This document shows positions 1 to 64,000 of a stretch of DNA of 64,000 bases, piece after piece. The position numbers and the translations under genes are program-made. The notes under the pieces are model-generated. The model made no database searches. It had not been told where the DNA came from and saw only the letters and a list, made by a program, of their open reading frames with translations. Numbering within the stretch: the first letter of the stretch is position 1; each line of letters opens with the position of its first letter. Location of the stretch: positions 347,377 to 411,376 of the forward strand of contig JANWWF010000001.1 in assembly GCA_025055755.1 (NCBI GenBank), read 5' to 3'. Source of the stretch: Candidatus Kapaibacterium sp. Lineage in GTDB: Bacteria > Bacteroidota > Ignavibacteria > Kapaibacteriales > NICIL-2.

Positions 1-1776
1 GATTGCATCCTTCTCACAGCTCTGGAGAATGTTATACGAGTAATCGAAAGGCACGTAATTTCCTGCTCGCGAGTGAATGGGCCATCCTCCCACCGCCATA
101 TTCACTGGAACAGCAATCAGTGTTACTATTGTCCCCGCAACCGCCGCAAGAGTATGAGACAGTCGCTGTGCCAGCATTTCGATAATAGCATATGTGCCAA
201 CCCCTATCCATAAGCACCACACCATAAATGAACCTGCGTAGAAGTAATCCCGCTCGCGTGGCTGGGGTTCTTGCTGATTTTGTGCGATAGCAGCCAACAC
301 CCCCATCATGAGAAACATGACCAGATACACAAACCACATCGATCGGCTCTGGCGCATGTGGTAGAAAAATCCTACCAGCCCCACGACAAGAGGCAATGCG
401 AAAAATCGCACCGGGAAGCGGTCACGGTAGCCACTGTTAAAGTTCCGCATGTCGGCTTCTTTTGTCGAAATAAAGGTCCAGCCAGAATCCTGGAGGTCGC
501 TACTGCGTCCAACAAAGTTCCAGAGAAAGTAGCGGATGTACATGTGATTGATTTGATATTGCCACAGGTAGTTCAGCTCACCGGCATAGTTAAGCCGTTT
601 CAGCTCAGGGATGCTAACAACGCGACCATCTTTACGAGTTACTTGCTTCATCGTAGGCTCATACCACTTCCCGTATTTGCGATAGTTACTGATTTTCTGG
701 GGATCTTGCATTTCATACCGGCGAGGAAAAAGAAGCGGTGCTTCCCCGTACTGTTCCCGCCCTAAGTATGCAATCAAAGCACGAAATGTCTTCGGACTGT
801 TTTCATTCATTGGGGGGTCTGCGTTTGCTCGCAAGAGGACATGGGTATAGGTAGTGTATCCCAAAAGCATGAGCAAAAACGCAGTGCATGAAAGCTGAAG
901 AACAGGCTTCGCTCTTTTTGCGCCGTAATAGGCTCCGTAGCCTATAAGCCCAATAAGAAGCAAGGCAGCGATCCGCACCAACGGCTGATTTTCTACATAG
1001 TACTCGCGTAGCTCATTTTTAAACGGCAAGTTCCCCGCAAGAAGTGTTGGAACCCACATGAGAATGACCTTATACACTGCATAAAATGCTATCAGAGCGA
1101 CCACCGTAGCTACGATAAAGTTCTTTGGGGTATGCGGATAACGGCGGAAGTACACCAAATACACAATCGAGAAAATTGCCAGAATCGAAAGCAAGTGCAC
1201 CCCTGTGGAAAGGCCGATTAGGTACGCAATCGCCAAAAGATATCGTTCATTGCCCTCCCGATCTGCTTGCTCATTCCAGAGCATCATCAGGTACACTATG
1301 ATTTGTACCAGAAGTGATGACATCGCATAAACTTCTGATTCCACTCCATTGAACCAGAATGTATCAGAAAAATTGAGAGCAAGCGAACCAACAAGAGCTG
1401 CACCACACACTGCCAGAGCATCGCTCCACCCTTCAATAATCCGCTGACGGAAATGGATGATAACCTTCACAATTGTCAGATAGAGCAGCCAAACAGTGAA
1501 TGCTGATGCTACTACGGAAACGAAGTTTATTCGAATTCCCGTATCCCATGCTGGCTGCCCCTCCAGAGGCAATAACAGGTGAAATATGCGGGCAATAGTA
1601 AGAAAAAAAGGTGCACCAGGAGGATGCGGTACTTGTTGCCATGCTGCGGCCGCTGAAAACTCTCCACAATCCCAGAAGGGAACAGTGGGCTGTACAGTAA
1701 GCGAGTAAGTAAGTAGCGAGACTACAAATGCAATAGCACCAAATAGGCGATGAATCCACCGCACATCATTTTGCAT
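1..1776 (-). CDS. GT117/DUF2723 family multi-pass membrane protein (partial, C-terminus beyond left edge)
   Basis: The reading frame opens at an ATG (bases 1774-1776, minus) and stays open for 592 codons to the window edge, so the C-terminal part is missing. Residues 33-58 carry the family signature: FWDCGEF followed by HPPGAPFF. Many hydrophobic helices follow, and further on a YLGREQYGEAPLLFPR segment, also typical of the family. DUF2723 proteins are classed as glycosyltransferase family 117, large integral membrane proteins common in Bacteroidota and related to eukaryotic TMEM260; a lipid-linked sugar donor and protein O-glycosylation are plausible but inferred. It is the last gene seen of the lepA-lepB-lepB-hemW run, about 50 bases after hemW. 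Confidence 0.88.
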   Translation of the reverse strand, partial: MQNDVRWIHRLFGAIAFVVSLLTYSLTVQPTVPFWDCGEFSAAAAWQQVPHPPGAPFFLTIARIFHLLLPLEGQPAWDTGIRINFVSVVASAFTVWLLYLTIVKVIIHFRQRIIEGWSDALAVCGAALVGSLALNFSDTFWFNGVESEVYAMSSLLVQIIVYLMMLWNEQADREGNERYLLAIAYLIGLSTGVHLLSILAIFSIVYLVYFRRYPHTPKNFIVATVVALIAFYAVYKVILMWVPTLLAGNLPFKNELREYYVENQPLVRIAALLLIGLIGYGAYYGAKRAKPVLQLSCTAFLLMLLGYTTYTHVLLRANADPPMNENSPKTFRALIAYLGREQYGEAPLLFPRRYEMQDPQKISNYRKYGKWYEPTMKQVTRKDGRVVSIPELKRLNYAGELNYLWQYQINHMYIRYFLWNFVGRSSDLQDSGWTFISTKEADMRNFNSGYRDRFPVRFFALPLVVGLVGFFYHMRQSRSMWFVYLVMFLMMGVLAAIAQNQQEPQPRERDYFYAGSFMVWCLWIGVGTYAIIEMLAQRLSHTLAAVAGTIVTLIAVPVNMAVGGWPIHSRAGNYVPFDYSYNILQSCEKDAI

Positions 1777-1826
1777 CGAGAATACGCTCGGATAGTTGAA
1801 CGTTTCACTATATAGAGCATCGCAAT

Positions 1827-3041
1827 CTACAAAATTGTTTCTGCTGCCTGCGGCAATGCATGCTCCACAAGATGAAGTAACTCAACCGTTACTGTATCAC
1901 AAAGTGCATACCCTTTTTTAGTCAATCGGAAGACAGAAGCACTCTTTACTGCAATGCCCTCTTCTTGCAAGTGGGCCCATTGGCGGGCAAGGGGGCCGAC
2001 CCGGAACGAAACCCCATACTGCTGTTCAAACCAATGCACATCAATCCCTTCGGCACGTAGGCGAAGAAATATCTCCTCTTCCAGTTGCTGCTGCAGTGTA
2101 AGGTGCTCAAGGTGTGCTATTGGGTATTGTCCAGCACAAAGAGTTTCAATATAGCGTTTGACGCTTCGCACGTTACTCCATCGCACATTAGCGCAGTGAC
2201 TGTGTGCAGATGGTCCAAAACCAAGATACTCTCCTCGTCGCCAGTAAAGCAAGTTGTGGCGGCAACGCTTGCCTGGTCGAGCAAAGTTTGAAACCTCATA
2301 CTGTTCATATCCCCGTTGGGCAAGCAGTTCACTGGTAACCAAGTAGAACTGTGCCTCTTTGTCCTCAGTCTGTGGAATGACCTCGCCCCGCTGCATTCGA
2401 TGGTAAAGGGGTGTACCTGGCTCGTACACTAGACTATAGGCGGAAATGTGGTCTGGCTGTAACAAGCATGCTTGCTCAAGATTACGCCGGTGGCTTTCTA
2501 TTGACTGTCCAGGGAGAGCGTACATTAGGTCCACGTTGATTGAGTCGAATCCAGCAGTGCGTGCCCACTCCACGGAAGCAATTGCATCGTCGGCGGTGTG
2601 TATACGCTCAAGAAATCGAAGTTCATCTGGGTCAAATGATTGCACTCCAAAACTGACGCGATTGATGCCAAGCTGTCGGTAAAAGGAAAGCTTCTCTACA
2701 GTGACTGTACCTGGATTTGCCTCAATGGTCCATTCTACATCAGGGGCGACGGAGAAGTGCTGCTGAATTGTCTGGGCGATCTTTTCAGCAAAGGGGAGCG
2801 GGAGAATAGAGGGTGTCCCACCTCCCCAAAAGATTGTCTCTATCGTGACATCACGCTGCAAGTCACGTCGGCGAAGTTCGATTTCATGACACAGAGCTGT
2901 GACAAAATCCTCCATCGTGTCAAGTGTAACAACTGAATAAAAGTCACAGTACGAACATTTATGCACGCAAAATGGAATGTGCACATAGAGCCCAATCCTT
3001 GAGGAGGATGTTATCGAGGAATTGCACCGATACGCTCCCAT
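1827..3041 (-). CDS. hemW: Radical SAM heme chaperone HemW
   Basis: HemW is a cytosolic radical-SAM protein related to oxygen-independent coproporphyrinogen oxidase (HemN); it binds heme and is thought to deliver it to respiratory enzymes. The 4Fe-4S/SAM motif is CVHKCSYC (Cys 25, 29 and 32 of the chosen start), followed by GGGTPS and EANPGT. The C-terminal HemN domain runs to about residue 404, slightly longer than the usual 380. I chose the ATG at 3041, which overlaps the end of the upstream signal peptidase by about 30 bases; an ATG at 3074 is also in frame but lengthens the overlap. HemN itself cannot be fully excluded, but the length and motif spacing fit HemW better. Confidence 0.9.
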   Translation of the reverse strand: MGAYRCNSSITSSSRIGLYVHIPFCVHKCSYCDFYSVVTLDTMEDFVTALCHEIELRRRDLQRDVTIETIFWGGGTPSILPLPFAEKIAQTIQQHFSVAPDVEWTIEANPGTVTVEKLSFYRQLGINRVSFGVQSFDPDELRFLERIHTADDAIASVEWARTAGFDSINVDLMYALPGQSIESHRRNLEQACLLQPDHISAYSLVYEPGTPLYHRMQRGEVIPQTEDKEAQFYLVTSELLAQRGYEQYEVSNFARPGKRCRHNLLYWRRGEYLGFGPSAHSHCANVRWSNVRSVKRYIETLCAGQYPIAHLEHLTLQQQLEEEIFLRLRAEGIDVHWFEQQYGVSFRVGPLARQWAHLQEEGIAVKSASVFRLTKKGYALCDTVTVELLHLVEHALPQAAETIL

Positions 3042-3814
3042 CGGATTGTACCGAGTATTGGACTTTTCGACCATAGTATCACAACAGGCTTTCCAATAAT
3101 GTCTGATTCGCTGACAAATCCCCAGTAGCGCGAGTCAAAGCTACTGGAGCGGTTATCGCCTAAGACGTAGTAGTAATCCTGCTGAAACACGTAATGCGAG
3201 CATACACTGTCGTTGATGAGCACGCTACTGCGTTCAATACGTACACGATTGCCCTCACGCTCAATAAATGGCCGCCAGTAGTCAATCGTCGTAGGCAATA
3301 CTCGAACGCGCATTCCACGATGGGGAACGATTACCATCCCCCCGTAGTGCTGCTCGGGAGGTATGCGAGCTTTCGGCGGTTTCCGAGAAAGTACACTGTC
3401 ACTAATAACCCACACTGTGTCACCGGCGACCGCAACAATGCGTTTGACAAAGTACTCCGGCTCATGAGGGAATAGCGCTTGGTATGCAAAGCGGAATACT
3501 ACTACATCTCCTCGTTGAGGCTTGCTCCATTGGAGACGAAATCGTCGAGAAAGCACTATATCTGTCAGGGGTATAGTTGGGGGGACTCCAAGCCAATAAC
3601 TTACCTTGCTAACCAGCACTACATCGCCCGCCAAAAGCGTTGGTTCCATTGAGCGACTGGGAATAACGTAAACGCCAACTACCACAGCACGCAACGTTGT
3701 GGCAATCACAACTGCTGCTATGAAAACACCAATAATCTGGAATGCAAGGGATCGTCGCAAGGTGACTCCATACTCTATCGGGGTGGTGCTCAAGCGTATG
3801 CGCCTAATAAACAA
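3011..3814 (-). CDS. lepB: Signal peptidase I (first of a tandem pair, distal copy)
   Basis: A type I signal peptidase cleaves signal peptides of exported proteins at the outer face of the inner membrane. One N-terminal membrane helix (about residues 25-50) is followed by the catalytic serine in IPSRSMEP (Ser 55) and the general-base lysine in YFVKRIVAVAGD (Lys 124). The conserved GDNRSSSFDSRYWGFV box is near residue 219. It is 267 residues long. Its start overlaps the stop of the neighbouring lepB paralogue by 11 bases, so the pair is probably translationally coupled. The two copies differ clearly in sequence and in the length of their N-terminal region. Confidence 0.95.
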   Translation of the reverse strand: MFIRRIRLSTTPIEYGVTLRRSLAFQIIGVFIAAVVIATTLRAVVVGVYVIPSRSMEPTLLAGDVVLVSKVSYWLGVPPTIPLTDIVLSRRFRLQWSKPQRGDVVVFRFAYQALFPHEPEYFVKRIVAVAGDTVWVISDSVLSRKPPKARIPPEQHYGGMVIVPHRGMRVRVLPTTIDYWRPFIEREGNRVRIERSSVLINDSVCSHYVFQQDYYYVLGDNRSSSFDSRYWGFVSESDIIGKPVVILWSKSPILGTIRWERIGAIPR

Positions 3815-4745
3815 TCGTGCCTATCCGGGACCATCGAATTCGCGCAAGACGCTTGAGCAAGGGAAGTGGATTACCGTTCAAATCCGTCTTTTCCCATGAC
3901 CAATACACAAACATCGGTGTGCCTACCACATTATCCTTAGGGATAAAGCCCCAGTAGCGACTATCTAATGAATTGTTTCGATTGTCTCCCATGCCAAAGA
4001 CATAATCCCGTTCCACGGTATAAGAAGTTGCTGGTTTTCCATCAATGTATACCGTCCCCATTCGCAGCTGTGCTTCATGTCCCTCCCGTTTGATAAAAAT
4101 TTCCCACTCAAGAAAATTCGATGCGTCTAAATGAATGATATCGCCCTTTTTCGGTATTCGGATGGGTCCGTAATCGCTGCGTGTCCAGCCTTTACCGGGA
4201 GGAAAAATTCGCGTCGGGTCATCAACAGTAGGAAGAAACTTCGCATGCTTGGGAAAAGGCATCAATTCCCCATTGACAAACACACTGTCATGGCGAATAA
4301 GCAATGTATCGCCTGCGACTGCGATGCATCGTTTGAGGTAGTACATGAACTCTTTTGGCTTTACCTCGTCCCGATCACCAGGATAGATGAACACGATCAC
4401 TTCACCCCGCCGGGGATCTCGAAAAGGTGGTAACTTATAATACGGAAGCGGAATATTGAATAGTGGAATAATCTGCGGTGTCGAAGGACCAAAAATGAAC
4501 TTGTTAACAAAGAGATTCTCTCCCGCTAATACCGTGTTTTCCATTGAACCAGTCGGAACTTCGAAAGCAGCGATTGCTAAGCCATTGAGAATCACGACGA
4601 CTACAAAAGCGCCCGCTAATGACCGCACCCACGCCACGACCTTCTGGGGAAAGGTCATTTGCTGGTAACGTCGCTTTCGTTCTGCCTTGCGACGCTTACG
4701 CCATTGCCAAAAGCGAATGAATGACTGCCGTATTGTGCCAATCAC
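3804..4745 (-). CDS. lepB: Signal peptidase I (second of a tandem pair, proximal copy)
   Basis: This is a second type I signal peptidase of 313 residues. It starts with a strongly basic cytosolic segment (WRKRRKAERKRRYQQ), then a membrane helix at about 45-62, the catalytic serine in VPTGSMEN (Ser 67), the lysine in YYLKRCIAVAGD (Lys 138) and a GDNRNNSLDSRYWGF box. All catalytic elements are intact, so both paralogues should be active. It begins 12 bases after the lepA stop. LepA-LepB adjacency is widespread in bacteria. Carrying two different peptidases may relate to different substrate classes; that is inference. Confidence 0.95.
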   Translation of the reverse strand: MIGTIRQSFIRFWQWRKRRKAERKRRYQQMTFPQKVVAWVRSLAGAFVVVVILNGLAIAAFEVPTGSMENTVLAGENLFVNKFIFGPSTPQIIPLFNIPLPYYKLPPFRDPRRGEVIVFIYPGDRDEVKPKEFMYYLKRCIAVAGDTLLIRHDSVFVNGELMPFPKHAKFLPTVDDPTRIFPPGKGWTRSDYGPIRIPKKGDIIHLDASNFLEWEIFIKREGHEAQLRMGTVYIDGKPATSYTVERDYVFGMGDNRNNSLDSRYWGFIPKDNVVGTPMFVYWSWEKTDLNGNPLPLLKRLARIRWSRIGTIVY

Positions 4746-4757
4746 GCTGAGCCTCGT

Positions 4758-6566
4758 TTATTGTTCATCATCTAAACTCAAGACCGCAAGGAATGCCTCT
4801 TGGGGCACCTCGACACGCCCAATCTGCTTCATTCGCTTTTTCCCCTCTTTTTGCTTTTCGAGCAGTTTTCGCTTGCGTGTAACGTCGCCCCCATAGCACT
4901 TAGCAAGGACATTTTTCCGCAGCGGCGCTATGCTATCCCGCGCAATGATTTTCGAACCTATTGCTGCCTGTATTACAACCTCAAACAAGTGCCGAGGAAT
5001 AAGCTTTTTGAGCTTAGAACATAATCGCCTGCCCCATTCATAGGCTTTCTGACGGTGTACGATAGTAGATAGCGCATCAACTGGATCACCGTTGAGCAGG
5101 ATATCCAGCTTGACTAAGTCACCAGGCTTATAGTCGCTATACTCGTAGTCCAGCGATGCATAGCCTCGAGAGATACTTTTGAGCTTGTCATAAAAATCAA
5201 AAACCACTTCTGCTAAGGGAAGTTCAACACTTAGGTCCACTCGCGTGGGAGAAAGGTACTGCTGCCCCAGTAGCGTGCCGCGGCGCTCAATACACAACTG
5301 CATAATCGGACCGATGTACTCAGTCGGCGTAATAATCTGGGCGCGGATATACGGCTCTAAGATTTCCGCAATTTTTACTGGCTCTGGCATCTGTGCTGGA
5401 TTTTCTACCCATTGCTCCGTTCCATCTGTTCGGCGGACCAGATAGCGCACATTCGGGACTGTGGTAACGATCGTTTGGTTGAACTCCCGCTCGAGCCGTT
5501 CTTGCACAATTTCCATATGCAGCAGTCCCAAAAAACCACACCGGAAGCCAAACCCTAAGGCAGCAGAAGTCTCCGGCTCATAGTGAATTGCTGCATCGTT
5601 GAGAGCTAATTTTTCAAGTGCATCCCGAAGGTCCTCGAAATCGTCGCTATCGGCAGGATATATTCCACTGAATACCATTGGCTTGACTTCCCGGAACCCC
5701 GCAATCGGTGCATCACAAGGGCGATGGGCATGGGTGACGGTGTCACCGACTTTTGTATCACGCACTCGGCGTATTGAGGCAGTAAAGTACCCTACATTTC
5801 CAGCGCTCAACACCCCCGTACGGTGTTGCTCCATATAGAGCACACCGACCTCATCAACCTCGTACACTTGCCCTGTTGCCATGAAGAGCACTTTATCTTT
5901 CTCACGGAGCTGCCCATCGAAAATCCGCACGTTCACTACAACCCCTCGATAGGGATCATACATCGAGTCGTATATCAATGCTCGCAGGGGTGCTTCGGGA
6001 TCACCCTTCGGAGGAGGGATGCGATGAACGATAGCTTCCAGGATCGCATCAATGCCAATACCTGTCTTAGCAGAAGCTAAGAGTATTTCCTCTTCCTTAC
6101 ACCCGATAAGGTCAATGATCTGCTGCTTGACAGTGTCAAGCATCGTTGCTGCACTGGGAAGATCAATCTTATTAATGATGGGAATAATCTCCAGCCCAGC
6201 ATCAACAGCAAGGTAAAGATTTGAAATTGTTTGCGCTTCAACCCCTTGCGTAGCGTCAACCACCAACAGCGCGCCCTCACACGCTGCCAGCGATCGCGAC
6301 ACCTCATAGGAAAAATCAACGTGACCCGGTGTATCTATCAGGTTCAGCGTGTACGTATGTCCATTCTGAGCAGTGTACTCCATTTGCACGGCATGGAGCT
6401 TAATCGTAATTCCGCGCTCCTGCTCGAGAGGATTGTCATCGAGTATTTGTTCAGTTACCATCTCCCGCGGACTCACTCGACCGGTCCTTTCCAGCAGCCG
6501 GTCTGCCAGCGTGGATTTACCGTGGTCAATGTGTGCAATAATGCAAAAGTTCCGTATGAACTCCAT
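4758..6566 (-). CDS. lepA: Elongation factor 4 (LepA), translational GTPase
   Basis: EF-4 is a ribosome-bound GTPase with EF-G-like architecture. The GTPase motifs are intact: AHIDHGKS (P-loop), DTPGH, NKID and SAK. The EF4-specific C-terminal domain ends in a basic segment ([21 protein letters not shown]). With the start at 6566 ([14 protein letters not shown]) the protein has 602 residues, close to the usual 600; an upstream in-frame ATG at 6587 adds seven unlikely residues. It is the first gene of a five-gene minus-strand run and is divergent from rplS. Confidence 0.97.
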
Positions 6567-6604
6567 CGAGAATTCTATCTCTATCACTTTCTAAATCAAG
6601 GAAA

Positions 6605-6612
6605 CAAAATTA
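6605..6612 (-). promoter_or_regulatory. Candidate Bacteroidota-type -7 box upstream of lepA
   Basis: Read on the minus strand this is TAATTTTG, an exact match to the TAnnTTTG -7 element described for the primary sigma factor of Bacteroidota. It lies 38 bases before the chosen lepA start. I see no convincing TTTG at the expected upstream spacing. Confidence 0.4.
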
Positions 6613-6644
6613 CAGTCTTGCCACCAAGCAAACACACGAACCCG

Positions 6645-6652
6645 TATTTTTG
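6645..6652 (+). promoter_or_regulatory. Candidate -7 box upstream of rplS
   Basis: TATTTTTG matches TAnnTTTG and lies 46 bases before the rplS ATG. With the opposite-strand box at 6605-6612 it would give a compact divergent promoter pair. No clear -33 element was seen. Confidence 0.4.
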
Positions 6653-6698
6653 CATGCTTGTCCGGATTTTTATCAGCATCATACATAGGTGTGTTCCT

Positions 6699-7067
6699 AT
6701 GAATAAGCTCCAGAAAGTAGAACAGCAGCTTGTGCAGGAGGCTATTGAGCGTCGCGGCGGAGAGGCTATTCCCGATTTCGGACCTGGTGACACAATCACG
6801 GTCTCATACCGCGTTATCGAAGGCGACAAAGAGCGTATCCAAAATTTTACTGGGGTTGTCATCGCTCGGCGAGGAGCAGGTATTAATCAAACATTCCGCG
6901 TTCGTAAAATTTCAAACGGTGTCGGTGTCGAACGTATCTTCCCTCTTTACTCGCCTTTTATTCAAAAAATCACTGTTGAGCGAAAAGGCCACGTGCGCCG
7001 CGCAAAACTCTTTTATCTGCGGGGGATGTCTGAACGTAAGATTCGCAAAAAACTTCACCAAGAATAA
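6699..7067 (+). CDS. rplS: 50S ribosomal protein L19
   Basis: L19 lies at the interface of the ribosomal subunits. The 122-residue product contains the family core: [15 protein letters not shown], a [16 protein letters not shown] segment, [16 protein letters not shown] and a basic C-terminus with [14 protein letters not shown]. Length and composition match L19. The start was set at the ATG 6699 because everything upstream in frame is non-conserved and overlaps lepA. The gene stands alone, flanked by a divergent promoter region and a strong intrinsic terminator. Confidence 0.97.
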
Positions 7068-7098
7068 ATTTCTTGCCAAGATACATGCCAGCATCCAC

Positions 7099-7133
7099 GC
7101 TGGAAGGAGATTCCTTCCAGCTTTCGTTTTTTC
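7099..7133 (+). terminator. Rho-independent terminator of rplS
   Basis: A perfect 10-base-pair stem (7099-7108 GCTGGAAGGA with 7112-7121 TCCTTCCAGC) has a three-base loop and is followed by a T-rich tract (TTTCGTTTTTTC). It lies 31 bases after the rplS stop and before the recA promoter region. Confidence 0.85.
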
Positions 7134-7148
7134 TACAAAATGCTGTAC

Positions 7149-7156
7149 TATTTTTG
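7149..7156 (+). promoter_or_regulatory. Candidate -7 box upstream of recA
   Basis: TATTTTTG, identical to the rplS box, lies 24 bases before the recA ATG and just after the rplS terminator. No LexA-like palindrome was recognised nearby. Confidence 0.4.
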
Positions 7157-7180
7157 TAGCAATAACATTGAACTACACCG

Positions 7181-8227
7181 ATGCCTGACACGAAAAATGG
7201 TGGGACAGCGCAGACTGCTCCCGTAAAGCCACCACCGGAAAAACTCAAACTTGCCCTCCAAGCAATAGAACAAATTGAGCGCCAGCATGGTAAAGGCGCC
7301 ATTCTTCGCTTTACCGACACTACCCCCATGCAGGTGGAAGCCATTTCCACCGGTTGCCTCTCGCTCGATGCAGCAGTAGGAGTGGGCGGTTTCCCCCGCG
7401 GACGGATCATCGAGATTTTCGGCCCAGAATCATCCGGCAAAACAACGGTATGCTTACAGGTCATCGCTGAAGCGCAAAAGCGCGGAGGAATTGCTGCAAT
7501 TGTTGACACTGAACACGCTCTTGATATTGCCTATGCCCAACGTTTGGGAGTTAACCTGGATACATTGTTGGTTTCCCAACCTGAATTTGGCGAACAGGCA
7601 CTGGAAATCGTTGAAACTCTTGTGCGTAGTGGGGCAATTGATGTAATTGTGATTGACTCGGTTGCTGCTTTGACCCCGCGAGTAGAAATTGAGGGGGAAA
7701 TGGGAGACGCACAAATGGGATCTCAAGCCCGGCTAATGAGTCAAGCGATGCGCAAGCTTCAAGCAGCTATCGGACGCTCAAATGCAGTGGTAATCTTTAC
7801 CAACCAACTGCGCCAAAAAATAGGTGTCGTCTATGGCAATCCGGAAACAACAACCGGTGGAAATGCCCTTAAGTATTACGCCTCAGTACGCATCGATATC
7901 CGCCGGAAAGATGTTATCAAAGAAGGCAATGAAATTATAGGTAATCGAGTCCGTGCCAAAATTGTAAAAAACAAAGTTGCTCCGCCCTTCCGAGAGTGCG
8001 AGTTTGACATCCTTTATAACGAAGGAATCTCGAAAATTGGGGACATGATTGACGTCGCACTCGAGCACGGCATCATCACACGCAGTGGCTCATGGCTCAC
8101 CTATCGCAATGAACGCGTCCAAGGCAGGGACTCTTTACGCAAGCTCCTGCAGGAAAATCCTACCCTCCTTGCTGAACTGGAACGAGACGTTCGGACAAAA
8201 CTTGGCTTACCCCTCGAACAAGCTTGA
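7181..8227 (+). CDS. recA: Recombinase RecA
   Basis: RecA is the ATP-dependent strand-exchange protein of homologous recombination and SOS signalling. The 348 residues show the Walker A motif GPESSGKTT, the HALD segment ([17 protein letters not shown]), Walker B ([14 protein letters not shown]), the L2 loop region ([22 protein letters not shown]) and the [10 protein letters not shown]-terminal lobe. The start is preceded by AACTACACCG with no Shine-Dalgarno sequence. It is followed eight bases later by recX, the classic arrangement. Confidence 0.98.
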
Positions 8228-8234
8228 TAGCCAC

Positions 8235-8888
8235 ATGTCTCCTGCTCGTATCCGCCGTTGGTGGTACGCAAGCAAAAAAAGCATCCCTGCGGTCAACATT
8301 GAGATAGAACGAGAAGATGGAAGCTGCTCAATCCTTAAGGTAGACTTGTTAACAGCCGAGCGCGTACTCCGTTCTTCGAGCAATGAGCTTTCCACTGATG
8401 ATATGCACGTATTGGAAAGCAACCACCGTCTTCTCCAGCTTATCGAGCGCATTAAGCGCTTTTTGTCTTACCGGCCTCGGTCGTCAGGGGAAGTTGTGAA
8501 AAAATTACATCGCTTAGGATGCAGCGAGCAGGATATTCGCAATGTTGTTGAGTACTTAACACAGTCACACTACCTTAGCGACGAACAGTATGCCCGATCG
8601 TTTGTACGAGATTGCGTTCGTCTTCGCATGCTGTCGGCAAAAGCAATTCGCTATAAGCTCCTTGCTCGTGGTATCCCTAAAGACATAGCCGAGCGTGCCA
8701 TCGCGGCTGAATACCCTGATGATGACATGGAACGTGCTAAAATTGCTGCACAGAAAACTCTTCGCCGAGTGCAATCATGCCCCCGCGAGAAACAATATCG
8801 GCGTGTACGTGATGCCTTACTACGATTGGGCTACAGTTCGACAACCGTCCGACAAGTATTGACTGAAATGTTCGATACATCGTCCTGA
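8235..8888 (+). CDS. recX: Regulatory protein RecX
   Basis: RecX binds RecA filaments and modulates their growth. The 217-residue product has the repeated three-helix RecX pattern: SYRPRSSGEVVKKLHRLG, YLSDEQYARSFVRDCVRLR, AKAIRYKLLARGIPKD and a final RDALLRLGYSSTTVRQVL. I set the start at the ATG 8235, eight bases after the recA stop, because an upstream in-frame opening lies wholly inside recA. The first 75 residues are less conserved, as usual for this family. Position and motifs agree. Confidence 0.93.
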   Translation: MSPARIRRWWYASKKSIPAVNIEIEREDGSCSILKVDLLTAERVLRSSSNELSTDDMHVLESNHRLLQLIERIKRFLSYRPRSSGEVVKKLHRLGCSEQDIRNVVEYLTQSHYLSDEQYARSFVRDCVRLRMLSAKAIRYKLLARGIPKDIAERAIAAEYPDDDMERAKIAAQKTLRRVQSCPREKQYRRVRDALLRLGYSSTTVRQVLTEMFDTSS

Positions 8889-8894
8889 TAGCGT

Positions 8895-10052
8895 GTGGAT
8901 ATCGAGCTTCCTGCAGCGCTCATTAGCGCATCAATAGTCACATACTGGATTCGCACCAGTGTTATAGCATTTGGTGCATGGAGGGAACGGCGCACTACTG
9001 CACGTGTTCTTCCGAGTAGCGAACTTCCGTTTGTTAGCATTATTATCCCCGCTCGTAACGAAGAGCATCGTATCAAACGGTGTTTAGAGTCCTTGATTTC
9101 GGTGGATTATCCACCATCGAAGCTAGAGATAATCGTGGTCAATGACCGCTCAACAGATAGAACGGGGGAAGTTATAGCAGCATATGCGGATCGGATTCCG
9201 TCGTTGCGAGTACTTACACTCCATCATCCTCGAACAGGAAACTTGCAGGGCAAAGCAGGTGCACTCGATGCAGGAATTGCCCATGCACAGGGCGAGATTA
9301 TTCTGCTTACCGATGCTGATTGTGCCGTTCATCCCCAATGGGTGCGCTCCCATGTCTCGCTATACAGCGACCCTGATGTTGTAATGGTCTGCGGATACAC
9401 ACTGATAGATGGCCAGCGGCTGTTCGACCGCTATCAGGCAGTCGAATGGAATGCTACGCATACTATGGCAAGTGCGGGAGTACACTACAGGCAGTATCTC
9501 GGCTGCTACGGAAACAACATGTCCATACGCCGAAGAGTGTATCAGCAGCTTGGTGGATATGCGGCAATTCCCTTTTCTGTCACCGAGGACTTAGCTTTAC
9601 TTCAAGCTGTTGGAAATACAGGAAAAACCATCCGCTATTTGTGTTCGCAGCAATCCACGGTGGTCACCGAACCATGCCGGACAATAGCAGAATACCTCCA
9701 GCAGCACCAGCGCTGGGTACATGGCGCCCGAGCTCTCCGATGGCGCGCTTACCTATTTGTGGCCACCACGGTGATTTACTGGCTTGGATTGCTTACAGCA
9801 CTTGTTCGCGCTGAGTGGGTATGGGTAGCTGGTATTCTGGGAGCTCGTATGGGGGCTGATGTACTGCTTAATGCACCAGCATTGATGCTTCTCAACAGGA
9901 AGCACCTGATAGCCTGGATTATCCCAACAACCGTGCTTTTCAGCATGTTGGAACTTACTCTTCCTCTCCTGGCTCTGTCTCGCTCTATTGAGTGGAAGGA
10001 CCAAGTATTCATTACTGTCCCCTCTCGCCCGCGCACTGCATCTTCCCCTTAA
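8895..10052 (+). CDS. Family 2 glycosyltransferase, membrane-associated
   Basis: A processive-type GT2 enzyme transferring sugar from a nucleotide sugar at the inner membrane. The start is a GTG six bases after recX. Visible are a short N-terminal hydrophobic stretch, the GT-A core opening FVSIIIPARNEE, VVNDRSTDRT, the DxD-type DADCAVHP, the YGNNMSIRR acceptor segment, TEDLALL and the QQHQRWVHG (QxxRW-like) motif. Two or three membrane helices occupy the C-terminal 110 residues. Such enzymes make polysaccharides or glycolipids; the product cannot be told. It lies between recX and an MFS gene, probably one transcript by position only. Confidence 0.88.
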   Translation: MDIELPAALISASIVTYWIRTSVIAFGAWRERRTTARVLPSSELPFVSIIIPARNEEHRIKRCLESLISVDYPPSKLEIIVVNDRSTDRTGEVIAAYADRIPSLRVLTLHHPRTGNLQGKAGALDAGIAHAQGEIILLTDADCAVHPQWVRSHVSLYSDPDVVMVCGYTLIDGQRLFDRYQAVEWNATHTMASAGVHYRQYLGCYGNNMSIRRRVYQQLGGYAAIPFSVTEDLALLQAVGNTGKTIRYLCSQQSTVVTEPCRTIAEYLQQHQRWVHGARALRWRAYLFVATTVIYWLGLLTALVRAEWVWVAGILGARMGADVLLNAPALMLLNRKHLIAWIIPTTVLFSMLELTLPLLALSRSIEWKDQVFITVPSRPRTASSP

Positions 10053-10094
10053 CAGCACGTATGTTTGCGCCACTGTCACAACGGCGCAAATACC

Positions 10095-11336
10095 ATGCAC
10101 CATCCACAGGCACAGCAAAGAATTAGCCGCTATCATATGCTGGTTTTCATTGGGTGCTGGCTTGGCGGCATGTTTGATGGGATGGACTCAACGCTTATGA
10201 GCGTTGTTCTTCCTTCGGCGATCGGTGATTTAACTGGTTCAATGGCTCCTGCGACTGTAGGGCACTACGGCTCATTGATTAGCACCACCTTCCTGCTTGG
10301 ATGGACCTTAGGGGGCATTGTGATGGGGATGATTGGAGATCGTCTCGGAAGAGTGCGCGCAATGATCATCTCGATTTCCATGTACGCCCTCTTTACGGGG
10401 CTGGCAGGCCTGTCCCAACATTGGGGTCACTTGGCATTATGCCGATTTCTAACTGGCGTCGGTATTGGCGGTGAATTGGTAAGCATCACCACGTTTCTGG
10501 CAGAGGTCTGGCCAGAACGCTCTCGTGCTGTTGCAATTGGGGTACTGATAACCTCATACCAAGCAGGGGTGTTAGTAGCGGGTACAATCGTCAAATTCAT
10601 CCCCTTTTGGCGAACGGTCTTCTTTATTGGTGCCCTTCCTGCACTCCTGACGATATTCCTTCGCTTAGCATTACGGGAAAGTGAGCGATGGATAGAAAGT
10701 CGAGCACATAATGCGGAAGATTATCGTCTTTTGGGCGAGCTCTTTCATCGTGCCCATCGCCGGGATGTCGCAATTGGCGCTTTTGCATTCGGCGGATTAC
10801 TCATCGGCTACTGGGCCTCCCTATCATGGATACCCGCGTGGATACAGACCTTCTTCACTCCACCTAACGGAAGCGAGCAGCGAGCACTTGCAACCATGTG
10901 GCAAGGCTTTGCAGCTGTCATTGGATGCTCCAGCGCTGGTTGGATTGCCGACCGCATTGGACGTGTCCCTACAATCGCTATTAGCTACACTGGATGTTTT
11001 CTGGCATCTGCATTGTTGTTTCTGACTAATCAACAGTTCAGCCCTCTCATCTATGCTGAGGTTGCCCTGTTGGGATTGTTCATTGGAATTGCCCAAGCAA
11101 TCATGTACGTGTACCTACCGGAGCTTTTCCCTACGCGCATCCGTGCAACAGCGGTTGGCTTCTGCCTCAACGCAGGACGGCTGAGTACCGCTATTGCCGT
11201 ATTGTTTGTTGGCGTCATTGTACAAGCACTTGGTGGCTTTGCTCCCAGCGCGATGCTATTCGCAGGCGCTTACCTACTGGCTGTCGTGGCATCCTTGTGG
11301 GCAAGAGAGACGCGTGGAACTCCCTTGCCTGCATAG
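10095..11336 (+). CDS. MFS transporter (sugar/aromatic-acid porter type)
   Basis: The product has 413 residues and about 12 hydrophobic helices. Helix 1 carries the GMFDGMDSTLMSVVLPS motif (the D of FDxxD is typical of aromatic-acid and metabolite:H+ symporters). The loop 2-3 motif is GMIGDRLGRVRAM, and a related GWIADRIGRVPT marks loop 8-9. YLPELFPTRIRATAVG is the sugar-porter-like motif late in the second half. The substrate is unknown; a small organic acid is likely from the family. The ATG at 10095 is preferred over an in-frame TTG at 10065. Confidence 0.85.
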   Translation: MHHPQAQQRISRYHMLVFIGCWLGGMFDGMDSTLMSVVLPSAIGDLTGSMAPATVGHYGSLISTTFLLGWTLGGIVMGMIGDRLGRVRAMIISISMYALFTGLAGLSQHWGHLALCRFLTGVGIGGELVSITTFLAEVWPERSRAVAIGVLITSYQAGVLVAGTIVKFIPFWRTVFFIGALPALLTIFLRLALRESERWIESRAHNAEDYRLLGELFHRAHRRDVAIGAFAFGGLLIGYWASLSWIPAWIQTFFTPPNGSEQRALATMWQGFAAVIGCSSAGWIADRIGRVPTIAISYTGCFLASALLFLTNQQFSPLIYAEVALLGLFIGIAQAIMYVYLPELFPTRIRATAVGFCLNAGRLSTAIAVLFVGVIVQALGGFAPSAMLFAGAYLLAVVASLWARETRGTPLPA

Positions 11337-11380
11337 CACGGCGGGTTTAAACTCTATCCGATCTGCCTGGTAGGGCAAAA

Positions 11381-12784
11381 TCAAAAGTTTACCGACTCTC
11401 CGTATGCAGTTGCAGCCGACTCCATGACTGCTTCGCTCAGTGTCGGATGCGCGTGAATGGTTTTGATGAGAGAATGCGCCGTTGCATCAAGTTCGCGAGC
11501 CACACCTATTTCGGCGATCAACTCGGTGACGTCTGGACCAATCATATGGGCGCCCAAAATCTCTCCATACTTGGCGTCAATAACCAACTTGACGAATCCC
11601 TCTGTTTTGCCAATACCCCAGGCTTTTCCACTGGCAGTGAAGGGAAATTTGCCGATCTTGACATCGTATCCAGCTTCTCGTGCCTTCTTTTCAGTCATGC
11701 CAATACTGGCAATCTGAGGCTGACAATAAGTACAACCAGGGATGTTCTGATAGTTGATTGGATGTACCTCCAGTCCAGCAATGTGTTCAACGCAAAGTAT
11801 GCCTTCAGCCGATGCCTTGTGAGCAAGCCAGGGCGGTCCCGCAACGTCGCCAATTGCGTATACGCCTTCGACTGTTGTTCGCATGTATGGGTCCACTTTA
11901 ATCCACCCTCGCTCAACGGTAACGCCCACTTCCTCTAACCCGATGTTCTCGATATTTCCCTGCACACCGATAGCATTGAGGGCAACTTCGGCTGTCAACG
12001 TTTGGCGATTGCCATCTTTCCCCTCCACAACGACCTCGACCTGGTCGCCAAGATTTTTGGCACTCACAACTTTTGTGTTGGTCATGATCGTCATGCCTTG
12101 CTTTTTGAAGCTGCGCTCTAATTCTTTGGCAATCTCTTCATCTTCATTTGGCACCAATGTTGGCATCATTTCAACGATGGTCACTTTTGTGCCAAAAGCA
12201 TTGTAGAAATACGCAAATTCCACTCCAATAGCCCCCGAACCAATCACAATCATAGAGCTGGGAATAGCATCTGCGAGCATTGCCTCCGTGCTGGTCCAAA
12301 TCCGTTTACGGTCTACCTCGATGCCTGGGATCATTCGTGTTCGGGCACCTGTGGCGATTATCACATGCTTTGCGGTAATGCGATCGGTTACATTCCCTTG
12401 ATCATCCCGTACTTCTACGGTTCGCGCATCGAGTAGCTTACCTGTTCCTTTGATGTGCTGCACTTTGTATTTTTTGAATAGGAATGCCACCCCGTTGTTC
12501 ATACGGTCTGCAACAGCACGGCTTCGAGCAATCACCTTAGGGAAATCAACCTCTACGTTGCCAACCGAAAACCCATAGTCTGCTGCATGGTCGAGAAACT
12601 GCCTGTATTCAGCACTTTTGAGAAGCGCCTTCGATGGGATACACCCCCAGTTGAGGCATACTCCACCTAAGCGATCGCGCTCGATACAAATGGTTTTCAT
12701 ACCAAGTTGAGCAGCACGGATAGCTGCTACATAACCACCGGGCCCTGCCCCGAGAACAACAACATCGACTGTGTGTGTATTCAT
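11381..12784 (-). CDS. lpdA: Dihydrolipoyl dehydrogenase (E3)
   Basis: E3 reoxidises the lipoyl groups of 2-oxo acid dehydrogenases and the glycine cleavage system with FAD and NAD+. The 467 residues show the FAD site GAGPGGYVAAIRAAQLG, the redox disulphide GGVCLNWGCIPSKALL, the NAD site VIGSGAIGVEFAYF, a second FAD contact (YAIGDVAGPPWLAHKAS) and the catalytic HPTLSEAVME. It starts 39 bases after sucC, so the two form a TCA-cycle pair. A lipoylated partner, gcvH, is encoded at 44965-45354. Confidence 0.97.
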   Translation of the reverse strand: MNTHTVDVVVLGAGPGGYVAAIRAAQLGMKTICIERDRLGGVCLNWGCIPSKALLKSAEYRQFLDHAADYGFSVGNVEVDFPKVIARSRAVADRMNNGVAFLFKKYKVQHIKGTGKLLDARTVEVRDDQGNVTDRITAKHVIIATGARTRMIPGIEVDRKRIWTSTEAMLADAIPSSMIVIGSGAIGVEFAYFYNAFGTKVTIVEMMPTLVPNEDEEIAKELERSFKKQGMTIMTNTKVVSAKNLGDQVEVVVEGKDGNRQTLTAEVALNAIGVQGNIENIGLEEVGVTVERGWIKVDPYMRTTVEGVYAIGDVAGPPWLAHKASAEGILCVEHIAGLEVHPINYQNIPGCTYCQPQIASIGMTEKKAREAGYDVKIGKFPFTASGKAWGIGKTEGFVKLVIDAKYGEILGAHMIGPDVTELIAEIGVARELDATAHSLIKTIHAHPTLSEAVMESAATAYGESVNF

Positions 12785-12823
12785 CGCAATTGGGAATGGA
12801 GTGAAACAAGTCGGAGCACTATG

Positions 12824-14083
12824 CTACGCAGCATGACTTTGGTGAAGAGCTGCTGTTACTTGCCGCGCAGCATCCTCAAACGTTTCTGCAAGCAAAAAGT
12901 TCAAACCACTCGAGCGGAGTATCTCGAGCGCTTCTTTTGCGTTCGTCCCCTCCAGCCGCACGATAACCGGTACTCGAACATCAACCTGCTCAAGTGCCTG
13001 CACAATGCCATGTGCTACCCGGTCACAACGAACAATGCCCCCAAAGATGTTGATGAGCACTGCCTGGACATTCGGATCACTCAGCATGATGCGGAATCCA
13101 TTGGCAATACGTTCGACATTAGCAGCTCCTCCAACATCGAGAAAGTTCGCGGGTTTGCCCCCTGCAAGCTGGATCAAGTCCATCGTTGCCATTGCAAGCC
13201 CTGCTCCGTTAACCATGCATCCGACATTTCCATCCAGTTTGATATAGCTGAGATTGTACTTGGCCGCCTCTCGCTCGAGGGGATCTTCTTCGTCTGTGTC
13301 AATCAAATCCAAGTATTCGGGATGGCGATACAATGCATTATCGTCGAAAGTCACTTTTGCATCGAGTGCGATAAATCGGTCGTCATTTGTCAAAATGAGG
13401 GGATTGACTTCTACCAGCGAACAATCGAGTTCTTCATAGGCATGGTAAAGTTTCTCGATGAAATCGAGAAAATTCCGAAATGCTGTGCCTTCCAAGCCTA
13501 ATCCAAATGCCAAACGGCGTCGGATGTATGGCTGGCAACCAGCGACAGGATCAACATGGACCTGTACGATTTTCTCTGGTGCGGTCGCAGCGACGTGCTC
13601 AATATCTACTCCTCCCTCTGCACTGACCATGATCAGATTGACCGAGCGGCTTCGATCCAGCAGAATCGAGCAATAGTACTCCTTCTTGATGTCTGCTCCC
13701 TCTTCGATGAGTAAACGACGCACAATTTTTCCCTCTGGACCAGTTTGATGGGTGACCAGCTTGCCTCCCAACATCTCCCGAGCAGCTAAGTATGCCTTGT
13801 GGGCAACGTTACCGTACTCATCAGGACGTATGACAACAACACCCCGAAGTGGCGCTCCAAAAAGCGTGCGAGGCTGATTTGTCTCTGGATCGTAGATGAT
13901 TCCCTTACCCCGTCCGCCCGCGTGGATTTGTGCCTTCACGACTATTGTGCTAATCCCTCGAGTTTCGAAGTGATGGTATGCTACAATCCCCGCATCCACA
14001 GCGTTGAAAACTGGTTTACCCTCAAGCAAAGGAACATTGAACTGGCGCAATAGTTGCTTAGCCTGATATTCATGGATATTCAT
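12824..14083 (-). CDS. sucC: Succinate-CoA ligase, beta subunit
   Basis: The beta subunit of succinyl-CoA synthetase supplies the ATP-grasp domain and nucleotide specificity. It opens with the typical MNIHEYQAKQLLRQF, has QIHAGGRGKG, LVEVNPLI, and the C-terminal GAGLAMATMDLIQLAGG and FGGIVRCD segments. At 419 residues it is about 30 longer than the E. coli protein, with insertions in the ATP-grasp half. The alpha subunit gene sucD is not adjacent, which is less common. It is divergent from the PhnD-like gene. Confidence 0.96.
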   Translation of the reverse strand: MNIHEYQAKQLLRQFNVPLLEGKPVFNAVDAGIVAYHHFETRGISTIVVKAQIHAGGRGKGIIYDPETNQPRTLFGAPLRGVVVIRPDEYGNVAHKAYLAAREMLGGKLVTHQTGPEGKIVRRLLIEEGADIKKEYYCSILLDRSRSVNLIMVSAEGGVDIEHVAATAPEKIVQVHVDPVAGCQPYIRRRLAFGLGLEGTAFRNFLDFIEKLYHAYEELDCSLVEVNPLILTNDDRFIALDAKVTFDDNALYRHPEYLDLIDTDEEDPLEREAAKYNLSYIKLDGNVGCMVNGAGLAMATMDLIQLAGGKPANFLDVGGAANVERIANGFRIMLSDPNVQAVLINIFGGIVRCDRVAHGIVQALEQVDVRVPVIVRLEGTNAKEALEILRSSGLNFLLAETFEDAARQVTAALHQSHAA

Positions 14084-14170
14084 TGCATCACGACTCGATC
14101 AGTGAGACAGCATTAATGATGTTTGCCGGGCATATACCGAACTTTGCAGTTGTCCCATAGCAAACGGCTG

Positions 14171-14178
14171 CAAAACTA
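14171..14178 (-). promoter_or_regulatory. Candidate -7 box upstream of sucC-lpdA
   Basis: TAGTTTTG on the minus strand matches TAnnTTTG. It lies 88 bases before the sucC start in the 146-base divergent gap. Nothing else is evident in the gap. Confidence 0.35.
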
Positions 14179-14229
14179 CGGCAACAGCACACGTCCTTGG
14201 TGTTACAGTGCGGTAACGGAGTTATCCTT

Positions 14230-15165
14230 ATGCGATATGTCCTTGTTTATGGAACCTTTACCCTTGTTGCAATTGCATGGATCACAATTCGCGCCCTCCT
14301 TGGAAGCAGCCAAGCACCGGTAGGAAGTGCTTCGCGCCCTATCCAGCTTATGCTTACCCCTTCAGTAGAAAACCAAAAGGTAACAACAAGCGCGGATTCT
14401 TTAGTTGCATATCTCCATCGAGCAACGGGACTACACTTTACCGCTGCAGTGCCATCCTCCTACATTGTCGTTGTCGAGTCCTTTGGTAGTGGCGCTGCAG
14501 ACATTGCTATCACGAACACTTTCAGCTATGTGCTTGCTCATGAAAAGTACGGTGCGAATGCGGCGCTTATGGTAGTCCGGCGTGGAGGGGAAACACACTA
14601 CCGCGGTCAAATCATTGCGCACAAAGAAAGCGGCATCAGGCGTATAGAGGATCTCGGTGGTAAACGCTTTGCCTTTGTTGATGCGGCCTCAACATCAGGA
14701 TATATTCTGCCCAAAGCTTTGCTTGACCGCCATGGTATTCGGCTTGGACAGACGCTCTTTGCAGGACGACATGATAACGTTGTCACAATGGTGTACCAGC
14801 GTCAAGTCGATGCCGGTGCAACGTACTATTCTCCCCCTGATCCTGCAACGGGAGAGATACTCGATGCACGCGCTCGTGTCAAGACACATTTCCCTGATGT
14901 ATTCGACAAAGTGCGCATCATTGCATTGACCGAGGAAATACCAAACGACCCTATTGTTTTCCGCCGCGACTTTCCCCCTGCACTCCGAGACATAATCGTT
15001 CGTGCGTTACTTGAATTCCAAAAAACTCCAACCGGTAGGCGCATTCTTTACGATGCCTATAGCATCGAGGGATTCGCACCCGCCTCAGATCGAGACTATG
15101 ACCGACTACGGGAGCTTATTCGTAATTTCGGTGGGGATCTTCGCGCTCTCCTCCACCGACGATAG
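14230..15165 (+). CDS. PhnD-like phosphate/phosphonate-type periplasmic binding protein
   Basis: A substrate-binding protein of the PhnD/phosphite family. The N-terminus (about residues 4-24) is a signal or anchor helix. The type-2 periplasmic fold follows, with the family segments LTPSVENQKV, ESFGSGAADIAITN, YRGQIIAHKESGI, DLGGKRFAFVDAASTSGY and VDAGATYYSPP. Length is 311 residues. No ABC ATPase or permease is adjacent, so the ligand and any transport role are unknown; orphan PhnD-like proteins also act as sensors. The start was set at the ATG 14230 because the upstream extension lacks conserved sequence. Confidence 0.82.
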   Translation: MRYVLVYGTFTLVAIAWITIRALLGSSQAPVGSASRPIQLMLTPSVENQKVTTSADSLVAYLHRATGLHFTAAVPSSYIVVVESFGSGAADIAITNTFSYVLAHEKYGANAALMVVRRGGETHYRGQIIAHKESGIRRIEDLGGKRFAFVDAASTSGYILPKALLDRHGIRLGQTLFAGRHDNVVTMVYQRQVDAGATYYSPPDPATGEILDARARVKTHFPDVFDKVRIIALTEEIPNDPIVFRRDFPPALRDIIVRALLEFQKTPTGRRILYDAYSIEGFAPASDRDYDRLRELIRNFGGDLRALLHRR

Positions 15166-15186
15166 TGTCAGTATTCGGAGCATGGG

Positions 15187-15786
15187 ATGTACCATTTGAC
15201 CCACTTGAGCATTTCAGAACTCGAACAAAAATTGCGGGACAAAATCGATCCAGTTGAGCTCAACAAAGTCGTAAGCGCATACGAGATGGCAGAAAGCGTT
15301 CATGAGGGGCAAGTTCGCCGCGATGGCTCGCCCTACTTTTTCCACTGCTCCCGGGTGTGCAAGATTTTGATTGAGGAGCTCGGTATCACCGACACCGATG
15401 TACTCTGCGCCGCGTTGTTGCACGATGTGCTCGAAGATTCAGAAGAAATCACTCGCGACATCATTGCATACAACTTCGGGGAATACTGCGCGTACATCGT
15501 CGAAACGCTCACGAAAGACTTGGAGCGACAAGAATACGACCGGGAAGCTGTCGAGCATGAGCATCTGGAGCGCTTGCGGCATGCAAGCGACGATTGTTTG
15601 ATCATTCGCTTAGCCGCACGGCTGGACAACTTCCGCTGTTTGCAGTTCGACTTGAAACGCAATCCTCTCTGCTACATCGCAGAGACAATGGAGCATTACG
15701 TACCTCTTGCCGAAGAACGCGACAATCCCCACTTGCATAAACTGGTAGCAGAACTTCGAAAGGAACAAAACAAATTCTTGGGCTAA
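15187..15786 (+). CDS. Stand-alone HD-domain protein of the RelA/SpoT hydrolase type (small alarmone hydrolase-like)
   Basis: The 199-residue protein aligns throughout with the N-terminal (p)ppGpp hydrolase domain of RelA/SpoT and has no synthetase domain. Family blocks visible: HEGQVRRDGSPYFFH (His 53), ALLHDVLEDS (His 79, Asp 80, Glu 83, Asp 84), FGEYCAYIVETLTKD, then IIRLAARLDNFRCL where the family has KLADRLHN. In that last motif the metal-binding Asp is replaced by Ala 144. Three of four metal ligands are therefore present and one is missing, so activity is uncertain: a weakened or altered hydrolase, or a nucleotide-binding protein. It sits between the PhnD-like gene and an inositol-phosphatase-family gene. 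Confidence 0.75.
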   Translation: MYHLTHLSISELEQKLRDKIDPVELNKVVSAYEMAESVHEGQVRRDGSPYFFHCSRVCKILIEELGITDTDVLCAALLHDVLEDSEEITRDIIAYNFGEYCAYIVETLTKDLERQEYDREAVEHEHLERLRHASDDCLIIRLAARLDNFRCLQFDLKRNPLCYIAETMEHYVPLAEERDNPHLHKLVAELRKEQNKFLG

Positions 15787-15830
15787 AGCAGAGGATATTT
15801 TTGCAGCCAGCAGTTCGTATTCAGCCTTCT

Positions 15831-16640
15831 ATGACACTACCAGCAGTATCTCTTGACGCATTGGAACAGGTCGCAACGGAGGCTGCTCGTGCAGCTGGCG
15901 CTATTTTACGAACCAACTTCGACCAAGCAAAACAGCTTCGTTTCAAAGAAGGCATCCACAACATTGTTACCGATTCGGATCTTGCAGCTGAGCAGCGTAT
16001 TGTTGACATTATTCATGACGTCTTCCCCGACCATGCAATCTTAGCTGAAGAGAGTGGAGCACAACAGCAAGCTTCCGCCTACCGGTGGATTGTTGATCCC
16101 CTCGATGGTACGGTCAACTTTGCCCACGGGATACCAATCTTTTCGATTAGCATTGCAGTGGAATGGCATGGAACAGTCGTCGTAGGTGTTGTGTATCATC
16201 CCTTGCTCGATGAGCTTTTTATCGCCCGAAAAGGGGGTGGGGCATATCTTAACGGTCGCCCTCTTCGCGTTTCCACCTGTGCACAGCTTGCCGATGCGTT
16301 CTTGGTAACTGGCTTTCCGTACAACATTGCCTCATTCCCGGAGTACCGAGAATGGCACTTTCCTGCGTTAGTACGACGCGGCATTCCCATTCGCCGACTT
16401 GGCTCAGCGGCGCTTGACCTGGCATACGTTGCTGCAGGCCGCTTCGATGGCTTCTGGGAAGTAGGATTACAACCCTGGGATATTGCCGCAGGGGTCCTTT
16501 TAGTAGCAGAAGCTGGAGGACGCATCACCAGCTACGACGGCGGCCCCCACACCCTCACAACACGCACGATCGTTGCAACCAATGGGGCAATTCATGACGA
16601 GTTCATTGCTTTTTTGAATAGCACGCCCAATGAAGTGTAA
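15831..16640 (+). CDS. Inositol monophosphatase family protein (SuhB-like)
   Basis: A Mg2+-dependent sugar-phosphate phosphatase, 269 residues. The metal-site motifs are intact: the EES Glu (ILAEESG), DPLDGTVNFAHG and WDIAAGVLLVAEAGG. Family members hydrolyse inositol phosphate, fructose bisphosphate, PAP or histidinol phosphate; sequence alone does not decide here, though the short loops resemble SuhB-type IMPases. The ATG at 15831 is preferred to an in-frame TTG at 15801. Its end overlaps dapF by 11 bases, so translation is probably coupled. Confidence 0.9.
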   Translation: MTLPAVSLDALEQVATEAARAAGAILRTNFDQAKQLRFKEGIHNIVTDSDLAAEQRIVDIIHDVFPDHAILAEESGAQQQASAYRWIVDPLDGTVNFAHGIPIFSISIAVEWHGTVVVGVVYHPLLDELFIARKGGGAYLNGRPLRVSTCAQLADAFLVTGFPYNIASFPEYREWHFPALVRRGIPIRRLGSAALDLAYVAAGRFDGFWEVGLQPWDIAAGVLLVAEAGGRITSYDGGPHTLTTRTIVATNGAIHDEFIAFLNSTPNEV

Positions 16641-17481
16641 TGTCACCTACATGTCAGGTGCAGGGAATTTGTTCACCGTTGTCACACCGAGGGATATTGC
16701 GCCGGAACAGATTGGTTCCATTGCACCACACCTATGCGATGCTCACGCAACACTCGGTCGAATGACCGAAGGAATTCTCGTCGTAGGGGACAGGCACGAC
16801 GATCAGCTTGATGTGTGGTATTTCAATCCTGACGGCTCCAGTGGCATGATGTGTGGGAATGGAGCCCGCTGTGCAGTCCTGTATGCTGTAGAAAAGGGGA
16901 TAGTCAACCGTGGCGGTAGGATTAGACTTTCGATAGCTGGCACCAGCTATCCGGCTGCGTTTGATGGTAGTACGATAGCGATTGAATTCCCTCCTCCACG
17001 GGAAGACGTCCGAAACCTTATCCTCTCCATCAACGGATGTACACTCGAGTGTGCGTATGTGGACGTTGGCTCTGACCATGTCGTTCTTCCACAGAGTGTA
17101 GTGCAGAGAGTGTATCAGACACACCTCCCTCCCAATGCTTTGACCGAACTTGCACGGTATATCCGGTACCACCCGGTTTTCTCGAGAGGAACAAACGTCA
17201 ACTTCTACTCGGTCGAAGGCAGCTGTGTCTACTTGGCAACTTACGAGCGAGGAGTGGAAGCAATCACCGGAGCCTGTGGGACAGGTGCTTTAGCAACGGC
17301 TGTTGTCCTATGGCGCACAAGGATCCTTCCCGCTGATTCGATGACAATCATTCCCCCCAGTAGAGAACCGTTAACCGTCCATATCCGCCATGCCGGGAAT
17401 GTGATTTCATCGTTAGTTCTTGCCGGCCCAGCACAGATTCTTGCTGAACAAACTGTTGAACTGCCCGACGTGCGTAGATGA
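16630..17481 (+). CDS. dapF: Diaminopimelate epimerase
   Basis: DapF interconverts LL- and meso-diaminopimelate for lysine and peptidoglycan synthesis. The two catalytic cysteines lie in the expected motifs MCGNGARC and GACGTGALATA. YMSGAGNLFTVV at the start corresponds to the family's GxGND(F) N-terminal region with a somewhat divergent sequence. It is 283 residues long. It overlaps the preceding phosphatase by 11 bases and the following amidohydrolase by four (ATGA). Confidence 0.95.
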   Translation: MKCNVTYMSGAGNLFTVVTPRDIAPEQIGSIAPHLCDAHATLGRMTEGILVVGDRHDDQLDVWYFNPDGSSGMMCGNGARCAVLYAVEKGIVNRGGRIRLSIAGTSYPAAFDGSTIAIEFPPPREDVRNLILSINGCTLECAYVDVGSDHVVLPQSVVQRVYQTHLPPNALTELARYIRYHPVFSRGTNVNFYSVEGSCVYLATYERGVEAITGACGTGALATAVVLWRTRILPADSMTIIPPSREPLTVHIRHAGNVISSLVLAGPAQILAEQTVELPDVRR

Positions 17482-18653
17482 ATCTATCTGACTTCTACAC
17501 TGAAGCGCAGCAACGATTTGAGTGGATTCGCTCTCATCGCCGATGGTTACATGCGCACCCCGAGCTTTCATTCAACGAATACAACACGCGCGACTACATT
17601 ATGTCTGTGTTGGAAAAACTGGGTCTGCAGCCGCGTGTTGTTGCCCGCACTGGTGTGACTGCAACTATTGGTAGTGGAACTCGCTGCGTTGCTCTCCGTG
17701 CTGACATTGATGCTCTTCCGATTGAAGAACAAACAGGTCTGCCCTTTGCATCCACGAACAAGGGCGTCATGCATGCTTGTGGACACGATTTCCATACAGC
17801 GATGTTACTCGGTGCGGCTGCGCTATTGTGTGAAGCTGCAGATCAGCTCAACGGCCGCGTGCTACTCATTTTTCAGCCAGGAGAGGAAAAATCTCCAGGT
17901 GGTGCATCGCTGGTGATAGCTGAGGGCATTTTGCAAGAGTTTCGCCCTGAAGCAATATTCGGGCAGCACGTGTATCCTGAAGCACCAACAGGAACCGTCC
18001 AAATAGCTGCAGGACCAATCATGGCAAGCGCCGACGAGTTATACTGGACCTTGCGAGGGAAAGGCACCCATGCTGCTCAACCTCATCGAGGAGCTAACCC
18101 TATCCGAGCTGCAGCAGAACTTATCATTCACTTGGATGGTGTAGTGCAGCAGAGTCGGAATCCTCTGCACCCTGCCTTGCTTACGATTACTGCTATCCAA
18201 GGCGGAACGGCAACGAACATCATCCCTCATGTTGTCCAGCTCAAGGGAACACTTCGCAGTTTCAATGACCAGTGGCGTCGTAGCATGTGGAATCGAATCA
18301 TTGCCCAAAGCAAGGTTTTATGCGCTCTCTACGATGTTGAATGCAATGTGGACATTGTCGAAGGCTATCCGCCTCTCATCTGCGATTCTGGCGCCACTAG
18401 TCACGTCGAAGAGGTTGCCAAACGTGTGATTGGAAGTCAAAACATATACCCTTTCGAACCTAAGCTCTGGGCAGAGGACTTTGCTTTCTATGCCCAGCAG
18501 ATACCTGCCGCGTTTTGGATGCTCGGTTGCCGTCCTCCCGAACGGGAGCACATGCCAGGTCTGCATTCCCCGCACTTTACGCCTGACGAGGCGGCTCTTC
18601 CCTTAGGAAGCGCTTTGCTGGCGGCAGCAGCAATGGCATGGCTCTCCTCTTAG
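17478..18653 (+). CDS. M20 family amidohydrolase
   Basis: A dinuclear-metal aminoacylase/amidohydrolase of the M20D type (hippurate hydrolase, IAA-amino acid hydrolase, N-acetyl-diaminopimelate deacetylase). Visible motifs: HAHPELSFNEYNT, ALRADIDALPIEE, HACGHDFHTAMLLGAA (metal ligands), FQPGEEKSPGGA, the dimerisation domain with GKGTHAAQPHRG, and EDFAFYAQQIPAAF. It is 391 residues. Four-base overlap with dapF suggests a link to the diaminopimelate pathway, for example N-acetyl-DAP deacetylation, but this is inference. Its TAG stop overlaps the stop of the opposing gene. Confidence 0.88.
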   Translation: MNLSDFYTEAQQRFEWIRSHRRWLHAHPELSFNEYNTRDYIMSVLEKLGLQPRVVARTGVTATIGSGTRCVALRADIDALPIEEQTGLPFASTNKGVMHACGHDFHTAMLLGAAALLCEAADQLNGRVLLIFQPGEEKSPGGASLVIAEGILQEFRPEAIFGQHVYPEAPTGTVQIAAGPIMASADELYWTLRGKGTHAAQPHRGANPIRAAAELIIHLDGVVQQSRNPLHPALLTITAIQGGTATNIIPHVVQLKGTLRSFNDQWRRSMWNRIIAQSKVLCALYDVECNVDIVEGYPPLICDSGATSHVEEVAKRVIGSQNIYPFEPKLWAEDFAFYAQQIPAAFWMLGCRPPEREHMPGLHSPHFTPDEAALPLGSALLAAAAMAWLSS

Positions 18654-19894
18654 CCTAACTGGGGCTTTGGAGAACGCAAAGTAAGAACAGTAATCTCAGG
18701 AGGAATGCCAATTCGAACAGGTGGACCTACTGTTCCCAATCCTCGATTGACGTACAGATACTGCTTCCCATCGCGGTATAGCCCTGCCCATTGCTTGTAC
18801 ACCACTTGGGCCACACTCAGCTCCACTCCCAGAATATGAATGCCTACCTGTCCTCCATGGGTGTGTCCACTGAGCATGAGATCAATCGGCGCTTTGCGGC
18901 GAACTGCTTTGTCCCAGAACGTTGGATCATGTGCCAAAAGAATTGTCGGGGCACCAGGTTCTACTCCGACCAGTGCTGCAGGAAGGTCAGCGAAATTCTG
19001 CCCTAATCCGGTGTTGTCTGTACCACAAATGTAGAGGGTTTCCCCATCAATAGTCAAAGCAGCATTTGTGTTAACCAGTAGCCTAATTCCCGAGTTGACA
19101 AGCATCGAGCGAAGCAATGCATGGTTTTGGGGTGAATTGTAGTGATCATGGTTACCCAGCGAACCAAATACGCCAAGCTCTGCCCGTAGCCGCTCTAAAT
19201 CTGCCCGAATCAATTCCAACTCTTTAGGATCGAAATTCACAAAGTCCCCTGTGAGGACTAACACATCTGGCTTAAGCTGCTCAATCATTGCTCGCGCTCT
19301 TCGGAATGGCAAAGGGCTTCGCCACGAGCCCGCATGAATGTCACTAATTTGTACAATTCGCAATCCATCAAACGCACGGGGAAGATTATCCAGGGTAATT
19401 TCTTCCTCGTATATCGAGATGTCATCCGTATCGAGGAATCCCTTGCCGACTACACCAAAGGGAATAACTGCGCTACTCCACGCTATTGTACCGAGTAACT
19501 GGCGGCGTCCACTATCGGTAATTTCCTTTTCTTCTTTCCGTTGGCGTCTGGTCAACCAACGCCGAAGATAGCCTACCGCCTTTTTAGCTGCTCCAAGGAC
19601 TGTTGCCAGCATCACCACGATAGCAATCGGGATTTTAGGTAGATACCACATCGTTGTTGCAGCAAAGAGGAAAAACATGCTTTCTTCAAGACGATTCACA
19701 TTTGTGCGTTGGTAAGAAACATACGGCGACAGCACCAGAAACACCCCTGCAAGGATCCATGGCACACGATACAGCCAGTGGTTCCATTGTCGCTTGCGAA
19801 CAAAGCGTTGCCATGCCGCAATAACAATAGCATCAACGCCAAACAGCACTAGCGATGAAGTGAGGATAAACCACAACCATCGCTTTGTTTCCAT
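18650..19894 (-). CDS. Membrane metallophosphoesterase (YkuE/YaeI-like)
   Basis: A calcineurin-like phosphoesterase of 414 residues with three or four N-terminal membrane helices (about residues 1-115) and a C-terminal catalytic domain. Metal-site motifs in order: SDIHAGS, LTGDFVNF, GSLGNHDHYN, LAHDPTF and SGHTHGGQVG. Proteins of this build include phosphodiesterases acting on lipid-linked substrates, such as UDP-diacylglucosamine pyrophosphatases; the substrate here is not known. The ATG at 19894 (METKRWLWF) starts directly before the first helix; an ATG at 19963 would add 23 poorly conserved residues. Confidence 0.88.
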   Translation of the reverse strand: METKRWLWFILTSSLVLFGVDAIVIAAWQRFVRKRQWNHWLYRVPWILAGVFLVLSPYVSYQRTNVNRLEESMFFLFAATTMWYLPKIPIAIVVMLATVLGAAKKAVGYLRRWLTRRQRKEEKEITDSGRRQLLGTIAWSSAVIPFGVVGKGFLDTDDISIYEEEITLDNLPRAFDGLRIVQISDIHAGSWRSPLPFRRARAMIEQLKPDVLVLTGDFVNFDPKELELIRADLERLRAELGVFGSLGNHDHYNSPQNHALLRSMLVNSGIRLLVNTNAALTIDGETLYICGTDNTGLGQNFADLPAALVGVEPGAPTILLAHDPTFWDKAVRRKAPIDLMLSGHTHGGQVGIHILGVELSVAQVVYKQWAGLYRDGKQYLYVNRGLGTVGPPVRIGIPPEITVLTLRSPKPQLG

Positions 19895-20003
19895 CTTAGC
19901 CGTATCAGTGAATTGCACACTGGTTAGTACGACGCGCACTGGAAAGGGTTGATTGTACGTCACTAACTGCCAGTTTAAGTGGCTGAAAAGAGCTCTCTAA
20001 AGT

Positions 20004-20879
20004 ATGAGCCCTATCACGGGCAGGATTATGCTTTTTGTTTTCCAACGCTGGATACGCATCATTTTTGTACCGACGATAGCTGCAACACAAGCGTTTTGTA
20101 CAGTTGCATGTCATGACCATCCACGCAATACCATGAAACCAGAGTACACTGTTCACCTAACCCCCTGGGAATACAAGGTCCTGGTCGAAAAGGCAACCGA
20201 TCCTCCTGGCGATGGAGGATATACAAATCACTTTGAACCTGGAACATATCACTGTCGCGCATGTGGGGCTTTGCTTTTTGAGAGCAATACAAAATTTCAT
20301 TCCGGATGCGGTTGGCCAGCGTTCGACCAGGCTATTCCTGGGGCTATCAAGCGTGTACCGGATTACTCGTATGGAATGATTCGCACGGAGATCCTCTGTG
20401 CACGCTGTGGTGGGCACTTGGGACACGTGTTCGAAGGTGAAGGCTTCACTCCGACAAATACGCGTTACTGCGTCAATAGCAGCTCAATTATCTTCCATCC
20501 TGCCGACAAGCAGACACTCATCATTGGTGTTCCTGATTTCCATCAGTGCCAAGAATTGGCTTCACGCTTAGATGGTGTACTGAGCGTCGAGTGTGGCTAT
20601 GCAGGTGATAGTGTCCAATTAGTCGAAGCACTCCGCATAGAGTATGCACCACGGCAGACATCTCCTGCCGGCATACTATCTCAGCTTGTCGAGCAATTCA
20701 CCCATAAAGTAGGTCCCTCAGACAAGTGGTGGTACTTCGGGGAGGCAGGTACTTCTCTCTCCCAGAGCGAAACGATTCCCTCCATTGTGCAGCGCGCACG
20801 ATTGAAAGATTACCGTCCCGCAGGAGAAGAACACCAATGGTTTCTGCGAAAAATTGGCGTCGTCCGACGAACCGATTAG
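20004..20879 (+). CDS. msrB: Peptide-methionine (R)-S-oxide reductase MsrB with a degenerate MsrA-like C-terminal domain
   Basis: MsrB reduces the R form of methionine sulfoxide. Residues 45-170 are a complete MsrB: zinc cysteines 84, 87, 132 and 135 (CRAC and CARCGGHLGHVFEGEG) and the resolving/catalytic Cys 156 in RYCVNS. Residues 172-284 look like a decayed MsrA: LIIGVPDFHQCQELASRLDG follows the spacing of the MsrA GCFWC...LxGV segment but the catalytic cysteine position is Asp; ECGYAGDS, VEALRIEYAPRQTS and AGEEHQWFLRK match MsrA's GYTGG, AVQVxYDPxxxS and EYHQxYL regions. The middle of MsrA is missing. Residues 10-36 form a hydrophobic leader ending in TVAC, perhaps a lipoprotein signal; an internal ATG at 20133 would give a cytosolic form. 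Confidence 0.88.
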   Translation: MSPITGRIMLFVFQRWIRIIFVPTIAATQAFCTVACHDHPRNTMKPEYTVHLTPWEYKVLVEKATDPPGDGGYTNHFEPGTYHCRACGALLFESNTKFHSGCGWPAFDQAIPGAIKRVPDYSYGMIRTEILCARCGGHLGHVFEGEGFTPTNTRYCVNSSSIIFHPADKQTLIIGVPDFHQCQELASRLDGVLSVECGYAGDSVQLVEALRIEYAPRQTSPAGILSQLVEQFTHKVGPSDKWWYFGEAGTSLSQSETIPSIVQRARLKDYRPAGEEHQWFLRKIGVVRRTD

Positions 20880-20891
20880 TTGTTTTTACCG

Positions 20892-20899
20892 TATTTTCG
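20892..20899 (+). promoter_or_regulatory. Possible -7 element upstream of tRNA-Phe
   Basis: TATTTTCG, one mismatch from TAnnTTTG, lies 13 bases before the mature tRNA 5' end, a plausible promoter position. Confidence 0.25.
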
Positions 20900-20912
20900 C
20901 AGCCTGAAATTT

Positions 20913-20985
<73 letters not shown>

Positions 20986-21018
20986 CAACTCCTACCGAAA
21001 CTTTTCTCCTCTATACCT

Positions 21019-21576
21019 ATGGCTGCTGTTGAATCTGCAATGATCCCGCTTGGCACAGTTGCACCCTCGTTTCGCCTGCTTGAACCCCGCACAAATCAAT
21101 GGCGAACGCTCGATGAACTTGCTTCTCCAAAGGGAACTGTCATCATCTTCATGTGCAATCACTGTCCGTATGTCAAGCATATTCTACCCGCCTTGCTTGA
21201 CGTCGCACGTGAGTACATTGGGCGCGGCATTGCATTTGTCGGGATCAATCCCAACGACCCCGTCGCATATCCAGAGGACAGCCCCGAGGAAATGGCTCGC
21301 CTTGCAGAGGCACTGAATTTCCCGTTCCCTTACCTTTTCGACGAAACACAAGAGGTTGCACGCAGCTACAATGCCATGTGCACACCAGACATTTTTGTTT
21401 TCGATGGGGAGCGCCGTTTAGTCTATCGTGGGCAGTTTGATAGCTCGCGACCAAGTAATCAGATACCTCCGACCGGAGATGACCTACGCCGTGCATTGGA
21501 TGCGTTATTGAACGGTACACCTGTTCCCCCTGAGCAGAAACCTGCGATTGGCTGCAGCATCAAGTGGCGGAAATAG
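21019..21576 (+). CDS. Thioredoxin-fold redox protein (CNHCP type)
   Basis: A 185-residue cytosolic protein of the thioredoxin/peroxiredoxin-like family with active site CNHC (Cys 46 and 49, FMCNHCPYVKHI). AhpC/TSA-type segments follow: FVGINPNDPVAYPEDS, FPFPYLFDETQEVARSYNAMCTPDIFVF with the cis-proline region, and YRGQFDSSRPSN. No signal peptide. The family is common in Bacteroidota and other phyla and is annotated only as thioredoxin family; the partner is unknown. Its TAG stop directly abuts the argS stop on the other strand, with no base between. Confidence 0.88.
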   Translation: MAAVESAMIPLGTVAPSFRLLEPRTNQWRTLDELASPKGTVIIFMCNHCPYVKHILPALLDVAREYIGRGIAFVGINPNDPVAYPEDSPEEMARLAEALNFPFPYLFDETQEVARSYNAMCTPDIFVFDGERRLVYRGQFDSSRPSNQIPPTGDDLRRALDALLNGTPVPPEQKPAIGCSIKWRK

Positions 21577-23220
21577 CTACATTCGTTCTGGGGCGTGGAC
21601 TCCAAGTAGGTGCAAGCCATTGCGCAGAACAACGCGCGTAACTCCTGCCAGTGCCATTCGCGCATGAACAAGTTGATTGGTTTCTGCACCGAGGATGCGG
21701 CATTCATGGTAGAACGTATGGAATGCCTCGGCAACAGTGTGTAAGTAGTCTGCCACAATGTAGGGAGCAAGCTGCTCTGCAGCTCGTTCAACAATTGCGG
21801 GAAATTGTGCGAGAGCCTTGATGAGGGCACACTCTGCTGGGTGATGCCCTAACACACGAAGATCAGGAATGCCGTCAAAGCAAACCCCCAACTGCTGAGC
21901 ATTGGCAAACACGGAACATATCCGCGCATGTGCGTATTGCAAATAGAATACGGGATTATTCTCACTTTGCTCTCGCGCAAGGTTTAGGTCGAAGACCAAC
22001 TGCGTTTCCGCCGCTCGCATTGCAAAGAAATACCGAACAACATCCGCCCCCAGCTCCTCGATAAGGTCGTCAAGCGTATACTGCTCGCCACTTCGCTTAG
22101 AAAGCTTATATGGCGCCCCATCTTTCATGAAAGTAACCATTTGATGAAGCACTACTTTCACCCGCGAGGTATCATACCCCAGCGCTTTGACTGCTGCCAG
22201 CACTTCCTGAATGGTTGCAATATGATCTGCGCCGAATACATCCACCACAAGGTCATCGCCGCGAGACAATTTGATGCAATGGTATGCCATGTCAGGAAGG
22301 CGATACGTTGGCTCACCAGTGGACTTGATGATGACGCGATCCTGGTCTAGGCCCAGCTTTGTCGTTGCAATCCATGTTGCACCGTCTTTTTCGTAAACCA
22401 ATCCTCGCTGGCGGAGTTGTTCGACAGTACGTTCAATGTGTCCATCGGTGTACAGAGAGTGCTCGTTGAAATACACATCATGATGTACGCCAAGGCGCTC
22501 CAGCGTTCGTCGAATTGAAGCAAAGCACCACTGCTCACCTTTTGCTCGACAGATAGCGAGGTTTTCCTCCGTCTCTTCTCGTAAACGTTCTCCGTACTCT
22601 GCGATAAGCTCTCGAGCAATGTCATAGATGTAGCTACCCCGATAGCCATTTTCCTCGTCGAAGGGATAGTCATCCCCCAGCAGTTGGCGGTAGCGAGCAT
22701 AAATTGAGCGGGCAAGGTTGTACATCTGCCGCCCAGCATTGTTGAAGTAGTACTCTCGCGTAACTGTATAGCCCACTGCTTCGAGCAGGCGTGCGATGCT
22801 ATCCCCCAGAGCGATATTTCTTCCATGCCCGGGATGGAGTGGGCCGGTAGGATTTGCACTAACATATTCTACATTTGCCCGTTTCCCTGCGTAGCGTGCA
22901 GAATAGCCAAACCGTTCGCCCTGCTCGAGCATACGCAAAAGGACATCTGCATAGTAGCGCGGTCGAAAGCGCATGTTAATAAAGCCGGGTCCAGCGATTT
23001 CAATCGCAGCAATCCTTTCACGATCATACTCCATCGCTGCGACAATATCCTCGGCAATTGTTCGCGGCGGCTTGCCAAGTGCTCGAGCAAGCTGCAGCGC
23101 TACATTAGTCGCGGCATCACCATGCTGTGGGTGCCGCGGTAACTCTATCTCTGGTTGCACCTGGAGTCCTAACTTGCTGATAGCGTGGTGCAGTATCTCT
23201 TGTGCATAGTCGAAAAACAT
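21577..23220 (-). CDS. argS: Arginyl-tRNA synthetase
   Basis: ArgRS charges tRNA-Arg. It is 547 residues, with the N-terminal Add-1 domain, the class I HIGH signature PTGPLHPGHGRNIALGD, a KLSKRSG motif in the KMSKS position and a DALR anticodon-binding C-terminus (VADYLHTVAEAFHTFYHECRI). It ends the long minus-strand run that includes rsfS and nuoGHI, 19 bases after rsfS. Confidence 0.97.
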   Translation of the reverse strand: MFFDYAQEILHHAISKLGLQVQPEIELPRHPQHGDAATNVALQLARALGKPPRTIAEDIVAAMEYDRERIAAIEIAGPGFINMRFRPRYYADVLLRMLEQGERFGYSARYAGKRANVEYVSANPTGPLHPGHGRNIALGDSIARLLEAVGYTVTREYYFNNAGRQMYNLARSIYARYRQLLGDDYPFDEENGYRGSYIYDIARELIAEYGERLREETEENLAICRAKGEQWCFASIRRTLERLGVHHDVYFNEHSLYTDGHIERTVEQLRQRGLVYEKDGATWIATTKLGLDQDRVIIKSTGEPTYRLPDMAYHCIKLSRGDDLVVDVFGADHIATIQEVLAAVKALGYDTSRVKVVLHQMVTFMKDGAPYKLSKRSGEQYTLDDLIEELGADVVRYFFAMRAAETQLVFDLNLAREQSENNPVFYLQYAHARICSVFANAQQLGVCFDGIPDLRVLGHHPAECALIKALAQFPAIVERAAEQLAPYIVADYLHTVAEAFHTFYHECRILGAETNQLVHARMALAGVTRVVLRNGLHLLGVHAPERM

Positions 23221-23239
23221 AGGCTCTGTTGCCGAATAT

Positions 23240-23662
23240 TCACGAGGTAGTACGCAGACGGATCAAGCGACCATCGCTACTGAGATGGTATGCTTGGCCA
23301 TCTGCCCAAAGATTTTCCAATTTGTAAAATTTCCGTGCATCGGGACGCATAAGGTGAATAACCACATCGAAGTAGTCGAGAATCACCCATTGCTGTCCTT
23401 CCCATCCTTCTGTGCGCGGCGGCTCCAAGCCACACCGTTTAGTTTCACGCTCGATGTGATCTGCAACCGCACGGATATGTTGGTCAGAGGTGCACGTGAC
23501 AACAACAAACCATTCCGCTGGTGCGCCCTCGATTTGGCTAATATCTATGGCAACAATCTCCCCTCCTTTTTTTTCATCAGCAAGCCGTGCAGCAAGCCGA
23601 GCCAGATCACGCGATGTCCGAATGCGATACACCGGTGCAGTACTTTCTGTTACGTGTGCCAC
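23240..23662 (-). CDS. rsfS: Ribosomal silencing factor RsfS
   Basis: RsfS binds L14 on the large subunit and blocks subunit joining. The 140 residues show the family pattern: DEKKGGEIVAIDIS, EWFVVVTCTSDQHIRAVADHIE, EGWEGQQWVILDYFDVVIHL and FYKLENLWADGQ. It starts three bases after the LytR_C gene stop and is followed by argS. Confidence 0.93.
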   Translation of the reverse strand: MAHVTESTAPVYRIRTSRDLARLAARLADEKKGGEIVAIDISQIEGAPAEWFVVVTCTSDQHIRAVADHIERETKRCGLEPPRTEGWEGQQWVILDYFDVVIHLMRPDARKFYKLENLWADGQAYHLSSDGRLIRLRTTS

Positions 23663-23665
23663 CGG

Positions 23666-24127
23666 CTACCAGGGTAAAAGTGAAACATCACCTCTCTTGC
23701 GAAATGGACGCATTTGTTGCCAATCATCACCGATGATAACACTACAGTGCACAACAAGGTCAGAGTCAATGTCGGTACGTAGCGCATCAGGCGGAAGATC
23801 GAGCACGTATTGCAATTGCGAAGCTGCTCTGTGGTCGCCTACGCGATCAATAACAACGCTTCGGTTATAGCGCGTCGGAGCAGTCCCCGCTTCTACTACA
23901 TCAAACCCGCGTCGTCGTAGGTACTGTTGCACTTGGCGCGCTAATCCGGGAACGTCGGTTGCATTCCAAACTTGTACTTGGATAACTTTTTCGCTTCCTT
24001 GCTCTACCGTAGGCTCTACTGGGGGGCGGATAAACATTCGCCAAACCAGCGAAATACACAGCACTACAACAGCTCCCCCCACCATTCCTGTCAGCAGCCA
24101 TCGAGCAAGGCGGCGCAATCCTCCCAT
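23666..24127 (-). CDS. LytR C-terminal (LytR_C) domain membrane protein
   Basis: A 153-residue protein with one N-terminal membrane helix (about residues 12-33) and a periplasmic LytR_C domain: VIQVQVWNATDVPGLARQVQQYLRRRGFDVVEAG and a conserved RVGDHRAASQLQYVL. LytR_C domains are often the tails of LytR-CpsA-Psr cell-wall glycopolymer ligases; here the catalytic LCP domain is absent, so only the accessory domain remains. Function unknown. It sits between nuoI and rsfS with three-base spacings; a LytR_C gene next to rsfS recalls LCP-rsfS neighbourhoods in other bacteria. Confidence 0.8.
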   Translation of the reverse strand: MGGLRRLARWLLTGMVGGAVVVLCISLVWRMFIRPPVEPTVEQGSEKVIQVQVWNATDVPGLARQVQQYLRRRGFDVVEAGTAPTRYNRSVVIDRVGDHRAASQLQYVLDLPPDALRTDIDSDLVVHCSVIIGDDWQQMRPFRKRGDVSLLPW

Positions 24128-24130
24128 CGG

Positions 24131-24628
24131 CTACTTGTACTGACGGAGAAATTCCAGCCGCTCCTGTAAACGAGCAATAGGAACCAGCAATTTGTCCTTT
24201 CCGAAAATCGCTTCCTCCTGTGAGTGGAAAACAATGTCATAGTCTTTGCTCATAACAATTGCTTCCTCTGGGCACACCTCTTCACATAGACCACAGTAAA
24301 TGCAGCGGAGCATGTTGATTTCAAACTTGACCGGATAGCGCTCTTTTTCGCGTTCTGTTTCTCCCGCTTGTACTTCGATGGCTAATGCAGGGCAGACACG
24401 CGAACACAATCCGCACGCTACACATCGTTCTCCCTCTTCTTCAAGCACAAGCACGGGCCGCCCTCGATAGCTCCCTAATGGTTCCCACCGTTCCTCGGGA
24501 TATTGTCGCGTCAATTTGGGCTTGAACATTGTCTTAAACGTCAATGCTAACCCTTTGGCAATCTCGGGGAGGTAGAGCTTCTCCCAGAAGCTCATTCGCT
24601 GTGCACGTGTATTTGTGGTGACATTCAT
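24131..24628 (-). CDS. nuoI: NADH-quinone oxidoreductase subunit I
   Basis: NuoI carries clusters N6a and N6b in the peripheral arm of complex I. Two complete ferredoxin motifs are visible: [12 protein letters not shown] and [12 protein letters not shown]. It is 165 residues, with a basic amphipathic N-terminus ([22 protein letters not shown]) that contacts the membrane. It follows nuoH by 20 bases. Confidence 0.96.
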
Positions 24629-24648
24629 GGTTCTACAGAGCGTAATAG

Positions 24649-25683
24649 TTAACGAACAAAAAAGACAATGGCACCAGTGATGATAATGTTTGCTAAGCCG
24701 AGCGGAAGAAGCACGCGCCAGCCTAAATTCATCAATTGGTCATAGCGGAAGCGCGGCAGTGTCCACCGCACCCAGATAAATAGGAAAAGTAGCACGCTTA
24801 CCTTCCCGAAAAAGATAGCTAATTCAAAAAGAACTCGCGCTAATGTTCCTTCCTGCAAACCCAGCAGACTTGGGAGAAATGGTACATCGTAGCCCCCAAG
24901 ATACAAGGTGGTCATTACTGCAGAGGCGGTGAACATGTTTGCGTACTCTGCCAAGTAAAACAGACCAAACTTCATCCCAGAATACTCGGTGTGGTAACCA
25001 CCAACAAGTTCTGGTTCTGCCTCGGGAAGGTCAAATGGAGCACGATTTGTTTCAGCAAACGATGCAACAAGGAAGATGAGAAATCCTATCGGCTGGAAGA
25101 AAATATTCCACCGTCCGTTCGCTTGGGAAGCGATAATCTGGTACATATCCAACGATTCACTCAGCATCAGCACAGCCACCGCAGCAAGTCCCATTGCCAG
25201 CTCGTAGGAAATCATTTGGGCAGAGGAGCGTAAACCACCCAGTAACGAATACTTATTATTTGAAGACCACCCTGCAAGCGTTATTCCATACACCCCAATC
25301 GAGGTCAGCGCCAGAATGAGCAGAAACCCAACGTTGACATTGGGAGCAACTGCGATGAAAAGTTTTGTGCCGTCCTCCAAAAGGATATAGCTTGCCGGTG
25401 TAATCACACAGAGCACCGCCAGTGCTACCGCAATCGAGATAATCGGTGCAAGGCGATGGAACGCCTTATTGGCATTGTAGGGGACTATGTCTTCTTTTGT
25501 GTACAGCTTGAGAACGTCCGCTAATGGCTGGAGCAATCCAAAAGGACCAACGCGATTTGGTCCAATTCGATACTGTATCCACGCCGATATGCGCCGCTCC
25601 AGATATACCAGAGCAGCTGCCACCACTAATGCAAAGTTGAGAGCTATTGCGCCTTTGATAAGAGTAAGAGTCAGGGACGACAT
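24649..25683 (-). CDS. nuoH: NADH-quinone oxidoreductase subunit H
   Basis: NuoH forms the quinone chamber at the membrane/peripheral arm junction. The 344 residues have eight or so helices and the expected loops: [31 protein letters not shown], the acidic quinone-site loop [27 protein letters not shown] and [19 protein letters not shown]. It lies 18 bases after nuoG. Confidence 0.97.
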
Positions 25684-25701
25684 ATCACACGTACACCAAT
25701 G

Positions 25702-27462
25702 TTACTCAGCTTGAGGCCTCATGTAATGCGATTCATAGACGACGCCAACCGGCTCCGGTGGGCTGCTAAGTCGAATACCACGGTATTCGATCAATGCTTC
25801 GTAAGTCATGCCTTGGAATTGCGTAACAGTATCACTGAGAGCAGCAAAAACATCTCGAGCTGTTCGATAGCTCCACTGGTGACCCGCCCGACTGGCAATT
25901 TCGGTCATAAGCTTCCAATGAGGACGACACAGACGGCGCTCGCCATGAGTCCATCGATCATTTGGAGCACCAAACTTATCGAGCCGACTTTGTTTCATGC
26001 CATTGATGCGGAGAGTCTCCTTAGTCTCAAGCGCCGGCTGCAAATACTGCACCCATCCATCAATGTTTGTGAATGTTCCTTCGATTTCCGCATACGTAGC
26101 AGCCGGCAGAACTATCTCCGCGTATGCCTCCAACGAAGAGTGGTTGCTCAGCTGGGCAATAATTGTCGGGACTTTTTCAAGGACGGCTGTCCATTCGTTG
26201 TGCCCAGCAGTGAGAGGATCTGCACCGACAAAATAAATCAGTTCCGGTGAGTACTGTTGCACTCGCTCAAGAAGCTGCTGCCATGCGTTTCCTTCAATAC
26301 CTATGGTGCGCAGCCCTGTGCTATTCGCATTGCGATCACTGCACCGAAGGAAATCATCGCCGAACGATGGATCTTCAACTGTAACGTAAGCCATCTCCCT
26401 TACACCAAAAGCCTCCGCAAACTGGCGAGCGACAAATGCATCTTCGTTTGTAATCGAGCCTGACAGAATCATCATGCTCTGTTTGCCATGGCGCTTGAGC
26501 AGTTCTGCAGCACTGTCAAGCGCTTCATCAATAGGCACAGAGACATGGCGACCATTTTGCCGGAGCCATGCACCACTGATTCTGCCAGTGTTAACCCACT
26601 GGTATTGCTCCAGGCGTCCTGCATCGCACATCCAATACTGGTTAACGTGAGGATTAGGACGCGGCTCCAGGCGAAGAATCTGATTGTCACGCACACCGAT
26701 ATGGATGTTGCAACCGCGCGCGCAGCCTGGGCACACGCTGGGCGTAAAGCTCATATCCCAGACCCGTGCTTTGAAACGAAAGTCAGCACTCGTCAATGCC
26801 CCAACAGGACACAGCTCGATGACATTCATCGAATAAGGAGAGTCAAACTGCGTCCCCTCGAAAAGCTCAATAGTCACGTGATCGTTGCGTTCGACAAACG
26901 TAAGCACCGGCTGTTTTGCTATCTCGTTGGCAAAGCGAATGCAACGGGAGCAAAGAATGCAACGCTCTCCATCGAACACAATTCGATCACTCCACCGAAT
27001 ACGCTTAGGCTTATGGACTTTTTCTTCGGTAAAGCGGCTTTCACCTCGCGAATGCTTGAAGGCATATTCTTGCAGCTTGCATTGGCCCGCCTCGTCGCAA
27101 ATAGGGCAATCCAAGGGGTGATTGATGAGCAAGAATTCCATCACCGCATTTTGTGCTGCTACAGTCTTTTCCCCTTTCGTGTCGACGACCATGCCGTCCG
27201 AAACAGGCGTAGCACACGCAATCTGCAACTTCGGCAGCCACTGCACCACTGGATTGCCCTCACTGTCACGCTCAAGAGAGCCATCTGCTGCTTTCTTGTA
27301 GCTACCTACTCGCACCAGACACATACGGCAGTTCCCCGCGACGCTTAGTGCTGGATGCCAGCAAAAGTGAGGGATAACAATCCCATTGTCGAGTGCAGCC
27401 TCGATAATTGTTTTGCCTGGCTGTGTCTCGATCTTGCGACCGTCAATTGTAATCGTAGGCAT
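25702..27462 (-). CDS. nuoG: NADH-quinone oxidoreductase subunit G
   Basis: NuoG carries several Fe-S clusters of complex I. At 586 residues it is a short form. Visible: a 2Fe-2S plant-type domain (FCWHPALSVAGNCRMCLV and a downstream IACATPV), the HPLDCPICDEAGQCKLQ His/Cys ligands, the CILCSRCIRF cluster with a matching IELCPVGAL, and a CPGCARGCNIHI cluster in the molybdopterin-oxidoreductase domain. The C-terminal molybdopterin-like region is much reduced compared with E. coli NuoG. No nuoE or nuoF precedes it; an outer-membrane-type gene does. A TATTTTCG element lies 76 bases upstream. Confidence 0.94.
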   Translation of the reverse strand: MPTITIDGRKIETQPGKTIIEAALDNGIVIPHFCWHPALSVAGNCRMCLVRVGSYKKAADGSLERDSEGNPVVQWLPKLQIACATPVSDGMVVDTKGEKTVAAQNAVMEFLLINHPLDCPICDEAGQCKLQEYAFKHSRGESRFTEEKVHKPKRIRWSDRIVFDGERCILCSRCIRFANEIAKQPVLTFVERNDHVTIELFEGTQFDSPYSMNVIELCPVGALTSADFRFKARVWDMSFTPSVCPGCARGCNIHIGVRDNQILRLEPRPNPHVNQYWMCDAGRLEQYQWVNTGRISGAWLRQNGRHVSVPIDEALDSAAELLKRHGKQSMMILSGSITNEDAFVARQFAEAFGVREMAYVTVEDPSFGDDFLRCSDRNANSTGLRTIGIEGNAWQQLLERVQQYSPELIYFVGADPLTAGHNEWTAVLEKVPTIIAQLSNHSSLEAYAEIVLPAATYAEIEGTFTNIDGWVQYLQPALETKETLRINGMKQSRLDKFGAPNDRWTHGERRLCRPHWKLMTEIASRAGHQWSYRTARDVFAALSDTVTQFQGMTYEALIEYRGIRLSSPPEPVGVVYESHYMRPQAE

Positions 27463-27537
27463 ATCAGTTATCCGGTGGAAGTGCAGTACAAATTGTAAAC
27501 ACTCTCGAGTGAATAATCATTCCCATCGGAGTCACTG

Positions 27538-27545
27538 CGAAAATA
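27538..27545 (-). promoter_or_regulatory. Possible -7 element upstream of nuoG
   Basis: TATTTTCG on the minus strand, a one-mismatch TAnnTTTG box, lies in the 100-base gap before nuoG. It suggests that nuoGHI may have its own promoter rather than rely on rsgA. Confidence 0.25.
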
Positions 27546-27562
27546 GTAGAGAGGCCTTTTCC

Positions 27563-28036
27563 CTACGGATAGAATCGCATCCCGAGTGCTACATCGATCG
27601 AGGAGCCAAATCCGGGGGCAATAGTAATCATTGGTCCAAGTTCCAGGAAAAATTCTAAGGGGACATTGCGGGGTAGCACGTTTACCCCAACCATGCCCCG
27701 TACACCTAAGCGGAGTTCATCGCGTTCGTAGTACTTGTAGCCACGATCTCCCCACCACCGCACACCGCGTCCAAAGCCAATCGCAGCTCCAGCATCACCG
27801 TAAAGCAACACGACTGAACTACGAAAGGCATTGAAATGCCACAAGTAATCTACCCCAATGCGGGGAGCGCCGAAATACGAACCTCCCAGACTCGCAGCAA
27901 TTGCCTGATCACGACTGACCCAATGCTTGAGAGTCAATCCTGTTGGATCGCCAAGGATAAGCCCAAATCCGGTTGACCTTTGCGCAAATGCAGCAACACT
28001 CCAAACAAGAACAAGCAATCCTATACGAATACTCAT
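27563..28036 (-). CDS. Small secreted/outer-membrane protein of unknown function
   Basis: The 157-residue product starts with a clean signal peptide (IGLLVLVWSVAAFAQ) and continues with alternating, glycine- and aromatic-rich segments typical of a small beta-barrel: GFGLILGDPTGLTLKHWVS, YLWHFNAF, LYGDAGAAIGFG, LRLGVRGMVGVNVLP and a C-terminal aromatic strand (ALGMRFYP). This pattern resembles small uncharacterised Bacteroidota/Chlorobiota envelope proteins. No function is assigned. It starts three bases after rsgA and is followed 100 bases later by nuoG. Confidence 0.75.
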   Translation of the reverse strand: MSIRIGLLVLVWSVAAFAQRSTGFGLILGDPTGLTLKHWVSRDQAIAASLGGSYFGAPRIGVDYLWHFNAFRSSVVLLYGDAGAAIGFGRGVRWWGDRGYKYYERDELRLGVRGMVGVNVLPRNVPLEFFLELGPMITIAPGFGSSIDVALGMRFYP

Positions 28037-28039
28037 CGG

Positions 28040-29131
28040 TTACTCCTGATGTTGTAATGACTCAAAGATCAAAAGGTAGCTTTCGTAGCGTTCAGAATCA
28101 ATGTGCCCTTGTGCAACAGCTGTTCGAACCGAGCACTCCGGCTCGTGGGTGTGGGTACATGGTACGTATCTGCAGCGTTCGGAGTATGGCATGAAATCAT
28201 GAAAGTAAAACGCCAGTTCTTCTGGCGCTATCATCCCAAGTGCAAATTCGCGAACACCGGGGGTGTCGATGAGCGCACCTCCCGTGGGGAGATGGAACAA
28301 TCGAGGGCTTGTTGTAGTGTGTCGTCCTCGCTGGTACTTACGAGATATCTCGCGTACCCGCTGTAAGTCCATCCCAAAGCAAGCGTTGAGAAGAGCAGAC
28401 TTTCCAACCCCTGAAGCTCCAATTAGCACCGAAACATTCCCCATCATCAACGCACGGAGCTGGTCAATGCCCTCCCCACTGACGGCGCTTGTCAGACACA
28501 CCTGTAATCCTAACCTACTGCGATAGTAAGCAATTGCTTGCTCTACCTCTGGCGGTATGCCAAGATCAATTTTGTTGAGCACAACAACAGGGTCTACTCC
28601 TCCCTGCTCAGCAGCAATCAAGTGTCGATCGAGCAGCCGTCTGCTAAAGTACGGCTTAGTAACCGCATGCACAAAAAAAGCACGCTCGACATTTGCTGCC
28701 AAGACATCCATTGAGCGCTCCGCTGGCGCTTGCCGAAATAATCGTGTCGAACGTTGGCGAACGTGCACAATAACACCTGGTTGATTTTGGTCATTATTCG
28801 TCGCATATTCGACCCAGTCCCCTACCGCTAACAGGGATTCATTATCTGGGTTGTCTGAGGTCACAACTCCCCCCACGATGCACCGGTGGGTTGGAGTAAA
28901 TACGTCCTGATGGCGGGCAGTATAGGTATCTTCCTGCTCAACCAACCAGTGTGTACCAGCGACGCCAACAATACAGCCGACCTGGTTCGCTCGGCTGCGA
29001 TGTTTTCGAGGGTCTTTTTTGAGCTCATGAGAGCGGGCGAAAGTCCGTTCTGCAACTGCTTCGCCCTCATCCCAGGCAGCGTCGGTACGAATGATTGATT
29101 TTTGAGTAGGCTTGCGGCGGAATGTGGGCAT
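28040..29131 (-). CDS. rsgA: Small-subunit ribosome biogenesis GTPase RsgA
   Basis: RsgA is a circularly permuted GTPase assisting 30S maturation. The order of G motifs is permuted as expected: NKID first, then GASGVGKSALLN, RHTTTS and DTPGVREF. An OB-fold precedes (VGDWVEYATN), and the zinc site C-terminus shows CRYVPCTHTHEPEC. At 363 residues it has an N-terminal basic extension of about 45 residues (RKPTQKSIIRTD...ELKKDPRKHRSR), suggesting rRNA contact. It is divergent from recJ. Confidence 0.94.
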   Translation of the reverse strand: MPTFRRKPTQKSIIRTDAAWDEGEAVAERTFARSHELKKDPRKHRSRANQVGCIVGVAGTHWLVEQEDTYTARHQDVFTPTHRCIVGGVVTSDNPDNESLLAVGDWVEYATNNDQNQPGVIVHVRQRSTRLFRQAPAERSMDVLAANVERAFFVHAVTKPYFSRRLLDRHLIAAEQGGVDPVVVLNKIDLGIPPEVEQAIAYYRSRLGLQVCLTSAVSGEGIDQLRALMMGNVSVLIGASGVGKSALLNACFGMDLQRVREISRKYQRGRHTTTSPRLFHLPTGGALIDTPGVREFALGMIAPEELAFYFHDFMPYSERCRYVPCTHTHEPECSVRTAVAQGHIDSERYESYLLIFESLQHQE

Positions 29132-29191
29132 TGAAGCCGTTTCCTACGTAGTGGATTCCTGGTCAAAAAGCAATCTTGGCGCGCAAATTGC

Positions 29192-29199
29192 TAAGTTTG
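29192..29199 (+). promoter_or_regulatory. Candidate -7 box upstream of recJ
   Basis: TAAGTTTG matches TAnnTTTG and ends 13 bases before the recJ ATG, which would give a very short leader. Confidence 0.35.
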
Positions 29200-29212
29200 C
29201 GGTAGTTTACCA

Positions 29213-30958
29213 ATGTGTGAAATTACGTTGTCAAGTTATCGTTGGGTACTCCGTGTACAGCCTGATGAATCCATCGTCTCTACGCTCAGCAGCCAATTAG
29301 CCATCCCTCGCCCAATCGCGCGGGTGCTCGCCTCACGTGGGATGCAAACTCCGACGGAAGCGCAGCAATACTTTACCCCGCGATTGGACGATCTTCACGA
29401 TCCGTTTTTACTCCCGGATATGGAGCGGGCTGTCGAGCGCATAGAACAAGCTATTGCAGCAAAAGAGACGATTTGGGTTCACGGGGACTACGATGTGGAC
29501 GGCACCGCCTCGACAGCAATGCTGGTGGAGTTCCTCCGCTCTATCGGAGGGAAAGTGTGTTACTATATTCCAGAGCGTCTCACCGAAGGATATGGCATCT
29601 CTCGTCAAAGCATTCATGCTGCGATAACCGCTGGTGCACGAGTTCTCATCACTGTTGATTGCGGAATAACCAGCGTCGAGATGATCGAGTATGCCCGTGC
29701 TCAAGGCTTAGATGTTATCGTCTGCGATCATCATGAACCAGCTGAGGTGCTCCCCCCCGCTTATGCCATCCTCGATCCTTTAGTTCCTGACTGCCCTTAC
29801 CCCTTCAAGCATCTGGCGGCGTGTGGAGTCACATTCAAGCTTATCCAAGCACTTTGTATCCGCCGCAACATAGAAGAGGTTGCCTTCGACTATCTTGATT
29901 ACGTTGCTGTTGCTTCCGCTGCTGACATCGTCCCACTTATAGGGGAAAACCGCATTTTGGTTGCTCACGGTCTTCGTAAGCTCAACACCAATCCTCGGCC
30001 AGGCTTTCGTGGGTTAATCGATTGCACCGGGGGGGAATACGGAAGCATCACCACATCCAGTATCGTGTACGGGATCGCTCCCCGCATAAATGCAGCAGGG
30101 CGGTTGGGCGATGCACGCCGTGCTGTTGAAATGATGATGCAATCAGATCCAATCTTAGCCTTCCGCATTGCCCAATCACTTGACCATGACAATCGCAAAC
30201 GACGCACCCTCGACGAAATCACTTACGAACAAGCCCGCAAACAAGCTGAAGAAGTATTAGCAACCCAGTCGCGACGATCGTTGGTGTTGCACTCATCATC
30301 ATGGCATCCTGGGGTTATCGGTATTGTGGCATCGCGCTTGGTCGAAAAGTTCCATCTTCCGACTATTCTTCTCACCTCTGGTGACGATGGGATTGCAAAG
30401 GGTTCTGCACGGAGTATCCGCGATTTTGATATTCATGCTGCTCTCCGCCGATGCGAACCAATCCTCCTTGAGTACGGAGGACATAAACATGCAGCAGGTT
30501 TGGCACTGCGACTGGAAAATATCCCTCTTCTCCGTGACATGTTTGATAGCATAGCTCAAGAGTCTATTAGCGATGCGATGCTCGTACCTGAGCTCACAAT
30601 AGATGCTCCACTGGAATTGCCTGAACTTACGCCCAGCGTATTAGAAGTCCTCCCTCGCTTTGCGCCGTATGGGTTCAATAACACTAAGCCCTTGTTCATC
30701 GCTGATAATGTTCGACTTGTTGGGGGAATACGGCAAATGGGACGAAATCAAGTGCGTTTTCGCACGTTGCAATCAAACTTTGTCATTGATGCTGTCGCTA
30801 CTTTCAGTGCCGACAAAACTGCTATCCTGCAGCGATCTGCTTCGTTTGCCATGATATTCAGTATCGAGGAGGAGACCAAAGGAATTCCGCTCCTCCGCGT
30901 TCGAGATGTTCGCCCCTCTGATTCTAATGCGTCACAAGCACAATCGGATTGGAACTGA
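29213..30958 (+). CDS. recJ: Single-stranded-DNA-specific exonuclease RecJ
   Basis: RecJ degrades ssDNA 5' to 3' in recombination, mismatch and base-excision repair. The 581 residues contain the DHH-family motifs HGDYDVDGTASTAML, VDCGIT, CDHHEP and the DHHA1 motif GGHKHAAGL, plus SSWHPGVIGIVASRL. A C-terminal OB domain follows (GGIRQMGRNQVRFRTL). Length is normal. It heads a plus-strand group with the Dna2-like gene and ruvC, all recombination functions. Confidence 0.96.
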   Translation: MCEITLSSYRWVLRVQPDESIVSTLSSQLAIPRPIARVLASRGMQTPTEAQQYFTPRLDDLHDPFLLPDMERAVERIEQAIAAKETIWVHGDYDVDGTASTAMLVEFLRSIGGKVCYYIPERLTEGYGISRQSIHAAITAGARVLITVDCGITSVEMIEYARAQGLDVIVCDHHEPAEVLPPAYAILDPLVPDCPYPFKHLAACGVTFKLIQALCIRRNIEEVAFDYLDYVAVASAADIVPLIGENRILVAHGLRKLNTNPRPGFRGLIDCTGGEYGSITTSSIVYGIAPRINAAGRLGDARRAVEMMMQSDPILAFRIAQSLDHDNRKRRTLDEITYEQARKQAEEVLATQSRRSLVLHSSSWHPGVIGIVASRLVEKFHLPTILLTSGDDGIAKGSARSIRDFDIHAALRRCEPILLEYGGHKHAAGLALRLENIPLLRDMFDSIAQESISDAMLVPELTIDAPLELPELTPSVLEVLPRFAPYGFNNTKPLFIADNVRLVGGIRQMGRNQVRFRTLQSNFVIDAVATFSADKTAILQRSASFAMIFSIEEETKGIPLLRVRDVRPSDSNASQAQSDWN

Positions 30959-31042
30959 TCTCCTGATTGCGTTCAACTGCGCACCAAGGGACACGACAGA
31001 GTCGCACAGGACTATTTGGCACCATGAGCACATACTACGGCA

Positions 31043-34000
31043 ATGGCACAGCGATTATCAGCAGAGGCAATAGACGACCTGCGGAAAGAGCTTGACCGTA
31101 TTGAGCGCGACATAGACACCCCACCGCTGGAGCTATGCCGCAGCTTGGATGACATCCTTCGAACATCCTACATTCTCGCAACCGAAGACGAACTCCAAAC
31201 ATTTGCCAGTTTCATTGCGCGCCAGCTGTATGTCCATCAGGCGCTTCGCGTACCCCCTTTACTGGCTGAGGCAATGGAGAGCTTGCGAGGATGGCTCCAC
31301 GCCATTCTCCGCGAACGTATTGAATATCCCCGCGAGCAATTGCTTCCGGCTATCAGAGCACTATCCTACTGGCTCGATTGGCATGAAAATCCTGCCCGCT
31401 TTGATGAAGGGCTCGTTTCATTTCCACACAAGCGGCATAGCTCCTTGGAAAATCTGGTCGAAGGGTGCATCCGTTTCATCATCACGGAGCGACAAAGCAT
31501 TCGAGGAAGCACCGGCGAAGAAATTCCAGTACTTGGTGGAATTGATGCCACAACTGAAAATCGGCTCTCTCTTCAGCTCCACGGACGGTGGCGTGCTCTT
31601 GCACAGCACGTGCGCACGGGAACAATACTTGCTATTGTCGGCGCATCAAGCGTCTCTCCTGGCATTCTTGCTTGTAGCGATAACACCCTCGTGACAATTG
31701 AGCCGGACTTCCTACTTGATGTTACCACTGTTGCGGAATGCTTTAGTGGAAGTGTCAATTCTCCTCTTTTTGCTCTCTGGCGGCTGCTCAAACCTCAGCA
31801 AATAAATGCAACTGCTATTGTAGGCACTGTTATCAATGCATGCTTTGATGAGCTATTAGTGCAACCAGAGCTCGATACGGCAGCAGCTATAAACCGTGCT
31901 CTTCGTGCCTGCTATCTGGATGTACTGGCGGCACTCAAATCGAAGGCACTAACGCTGGAGAGCTTGGAGCAAAGCGTGCGAGCACAGCTTGCCACCATCA
32001 AGACAGTTGTAGCATCCCTTGCAGGGCGTACAACAACCGAACCAACCTTCCTTGCACCATGGTATGGGATTCAAGGGCGACTGGATGTCCTCATTGAACA
32101 CCCTGAGGATGCAAGCTGCAAGAGCATTATTGAACTCAAAACCGGGACACCCCCAGCCAATCAATTCCTTGCAACATCAACGGGCAAACACATAGCTCTT
32201 GCAATGCGGCCGAGTCACGCAATGCAAATTGCAGGATATAACCTTCTCCTCGACGCAGCATTTCCACATCGTCATGGCACAAGCAGCATCTTATACTCCC
32301 AATCAGCAGACCAACCTCTCCGGAATGCACCTAACGACCACGAGCTGAAGGCAGACTTCCTTGGCATGCGCAACCGCATAATAGAGCTCTACTGGGCACT
32401 TGCACACCGACGCTTCCGCGCACTTGAACAGCTTATCACGTTCTGCGAAAACTTTTCTATTCCCCTCCACCAAGATGAGCTGTTGGCGTGGAAACAGCAA
32501 TGGCAACAATTGACCTTACAGGAGAAGCTCTACGTACAAGCATGGCTTGCATTTGCTTTCCATGAACTCATCACAGGACACATTGGGAACGCTCGTCGCC
32601 AAAGCGGATTTGCATCGCTGTGGCGCATGAGCATTGCCGAGAAGACCGAACAGCTCAGTGCACTTACCCACTTGTGCTATGATCCAGCAGCAAGCGATCT
32701 TGAGCGCGGCTACATTTGCTTTCGCTTTACCGACCGCACCCCGCAAGTACATCCATTCCGTCGCGGCGACATTGGCATTGTATATCCCCATGCAGCACTT
32801 GACCAGCACGGTGCGGTCCTTGGTCAAGTTTTCAAGTGCGCTATCCGCGCGTTGACAGCCGATAGGGTCACTGTTAGCCTTCGTAACAAACTTTTTGACC
32901 GTCGCCAATTTGAACAGTATAACTACTGGGCTCTCGACATGGACATGCTTTCCCTTGGTATCGAGAGCTTGGTACGCGGATGCGGCGATTTTGTCCGCCT
33001 TCCTTCCTCGCAACGACAGCGTATTCTTGGCACCATTCCACCCCAGACTACAAATCTTGAGATACCACGTCCAGAGCGCTTGACCGATACGCAATACGAC
33101 CTGCTCTGCAAAGCACTTTGCAGCTGCGATTATTTCTTGCTCGAAGGTCCTCCCGGAACTGGCAAGACCAGCACGATGCTTCGTGCCATCGTCGAGCACT
33201 TATTGACAACAACTGACGAAACAATCCTCTGCACAGCTTTAACCAATCGTGCAGTAGACGAGATATGCACTGCTCTGCAACACATCACATCTGGTGGGAC
33301 TCTCCTCCGTCTTGGCTCTACCGATACTACAGATCATCCTGACATCACTCTTGGCACAATGGCACAACACATGGACTTTGATCAGCTGGCATCAGTACTC
33401 GACCGAGCGCGTGTGGTTGTCGCAACCGTTCCCTACCTCAATGCGAACACTGCCTTGTTTGAGCTAAAACACTTTACCACTGCTATCATAGACGAAGCAT
33501 CCCAATTGTTGGAGCCAGCAGTATTGAGTATTGTCTCGCGCGTCCGTCGCTTCATCATGATTGGGGACGCCTGCCAGCTACCTGCGGTTGTCCAGCAGGA
33601 TGATCGTTTTTGCTCAGTTTCCCATGACCAGCTCGAAGCAATTGAGCTGCACCGATTAGACACCTCGCTCTTTGAGCGGCTGCTGCGTCTGGCAAAACGA
33701 AATCGCTGGGATTATGCCTGGGGACGCCTTGTCGAGCAAGGCCGCATGCACCGTTTGATTGCAGCATTCCCTGCCCGTGTGTTTTATGGCACCACTTTTC
33801 GCACGATCCATCCCTGGCAGGAAGACCCATCGCCAACTGTTCCCTATGCTGATCTCCCCCGATTTCTTCAGCATCGTCTCGTTTTCATCGATACCCCAAG
33901 CGAAGCACACACCGGTTACAACCACACAGAAGCCCACCTTGCTGCAGCATGCGCTACTGCTCTTGCAGCAGTTGCTACTCAACCTCTTGACCGTGCTATC

Positions 34001-34417
34001 GGCATCATCACCCCCTTTCGCAAGCAAATCCGAACAATTCTGGAGTACCTGCCGGAAACGTTAGCTCCATTCCTTACCATTGACACAGTCGAACGATTCC
34101 AGGGATCTGAACGCGATCACATCATCCTTTCTTGCTCAGTCAACGCATGGCATGAAATTCCCCTGATTGAATCGCAAGTTGTGCTCGATGGGCGGACAGT
34201 TGATCGTAAACTCAACGTTGCCCTTACGCGCGCACGGCATCAGCTCATCGTTATCGGTAACCGCGCGATATTAGAGCGCCGTCATAGCTATGCTGCATTG
34301 ATTGAAGAAATCAGTCGCAATGGCATCGTCATTTCTGCGGAAGATGCTCGTATGCAGCTCGAACTTCACGCTATCTTCTCGGCACGGAGCAACCACCATG
34401 CGCATCATCGGAATTGA
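31043..34417 (+). CDS. Dna2-like protein: Cas4-type nuclease fused to superfamily 1 helicase
   Basis: A 1124-residue protein. A PD-(D/E)XK nuclease of the Cas4/RecB type lies in the N-terminal half: GRLDVLIE (Asp near 348), IIELKTG (near 361-367) and HAMQIAGYNLLLD (near 391). The C-terminal half (from about 690) is an SF1B helicase: GPPGTGKTS (near 702), AIIDEASQLL, GDACQLPAV, IGIITPFRKQ, TVERFQGSERDHIIL and NVALTRARHQLIVIGN. This order is that of eukaryotic Dna2. The four cysteines that bind Fe-S in Dna2/Cas4 were not recognised. Likely role: processing flaps or resected ends; inferred from domains and from recJ (84 bases upstream) and ruvC (20-base overlap downstream). Confidence 0.88.
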   Translation: MAQRLSAEAIDDLRKELDRIERDIDTPPLELCRSLDDILRTSYILATEDELQTFASFIARQLYVHQALRVPPLLAEAMESLRGWLHAILRERIEYPREQLLPAIRALSYWLDWHENPARFDEGLVSFPHKRHSSLENLVEGCIRFIITERQSIRGSTGEEIPVLGGIDATTENRLSLQLHGRWRALAQHVRTGTILAIVGASSVSPGILACSDNTLVTIEPDFLLDVTTVAECFSGSVNSPLFALWRLLKPQQINATAIVGTVINACFDELLVQPELDTAAAINRALRACYLDVLAALKSKALTLESLEQSVRAQLATIKTVVASLAGRTTTEPTFLAPWYGIQGRLDVLIEHPEDASCKSIIELKTGTPPANQFLATSTGKHIALAMRPSHAMQIAGYNLLLDAAFPHRHGTSSILYSQSADQPLRNAPNDHELKADFLGMRNRIIELYWALAHRRFRALEQLITFCENFSIPLHQDELLAWKQQWQQLTLQEKLYVQAWLAFAFHELITGHIGNARRQSGFASLWRMSIAEKTEQLSALTHLCYDPAASDLERGYICFRFTDRTPQVHPFRRGDIGIVYPHAALDQHGAVLGQVFKCAIRALTADRVTVSLRNKLFDRRQFEQYNYWALDMDMLSLGIESLVRGCGDFVRLPSSQRQRILGTIPPQTTNLEIPRPERLTDTQYDLLCKALCSCDYFLLEGPPGTGKTSTMLRAIVEHLLTTTDETILCTALTNRAVDEICTALQHITSGGTLLRLGSTDTTDHPDITLGTMAQHMDFDQLASVLDRARVVVATVPYLNANTALFELKHFTTAIIDEASQLLEPAVLSIVSRVRRFIMIGDACQLPAVVQQDDRFCSVSHDQLEAIELHRLDTSLFERLLRLAKRNRWDYAWGRLVEQGRMHRLIAAFPARVFYGTTFRTIHPWQEDPSPTVPYADLPRFLQHRLVFIDTPSEAHTGYNHTEAHLAAACATALAAVATQPLDRAIGIITPFRKQIRTILEYLPETLAPFLTIDTVERFQGSERDHIILSCSVNAWHEIPLIESQVVLDGRTVDRKLNVALTRARHQLIVIGNRAILERRHSYAALIEEISRNGIVISAEDARMQLELHAIFSARSNHHAHHRN

Positions 34418-34955
34418 CCCGGGTTCTCTCATCTGTGGATATGGCGTTATCGACGTGAATGGTAACAGTCTCCGCCTTGTCGAGTATGGAGTAGTGGAAG
34501 CACAGCGTGTTGCACCCGAGCTTCCCGAGCGCTTAGACCATATCTACCGTCGTTTGACCGCAGTTGTCGAACGCACCAAGCCAAATGCTGCAGCACTGGA
34601 AGCGCTGTTCTATGCGCGAAACGTTCAATCGTTGCTCAAGCTTTCCCATGCACGGGGAGTGGCGATGCTCGTTCTTGCTCAACATCATCTTCCCATCACC
34701 GAGTATGCAGCACGCCTTATCAAACGAAGCATCACAGGCAAGGGGAATGCAACAAAAGAACAGGTATCATACATGGTCAAATCCCTCCTCTGTATTGAGG
34801 AGACACCAGAGTTTTTCGATGCTACCGATGCCTTGGCAGTCGCTTTGACCCATGCTCTTCGCACTGACATGCCCGTAGCTCAAAGAAAGCGCTCACCGGC
34901 AACCACATGGCGCCAGTTTATCGAAGAAAATCCACACCGGGTGCGGCGGGCTTAA
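34398..34955 (+). CDS. ruvC: Holliday junction endonuclease RuvC
   Basis: RuvC resolves Holliday junctions. The RNase H-like active site is intact: IIGIDPGS (Asp), ALEALFYARN (Glu) and FDATDALAVALTHA (two Asp). It is 185 residues from the ATG at 34398, which lies inside the end of the Dna2-like gene (20-base overlap), so translation may be coupled. A longer in-frame opening upstream is not conserved. The TAA stop shares four bases (TTAA) with the stop of the opposing Lon-like gene. RuvA and RuvB are not in the window. Confidence 0.95.
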   Translation: MRIIGIDPGSLICGYGVIDVNGNSLRLVEYGVVEAQRVAPELPERLDHIYRRLTAVVERTKPNAAALEALFYARNVQSLLKLSHARGVAMLVLAQHHLPITEYAARLIKRSITGKGNATKEQVSYMVKSLLCIEETPEFFDATDALAVALTHALRTDMPVAQRKRSPATTWRQFIEENPHRVRRA

Positions 34956-37378
34956 AGAGTCCGAGCGTAGTCCCGAGCGATGATGGCTAATTCCTCCAGT
35001 CTTTTGTCCACTGCATGCATGAAGGTGCCAGGCGGATATGTAAAATCTGGTAGCATCGTGCCTGCATCCATTCCGGTCAGCAGAGGAATACCCTCGGTGA
35101 AATGCCGAATAGCCCAAACATGGAATTTCCCCTCCTCAGCAGCAGCGATAAGACTTTCAGGCAACATAAGGTCCGCAACATTTTGTTGTGGAATAATCAC
35201 ACCATGAGATCCGTCAAGTCCCTGTTGCTGGCAGATTTCGAAAAAGCCGATTATTTTTTCATTGACTCCACCGACGGGCTGGACGTCTCCTTTCTGATTA
35301 ATGCTGCCAGTAACAGCAATTGATTGCACAATTGGTATTCGGGCAAGGGACGATAAAATCGCGTACAATTCAGCAAGCGATGCACTATCACCATCAATCT
35401 CGCCATAATTCTGCTCGAAGCAAACACTTGCGGACATTGCTAAAGGCCGCCGTTGGCCAAAGTATTCCCGGAGCAAGCCCGGAATCGTCAGCATCCCCTT
35501 TCGGTGGATTCTTCCGCTTAGCGATGCTTCATATTCAATGTCAATAATCCCTGCATTACCTGCCCCTGTGGAAGCTGTAATCCGTGCTGGTTTCCCAAAT
35601 GAAACTAAGCCGGTCGAGTAAACAGTCAAGCCGTTAATCTGCCCAATGCGGGCACCACGGGTGTCAATCATTAAGGTCCCCTGAAAAATCTGGCTTTTAA
35701 TCTTGACATCTTGGAGTTCTGTCCGGCGCCGACGAAGGCGCAGAGCCTCCTCGACACAAGAGCGATCGAAGTATTTCATCCGCCGCTGCCGCGCAACAAA
35801 AGATGCTTCTCGGATAACGTCTGACACATCGCTGAAGTTGATTGTGATTTTGTTTTTGTCCTCTGCTCGTTCTACTGCCCATTCGATAAGCGCTGCAACA
35901 CCCGAAGGGCGAGCATGAAGGACATTTTCTTCCTCGCACAAACGGGCGACAAAGCGTGCATAGTTGTGAAGCATTTTTTCCGAGCGGTCGGTCTCATAGT
36001 CGAATTCAGCGGCAATCTTGAACATTTTGGTAAAGTCCTCCTCGTATGCCGCTAGTGTGGCATAGGTTTGGTAATCGCCCAGCATGATGACTTTGACGTT
36101 GACATCAATGATTTCCGGTTTGAGAGCAAGACCACCGCTGGTGCTATCAGAGGGCTGGATCTCCAACTTCCCATACAGCAATACGCGCTTGAGGGTTTGC
36201 CATACGTGCGCATCGCTGAGAATATCACTGGCATTGACGATCAAATACCCTCCATTAGCCCGGAGAATAGCACCGGCTCGAATCATTGTAAAATCACTCT
36301 GAACAACGCCATTGCGGTCATAGCGCCGTTCGATGGTTCCGAAAAGGTTTGTGTACGTGGGGTAAGTCTCAATGATGATTGGAGCTGATAATGCTTGAGA
36401 ATTGTCCACAATGATGTTGACAGTGTACTCCTTGAGCTTGTCCGCAACCGTACGCCCGTCGGGAAGTTCCGCCTCCGAAGCTGTGGCGTACTGAGGAGAA
36501 AATATTTCGACATTTTCAATCAAATCTTGCTCGCATTCAGCCAAGTATTGCTGCACCGGTTCATCGCGAAACCGCGCTCGCAGATCATCGAAAGCAGCTG
36601 CGATGATAATCCCTGCTGCTTTCCGCGCATGTTCGAGGAGAGCCTGTTCGAGTGCTCGTTGCATTTCCAATCCTTCATAGCTCATGTTGATGAGTTCCTC
36701 GCGGAGCTTCAAGTATGTACGAACTATCCGCTGAGCACGGCGTTCGCTAAGCTTTCCTTCGCTAACCAGTTGCGCTACTTCATCAAGCGAGGCTGGCTTA
36801 CCCCGGACGAGCGCAAACAATTCATAGCGCGACGTTCCATCCGGATCGGTCACTTGACCAAGGGTAAAGCCTTGGGGTGCGATACGCCTGTTGAACTGCT
36901 CAACTAAGGCAGTTTCCCTGGAGCGGAACCGTTGCGTTATCGCACTGCGACTGCGCTGGAAGGATTCCTCCCGAAAGAGGGCTGCTATGCGTCCTCGCAG
37001 AAAAGTAATTGTCTCTGCCAATGCTTTAGCAAACAGGCGTGCTCTTCCTGCGCGGAATATGAGCAGGCGCGGCATGGTGGGATTAGAAAAGTTATGCACA
37101 TAGGCAATGTCCACCAGGTCGCGCCGCTGTTGAGCAATTGGCTCGAGTACCTGCTTAATGGTGGTAAGCCTGCCTGTCCCCAGCAGGCTCATGACGAAAA
37201 TGTTGAAGCCCCGAGACTCTATCGCTGCGCCGAGCTTTATTGCTTCGATTGCCCGATGTTGCCCTACAATGCCACGCAATGGAACCAGTTCCTTCGTTGT
37301 ACGGAAGGAAAAAATTCGCTCATCGCAGCGCCAGCGGAGTTGCTCGACAGGAACCGGCGTGATATGCTGGGGATTCAT
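34952..37378 (-). CDS. Lon-family ATP-dependent protease with N-terminal AAA_32 domain
   Basis: An 808-residue protease of the S16 (Lon) family, different from LonA. The N-terminal part (about residues 25-150) holds the P-loop region NIFVMSLLGTGRLTT, where the usual GK is GR. The AAA module includes ANGGYLIVNASDIL and the arginine-rich lid segment RLRRRR. The C-terminal protease has the Ser-Lys dyad GDSASLAELYA (Ser near 664) and VGGVNEKIIGFFE (Lys near 707). The start at 37378 (MNPQHITPVPVEQL) is chosen because the frame upstream is antisense to the sigma gene and unconserved. Lon homologues of this type occur beside LonA in many bacteria; substrates are unknown. It is divergent from the sigma operon. 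Confidence 0.9.
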   Translation of the reverse strand: MNPQHITPVPVEQLRWRCDERIFSFRTTKELVPLRGIVGQHRAIEAIKLGAAIESRGFNIFVMSLLGTGRLTTIKQVLEPIAQQRRDLVDIAYVHNFSNPTMPRLLIFRAGRARLFAKALAETITFLRGRIAALFREESFQRSRSAITQRFRSRETALVEQFNRRIAPQGFTLGQVTDPDGTSRYELFALVRGKPASLDEVAQLVSEGKLSERRAQRIVRTYLKLREELINMSYEGLEMQRALEQALLEHARKAAGIIIAAAFDDLRARFRDEPVQQYLAECEQDLIENVEIFSPQYATASEAELPDGRTVADKLKEYTVNIIVDNSQALSAPIIIETYPTYTNLFGTIERRYDRNGVVQSDFTMIRAGAILRANGGYLIVNASDILSDAHVWQTLKRVLLYGKLEIQPSDSTSGGLALKPEIIDVNVKVIMLGDYQTYATLAAYEEDFTKMFKIAAEFDYETDRSEKMLHNYARFVARLCEEENVLHARPSGVAALIEWAVERAEDKNKITINFSDVSDVIREASFVARQRRMKYFDRSCVEEALRLRRRRTELQDVKIKSQIFQGTLMIDTRGARIGQINGLTVYSTGLVSFGKPARITASTGAGNAGIIDIEYEASLSGRIHRKGMLTIPGLLREYFGQRRPLAMSASVCFEQNYGEIDGDSASLAELYAILSSLARIPIVQSIAVTGSINQKGDVQPVGGVNEKIIGFFEICQQQGLDGSHGVIIPQQNVADLMLPESLIAAAEEGKFHVWAIRHFTEGIPLLTGMDAGTMLPDFTYPPGTFMHAVDKRLEELAIIARDYARTL

Positions 37379-37509
37379 CAGTGTCTCCACACAGTATAAT
37401 TGGCGACAAAAATTAGGAAAGAGCCCCTGGAACTCTACTGCAATGCTCAATGTTGTTGCGTCAGCGACAAACTCTTTTACCATGCACGGTATGCTGGAAG
37501 CCGCTCGTT

Positions 37510-37537
37510 TGGAACACGCAAACGTATTTTCGTTCCA
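37510..37537 (+). promoter_or_regulatory. Inverted repeat TGGAAC-N16-GTTCCA upstream of the ECF sigma gene
   Basis: TGGAAC (37510-37515) and GTTCCA (37532-37537) are perfect inverted arms separated by 16 bases, ending 28 bases before the sigma ATG. GGAAC is the common -35 core of ECF sigma promoters, so this could be an autoregulated promoter or an operator. A second GGAAC is at 37429-37433. The 187-base gap to the divergent Lon-like gene holds no other clear signal. Confidence 0.45.
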
Positions 37538-37565
37538 GCAAACTTCACCTCTTGCTCGAACGCCA

Positions 37566-38177
37566 ATGACGGAACAACAGCGCACCGAGCTTTTCGAGCG
37601 AGAGCTGGTGCCACACATGAAAGCTATTCGGGCACTTGCTCTCCGGTTGTGTCGCAATCCCGACGACGCCGATGATTTAGTGCAAGAAACATATCTGAAA
37701 GCATTTCGATTTCTCGACAGCTTCTCTCCTGGCACTAATGCAAAAGCATGGCTGACAACAATTCTCAAAAACACATTCATCAATAAGTATCGAGCAGAAC
37801 AGCGGACAGGTGAAGCAGTCTCATATGAAGAAATCGAGGACTTCTACGAAAGCCTGCGCCCCGACGAGATACCATCGAATGACGCAATAACTCAACAACT
37901 CGACCAGATTCTCGACGATGAAGTAATGGCAGCACTCAATGCACTATCAGATGAGTTTCGTACTGTTGTCATTCTCTGCGATATCGAAGACTTCAGTTAT
38001 GAAGAGGCAGCAGAGTTCATTGGTTGCCCGGTGGGTACCGTTCGTTCTCGTCTGCATCGAGCACGGGCAGCGCTGGCCAAGCAACTTCTTTCCTACGCAC
38101 GTCGGCAAGGATTCTCTGTGGCAAATGCCGTTGACCGTTTTGATATTTCATCCACAACCGAGGGAGATGAACAATGA
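37566..38177 (+). CDS. ECF-type RNA polymerase sigma factor
   Basis: A group IV sigma factor of 203 residues. Region 2 shows LCRNPDDADDLVQETYLKAFRFLDSF with GTNAKAWLTTILKNTFIN (-10 recognition), and region 4 shows ALSDEFRTVVILCDIEDFSYEEAAEF followed by CPVGTVRSRLHRARAAL (helix-turn-helix). It has about 20 extra residues at the C-terminus. It resembles the RpoE/SigR type partnered by co-encoded anti-sigma factors, and the next gene, overlapping by four bases, is one. The start at 37566 is chosen because upstream sequence in frame is not conserved and lies over a promoter-like repeat. Confidence 0.93.
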   Translation: MTEQQRTELFERELVPHMKAIRALALRLCRNPDDADDLVQETYLKAFRFLDSFSPGTNAKAWLTTILKNTFINKYRAEQRTGEAVSYEEIEDFYESLRPDEIPSNDAITQQLDQILDDEVMAALNALSDEFRTVVILCDIEDFSYEEAAEFIGCPVGTVRSRLHRARAALAKQLLSYARRQGFSVANAVDRFDISSTTEGDEQ

Positions 38178-38956
38178 CTCTCAGCGATAAAGACTTCTTG
38201 ATTGCTATCGCTGACGGGCACGCCACCGAACAAGAACAGAAACAGTTCGATGCGCTACGGGAAGCTGATCCGCGGATAGAAACATACGTCGAGATACTCC
38301 GAGCAACGCGGGCACGGTTGCGTAAGGCTGCCGAACACACTGTAGAGGAACTACCGCCGGAACTGCTCAGCCGCATTCGGAGAGAAATAGCAGCCACTCG
38401 CTCTCAACCACCAGTGCTTGGCATTCTGCAGCGCTGGTGGTGGGCAGCGGCAGCAGTAGCTGCAGCAGTTGCGCTTATCATTGCTGCACCATGGCAACAG
38501 CAAAAAGGAGTGGACTTCCGCGCTGAATCGCTGGAAAATTTCCAACGCATCCTCGACGGTAAGCTCTCCGTTATGGTCGCGACAAACAACTTCGATACGC
38601 TGGTCTCATTCTTCCGTTCCCATGGCGTGTCCTATCATTTAGTAGCAGTGCCCTTGAAGGCAGAACTGGTGGGAGGAGTTATTTCTGAGCACAATGGTGT
38701 CAAGCTCGCTCACATGGTTTATCGCCGCAACAACACTCTCATTTACATGTACCAAGCACCCGAAGAACTGTTCGAGCGCGGTATTTTAACGCTGCCCTCA
38801 GCGGTAGAACCCTACGCCGAATCAGGAAAGTGGTATGCAGAAAATGTTTCGAAATGGTCTTGGATGTTCTGGCGCGTACAATCTGTGTACTGCTCCGTCG
38901 TCGCAAGTGTACCGAAAGAACAATTAGCAACATACTTTGTTGAAGGTACATCATGA
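38174..38956 (+). CDS. Membrane anti-sigma factor
   Basis: The 260-residue product has a cytosolic helical N-terminus (about 1-80) able to bind the sigma factor, one membrane helix at about 90-108 (WWWAAAAVAAAVALIIAAPW) and a periplasmic domain. That domain carries ELVGGVISEHNGVKLAHMVYRRNNTLIYMY, matching the GGR/VYR pattern common in anti-sigma sensor domains. No HxxxCxxC zinc motif is present, so it is not an RsrA/ChrR zinc anti-sigma. ATGA overlap on both sides ties it to the sigma gene and the TlpA gene. The signal it senses is unknown; the TlpA neighbour suggests envelope redox or folding stress. Confidence 0.85.
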   Translation: MTLSDKDFLIAIADGHATEQEQKQFDALREADPRIETYVEILRATRARLRKAAEHTVEELPPELLSRIRREIAATRSQPPVLGILQRWWWAAAAVAAAVALIIAAPWQQQKGVDFRAESLENFQRILDGKLSVMVATNNFDTLVSFFRSHGVSYHLVAVPLKAELVGGVISEHNGVKLAHMVYRRNNTLIYMYQAPEELFERGILTLPSAVEPYAESGKWYAENVSKWSWMFWRVQSVYCSVVASVPKEQLATYFVEGTS

Positions 38957-39576
38957 AATATACAGTTGCAACAGTAGCGGTAACAATTGCCCTTTTAACC
39001 AGTTGCAATAATGGACCAAGTGAGCGGGCAGCACTGGCAAGCGTGCAGCAGTCGTTTTCCTCTCAGGTAGCACCCCCAGCACCTGCTGGACCTGCAGACT
39101 ATATTGTAGATGCAGTTTCAGTTGGTACCCCCACCGCCGGACGCTTGATTGACATTACGTGGAAAGATCAAAGCGGTAAGACTGTACGTTTGTCCGAATA
39201 TGCAAAGGGTAAGGTTGTATTTCTCAACTTCTGGGCAACGTGGTGTCCTCCCTGCCGTCGTGAAATTCCGGACATTGTTGAGCTGTCACGCGAAATGTCG
39301 AATGATCTTGTCGTCATCGGCATTTCACTCGACGATGGCAGTGACGCAAAAGCGAAAGTGATAAAGTTTGCTATGGATAAAGGTATTACCTACATCAACA
39401 TAGTTCCCAGCGCAACCTTCAGCACAAAGGCGATTGCAGAGGCATACTCGGTCATTGCTCCCATCAATGCAATTCCAACCACTTTCATCTTCGATCGCAA
39501 CGGCAATCACAAGCAGACTATCATCGGCGCAAACACCAAAAGTTACTTCGCGGACGCTGTCAAAAAGGCAATGTAG
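38953..39576 (+). CDS. TlpA-type thiol-disulfide oxidoreductase lipoprotein
   Basis: A 207-residue lipoprotein: signal sequence with lipobox LLTSC (Cys 18), a flexible Ala/Pro-rich linker to about residue 60, then a thioredoxin fold with active site FWATWCPPCRREI (Cys 98 and 101) and the cis-proline region NAIPTTFIFDRNGN. Such proteins reduce or handle disulfides outside the inner membrane. It is the last gene of the sigma/anti-sigma operon, overlapping by four bases, so it is probably under the sigma factor's control. A strong terminator follows. Confidence 0.92.
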   Translation: MKYTVATVAVTIALLTSCNNGPSERAALASVQQSFSSQVAPPAPAGPADYIVDAVSVGTPTAGRLIDITWKDQSGKTVRLSEYAKGKVVFLNFWATWCPPCRREIPDIVELSREMSNDLVVIGISLDDGSDAKAKVIKFAMDKGITYINIVPSATFSTKAIAEAYSVIAPINAIPTTFIFDRNGNHKQTIIGANTKSYFADAVKKAM

Positions 39577-39605
39577 AAACAGATTTGCCTTCACTACTGT
39601 TACCT

Positions 39606-39635
39606 GCACCACCAGCTCAGCGGTGGTGCTTTTTT
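39606..39635 (+). terminator. Intrinsic terminator after the sigma/anti-sigma/TlpA operon
   Basis: An eight-base-pair stem GCACCACC/GGTGGTGC with loop AGCTCAGC is followed by TTTTTT. It lies 29 bases after the TlpA gene stop and against the end of the convergent phosphorylase gene. Confidence 0.88.
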
Positions 39636-40935
39636 ATGGCACAGCTTCATAAATAAGAGAAGTACGGGGCAAGGGAGGAGATTCCTCAATTTCGATGCTT
39701 TGAAGCAGAAGCTGTGCACAGGGTGGAATGCGTTCTTTGTCAGTTGCATACACTGTGAAAAGTGGTGCGCCGCATTCAATGTAGTTGCCCCGCTGCACAT
39801 GAAGTACCACTCCTGCAGCAGGATCAATAGTGTCCTGTGCTCGTTTGCGTCCAGCCCCTAACTCAACTAATGCAAGACCAATCTGGCGAGTGGAAAATCC
39901 GGTAATGTATCCACTGCGAGGGCTTTCCACCGTTAGGGAGGGAGTGCTGACATATCGTGCAACCGACTCTTGCCACCTCCCCCCTTGGGCAGCGACCATT
40001 TCATGGAAACGCTCGTATGCCTGTCCATTTTCCCACACCTGAGCAGCGCGCGACATTCCGTCTTGCTGAGAAGAAGCAATGCCAGCCAGATGGAGCATTG
40101 CACCTGCAAGGTACAAGCTTAATTCCCGAATGTCCGCTGGACACTCCGACGGATTTTGCAGAGCGCCCTCTGCTTCCTGCACCTCAACCCAATTGCCTAC
40201 AGCACAGCCAAGTGGATCATCCATGTCGGTAAGCACTCCGCGTACAGTCAGCCCTGCCCCCTGTCCGACGGCTACAAGCATTTGCGCCAAGGCTCGCGCA
40301 TCGTTTATGTGCTGCATAAATGCCCCTCGCCCGATTTTGACGTCCAACACTAACCCCTGTGCTCCCTCAGCAATTTTCTTGCTGAGGATAGATGCGGTAA
40401 TCAAGCCTACTGACTCTACCGTCCCCGTTTCATCTCGAAGTGCGTAGAGAATTCGGTCTGCTGGTGCAACCTTTGCACTTTGGGCAAACATTGCCACCCC
40501 CAGACGGCGTAGCTGGCGTTCAATTTGCTCATCGGATGGATGAACGGTAAAACCAACTATTGACTCGAGCTTATCGATAGTGCCGCCAGTATGTCCCAGC
40601 CCTCGCCCGCTCATCATAGGCACTATCGCTCCAGCGGCCGCTGCTATTGGCGCTACAAGGAGAGATATTTTGTCACCCACACCACCGGTGGAATGCTTGT
40701 CAACCGCATAGCCAATAGAACGCCAGTCGTAACATGTACCACTATGCGCCATTGCTCGCGTGAGGGCAACTGTTTCTGCTTCGGTCAACCCTCGAATACA
40801 TGCCGCCATCAGGAATGCTGCTGCTTGAGCGGTGGTAACAGATCCATGGACAATTCCTGTAATAAGCTCCTCTATCTCTGTCGGGCTTAAGGTGAGACCA
40901 TCGCGTTTTTTCCGAAGAAGTTCGGCAACGATCAT
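39634..40935 (-). CDS. Pyrimidine-nucleoside (thymidine) phosphorylase
   Basis: The enzyme cleaves thymidine or uridine with phosphate to base and (deoxy)ribose-1-phosphate in nucleoside salvage. The 433 residues show the glycosyltransferase family 3 pattern: LTRAMAHSG, the phosphate loop VDKHSTGGVGDKISLLVAPI, SGRGLGHTGGTIDKLES and a C-terminal domain with GYITGFSTRQIGLALVELGAGRKR. Sequence does not separate deoA from pdp. It stands alone on the minus strand between convergent and divergent neighbours, 40 bases from the methyltransferase gene. Confidence 0.94.
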   Translation of the reverse strand: MIVAELLRKKRDGLTLSPTEIEELITGIVHGSVTTAQAAAFLMAACIRGLTEAETVALTRAMAHSGTCYDWRSIGYAVDKHSTGGVGDKISLLVAPIAAAAGAIVPMMSGRGLGHTGGTIDKLESIVGFTVHPSDEQIERQLRRLGVAMFAQSAKVAPADRILYALRDETGTVESVGLITASILSKKIAEGAQGLVLDVKIGRGAFMQHINDARALAQMLVAVGQGAGLTVRGVLTDMDDPLGCAVGNWVEVQEAEGALQNPSECPADIRELSLYLAGAMLHLAGIASSQQDGMSRAAQVWENGQAYERFHEMVAAQGGRWQESVARYVSTPSLTVESPRSGYITGFSTRQIGLALVELGAGRKRAQDTIDPAAGVVLHVQRGNYIECGAPLFTVYATDKERIPPCAQLLLQSIEIEESPPLPRTSLIYEAVP

Positions 40936-40949
40936 TAGAGAACTGGTTG

Positions 40950-40957
40950 TAATTTTG
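40950..40957 (+). promoter_or_regulatory. Candidate -7 box upstream of the TrmH-type gene
   Basis: TAATTTTG, an exact TAnnTTTG match and identical to the lepA box, lies 18 bases before the ATG in a 40-base divergent gap. Confidence 0.4.
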
Positions 40958-40975
40958 CTTTACGTAATTGCAAAT

Positions 40976-41752
40976 ATGGAACAACTGCCGCCTTTATCGA
41001 AAACACGCCAACGGTGGATTGCTCATTTACACTCCAAGCGATATCGCCATCGGGAGCGTTGCTTTTTAGCGGAAGGTATTCGTACGGTTGCGGAATTAGC
41101 AATCTCTTCCTATCGCACAGTGCTTGTTGTCTGCACTGAACAGGCTCGCAAAGAGCATCCAGAAGTGGTGGGACAGTTTCTCCAGCAGGGAGTTGCCTGT
41201 TATACAGCCACTCCGGAGGAATTCAAGCGTCTGGCGGACACGACATCGCCGCAGGGGATTTTAGCCGTTGTCGCCTTTCCCGATACCGATACAAAAAAGA
41301 CTCTCTCTGGATCAGTGGTGTTGCTCGATGGTATTGCTGATCCAGGAAATGCTGGAACGATCGTACGGACTGCCTACTGGTTTGGGTACACCGGTGTCAT
41401 CCTAAGCGATGATAGCGTGGAGCGATTCAATCCCAAATTTGTTCGGGCAACGATGGGGGCGCTATTTCATATCCCCGTTCTTGAAATACCCGCATCACAT
41501 GCCCTTGAGCGTTACCGTGATACCCATCGTATCATTGGAACATGCGCAGAAGGTGGCATTCCGCTTGCGCAGTACTCTACACCGTCATCTCCCCATCTTT
41601 TGGTCATTGGCAATGAAGCACGTGGTTTATCCCAATCGGTTATTCCCCTTGTCCACGATTTCGTTACAATCGAGGGACAAGGTAGCTTTGACTCCCTTAA
41701 TGCGGCAGTGGCCGCTGGAATTGTGATGTACCACCTTTGCCGACAACGATGA
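40976..41752 (+). CDS. TrmH/SpoU-family RNA 2'-O-ribose methyltransferase
   Basis: A SAM-dependent knotted (SPOUT) methyltransferase of 258 residues. Motifs: an N-terminal substrate-binding domain (RYRHRERCFLAEGIRTV), then LLDGIADPGNAGTIVRTAYWFG (motif 1), LLVIGNEARGLS (motif 2) and FDSLNAAVAAGIVMY (motif 3). Members modify 23S rRNA or tRNA; the target cannot be told. It is first in a run with rdgB and overlaps it by four bases. Confidence 0.93.
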   Translation: MEQLPPLSKTRQRWIAHLHSKRYRHRERCFLAEGIRTVAELAISSYRTVLVVCTEQARKEHPEVVGQFLQQGVACYTATPEEFKRLADTTSPQGILAVVAFPDTDTKKTLSGSVVLLDGIADPGNAGTIVRTAYWFGYTGVILSDDSVERFNPKFVRATMGALFHIPVLEIPASHALERYRDTHRIIGTCAEGGIPLAQYSTPSSPHLLVIGNEARGLSQSVIPLVHDFVTIEGQGSFDSLNAAVAAGIVMYHLCRQR

Positions 41753-42348
41753 AACTGGTCCTTGCAACAGCAAATCCAGCAAAAGCTCATGAACTGGAGG
41801 AAATTCTCTGTGCCCTGTTGCCCGAAAAAGATATGCAGGTCATCGCTGCCCAAACTCTCCTTGGCTCTGACTGGCAGGTAGAGGAAACAGGCGCCACATT
41901 GGAGGAAAATGCCTATCTCAAGGCAACCGCGGTATTCGAAAAAACTTTGCTCCCCACGATAGCTGACGACACCGGGCTCGAGGTTGAAGCACTTGGCGGT
42001 TTGCCAGGGGTACAGACAGCTCGATTCGCAGGGGAAAATGCGACCGCATCGCAAAACATTGCTCTCCTGCTGGAAAAGCTCTCGGGGATTTCTACGCGAG
42101 AGGCGCAGTTTCGTACAGTCATTTGCTACCGAGATCGTTTTCGCACCCTTTTTGCTGAAGGTGTTTGCCGTGGCTCTATTGCCGATCAACCACGAGGAAC
42201 AGAAGGATTTGGCTACGACCCCATTTTCATTCCCGAAGGGGATCATCGCACGTTCGCAGAAATGTCCCCGCAGGAGAAACATCTGCGCTCGCACCGCCGA
42301 CGCGCCCTTGATAGCCTGGTCGAACAACTGCGACGTTTATGGGAGTAA
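41749..42348 (+). CDS. rdgB: XTP/dITP pyrophosphatase (RdgB/HAM1)
   Basis: A house-cleaning enzyme that hydrolyses non-canonical purine nucleoside triphosphates. The 199 residues show LATANPAKAHELEEIL at the start, LEENAYLKA, DDTGLEVEALGGLPGVQTARFAG, EGFGYDPIFIPEG and a final SHRRRALDSL. Start at the ATG 41749, in an ATGA overlap with the methyltransferase. Its end overlaps the next gene by ten bases. Confidence 0.95.
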   Translation: MKLVLATANPAKAHELEEILCALLPEKDMQVIAAQTLLGSDWQVEETGATLEENAYLKATAVFEKTLLPTIADDTGLEVEALGGLPGVQTARFAGENATASQNIALLLEKLSGISTREAQFRTVICYRDRFRTLFAEGVCRGSIADQPRGTEGFGYDPIFIPEGDHRTFAEMSPQEKHLRSHRRRALDSLVEQLRRLWE

Positions 42349-42998
42349 TCACCCACCCAGCGGTTAGCCGCGTGCTTACATCGGTCCGCTCACTCGATAC
42401 AAGCACAGCAGCACTTTTAATTGCGGTAGCTGCTGAAACAGCGGGCGATCGTGATTTACTCCAGGCAGCGGTCGAGACATACCTCACTTTTGACAACCGC
42501 TACGATCGCCTATACGAGCTTCTAATACAAACCTATCTATTTGCAGGCTTCCCTGCTGTGATTGAGGGACTCAAAGTAGCTCATCGCGTTGCGCATGCAC
42601 GAGAAATCCACGTTAGCAGCAACATCCGGGAATCGTACAACCCCGACCTTTTTATCTATCGAGGCACCCGCCACTTCCATCTTGTTTATGGGGCGCAAGC
42701 GGACCAAGTGCAACGCTTGTTGCACGAATTATCTCCCGAGCTTGAGCAGTGGATACTTTTGGAAGGCTATGGCAAGATATTAGCACGACCATTCGCTGTA
42801 AGCCCTCTTGAGCGTGAATTCGGAGCGATTGTCGCGCTTGCGGTGGGCACATGGCATGTGCAACTACGTTCCCATCTCCATGCGGCAGCTGCATTAGGCG
42901 CAAGTAGTGCTACTCTTTCTGAGGTTCTTCTTTGCGCCGAGACAGTAGTCCCCAAAGAGCACATGCAACCTGCATACGAGTACATCGCAAGATTGTGA
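42339..42998 (+). CDS. Carboxymuconolactone decarboxylase (CMD/AhpD)-like protein without the CxxC site
   Basis: A 219-residue all-helical protein with the CMD-fold pattern: YDRLYELLIQTYLFAGFPAVIEGLKVAHRV in the first half and LEREFGAIVALAVGTWHVQLRSHLHAAAALGASSATLSEVLLCAE in the second. The AhpD redox motif CxxCxxxH is absent: the equivalent helix carries HVQLRSHLH. It is therefore unlikely to be a thiol peroxidase and its role is unknown. It sits between rdgB and the PBP4-type gene with short overlaps on both sides. Confidence 0.7.
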   Translation: MGVITHPAVSRVLTSVRSLDTSTAALLIAVAAETAGDRDLLQAAVETYLTFDNRYDRLYELLIQTYLFAGFPAVIEGLKVAHRVAHAREIHVSSNIRESYNPDLFIYRGTRHFHLVYGAQADQVQRLLHELSPELEQWILLEGYGKILARPFAVSPLEREFGAIVALAVGTWHVQLRSHLHAAAALGASSATLSEVLLCAETVVPKEHMQPAYEYIARL

Positions 42999-44533
42999 TG
43001 ATGAAACTGACCTGTTTCGTTACAACCATAGCGATGGTTGCATCCCTCTGGGCGCAGCATCCAGTGCCGCATCGCCGCTTCGATACAGTTCGCCACCGGG
43101 AAATAGCACCGGTGCGCTCTCCAATTCGCGAGCTTCACGCAGACCTGGATGCCCTGCTGAAAAACCGTGACCTTGCATCGGCATTCATCGGGGTGTGTAT
43201 TCTTTCGACTGAAACAGGAGAGTTTCTCTATCGATTCAATGACACAAAGGCATTCGTCCCAGCTTCCTTAGTCAAGCTTATTACGACCGCCGCTGCGTTC
43301 GAGTTGCTCGGACCAGATTTCCGCTTTACAACCCGTGTGTATCTCGATGGCCGTCTGCGTCCAGGCGGGGACTTCGAGGGAAACATTATCATTCGAGGTA
43401 GTGGCGATCCAAGTTGGAGCGAAGCATTTGGAACGTGGCCCGATTCGGTATTTGCCCAGTGGTGTGCAGGCTTGGACTCTCTCGGAATTACGACAGTGCG
43501 AGGGAATATCATAGCTGATGACTCTTATTTCGACGCTGTCCGTTATGGGCCCGGCTGGATGTGGGATGATTTCGGCATGCCCTATTCTCCACCAATTTCA
43601 GCCTTAGCAGCACATGATAATTGCATGCGACTTCAGCTGCAGCCTGGTACCGTTCCGGGGGCACCTGTCTCGGTTCGCGTCCTTCGAGGCAGTAGTCATG
43701 CTCGCATAAACAGCGAACTGATCACTGCCCCAAGCGATGCCTTAGTTGATGTGGTTCCGGTTCGGGAATATGGCACAGGAACAATAGAACTGATCGGTAG
43801 CGTACCCCTTGCAAATGATACCGCTACCGGTGCTGTTGACATAGAGGTACCCGTAGATAATCCTGCAGCATACGTTGGTGCTCTCTTTCGTGAGTTTTTG
43901 AATCGTCGGGGAATTCGGGTCCGCGGTAGCGTCCTGACAGCAAGCGAGTGGGGCGAACCAATTCCATATAACCGTCTTCCTGTACTGGGTGGATACACTT
44001 CCCCACCTTTGCGCGCCCTTGTCACCGTGATGAACCATACAAGCCACAATTTGTGTGCAGAAATGCTTTTGAAAACGATCGGTAAAGAAAGCAGTGGCAG
44101 TGGAAGCTTTGAGAGCGGGATCGAGTATATCCGAAGCATGATACAGCGCAATGGTTTGCCCAGTGATGATATCCAGTTAAGTGATGGAAGTGGACTTTCT
44201 CGCCTGAACTTATGCACGCCAGTATTTTTCGCTCGCCTATTGTGGTATCTCTGGCGTAGCCGCTGGCGAAATGACTTTGTTGCCTCTCTTGCTCGCCCCG
44301 GCGACTATGGCACGCTACGAACGCGGCTGGTGGGAACGTTGGCAGAGAAAAGCGTCGTTGCAAAAACAGGCACCCTCAATAATGTCTCTAATCTGGCTGG
44401 TTATGTCACTACTCGGGATGGAGAAGTGCTCTGCGTGGTAGTGATGGTCAACCACCTCCTTGCTCCTGAGTCTATTGCGCGAAATCTCCAAGACCTTATT
44501 TGCATGCGCTTGGCATCATTCAGCCGGCGATGA
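42998..44533 (+). CDS. dacB: D-alanyl-D-alanine carboxypeptidase/endopeptidase (PBP4 type)
   Basis: A periplasmic S13 peptidase acting on peptidoglycan peptides. The 511 residues begin with a signal peptide (LTCFVTTIAMVASLWAQ). Penicillin-binding motifs are intact: SLVK (Ser 90, Lys 93), SHN in NHTSHNLCAEMLLK, and KTG in VVAKTGTLNN. The insertion domain typical of PBP4 lies between the first two. The start overlaps the preceding stop (TGATG). Its end overlaps the opposing membrane-protein gene by 14 bases. Confidence 0.94.
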   Translation: MMKLTCFVTTIAMVASLWAQHPVPHRRFDTVRHREIAPVRSPIRELHADLDALLKNRDLASAFIGVCILSTETGEFLYRFNDTKAFVPASLVKLITTAAAFELLGPDFRFTTRVYLDGRLRPGGDFEGNIIIRGSGDPSWSEAFGTWPDSVFAQWCAGLDSLGITTVRGNIIADDSYFDAVRYGPGWMWDDFGMPYSPPISALAAHDNCMRLQLQPGTVPGAPVSVRVLRGSSHARINSELITAPSDALVDVVPVREYGTGTIELIGSVPLANDTATGAVDIEVPVDNPAAYVGALFREFLNRRGIRVRGSVLTASEWGEPIPYNRLPVLGGYTSPPLRALVTVMNHTSHNLCAEMLLKTIGKESSGSGSFESGIEYIRSMIQRNGLPSDDIQLSDGSGLSRLNLCTPVFFARLLWYLWRSRWRNDFVASLARPGDYGTLRTRLVGTLAEKSVVAKTGTLNNVSNLAGYVTTRDGEVLCVVVMVNHLLAPESIARNLQDLICMRLASFSRR

Positions 44534-44945
44534 AGGGCAACCAATATGATAATCCCCGAAGCCGAATAACACTCCATCCTACCAGCGCGATAGCAACAAT
44601 TGCAAGCCCAATCAACCGGATGCTCTGCTGCTGCACTGTTGGAGCACGGAATGCACGCGGTAATAGATGCACAACCCCCAGAGCAATTACCATCCCGAAT
44701 GCATGCTCGTACTGATACCGCAGCGCTTTCATATCCCAGTTGGCCTGGATGCTGTCATAAATCAAGAGAATACCCCCCAGTACCAGTTGCAAACTGGTGA
44801 CAATTACTCCGCTCAGCACAATCCACCGCAGAATGGGGATGGTAGATTTTCGTAGAAACACGATAATACCCCCAATCAGCGTTGCAATCAATAGCACCGC
44901 AACAATCCATCGTAGACTTCCATGAATGAGTAAAATGGTTTCCAT
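44520..44945 (-). CDS. Small four-helix membrane protein of unknown function
   Basis: A 141-residue protein made of four membrane helices: an opening LLIHGSLRWIVAVLLIATLI, IPILRWIVLSGVIVTSLQLV, EHAFGMVIALGVVHLLP and LIGLAIVAIALVGWSV. Three conserved histidines in helix positions (HGSLRW, EHAFG, VVHLL) resemble small b-type cytochrome-like or copper/heme membrane proteins in Bacteroidota, but heme binding is only a guess. The start at 44945 (METILLIHG) leaves 19 bases after gcvH. The gene is last in the yigZ-gcvH minus run. Confidence 0.72.
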   Translation of the reverse strand: METILLIHGSLRWIVAVLLIATLIGGIIVFLRKSTIPILRWIVLSGVIVTSLQLVLGGILLIYDSIQANWDMKALRYQYEHAFGMVIALGVVHLLPRAFRAPTVQQQSIRLIGLAIVAIALVGWSVIRLRGLSYWLPFIAG

Positions 44946-44964
44946 CACTTCTGTGCGAAAAAAC

Positions 44965-45354
44965 TTACGATGCTGGAGCGCCAATGAATTCACGATATGC
45001 CGCAGCACTCATGAGTGCATCAAGCTCCGCGGGATTTTCAACTTCAATTTTGATAATCCATCCTTCTCCGTAACAGTCACGATTGATGATCTCGGGCGTA
45101 GAGGCAATTTTTGGATTTATCTCGAGCACTGTTCCACTGCAGGGTGCATAGAGATCGGCAACCGTTTTCACTGCTTCAATAGTGCCGAACACCTTTCCTT
45201 GCACAAGACGCTCAAGATTTGCCGGAATGTCCACATAGACAATGTCGCCCAACTCGGTTTGGGCATGATCGGTGATGCCAATCCATCCGATAGTGCCCTC
45301 AACGCGAATCCATTCGTGTTCTTGTGTGTAGCGTAGATGTTCGGGAATATGCAT
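44965..45354 (-). CDS. gcvH: Glycine cleavage system H protein
   Basis: GcvH shuttles the aminomethyl group between the P, T and L proteins via a lipoyl lysine. The 129 residues include YTQEHEWIRVEG, ITDHAQTELGDIVYVDIP, the lipoylation site GTIEAVKTVADLYAP (Lys 63) and GWIIKIEV. The ATG at 45354 gives the normal length. The partner L protein (dihydrolipoyl dehydrogenase) is at 11381-12784; gcvT and gcvP are not in the window. Confidence 0.96.
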   Translation of the reverse strand: MHIPEHLRYTQEHEWIRVEGTIGWIGITDHAQTELGDIVYVDIPANLERLVQGKVFGTIEAVKTVADLYAPCSGTVLEINPKIASTPEIINRDCYGEGWIIKIEVENPAELDALMSAAAYREFIGAPAS

Positions 45355-45427
45355 TGGTGTTGACTTGTAGTTTAGTTGAACAGGCGGCGCGAAAATCAGA
45401 AAAAATATGTTTCTAACCAAACACTTT

Positions 45428-45643
45428 TTAGCCGTTTGTTTGCTCAGTGTGCTGTTGTTGGCGTTTGAGCTCTTCGATATGCTGGAGAATACGCTGCCGC
45501 ATTGCTTCCTCAACCTCTTGATGGCTTGTTCCTTTGATCATTTCCCCTAACTGAGGACAATAGGAAGCATACCGATTGCCCATGTCATACCGACGAATTA
45601 AGATTTCATAATCGAGCGGGTTTGTGCTGGAGGACTTTTGCAT
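45428..45643 (-). CDS. HicB-like small protein
   Basis: A 71-residue protein whose core YEILIRRYDMGNRYASYCPQLGEMIKG with SHQEVEEAMRQRILQHIEEL follows the partial RNase H fold of the HicB/UPF0150 family (the Y...CPxLxxxxxGxTxxEA pattern). No HicA toxin gene is adjacent, and there is no added DNA-binding domain, so it is likely an orphan rather than an antitoxin. A Gln/His-rich tail (RQQQHTEQTNG) ends it. It lies between yigZ and gcvH. Confidence 0.65.
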   Translation of the reverse strand: MQKSSSTNPLDYEILIRRYDMGNRYASYCPQLGEMIKGTSHQEVEEAMRQRILQHIEELKRQQQHTEQTNG

Positions 45644-45691
45644 ATCAGCAAAAAGTAATGTGACACACGTAGAAAGACGATTTCCACCGCA

Positions 45692-46312
45692 TTACGATTG
45701 CTCAAGAACAATAAATCCAGCGCGGGTCCCCGTAGCAGTACTAAGCTCTGCAGAAAACTCCTCCAGAGCACTCTCTCGTATGCGTGCAGTGAACTCAACA
45801 GCGTCGCGATACTCCGCTTCGAAATCAAGTGCATAGTGATGGAGAATTCCAATCACTGCATCAACATCCTCGTATGCACAGAAAATCCGAACGCTGACGT
45901 ACCGCACAACAGGCACACGTTCAGCGGTAGCTAAGACTTTTTCGGTAACACTGGCGTATGCTCGAGCTAACATACCTAGTCCCAATTTCGCATTCCCGAC
46001 GTAGCGTACGACAACGACAAGCACGTCACTGAGTCGGTACTTTTGAATGACAAAAAGAATTGGCTTACCAGCGCTCCCCGCTGGTTCGCCATCATCCCAT
46101 GTACGGTACTCCATGCCACCAATGCCGATGCGGTATGCGTAGCAGTAGTGTGCTGCCGTTGGATAGTTCCGTCGAATACGCTCAATATGCACAAGAACAT
46201 CTTCCTTGCTGGCAACAGGAATTGCCGTTGCCACAAAACGCGACCCCTTAATCACATGCTCAGATCGAGATTCACCCGAAAGCGTGTAATAGAGTATTGT
46301 CGAATCATTCAT
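45692..46312 (-). CDS. IMPACT/YigZ family protein
   Basis: A 206-residue member of the YigZ/IMPACT family, whose cellular role is unclear (regulation linked to translation or proteolysis has been suggested). The signature block is seen: KGSRFVATAIPV, PTAAHYCYAYRIG, DDGEPAGSAGKPILFVI and VVVRYVGNAKLGLGMLARAYASV. The C-terminal UPF0029-like domain follows. The start at 46312 lies only 14 bases from the divergent bshA start. Confidence 0.9.
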   Translation of the reverse strand: MNDSTILYYTLSGESRSEHVIKGSRFVATAIPVASKEDVLVHIERIRRNYPTAAHYCYAYRIGIGGMEYRTWDDGEPAGSAGKPILFVIQKYRLSDVLVVVVRYVGNAKLGLGMLARAYASVTEKVLATAERVPVVRYVSVRIFCAYEDVDAVIGILHHYALDFEAEYRDAVEFTARIRESALEEFSAELSTATGTRAGFIVLEQS

Positions 46313-46326
46313 TGCTCGGTGTACAG

Positions 46327-47463
46327 ATGAATATTGGCATTGTTTGCTATCCGACCTACGGTGGCAGTGGCGTAATCGCAACGGAATTAGGCATGGCGCT
46401 TGCGCGCCGCGGTTGGAAAGTTCATTTCATCACTTATGCGCTGCCGTCACGACTAGACCGTTTTCAACAGAACGTTAATTTCCACGAGGTCGAGATACCG
46501 AGCTATCCACTCATGGAGCATCAGCTCTATACGCTCGCGCTTGCAAGCAAAATTATTGACACTACCCGCTTCGAACAGCTCGATGTGCTTCATGTCCACT
46601 ACGCAATTCCCCACGCTATCAGCGGCTACTTAGCAAAGCAAGTCCTTCACACCGAAGGAATATCCCTGCGCGTTATTACAACACTTCATGGGACAGACAT
46701 TACGCTCGTTGGTCTTGACCCCGGTTTTCACCCTTTGGTAAAGTTTTCCATTGAGGCATCCGACGCTGTAACCTGCGTTTCCAACTATTTGCGAGATCGG
46801 ACGACACAGCTTTTCACCGATCGCTCTCCCATCGAGGTAATTCCTAACTTTGTAGATACAACGGTCTATGATCGTACGGCATATCCTTCCGCTTCGATTC
46901 GCAAGCAGCTTGTGGGGGATGCTGCCCTTGTACTGATGCACATTTCTAACTTTCGTCCTGTCAAGCGTGTGACAGACACAATTCGCATTCTTGCTGCTGT
47001 TCGGGAGCACGGTATCGATGCATACCTTGTGTTAGTGGGCGATGGCCCAGACCGCGCAGAAGCAGAGCATTTATGCCGCACGTTGAATCTCTGCGATGCT
47101 GTTCGTTTTGTCGGCAAGGTTGTTGCAACAGCCGAGCTCCTGTCCGCAGCAGATATATTCCTGCTGCCAAGTCAGAATGAAAGCTTCGGTTTGGCTGCAC
47201 TCGAAGCAATGAGCTGCGGTGTACCTGTAGTAGCCTCAAATGTCGGCGGTATCCCAGAGGTCGTGACCCATGGCCACAATGGTTATCTTGCTGAACCAGG
47301 CGACATCAAACGCATGGCTCGCTACTGTATCGAGCTGGCAACCAATCCGAAAAAGTGGCAACGATTCAGCTCCGCTGCCCGTGCAGCAGCAGTGGAGCGC
47401 TTCTCCGTCGAGCATGTCGTACCACAGTACGAGCAGCTCTACCGACGCCTACTCCATGCGTAA
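46327..47463 (+). CDS. bshA: N-acetyl-alpha-D-glucosaminyl L-malate synthase BshA
   Basis: BshA is a GT4 retaining glycosyltransferase that joins GlcNAc to L-malate, the first step of bacillithiol synthesis. The 378 residues begin with the diagnostic [20 protein letters not shown], followed by [41 protein letters not shown], and the GT4 donor site [33 protein letters not shown] (nucleotide-sugar EX7E region). Bacillithiol occurs in Firmicutes, Deinococcus and many Bacteroidota. bshB and bshC are not in the window. Confidence 0.93.
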
Positions 47464-47496
47464 TTTTTCATGTAGGTACCGTCGTACGACAGCGGA

Positions 47497-50400
47497 ATGA
47501 GGTATCTGATCCTTCTTCTCGTGGTGCTTGGAAATACTATCGCAGCATCATTCCCATCTGGGATGCTGCGTTTTCAACGCGGCTTTATTGAAGCAGTCAG
47601 TAACTCGCATGGTTACCTCTATGCGGCTAAAATTGGGGCATTCCGTGTATATTGTCGCCCAGCAGGTGTGAGCATTGTTACTCCCTCTTACCGAGGGGAT
47701 ACGCTGTTGATGCATCGTTTTGACCTTGATTTCCCTTCCTCACCTCGAGCGATAATTCCTAATCGCCAGCGACCAGAGCACTACCGTTTCACCGACGGAA
47801 GCCATACGTTCACTCAACGCTCGTTCGACGAGCTTCGTTACGTGGACGTTGCCCCTGGAGTAGATGTTGTCCTCGATGCAACCGGAGAGCAACTCAAATA
47901 CGATGTTATTGTCCATCCAGGAAGCTCTCCGGAAAGGGTACGTTTTCACCTTCGCCACGGCTGGATCGCTTCGCAGGACAACTCGGGCGCATTAGTCTTC
48001 ACCAACGGTGCAGAAGAATTACTCGACCAAGCTCCGATTGCATACCAACAATGCACCAATGGTACTACCAGACCAGTTAGCGTCAAATTCAAAGTGGATA
48101 ATCCCTACACCTTCGGCTATTCCGTTCAGGGTGACTACGATGCGAGTTTGCCGCTGATAATTGATCCCGCAATAGTTTGGTCCACCTACGTAGGCGGCTC
48201 CCAAGAGGATGCAGCAAATGACCTAACCACCGACGCCAGCGGAAACATTTACGTTGCTGGTAATTCTCTCAGTCTTGATTTTCCTCTTCGCGGCACAACT
48301 GCCAATCGCGGACGTCAGAACATCGTTGTCGCAAAATTTAGCGCAAGCGGCCAGCATCTGTGGTCGACGTATTTCGGGGGGGAGCGAGACGAAGTCGCAA
48401 AAGCAATAGTATGCGACGGTGCAACCGTTCTCGTTGGGGGCTGGTCGAGTAGTCCTTCGGTTATCCTGGACCAACCCTTCCCTAATCGAAGTGGCGGAGC
48501 ATTCGATGCAATCGTGCTTGCGTTCACAACCGATGGAGCATTCGTAAGAGGCACATTTCTCGGAGGAAGCCGAGAGGAGCTTATCAACGCCCTCGCGTTG
48601 CGACGTGATGGGACACTCATTGCAGTTGGACGAACAAACAGCAACAATTTCCCTATAGCTCAAGCCCTACAGCCAACTCTTGCAGGCGAGAACGATGTGT
48701 TTATTACCGCTCTTGCTCTTCCCACGCTCAGCGTTGTCTGGTCCACATACTACGGAGGAAGCGCGTTCGATGAAGCGTATGGCGTAACTGTTAGTCCTAC
48801 TGGCAGCGTGTATGTTACAGGCGTAACTGTGAGTACTGATTTCCCGGTAGCAAATGCATTTCAACCTCGTCCCCCTGGACTCGATAATGCCTTTGTCATT
48901 GCCATCAACAGTGCAGGACGACGCCTCTGGGCAAGCTACCTTGGAGGCAACGACTACGACCTGGGCAATCGCATTAGCTACTGGAACGGAAAACTCTATA
49001 TCGCGGGAACTACATCGAGTGAGGATTTTCCAGTCATCGGAGATAGCGTTGCACAGCGGACGAAAAGCGGCTATAACGATGCCTTCCTAATTTGTCTTAG
49101 TGACATTGGCGAACCAATATGGTCTACCTTTTGGGGGGGACGTTCGGCAGAGTCGGGCTTTAGCGTGAACGTTCTGCCTGATGGTCGCGTCATACTTGCG
49201 GGCAGTACCTCGTCAGCAGATTTTCCACGCCGGCGAAGCATCCTTTGGTCCTTGCGCGGCGGAGATGACGTCTTTGTTGCTCTCTTTCGAGATGGTATCA
49301 ATCTTTGGTCAGCAACCTTCGGGGGCACGGGCGATGATATTCTGTATGCCACAGCACTCCTCCCATCTGGAGACATAATCGGGACAGGAGAAACGCGAAG
49401 CCCAGACTTTATACCACTGGTCAATCCTCAGTATTCGCCAAGCTCTGCACCGTCGAATCGTAGTGATTGTTTTCTGTTTCGCTTGTGCCCTTTTACCCCG
49501 CTTGTAAAGTCCTCATCCACAACCAATGTGCTTTGTAGTGGACAAACAATCGAACTATGGGCAAGCGACTCAAGCGACATTAGTTCCATTCTATGGAGCA
49601 CAGGGAGCTCTGCCCACCGAATTGTGGTAAGTTCGCCTGGAAGCTATTGGTTCACGGCAACTACTCGCAGTGGCTGCACTGCTGTAAGTGACACAGTGCA
49701 GATTCGTGCAGCAGCCACTCAACTGGTGCTGTTGGATACGATTGCTCCGCGCCCAACTCTTCGACTGTGTCCTGGCGAACGCGTTGGCTTTGTCATGCGG
49801 GGCAGATATCGCAGCCGTATGTGGTACGACGGAAGTGGTCGTTTTCTCAGCTCGGCAGATACCCTTTGGATAACAACCGCCCAAACTATCCGCGCTATTG
49901 CGGAGGACACCAATGGTTGCATTGTTGAATCCTCCCTCCACGTGGTCACCCTGCAGCAACGCCCTTCGATCGAGTACCGCTACCTGCAGCCTGATAGGAC
50001 ATGGCTACGTATCACTGCCGACACGCTCCGTGCATGCGTAGGACAAACAATCACCGTTGAAATTGACCGCCCCCCTGGAGCACTTTGCCAGTGGTCAGAC
50101 GGAAGCTCGCAGTGTCAACGCACCATAAGCACTAATCTGCTGCTCACTGCGTTGGTGATTGATTCGATTGGGTGTAGCTGGCAGCTTCGCCCATTGGCAT
50201 TTGAATTTGTGGCACGGACTAAGCCTCGCATTTCCACTCGTGATACAGTGTGCATAGGGGATACCATCGTTATCTCTGCCTCGGCCGGTATAGCACCAAT
50301 TCGATGGCAATTTCCGCCGTCGCTTTCTTTGGCACAGCTGACCTCCGATAGCACACAGTGGATTGCGACAGCTTTCGACAGTGGTACGTATCGCATCCGT

Positions 50401-51678
50401 GCATGGTACAACAGCCCGTGTACGGACACCACCGAGCAAGAGGTGACGGTGGTTGCTCCTCCTCGCATTCGAATTTCTGCATCGCGGCAAGCACTGTGCC
50501 CTAATCAATCCGCCGTGCTTAGCGTACCTTCTGTATTCAGCTCGTATCTATGGAATGGCAGAGCTGGGGATTCAGTTCTTGTCGTTAGCGATACAGGCTG
50601 GTACCACTTTGTCGGCATCAACCGCTTTGGATGTACGGCGATAGACTCAATTTTCATTGCAGCTCGTAAGCCCCTTGTTGCCACGGCAACAACACTTGAC
50701 TTTGGAGTTGTTGAGGTTGGTGAATCTGCTCAACAGCGCATCACCCTCATCAACCGTAGCGACACGCTGGCACTTGCTCAGCAACGTCCTCTGCGGATGC
50801 CTTTTACAACCCTCCAGCCGCCGCAGCAAGAAATAACCATTGGGGCAAACGACACACTCACCCTCGTCATTGAATTTACACCAGCTGCAAGCGGTACCTT
50901 TTCCGACACTCTTTTTGTAATCCAGCAGCAGCCATGCACAGACACACTCGTTATCATCGTCGCTGGCACGGGACGCAAAACTTATCGCCCAATGCAGCTG
51001 CATTTCACGGTTGGAAGCATTACAGTTTCTCCCCTCGACCAGTACGTGGAAATACCACTTTCCGTCTGGGGCAACGACGCTGAGCATGTAGTCGATTCTC
51101 TTAGTCTTGAGATCGCATTTAACCCTACTATGCTTTTGCCAGACCGTGTTGAGCCAGGACGAATAGTTGGCATTTCATTCCGCAACGATCGCGCATATCT
51201 CAATGCACATGTTCGGATAGACAGCATTCCTAAAGAGCCCCAGCCTTTTCCATTCGGTCGGCTCTATGCGGCTGTTCTGTTGGGAGATCGCGAAGAAGAT
51301 CGCATCGAGATACGAAGCGCTGCTACCATTCCTTCAGCGCTGCTTACCTTCACAGCCGAGGCAGGCACAATGCGCTACCGAGATTTGTGTCGCGCAGGCG
51401 GCAGCCGACTTATAGGGCAGCGCTGGGGAGCTCCTCTGGTCGTTGTACCTGCCCCTGTAGAAGGTGAGGCGTTGATCTACGCCACACCCATGGAAAGCGG
51501 CAGCACAACACTTGTCCTCTATGCACTCGACGGTCGCAGAGTTTGGTCCATGACACTCGGAGGCAATGCAGGAACGATGCACGTGATCCCCTTTCCCCCC
51601 ATAGTCTCGGGGACATACATCTTACGTATGGTGAGCTCTTCGGCACAAATCGCTACCCAGGTAGTGGTTCTCCGGTGA
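47497..51678 (+). CDS. Very large secreted SBBP-repeat protein with Ig-like domains and T9SS-type C-terminal sorting domain
   Basis: A 1393-residue exported protein with a signal peptide at the N-terminus. Residues 225-644 hold seven SBBP beta-propeller repeats, each opening WSTYxGG or a variant and ending in a TSSxDFP-like strand. Residues 668-1064 hold five Ig-like repeats, each bracketed by C-x-G/N at the start and a late Gly-Cys pair. Residues 1064-1158 are an ASH-like domain (LDFGVVEVGESAQQRITLIN); 1166-1300 resemble a cohesin-type beta sandwich. The last 75 residues (LVLYALDGRRVWS, SGTYILRMVSS, QVVVLR) fit a Por/T9SS type-A sorting domain. It is likely a cell-surface or released protein; its ligand is unknown. 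It follows bshA by 33 bases. Confidence 0.9.
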   Translation: MRYLILLLVVLGNTIAASFPSGMLRFQRGFIEAVSNSHGYLYAAKIGAFRVYCRPAGVSIVTPSYRGDTLLMHRFDLDFPSSPRAIIPNRQRPEHYRFTDGSHTFTQRSFDELRYVDVAPGVDVVLDATGEQLKYDVIVHPGSSPERVRFHLRHGWIASQDNSGALVFTNGAEELLDQAPIAYQQCTNGTTRPVSVKFKVDNPYTFGYSVQGDYDASLPLIIDPAIVWSTYVGGSQEDAANDLTTDASGNIYVAGNSLSLDFPLRGTTANRGRQNIVVAKFSASGQHLWSTYFGGERDEVAKAIVCDGATVLVGGWSSSPSVILDQPFPNRSGGAFDAIVLAFTTDGAFVRGTFLGGSREELINALALRRDGTLIAVGRTNSNNFPIAQALQPTLAGENDVFITALALPTLSVVWSTYYGGSAFDEAYGVTVSPTGSVYVTGVTVSTDFPVANAFQPRPPGLDNAFVIAINSAGRRLWASYLGGNDYDLGNRISYWNGKLYIAGTTSSEDFPVIGDSVAQRTKSGYNDAFLICLSDIGEPIWSTFWGGRSAESGFSVNVLPDGRVILAGSTSSADFPRRRSILWSLRGGDDVFVALFRDGINLWSATFGGTGDDILYATALLPSGDIIGTGETRSPDFIPLVNPQYSPSSAPSNRSDCFLFRLCPFTPLVKSSSTTNVLCSGQTIELWASDSSDISSILWSTGSSAHRIVVSSPGSYWFTATTRSGCTAVSDTVQIRAAATQLVLLDTIAPRPTLRLCPGERVGFVMRGRYRSRMWYDGSGRFLSSADTLWITTAQTIRAIAEDTNGCIVESSLHVVTLQQRPSIEYRYLQPDRTWLRITADTLRACVGQTITVEIDRPPGALCQWSDGSSQCQRTISTNLLLTALVIDSIGCSWQLRPLAFEFVARTKPRISTRDTVCIGDTIVISASAGIAPIRWQFPPSLSLAQLTSDSTQWIATAFDSGTYRIRAWYNSPCTDTTEQEVTVVAPPRIRISASRQALCPNQSAVLSVPSVFSSYLWNGRAGDSVLVVSDTGWYHFVGINRFGCTAIDSIFIAARKPLVATATTLDFGVVEVGESAQQRITLINRSDTLALAQQRPLRMPFTTLQPPQQEITIGANDTLTLVIEFTPAASGTFSDTLFVIQQQPCTDTLVIIVAGTGRKTYRPMQLHFTVGSITVSPLDQYVEIPLSVWGNDAEHVVDSLSLEIAFNPTMLLPDRVEPGRIVGISFRNDRAYLNAHVRIDSIPKEPQPFPFGRLYAAVLLGDREEDRIEIRSAATIPSALLTFTAEAGTMRYRDLCRAGGSRLIGQRWGAPLVVVPAPVEGEALIYATPMESGSTTLVLYALDGRRVWSMTLGGNAGTMHVIPFPPIVSGTYILRMVSSSAQIATQVVVLR

Positions 51679-51770
51679 TTTGCGCATAGAAAGCTTCTTC
51701 CGCCCACCACAATAGCAGAGGCTGGGCGTGCGTTTGTACAGTGCGTTGAACAAAGTAGAACCAGCAAGGA

Positions 51771-52928
51771 ATGTACCGACTGCTGTTGATATTAATGGCA
51801 GGGGCAATGACAGCTACGCCCCTGGTAGCGCAGTGGGCGCTGCTCCGAACAGATGCAGATAGCCTCATTCGAGTAGGACGTGATTATATCTACGCTGCGC
51901 GCTTCGACGAAGCACGGCGTGCTTTTGCAGAAATTATCACTCGCTACCCGAGTCACCCTGCCGGGTACTTCCTCGACGCTATGATCGAGTGGTGGCAAAT
52001 GCAGCTCGATCGACGTAACAGCAAGCGTTACGAGGACGCCTTCCTTCGCAAGATTGAGCGAGTCCTTACCATCTGTGACTCTATCCTGGAGCATAATCCC
52101 TACGACATAGCAGGACTGTTCTTCAAAGGTGGAGCACTGGGTTACCGCGGACGATTCTATGCAACCACGCAAAGCTGGCTCAAAGCCGCCAACGATGGAC
52201 GCCTTGCACTCGACATTCTCATCAAATGCAACCAACTTGCTCCAACTAATCACGACATCATGCTGGGAACAGGCATTTACAACTATTACGCTGCTGCACT
52301 CCCCGAAAAATACCCTGTGCTAAAGCCCATCATGGTCTTTCTTCCCAGCGGGGACAAGCGCATCGGAATTCTTCAATTGGAAGCGGCGGCTCGACATGCT
52401 ACGTATGCTGACATCGAAGCCAAAGTTCTGCTGCAGCAGGTGTACAGTTCCCAGTTTGAAAATCAGCCACAGGATTATCTGCGCGTCAGCCGTGAGCTTT
52501 ACGAGCGCTATCCGACTAACCCGCTGTTCCATCGCCGCTATGCCGTCGCATTACTCCAGGTTGGAAACTACGACAGTAGTGTTGCCCAATGGCATCGTAT
52601 TCTCGAGGCATATCGCACCAAACAACCATACTACGACGCCTACGCAGCACGGGAAGCGCTGTACTACATTGGCTGGTATTTATTCAATGCAGGCAAGTAC
52701 GAGGAAGCACTTCCCTACTTCTACAAATGCGATGAAGCCTCACGTGTCCTCGATGAAGACCCATCGGGCTTTATGGTCAAGCTGAACTTGTACATCGGCA
52801 AAATTTACGATCTCCAAGGCAAGCGGGACTTGGCAATTATGCAATACAAGAAGGTTCTCTCGTGGAACGATGTGCAGAACTCTCACGTCGAAGCAACACA
52901 GTACTTGAAAACACCATACGGGAAGTAA
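51771..52928 (+). CDS. Secreted TPR-repeat protein
   Basis: A 385-residue exported protein: signal peptide (LLLILMAGAMTATPLVAQ), then tetratricopeptide-type helices: an ARFDEARRAFAEIITRYPSHPAGYFLDA pair near residue 45, NPYDIAGLFFKGGALGYRGRF, a KEYLP-like region with a conserved YPVLKPIMVFLPSG, NPLFHRRYAVALLQVGNYDSSVAQWHRIL and AGKYEEALPYFYKCDEAS. Members of this type are widespread and undefined; a scaffold in the envelope is likely. AAGGA precedes the ATG at a good distance, one of the few Shine-Dalgarno-like sites in the window. It is followed by lon. Confidence 0.85.
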   Translation: MYRLLLILMAGAMTATPLVAQWALLRTDADSLIRVGRDYIYAARFDEARRAFAEIITRYPSHPAGYFLDAMIEWWQMQLDRRNSKRYEDAFLRKIERVLTICDSILEHNPYDIAGLFFKGGALGYRGRFYATTQSWLKAANDGRLALDILIKCNQLAPTNHDIMLGTGIYNYYAAALPEKYPVLKPIMVFLPSGDKRIGILQLEAAARHATYADIEAKVLLQQVYSSQFENQPQDYLRVSRELYERYPTNPLFHRRYAVALLQVGNYDSSVAQWHRILEAYRTKQPYYDAYAAREALYYIGWYLFNAGKYEEALPYFYKCDEASRVLDEDPSGFMVKLNLYIGKIYDLQGKRDLAIMQYKKVLSWNDVQNSHVEATQYLKTPYGK

Positions 52929-52994
52929 TATCTCGGCGGTCCATCCGTCGCAAGTCTATTGCGCATCGTTTTTGTTACACGATTGCATATTCAT

Positions 52995-55451
52995 ATGCCA
53001 ACAAGCCGTCCACGTATTGTACCTGTTCTTCCCCTCCGGGAAATGGTTCTCGTACCGGGCCAGCAAACTTGGGTACTGGTTGGGCGTCCCAGCTCAATCG
53101 CAGCCGTGGAATACGCACTCGGCCATGGACAATGGCTGGCTGTTACAATGCAGCGAACCGATGCGGAAACTCCTACCTTTGAGGATTTGCATTCTATCGG
53201 TACACTTGCCCAAGTGCGCGCAGTCTCTCGTGCTCCCAACAATGTCTTTCGTGTAAGACTTGCAGGAGACATCCGCATTCGTTTAAAGCCGCATTCTGGT
53301 CCAGCATCATTCCTCATGGCATCGGTGCAGCCTTACCGCCTCAAAGGCAAACTCTCAGGGGAAGATTTTCATCATCTGGAAACTCAGGTCAGAGCATTTG
53401 CAGAACAAATCGGGGCAGACAGCACTGAAACTCAGCGACTAAGCTCAGTGGTCGCTCTGGGACGTAGCGCAGGATCAGTCTATCCAATCTTGCACGAATT
53501 TGCTTCGCAAGTTCCGGAGAAAGTACAACAGGTGCTCGAAGCACAAACTGCCCAGCAACAACTCTCCCTAACTATTGAGCTTATCGAGGGGATGATTGCA
53601 CGCGCTAATGTAGAAGAAGAGGTCATCGAAAAGGTTGCTACGACGATTCACCAAACACAACGTCAACATTTCATCCGGGAGCAGATACGCGCCCTACAAA
53701 AAGAACTGGGCGAAGATGAGGAATCCTTGCAAGCCAGTGAAATCGAGCGCTTCCAGCAAGCAATCGCCAATGCTGGTATGCCCGAGCATGCTCGTCAGCG
53801 TGCACTCGAGGAGCTGGAACGTCTCCGGAAAACCTTCCCTCTTTCGCCTGAATATGGTGTCATACGTTCATATTTGGAGTGGCTGGTGGCTTTGCCGTGG
53901 TCAGTACGATCAACAGATAATCTCAATCTCGAAAATGCTCGGGCTGTCCTTGATGCTGACCACTATGACCTGGAAAAGCCCAAAGAGCGAATTCTCGAGT
54001 ATATCTCGGTGCTCAATTTGACGGGATCAATGCGCGGCCAAATTTTGTGCTTTGTCGGACCGCCTGGAGTCGGAAAAACTTCGCTGGCTGCATCGATTGC
54101 TCGAGCATTGGGACGAAAGTTCGTCCGCATCTCGCTTGGAGGCGTCCGCGATGAAGCGGAAATTCGTGGGCATCGCCGTACCTACATTGGTTCGATGCCA
54201 GGTAAAATCATTCAGGCTATGAAACGAGCAGGTACTATCAACCCCGTTATCTTGCTCGACGAAGTTGATAAGCTTGGGGTGGACTTCCGTGGTGACCCAG
54301 CTGCTGCACTGCTGGAGGTGCTCGATCCCGAGCAGAATCGTGCCTTCAACGACCATTTTCTCGAGATTGACTACGACCTGTCACAAGTGCTTTTCATCGC
54401 TACTGCGAACGTGCTTTACGACATTCCTGCTCCTCTTCTCGACCGGATGGAGGTCATCGAGCTCAACTCTTACTTGGATGGGGACAAGCTCGAAATTGCC
54501 AAGCGCCACATCATTCCGAAGCTCCGAGAGCAACTGGGATTACAAGAAATTGCTATCGAATTCACTGACGAAGCAATTCTTACCATTATACGCGAGTACA
54601 CCCAAGAGGCAGGAGTACGGAACTTGGAACGCGAGATTAGTCGCGTTCTCCGCCGTATTGCCCAGCGCGTTGTTAGCGAAGTAGGCGCGCAGAGCACCGA
54701 TGCTACTGTCTCGGTGCGATCTCTACCCAAGTTTCGCCGCTATGTTCGGACGCATCGCTTTACCATCGATCGGGCAATGGTTCAGTCCCTGCTCAAAGCT
54801 CCTCGCTTCCGAAATACTGCAACCGATAAAAGCGACCGAATTGGCGTTGCAACGGGGCTTGCATGGACAAGCACGGGCGGCGATCTGTTGCCTGTCGAGG
54901 TAACAATCATGCCCGGCTCAGAGAAACTGCTTTTGACAGGAAAACTGGGCGAGGTCATGAAGGAATCAGCTCAGGCCGCTCTATCGTTTGTTCGTTCAAA
55001 TGCCTCCGCATTTGGAATTGCGGAGAACTTTGCATCAGGCAAGGATATTCACATCCACGTTCCCGAAGGAGCAATCCCCAAAGATGGTCCAAGTGCCGGC
55101 ATCACTATGGCTATTGCACTGATTTCCGCTGCTCGTGGCGTTCCAGTTCGGGGCGATGTTGCCATGACTGGGGAGATTACCCTTCGGGGGCTTGTGCTTC
55201 CAGTCGGAGGGTTGAATGAAAAACTCCTTGCGGCAAAACGTCACGGCATTACAACGGTGATTGTCCCTGCAGACAACCGCCGAGACATCGAAGAGCTACC
55301 AGCGCACCTGACCGCAGATATGACTATCTGGTATGTAAGCTCGATCAGCGATGCTCTACCGCTGGTCTTTCGCACACCGCTGGGCGCTGCTGCTGTCAAT
55401 GGTTCAAATCCTCCAAGTAGTCACTCCCCCGCTACGCATGCGAATGTGTAG
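52995..55451 (+). CDS. lon: ATP-dependent protease Lon (LonA)
   Basis: LonA degrades misfolded and regulatory proteins in the cytosol. The 818 residues contain the N-terminal LON domain ([16 protein letters not shown]), a coiled region with [22 protein letters not shown], the AAA P-loop [19 protein letters not shown] (near 354), Walker [10 protein letters not shown], and the protease Ser-Lys dyad in [12 protein letters not shown] (Ser near 699) and [14 protein letters not shown] (Lys near 742). The ATG at 52995 is preferred over a TTG at 52959. With the Lon-like gene at 34952-37378 there are two Lon-family proteases in the window. Confidence 0.97.
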
Positions 55452-55752
55452 GTACATTACCCTCGCTGCATGCCTTGCAGTGCTATCCTCTTGCACTGAA
55501 GGCGATGAACGCTTCCAGAATGCATACACGGATGTTCTGCTTGTGCGCATGACAGAAGAAGACTCTGCTGCTGCTCAGCGGAAGGTTATGGAAGCTCTTC
55601 GCCGTCATGGCTACACAGAACAAGATTTCCGAAAGGAATTTTTCGAACGCGCTAACCAACCATATAAGCTCCGAGCACTAATAGACTCTGCTCGTGCTCA
55701 TGCATTACAGCGAGCCTTAGAAATGAAATCTCAGCAGAGCAAGCGACAATGA
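55438..55752 (+). CDS. Small lipoprotein of unknown function
   Basis: A 104-residue product starting within the last codons of lon (14-base overlap). It has a lipoprotein signal (YITLAACLAVLSSC, lipobox LSSC) and a helical, charged body (MTEEDSAAAQRKVMEALRRHGYTEQDF, then DSARAHALQRALE). Not recognised. The 3' end overlaps the convergent outer-membrane-type gene by 36 bases. The start was chosen at 55438; longer in-frame versions would lie within lon. Confidence 0.7.
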   Translation: MRMCRYITLAACLAVLSSCTEGDERFQNAYTDVLLVRMTEEDSAAAQRKVMEALRRHGYTEQDFRKEFFERANQPYKLRALIDSARAHALQRALEMKSQQSKRQ

Positions 55753-57162
55753 CAATGTCGGATGCTTCGGAATAAGCAGCGATGCGATATCTTGGAATGA
55801 CAACCCTATTTCCCATCGCCCATTCCATAGGGTGATCTGTACAGAAATCGGTACAGACCAGATCGTCAACGTACCAAAGCGAATGCCACCACTGATAAGC
55901 ACAATGTCGCTAATGGAGTAGCGGGTACCAATACTAAGGGTCAATGGAGGTGCTGCCGGGGCAGAAGGGCGAAGAGGAATTGTTGCTTCGACGCCTATAT
56001 CACGCTCGACCCCAATCGAGTGGCTTAGTCCCAGACGTAATCGCATTGGTAGCAGGGTCCGTACCGAGGGTAGCCCGGTCCACTTGAAATATCCTCCTTC
56101 ACCAGTAATGTTTTGCGCCTCAGCAAAAAGGTCGAAGCTGGAAAAACCTGTTGTTATCATCCCATTGAGCACTGTGTCTAATGCTGCAAAAACATTGCCA
56201 TCCCAAAGAACAGAGCCCATGTCGAGCACTGCAATTGCTGCTCTCCACCGCTGCTGAAATACTACGGTGACTCCTCCATCGACACCATACCCCCTGCCGA
56301 CGGGGATTAGCCCACTTCCTTGCCGCAGAGATGGGGTTGTTGCTTTGCCATAGTTAACATCAAAAAATGGAGAAATCGCCGAACGCGCAGTCATAACGCG
56401 ATTGTCAATCCGCCCATCAAGCATAATATAGCCTTCGATGTAGCGTACTGCCAAGCCAGCATAGCACCGAATACTTCGATCATCGTAGAGCTGCAGTCCA
56501 TATCCCAGAGCATAATCACGGAGCCAGTTCACTCCAAGACGGCTTGAATCAAAAAGTGTCGAATAGTACTGGGGACGCCGGGCATACCCCACGGTATCTC
56601 CGCGCCAATTCACCCCAAGAGAATCAAAGTACGAATCCAACCTCCCTAAGAACACAATACGGGAAAGCATTGAATTGAAGCGCAGCATCGCGTTGATTCG
56701 ATCCCGAATCCCTATTCCAATGCCTCCCCAACCAGCGGCACTTTGAAATGCTCCTGCAAACAGTTGAACATCAAAGTTAAACGCAACTCCCCTGCCAGCA
56801 AAATCACGTGCATAGCGGTATTTGTCTTCCATGCTCAAACGTTGTTGCTCAAACCGCAAAACCATTGCAGCAACTTGCGCAAATCGGAGAGCATCGGAGG
56901 AAAAACTTGCCCCTGCTTCCAGTAGTCCGAAACTCCACTGGCGAGCAAGGCGGTATTTGCCATATTCCATCGGAGAACCAAGGGAGAAGGTTACTGTTTG
57001 TGGCACAAATCCCAAGTTTGCTGGATTTACCCATAATGCCTGATAATCTGTCGCAACAGTGGGACCAAGAAGAATTGCCCCCGTCCGAGGCGCATCACTG
57101 AGCTCAAGCTGCGCAAAAGCCGTTGTTACAAGAAGAACACCCAGTACACCTTTCTGCATCAC
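55717..57162 (-). CDS. Predicted outer-membrane beta-barrel protein
   Basis: A 481-residue exported protein with a short signal peptide (GVLGVLLVTTAFAQ) and a body of amphipathic strands and glycine-rich turns. The N-terminus TDYQALWVNPANLGF is typical of FadL-like/DUF5723-type Bacteroidota barrels, and NRINAMLRFN, YVDGRIDN-like and GIRFGTLTIWSVPISVQI segments read as barrel strands. The last residues (LSLALLRFHF) end in an aromatic beta-signal-like strand. Function unknown. The start is in a four-base overlap with the Gfo/Idh gene. Confidence 0.75.
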   Translation of the reverse strand: MMQKGVLGVLLVTTAFAQLELSDAPRTGAILLGPTVATDYQALWVNPANLGFVPQTVTFSLGSPMEYGKYRLARQWSFGLLEAGASFSSDALRFAQVAAMVLRFEQQRLSMEDKYRYARDFAGRGVAFNFDVQLFAGAFQSAAGWGGIGIGIRDRINAMLRFNSMLSRIVFLGRLDSYFDSLGVNWRGDTVGYARRPQYYSTLFDSSRLGVNWLRDYALGYGLQLYDDRSIRCYAGLAVRYIEGYIMLDGRIDNRVMTARSAISPFFDVNYGKATTPSLRQGSGLIPVGRGYGVDGGVTVVFQQRWRAAIAVLDMGSVLWDGNVFAALDTVLNGMITTGFSSFDLFAEAQNITGEGGYFKWTGLPSVRTLLPMRLRLGLSHSIGVERDIGVEATIPLRPSAPAAPPLTLSIGTRYSISDIVLISGGIRFGTLTIWSVPISVQITLWNGRWEIGLSFQDIASLLIPKHPTLSLSLALLRFHF

Positions 57163-58148
57163 TTCCGCAGAAGTGTGGGCACACGCTGAAGGATTTGCTG
57201 TTCTATCGCGGTTGCCAATTCAACAGCTGCTATGCCTTGCTCTAAGGAAACCCCTCCACTGGTTCCCTCACAAATAGCTGCAATGAATGCCCGATGCTCT
57301 TCAGCAATAGCATTAGTGGGGTTGAGATGCGGATGCTCGCACACAATTGTCTTTGTTGGCATGCCTGGTGATAGAGTAGAAATATTGGCAGGATGCTCCT
57401 CTTGAATCAAGCGGTAGACTTCCAAGTCTGGTGTCACAAAATCCAGGGAGAGATATGCATTGGGCTGGAAAATGCGAAGTTTTCGCAATGGCTTCGGTGT
57501 AAGCCTCGATGCAGTCAAGTTAGCAATACATCCTTCAGCAAATTCAATGCGTGCATTGGCAATATCAATCGAATCGCTGATCACCGAAACACCGTGTGCT
57601 TCAACCCGAACAACAGGACGGCGCACAATCGCCAACACTAAGTCCAGGTCGTGAATCATAAGATCGTTGATCACGGACACGTCGGTGCCCCGCACACGAA
57701 ATGGACTAAGCCGGTGTGCCTCGATAAAGAGTGGCTGTTCGATAAAGCGTTGTGCCTCGACAAAGGCAGCATTGAATCGCTCGACATGCCCTACGTGCAC
57801 AACTGTGCCAGCACGACGGGCAGCCTCTGCAATAGCTTTCGCTTCTGCAACGGTTGCAGCAACAGGCTTTTCGAGCAAGACATGCTTGCCGAAAGCCAGA
57901 GCCTGGCAGCTAACCTCGGCGTGGAAGCGTGTTGGGACCGCAATTGTAACCGCATCGCTCAAATCGAGTGCCTCCTCCAGCGAGGAAAAAGCTCGGACAT
58001 TGAGCTCCTGTGCAAGTGATGCAGCACAAGAAGCGACAATATCGTACACCCCAACAAGGCTTGCTTTCTCGCACTGGCGCCATAGCCGCGCGTGAATACT
58101 CCCAAGATAGCCGCACCCAATTACACTAATGCGGAGGGCTTTCATCAC
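57159..58148 (-). CDS. Gfo/Idh/MocA family NAD(P)-dependent oxidoreductase
   Basis: A 329-residue dehydrogenase with an N-terminal Rossmann fold (ISVIGCGYLGSIHARLW, DAVTIAVPTRFH, KHVLLEKPVAATVAEA) and a C-terminal alpha/beta domain with VINDLMIHDLDLVLAIV (HDLD catalytic-region motif) and HRAFIAAICEG. Such enzymes act on sugars, inositols and nucleotide sugars; the substrate cannot be read. EKP is the catalytic Lys region. It overlaps xer upstream and the barrel gene downstream by four bases each. Confidence 0.88.
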   Translation of the reverse strand: MMKALRISVIGCGYLGSIHARLWRQCEKASLVGVYDIVASCAASLAQELNVRAFSSLEEALDLSDAVTIAVPTRFHAEVSCQALAFGKHVLLEKPVAATVAEAKAIAEAARRAGTVVHVGHVERFNAAFVEAQRFIEQPLFIEAHRLSPFRVRGTDVSVINDLMIHDLDLVLAIVRRPVVRVEAHGVSVISDSIDIANARIEFAEGCIANLTASRLTPKPLRKLRIFQPNAYLSLDFVTPDLEVYRLIQEEHPANISTLSPGMPTKTIVCEHPHLNPTNAIAEEHRAFIAAICEGTSGGVSLEQGIAAVELATAIEQQILQRVPTLLRK

Positions 58149-59065
58149 TGAGCATCCTTTCGATTTTCTGCGCCTGCCCGGGGATGAGCTTGCTTGTACG
58201 CAGCCACAAGCCGTTCGATGGAGACATGTGTGTAGATCTGCGTTGTGCGAAGAGAGGCATGACCGAGCAGTTGCGACACCGCATGTAAATCTGCGCCGCG
58301 ATCAAGCAAGTGAGTTGCAAAGCTGTGACGAAATACATGAGGCGACCGGCGAGGCACATCGGTAAGTCCTGTGAGCAACTTCCGTATCGCTCGCCATGCT
58401 TGTGCAGGTCGTAATGGCTTTCCCCGTGGTGCAATGAATAACGCTTGCTCGAACTTATTAGCCACCAATTCTGCCCGCCGAGCCAGATAAGCGTCAATGG
58501 CTTCTAATGCACGACGAGTAAGTAATACAACTCGCTCTTTTCCTCCCTTTCCAATAACCCGAACTGATAGTGATGACCGCTCGATAGAATCAATCTTCAA
58601 GCTTAATGCCTCGCTGATGCGCATGCCACTTCCATAGAGCAGTTCAATCAACGCAGCAAGACATAATCCCCATGGTGTCGAACGGTCAATGCGTTCCAGC
58701 GCAATTTCTACTTCAGATACCCGAAGAACCGATGGAAGCGGTTTCTCGAGCTTTGGCATAGCAACCATTGAAGCGGGATTATGCTCGCACCACCCCTGAC
58801 GGCGGCAAAACTGAAAGAATGTCCGCAATGCACTCACTTTCGTTGCAATGGTGCGCTTAGCGTTACGGTGCTCGTAGAGATATGCCATGAATCCCCGCAC
58901 ATGGTTCGACGTTAGTGCATCTACCGATGGCGGTAGCTTTTCTTGCTGCTGAAGGTAACTGAAAAATTCTGTGACTGCATCGCAATATCGTCGTTGTGTA
59001 TGTGCGCGGTACCCTGCTGCGGCAAGCCATTGTGCAAATTGCTCGAACGCTGTCGTCGCATTCAT
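58145..59065 (-). CDS. Tyrosine recombinase of the XerC/XerD type
   Basis: A 306-residue site-specific recombinase, probably resolving chromosome dimers. SAM-like N-terminal core-binding domain, then catalytic residues: Arg in YGSGMRISEAL (near 149), Lys in GKGGKERVV, HxxR in HVFRHSFATHLL (near 242), a second His in LLGHASLRTTQIYTHV and Tyr near 279. Length and motifs fit Xer rather than a phage integrase, and no att sites or cargo are visible around it. Whether it is XerC or XerD cannot be told. It heads an overlapping trio with Gfo/Idh and the barrel gene. Confidence 0.92.
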   Translation of the reverse strand: MNATTAFEQFAQWLAAAGYRAHTQRRYCDAVTEFFSYLQQQEKLPPSVDALTSNHVRGFMAYLYEHRNAKRTIATKVSALRTFFQFCRRQGWCEHNPASMVAMPKLEKPLPSVLRVSEVEIALERIDRSTPWGLCLAALIELLYGSGMRISEALSLKIDSIERSSLSVRVIGKGGKERVVLLTRRALEAIDAYLARRAELVANKFEQALFIAPRGKPLRPAQAWRAIRKLLTGLTDVPRRSPHVFRHSFATHLLDRGADLHAVSQLLGHASLRTTQIYTHVSIERLVAAYKQAHPRAGAENRKDAQ

Positions 59066-59175
59066 GGATTACGAATCGTACGAAAGAAGCGATTGCAAAT
59101 TACATCACGGAGCATACGCCTGGTTAGTGACGAGTTGAGTATCTTCGTGCAGCAGAAACACCGCCACATGTCCTA

Positions 59176-60609
59176 ATGGAACAATTCTGCCACTTTATAG
59201 ACGGCAGATTTCATCCCTCCACTTCTTGGATAGATGTTACCGAACCTGCAACCGGCGCAGTATATGCTCACGTCGCACGCGGCACAGCCGATGATGTAAA
59301 CCGTGCAGTCCAGGCTGCAGAGGCTGCATTTCCCTTGTGGGCTGAGCTGCCCGCCGCAGAACGAGCAGCTTACCTGTACCGCATCGCTGATGAACTCGAA
59401 AAACGATTGGAGGAGTTCGCTCGCGCAGAATCGCAAGATCAAGGTAAGCCTATTGCTCTTGCTCGCTCGTTGGACATACCACGCTCCATAGCCAACCTAC
59501 GTTTTTTTGCTGCAGCTGCGCTGCACGTATCAACAGAGGCGCATCCTGCGCCAGGAATGCTCAATTACACTCTTCGGCAACCAGTAGGTGTGGTAGGCTG
59601 CATCTCGCCGTGGAACTTGCCACTGTACCTATTCACCTGGAAAATTGCACCTGCTATAGCGTTTGGCAATACTGTGGTGGCAAAGCCTTCTGAACTTACC
59701 CCTCGTACTGCCACGATGTTTGCTGCTTTGTGCAAGGAGTGTGCGTTGCCCGCAGGCGTTCTCAACGTCGTACACGGCTATGGAAGCGAAGTAGGTGCTG
59801 CCATTGTAGAGCATCCACGAATCCGTGCTATCTCTTTTACCGGTAGCACAACAACGGGTGAGTACATCGCTCGAACTGCAGGACCACACTTCAAAAAGCT
59901 CTCGTTAGAACTTGGAGGAAAAAATCCGACAATTATCTTCGCTGATGCAGACCTGGAAACTGCCCTCCCGACAATTGTACGAGCAGGATTTCTCAACCAA
60001 GGGGAAATTTGCTTGTGTGGATCGCGGGTGCTCGTCGAACGCAGTATTTATGACACTTTCGTAGAGCGTTTTTGCGAAAAGGTACGGTCTCTGCGCGTTG
60101 GAGATCCACTTGATGAACATACCGAGATTGGTGCATTGGTCTCCGAAGCACACTACCACAAAGTTCTCAATGCTATTGCTAATGCAGAGCGTGACGGAGG
60201 ACAAATTTTGGTCGGTGGCAAGCCTGCATATGTAGATGGCCGCTGCAAGAATGGCTGGTTTGTCGAGCCAACGGTCATTGTTGGACTGAAGCCATCGTGC
60301 GCTGCCAATCAGGAGGAAATTTTTGGTCCCGTGGTCACAATACTCCCCTTCGACGACGAGGAAGAAGCTATTCGTATCGCAAACAGCGTCCGCTATGGTC
60401 TTGCTGCAAGCATTTGGACACAAAATCTCCGCCGTGCGCATGCAGTCGCTGCCCAGATTGAGTGTGGTGTAGTGTGGGTCAATTGCTGGATGCTCCGTGA
60501 CCTCCGCACCCCATTTGGTGGCATCAAAGCCAGCGGGATTGGGCGTGAAGGAGGGTGGGAAGCATACCGCTTCTTTACAGAGGCAAAAAATGTGTGCATC
60601 AAGTTGTAA
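59176..60609 (+). CDS. Aldehyde dehydrogenase, 2-aminomuconate/2-hydroxymuconate semialdehyde type
   Basis: A 477-residue NAD-dependent aldehyde dehydrogenase. Core motifs: ISPWNLPLYLFTWKIAPA, the oxyanion/NAD region FTGSTTTGEYIA, catalytic Glu in LELGGKNPTIIFADAD, catalytic Cys in NQGEICLCGSR (Cys near 280) and EIFGPVV. The GEICLCGSR active site and the ending WMLRDLRTPFGGIKASGIGREGG fit the ALDH8-like group that oxidises 2-aminomuconate or 2-hydroxymuconate semialdehyde. An aminomuconate-deaminase-like RidA gene lies downstream. Substrate assignment is inference from these motifs and neighbours. Confidence 0.85.
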   Translation: MEQFCHFIDGRFHPSTSWIDVTEPATGAVYAHVARGTADDVNRAVQAAEAAFPLWAELPAAERAAYLYRIADELEKRLEEFARAESQDQGKPIALARSLDIPRSIANLRFFAAAALHVSTEAHPAPGMLNYTLRQPVGVVGCISPWNLPLYLFTWKIAPAIAFGNTVVAKPSELTPRTATMFAALCKECALPAGVLNVVHGYGSEVGAAIVEHPRIRAISFTGSTTTGEYIARTAGPHFKKLSLELGGKNPTIIFADADLETALPTIVRAGFLNQGEICLCGSRVLVERSIYDTFVERFCEKVRSLRVGDPLDEHTEIGALVSEAHYHKVLNAIANAERDGGQILVGGKPAYVDGRCKNGWFVEPTVIVGLKPSCAANQEEIFGPVVTILPFDDEEEAIRIANSVRYGLAASIWTQNLRRAHAVAAQIECGVVWVNCWMLRDLRTPFGGIKASGIGREGGWEAYRFFTEAKNVCIKL

Positions 60610-60628
60610 CATCACGGAGTGATACCCG

Positions 60629-62731
60629 ATGATAGTCATTCGATTCCTTGTTCTACTCTTGGCATGCATACTCCCCCCAACAGGAGAAGCACAGTGGCAA
60701 CTACTTTCACGCAAAGAAGGGGCAGACGTTCACAAGATTTACAGCAGCCCTTCCGGTGCAGTGTATGTTCAACTTGCCAGCGGCATGAAGATATTCCGTT
60801 CCTACGATGGAGGGATCTCATGGGTTGAATTGTCTCTCCCTGTCAGTGGCGGGATAGGATACTTTGCTCCCTGTGCCGATACTTTGGGATTGGAAGCGCT
60901 CGTCTTTGTCACCAAGAACACGTTCTATCGTTCCACAGACTATGGACGATCATGGCAGGAAATTGCTCCTCCATTGCTGCTCTCTCCTGAAGAAAACATC
61001 GTAGACTTAATCGGAACACGATTCGGGAAACTGGTGATTCTTGTGCAAACAGCAACGGGAGTTGCGGTTGCTATCTCACGAGATCAGGGAAATACCGCTT
61101 CTCGTGTCGGCGAGCTTCCAGCAGGAACGTGGCATGTGTACCAAGCTCATGACTCATCGCTGTATTGCTATGGAAACGGTCTCTACCACATTGATTGGCA
61201 TCGTCTCAGCATACAGCGGCGCTCATCGGCACAGTTTGAAGCCCTCTGCTCTGCACAAGAGTATAGCGGCGGAGCAGTCGAACTATGGGCTGCGCAAAAT
61301 GCTGCTCTGGTTCGCTCAACCGATAGGGGAAACACCTGGGTCAACGCCATGACTGGCATTCTAACGCCACTGGCAACACCATTGTTGATTTCCACGCATA
61401 GTGGAACACTTTTCTGCCTTACACAGAATTCTTCCGGCGACAGTACCTACGTTTACCGTCGCTTTGCTGGTGGAGCAGCATGGTCATTGGTTGCGCGCGG
61501 GGCCTTTCGTGCAAAAGATGCGATCGCTCTGCCTAATGGTACACTCCTTGTTGCTACCCAACGGGGGGTATTTAGCTCGGAAGAAAGCGGTGTGTTTTGG
61601 TCAAATTCCTCAAGCGGCATTCAGGGCATCGGTCTTGTGTGTGCCGCGTATGAGCCAAGCGGGTTGCTGATTGCTGTTGGAACTACGGGAGAGCTTTACC
61701 GCTCCGTCAATCATGGATTGAGCTGGACAACTGTCGCCTCTTTTCCCGGCAACACGACTGTAACTGATATTTTGATTGCTCCACTGGGAACGATTGTTGT
61801 TGGCACCAGCAACGGTCTGTGGTGGTCTATTGATGGAGGGGCTCAGTTTCAACGCTGCTCTACCACCAGTGGACCAATTACAGAACCAATTGTAAGCGTC
61901 GCTGCATTCAAAGGAGCATTGGTAGCTGCTACTTCTGGTGGCGCTTACATGACGCTTGATAACAGAACATGGACCGCTGTTTCTGTTCCGCTTCCAATCA
62001 ATGAAACAATCGTCGCAGTTCGAGCTAATGATTCGATTGCGGTCATTGCAACAACACGCTCAATCCATGGAGTTGAAAGACTTGTCCCACTTTCCCTTCG
62101 GACATTTGGTACACTTGGTGGTACGATTCTCCGCTGCGACATCGCTGATGACGGTACAATCGGTGTGATGTATGATTCCAGCGGTACGATTGTGTACGCA
62201 CGGCTAAGCCGCGATGGTAGCTCACGTACCATCGTACCACTTCCCCGAATGGTATTGCAAGGCTTTGCACTGACCCGCGGTGGTCATGCATGGATTGCAG
62301 GGAAAGAATTGAATGGCTGCTATAGCATCAGCAGGCAAGGGATCACTGCCATACACGACACAACCATCCCTGAGCCCGTTCTCTTTTTGCGACGGCAGCG
62401 GTCAGGCGACCTGCTTGCAGCTACTGCATATGGAGCTGTATATCGCATGGCGGCAGATTCAATTCTCTCTGTCGAAAGTGGGGATCTCAACGGGGTCACG
62501 ATAGCTCCTAATCCTGTGCGCAACGCATTAGTGGTTAGTAGCAACTCGGTTGACACTATATTCGAATGTTCGCTCGTTGGCCCATGGGGTGAAACCATAG
62601 CATCAGTAGTACCTATGCTTGGTAGCCCGGTCGTTGTACTGAATGTCGAATCAGTACCAAGTGGTTGGTACTTTGTACGCGTGCGTACAATGCACGGTAC
62701 TTTCACTAAACCCGTTGTTATTGTCCGGTAA
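60629..62731 (+). CDS. Secreted BNR/Ycf48-like beta-propeller protein with T9SS C-terminal sorting domain
   Basis: A 700-residue exported protein: signal peptide (FLVLLLACILPPTGEAQ), then propeller repeats with Asp-box-like S/x-D-x-G-x-x-W cores, for example FRSYDGGISWVEL, YRSTDYGRSWQEI, RSTDRGNTWVNA, YRSVNHGLSWTTV and WWSIDGGAQF. The last 80 residues are a classic type-A sorting domain: VTIAPNPVRNALVVSSN, an inner ECSLVGPWGETI strand and SVPSGWYFVRVRTMHGTFTKPVVIVR. Its ligand is unknown. The gene sits inside what looks like an aromatic-degradation pair, 19 bases after the dehydrogenase and 8 before the RidA gene. Confidence 0.9.
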   Translation: MIVIRFLVLLLACILPPTGEAQWQLLSRKEGADVHKIYSSPSGAVYVQLASGMKIFRSYDGGISWVELSLPVSGGIGYFAPCADTLGLEALVFVTKNTFYRSTDYGRSWQEIAPPLLLSPEENIVDLIGTRFGKLVILVQTATGVAVAISRDQGNTASRVGELPAGTWHVYQAHDSSLYCYGNGLYHIDWHRLSIQRRSSAQFEALCSAQEYSGGAVELWAAQNAALVRSTDRGNTWVNAMTGILTPLATPLLISTHSGTLFCLTQNSSGDSTYVYRRFAGGAAWSLVARGAFRAKDAIALPNGTLLVATQRGVFSSEESGVFWSNSSSGIQGIGLVCAAYEPSGLLIAVGTTGELYRSVNHGLSWTTVASFPGNTTVTDILIAPLGTIVVGTSNGLWWSIDGGAQFQRCSTTSGPITEPIVSVAAFKGALVAATSGGAYMTLDNRTWTAVSVPLPINETIVAVRANDSIAVIATTRSIHGVERLVPLSLRTFGTLGGTILRCDIADDGTIGVMYDSSGTIVYARLSRDGSSRTIVPLPRMVLQGFALTRGGHAWIAGKELNGCYSISRQGITAIHDTTIPEPVLFLRRQRSGDLLAATAYGAVYRMAADSILSVESGDLNGVTIAPNPVRNALVVSSNSVDTIFECSLVGPWGETIASVVPMLGSPVVVLNVESVPSGWYFVRVRTMHGTFTKPVVIVR

Positions 62732-62739
62732 CATAGCCG

Positions 62740-63162
62740 ATGAACTCCGCCGTCACCAGTGATCGTGCTCCTCGTCCGGTCGGTGCATATCCACATGCAC
62801 GGCGTGTAGGCGATTTTCTGTTTTTGTCTGGCGTTGGTCCGCGCGTGCCAGGGACGAACGAAATACCTGGCAATCGGTACGACGACCACGGAAATGTTAT
62901 CGAGTATGACATTGTCGCACAAACGCTATCTGTATTCAACAACGTCCGCACTATACTCGAGGAAGCAGGAGCACGATGGGAAGACATTGTGGACGTAACG
63001 GTATTTCTGACGAACATGCGGCGCGACTTTGCCACCTTCAACAAATTGTGGGCTGAGCACTTCCACGGTGTCAATGCATGCCGCACCACAATCGAAGTAG
63101 GCGCGCTACCAACCCCAATTGCTGTTGAACTCAAAGTGATTGCATATGTCGGCTCGCGGTAA
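62740..63162 (+). CDS. RidA-family protein, 2-aminomuconate deaminase type
   Basis: A 140-residue RidA-fold enamine/imine deaminase. The opening RAPRPVGAYPHARRVGDFLFLSG with VPGNRYDDHG-like insert and the middle WEDIVDVTVFLTNMRRDFATFN match the 2-aminomuconate deaminase group (AmnD/NbaF-like) rather than generic RidA. The ending CRTTIEVGALPTPIAVELKVIA carries the conserved Arg and the trimer-site residues. The predicted reaction, 2-aminomuconate to 4-oxalocrotonate plus ammonia, follows the product of the upstream dehydrogenase. Substrate remains inferred. Confidence 0.85.
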   Translation: MNSAVTSDRAPRPVGAYPHARRVGDFLFLSGVGPRVPGTNEIPGNRYDDHGNVIEYDIVAQTLSVFNNVRTILEEAGARWEDIVDVTVFLTNMRRDFATFNKLWAEHFHGVNACRTTIEVGALPTPIAVELKVIAYVGSR

Positions 63163-64000
63163 CTGCGCTTTCTTGGAGTGGAAGTTGGTCTTTTTGACCG
63201 TTGTGCTTGGTGCACAAGCATGGGCACAGCCAGTTCTTTCCTACTTGCTACCCGACATTGGTGCACCGGGGATGGCAGTATATGTGGAGTTCATCGCACC
63301 AAACAGCGCAGACATCAACGGTTCGAATTTCAGTGCAACTGATGGCATTTACCTGAACAATCCAAGCGATCCATTTCGCATTGAACTTGTACGTCCGGCC
63401 GATACGCAAAAAATCGTCTTTGGTCCCTGCATAGTGTCGTGGTACGGAAGGCTTATCAGCACTATCGCATACATAGCTCCATCAGCGACGCCAAACTCAT
63501 GGGACTGGCGACAGCTGACCCCGGAGTGGCGAATCCCTATTCGCATTCGCACGCCGAATGGAGTATCGGGTATTGACACGTTTTACATCGTTCAGCCGAC
63601 GCCTGCTGGGGATATTCGGTCGCGAACCGAAACAGTGCTCGGACGTCCACCTTTAGGTGTCCGTTCCCGCCGTGGTGCTCTTTTGTTCGATAGTTTGCTC
63701 TTGGGAGCCAATACGTACACCTTTGCCATTGACGATCCTGATGGAAATAGTGCCAACGGTAATCAGGCGTACCTGCCTGTTGTGCTCATGGCACTTGGTC
63801 CAATACGAGGAGTTTCGCCTACTCAAACACTACTGAGTGTCAACGCAAATGGAAGCGATGGTGGACCAGGCGGCGGTGGAGGCGGTGGAGAATTCTGTGA
63901 CATCAGTGGAGGGGGTAGCAATGGAGGCAACGGTTACACTGGAGGAGGACGTGGAGGAAACAACTCGCCTAATAGCTACCGTGCCGCAGGCGTAGGCAGT
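63147..64000 (+). CDS. Secreted protein with glycine-rich C-terminal region (partial, cut by right edge)
   Basis: The frame opens at an ATG inside the last codons of the RidA gene (16-base overlap) and is still open at the window end, 284 codons on. It has a signal peptide (LVFLTVVLGAQAWAQ), a beta-rich first domain with LSYLLPDIGAPGMAVYVEFIAP and NGVSGIDTFYIVQP, and from about residue 236 a glycine-rich stretch (SDGGPGGGGGGGEFC, then NGGNGYTGGGRGGN). Likely a surface or secreted protein; function unknown. The C-terminal end, where a sorting domain might be, is outside the window. Confidence 0.78.

Follow-up and report, generated by a model that had tools for sequence, protein, structure and literature searches.

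The gene between recJ and ruvC in the window analysed here, a stretch of 64,000 nucleotides from Candidatus Kapaibacterium sp., raises the question of whether a nuclease-helicase of the Dna2 type can exist without iron-sulfur cluster cysteines, and what such an enzyme would do beside recombination genes. The gene (31043..34417; this and all other window coordinates are on the forward strand) is an open reading frame encoding a protein of 1124 aa. The first-pass annotation had taken it for a bacterial counterpart of Dna2 with a cluster-free nuclease domain. This reading was upheld, with DNA2 as the best match by both profile and structure and the cluster cysteines absent from the whole family alignment.

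Domain layout and similarity to eukaryotic DNA2

The placement of an N-terminal nuclease before a C-terminal helicase, as in Dna2, was borne out by Pfam, by an end-to-end profile alignment and by a structural match over the whole chain. Pfam Dna2 (PF08696) matched residues 171-325 with 34.4 bits against a curated cut-off of 22.4 (E=2.4e-8). Read off the comparison with DNA2, the chain would run from a helical N terminus through an OB-like region, the nuclease, a set of helices and a barrel-like region to the helicase. The N-terminal region (residues 1-140; 31043..31462), helical in the AlphaFold (AF2) model, is without identified counterpart, and the profile match to DNA2 begins at profile position 219. 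Residues ~142-219 (31466..31699) are strand-rich in the model and fall where DNA2 has its OB domain, as indicated by the Pfam Dna2 match and the whole-chain Foldseek match; by comparison with DNA2 they may form an OB-like fold. The PD-(D/E)XK nuclease core follows (residues 220-455; 31700..32407), in which the Cas4/RecB-type motifs claimed at first sight, GRLDVL (345-350), IIELKTG (362-368) and HAMQIAGY (392-399), were all found. Behind it are a helical segment (residues 456-540; 32408..32662; modelled helices 459-514) and a second strand-rich region (residues 540-635; 32663..32947; modelled strands 540-633), which takes the place of the DNA2/Upf1-type beta-barrel in a profile aligned to DNA2 throughout. 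The SF1B (Upf1/DNA2-type) helicase (residues 676-1098; 33068..34336), with Walker A GPPGTGKT (702-709) and DEASQ (817-821), is complete by Pfam AAA_11/AAA_12, as had been proposed.

In a single-sequence search (phmmer), mouse DNA2 was the top solved structure (E=3e-32), above UPF1. A full-length profile of 48 relatives, searched against solved structures, matched mouse DNA2 with E=1.5e-82 over profile positions 219-1107, while the next best match, SEN1 (2e-54), was confined to the helicase. Two checks suggested with the first-pass annotation, a profile search of the nuclease region and a structure prediction, pointed the same way. The nuclease-module profile had DNA2 as its sole significant match (E=1.8e-8), and the AlphaFold model of residues 150-545 (mean pLDDT 93.5) had Dna2 5ean as its best solved match in Foldseek (E=9.5e-12, TMq 0.64), with Cas4-family proteins, AdnAB and MGME1 ranking below. 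For the whole-protein model (pLDDT 90.7, pTM 0.91) the best Foldseek match was again 5ean (E=3.9e-48, TM 0.64/0.69, 1089 columns).

Since UPF1, SEN1 and IGHMBP2 are matched by the helicase as well, the protein could in principle be an Upf1/IGHMBP2-type helicase acting on RNA or RNA/DNA hybrids that recruited its nuclease separately and resembles DNA2 by convergence. However, the helicase alone scores higher with DNA2 (114 bits) than with UPF1/SEN1/IGHMBP2-type matches (84 bits), the nuclease domain is significant to DNA2 only, and the structural match to Dna2 spans the whole chain, which together make such an origin very improbable. The score for the IGHMBP2 family model TIGR00376 was 165.6 bits, below its cut-off of 348.9.

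Like eukaryotic DNA2 (mouse, PDB 5eaw/5ean/5eax), which is its best structural match and to which it aligns nearly end to end, the protein carries nuclease, strand-rich linker and SF1B helicase in this order on one chain, and RecB-type catalytic residues followed by the LRN motif. It differs from DNA2 in lacking the cluster cysteines, in its extra 140-aa helical N terminus, in the other helices that follow the nuclease core and in belonging to a family that is not ubiquitous. The resemblance thus covers every feature tested except the cluster criterion of canonical DNA2, and because the cluster cysteines are absent the protein is filed as Dna2-like and not as canonical DNA2.

Nuclease residues and the missing iron-sulfur cluster

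The residues of the nuclease site were compared in an alignment of 98 sequences, consisting of the window protein and 97 relatives. All 98 share D348, E364, K366, Q395 and Y399, and R443-N444 belong to the same core in the alignment to DNA2. This pattern of conservation is far beyond chance, and the invariance of the catalytic residues indicates that the nuclease is under constraint.

The cysteines gave the opposite picture. The first-pass annotation had seen none of the four Fe-S cysteines, and a CxxC...C motif after QxxxY was indeed found in none of the 98 sequences; nor does the Bacteroides finegoldii homologue carry the cluster motif. In DNA2, the stretch CKYCSQIGNC contains the three C-terminal cluster ligands, and in the full-length profile it aligns to a cysteine-free stretch. 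In its place, the helical segment of residues 456-540 has the conserved columns F504, E508, G515, G522, L526 and W527, of which all except G515 are near-invariant in the family. Neither of the two observations named beforehand as contrary to the Dna2 reading, four clustered cysteines or the loss of catalytic residues in close homologues, was encountered. The absence of the cluster cysteines is a family trait across Bacteroidota, beyond one gene.

A canonical Fe-S Dna2 might still hold its cluster by non-canonical, unaligned cysteines. C233, kept in 84 of the 98 sequences, lies three residues before the SSIRC cysteine that is the first cluster cysteine of DNA2, and the window protein has six cysteines in residues 200-540. 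But C233 is the only well conserved cysteine of the nuclease region, all others occurring in at most 31/98, and 14/98 sequences have one cysteine or none in residues 200-540, so that we consider this arrangement highly unlikely. The gene probably encodes a cluster-free nuclease-helicase of the Dna2 type.

It has been reported that the DNA2 cluster staples the N- and C-terminal extensions and supports a loop by which the channel of the active site becomes a tunnel, and that a crossover loop is present in lambda exonuclease and RecB, which do without a cluster (PMC4716839). In the Dna2-like family, the helices of residues 456-540, with their near-invariant positions, would probably take over the stapling.

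AddA- and AddB-like proteins are also encoded elsewhere in this genome; their best matches are AddA and AddB, with scores under the NCBIfam equivalog cut-offs. The AddB-like protein (L128:552-3926), ~16 kb upstream of the window, has the full staple (C804, C1101, C1104 and C1110). Since it keeps the four cysteines, the genome retains such clusters, and their absence is specific to the Dna2-like family. AddB and RecB share with this family a RecB-family nuclease linked to an SF1 helicase, and RecB is likewise without a cluster (PMC4716839). However, the helicase comes first and the nuclease last in AddB and RecB, and the host genome has its separate AddA- and AddB-like proteins, the latter with an intact staple. 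The presence of both proteins suggests that the Dna2-like enzyme adds to AddAB-type resection and does not replace AddAB.

Gene neighbourhood and distribution

The recombination genes noted on both sides were verified: recJ (29213..30958) by TIGR00644 and ruvC (34398..34955) by TIGR00228, both above cut-off. The former ends 84 bases before the Dna2-like gene, and the latter overlaps it by 20 bases, as had been stated. A survey of whether the order recJ-dna2-ruvC is kept in related genomes, also suggested earlier, supported the first linkage well beyond the genus and the second only within it. Throughout the genus, the gene immediately before the Dna2-like one, in the same orientation, is recJ, and this also holds for another genus of the family and for relatives from three other families of the order. 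MAGs of Kapabacteria, Ignavibacteria and Chloroherpeton have the same-strand pair as well, in many cases separated by -8 to +39 bases, so that the pair is conserved in several deep lineages. The pairing is thus old, and its retention at ~30% protein identity points to a shared process. The recJ linkage is missing in Saprospiraceae, whose loci have no conserved neighbour common to many of them, and in several families of the organism's own order; a joint role is therefore not universal. As neighbours, ruvC and lonC were found only within the genus, and the ruvC linkage, being genus-level, adds little. Further housekeeping neighbours are rsgA and nuo.

Rates of divergence differ along the locus. 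Between congeners the Dna2-like protein is ~55% identical, compared with ~77% for RecJ. The ruvC product is ~38-43% identical to its congeneric counterparts, compared with ~76-87% for those of the flanking recJ and lonC, which may reflect fast evolution or replacement.

The survey of distribution covered Bacteroidota. The Dna2-like gene was present in 39 of 41 close relatives, the two without it indicating that it is not indispensable there, and in 32 of 247 genomes sampled across the phylum. Among the matches listed, the nearest named ones were the Candidatus Kapabacteria MAGs KatS3mg039/040, and homologues occurred in named Saprospiraceae, Cytophagales, Flavobacterium, Marinilabilia, Ignavibacteria and Chloroherpeton records. 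Matches covering the nuclease were found in three of 72,556 plasmid records, all Bacteroidales (Prevotella, Phocaeicola and Bacteroides finegoldii), so that gut Bacteroides and Prevotella are among the carriers. The Bacteroides finegoldii homologue (L123:2972-6379) overlaps tatC by 26 bases, and its annotation goes no further than 'AAA domain-containing protein'; the family is uncharacterised. Haloarchaeal plasmid matches were considered as Fe-S Dna2 comparators and discarded as ~745-aa AAA helicases that match in the helicase only. A phage origin was likewise rejected: no viral-contig pattern matched, and a search of 50,697 phage records found nothing.

The patchy occurrence across the phylum (32/247) would also suit an anti-phage or restriction-type helicase-nuclease, as has been proposed for the bacterial enzyme Bad. 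The helicase region matches Mokosh MkoA (E=3e-54), and so does the nearest NCBIfam model, NF040671 PLuB_AAA (E=2e-57), which also matches the nuclease region, including that of 46 of 48 relatives. Yet the PLuB_AAA score is 194 bits, far under the curated cut-off of 999. Moreover, the neighbours recJ, ruvC, rsgA and nuo are housekeeping genes, the gene is near-universal in close relatives (39/41) with congeners keeping the same locus, and matches are absent from the phage records, while those covering the nuclease are nearly absent from the plasmid records (3/72,556). A defence function is accordingly regarded as unlikely, although somewhat less remote than the two alternatives discussed above.

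PLuB_AAA members were discarded as comparators, since none above cut-off was found in 296 genomes, and no paper on the PLuB_AAA system was found in the open-access literature. In the Bacteroides homologue the model matches one continuous stretch covering both nuclease and helicase (183-1129), which suggests a Dna2-like nature for the PLuB_AAA proteins too. A second AAA_12-type helicase of 1265 aa is encoded in the same genome as the window (L130:85-3882, contig C125); its C-terminal stretch resembles Vsr/DUF559 endonucleases by eye, and it is possibly a defence gene.

Related enzymes and a possible role

Among the papers found, one describes a characterised bacterial enzyme of this kind, Bad of Geobacillus stearothermophilus, a DNA2-like helicase-nuclease which translocates 5'-3', cuts ssDNA and prefers 5' flaps (PMC7430649). 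Unlike the Dna2-like family of the window gene, which lacks the cluster cysteines, Bad has an Fe-S cluster. Its Cys-to-Ala proteins were labile, and the cluster is described as important to the structural integrity of both DNA2 and Bad (PMC7430649). By its published description, Bad is further set apart by a central extra conserved domain restricted to Bad proteins, and its gene sits beside a methyltransferase (PMC7430649). DNA2-like enzymes were described as rare in bacteria, found in Geobacilli and Mycobacteria by a search for Fe-S-type nuclease motifs (PMC7430649); a cluster-free family would therefore have been missed.

Cas4-family proteins have the RecB-type nuclease fold and gave weak sequence and structure matches, but Cas4 has no helicase, and all Cas4 carry four cluster cysteines according to a published survey (PMC5704561), whereas the window gene has neither these cysteines nor a cas context. 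Membership in a CRISPR system, already doubted in the first-pass annotation, was rejected: no CRISPR-like array was found within 22000-45000 and no cas gene among the neighbours scanned.

The Dna2-like family was not described in the open-access papers found; most subscription journals lie outside these, and its novelty is unproven. What is known is the DNA2-type nuclease-helicase, and what appears to be new, from the sequences, is a natural family variant without the cluster cysteines.

From the homology to DNA2 and Bad, ssDNA with a free 5' end would thread into the nuclease tunnel, where the RecB-type site of D348, E364 and K366 would cut it, and the SF1B motor would move 5'-3'. With the iron staple gone, the helical segment behind the nuclease core may serve a structural role. 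RecJ is a 5'-3' ssDNA exonuclease, and the Dna2-like enzyme may act in the same step, alongside AddAB, by trimming the 5' ends or flaps of ssDNA that arise from a break, a stalled fork or an Okazaki junction. As a specific cellular role, 5' end or flap trimming with RecJ in recombinational repair or in Okazaki or fork processing, beside AddAB, is put forward tentatively, at slightly less than an even chance. The broader proposal is that a widespread Bacteroidota Dna2 family never had or has lost the staple, holds its tunnel by helices and constitutes with RecJ a Dna2-type pathway of 5'-end resection or flap removal beside AddAB; here we see the chances as evenly balanced.

If this proposal is true, the staple would be dispensable to the Dna2 fold, and the family would offer a natural test of cluster function. 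A cluster-free Dna2 family would then range across Bacteroidota, with Bacteroides and Prevotella among its carriers, and bacteria would possess a Dna2-RecJ route that has been overlooked owing to the use of an Fe-S motif as the search criterion.
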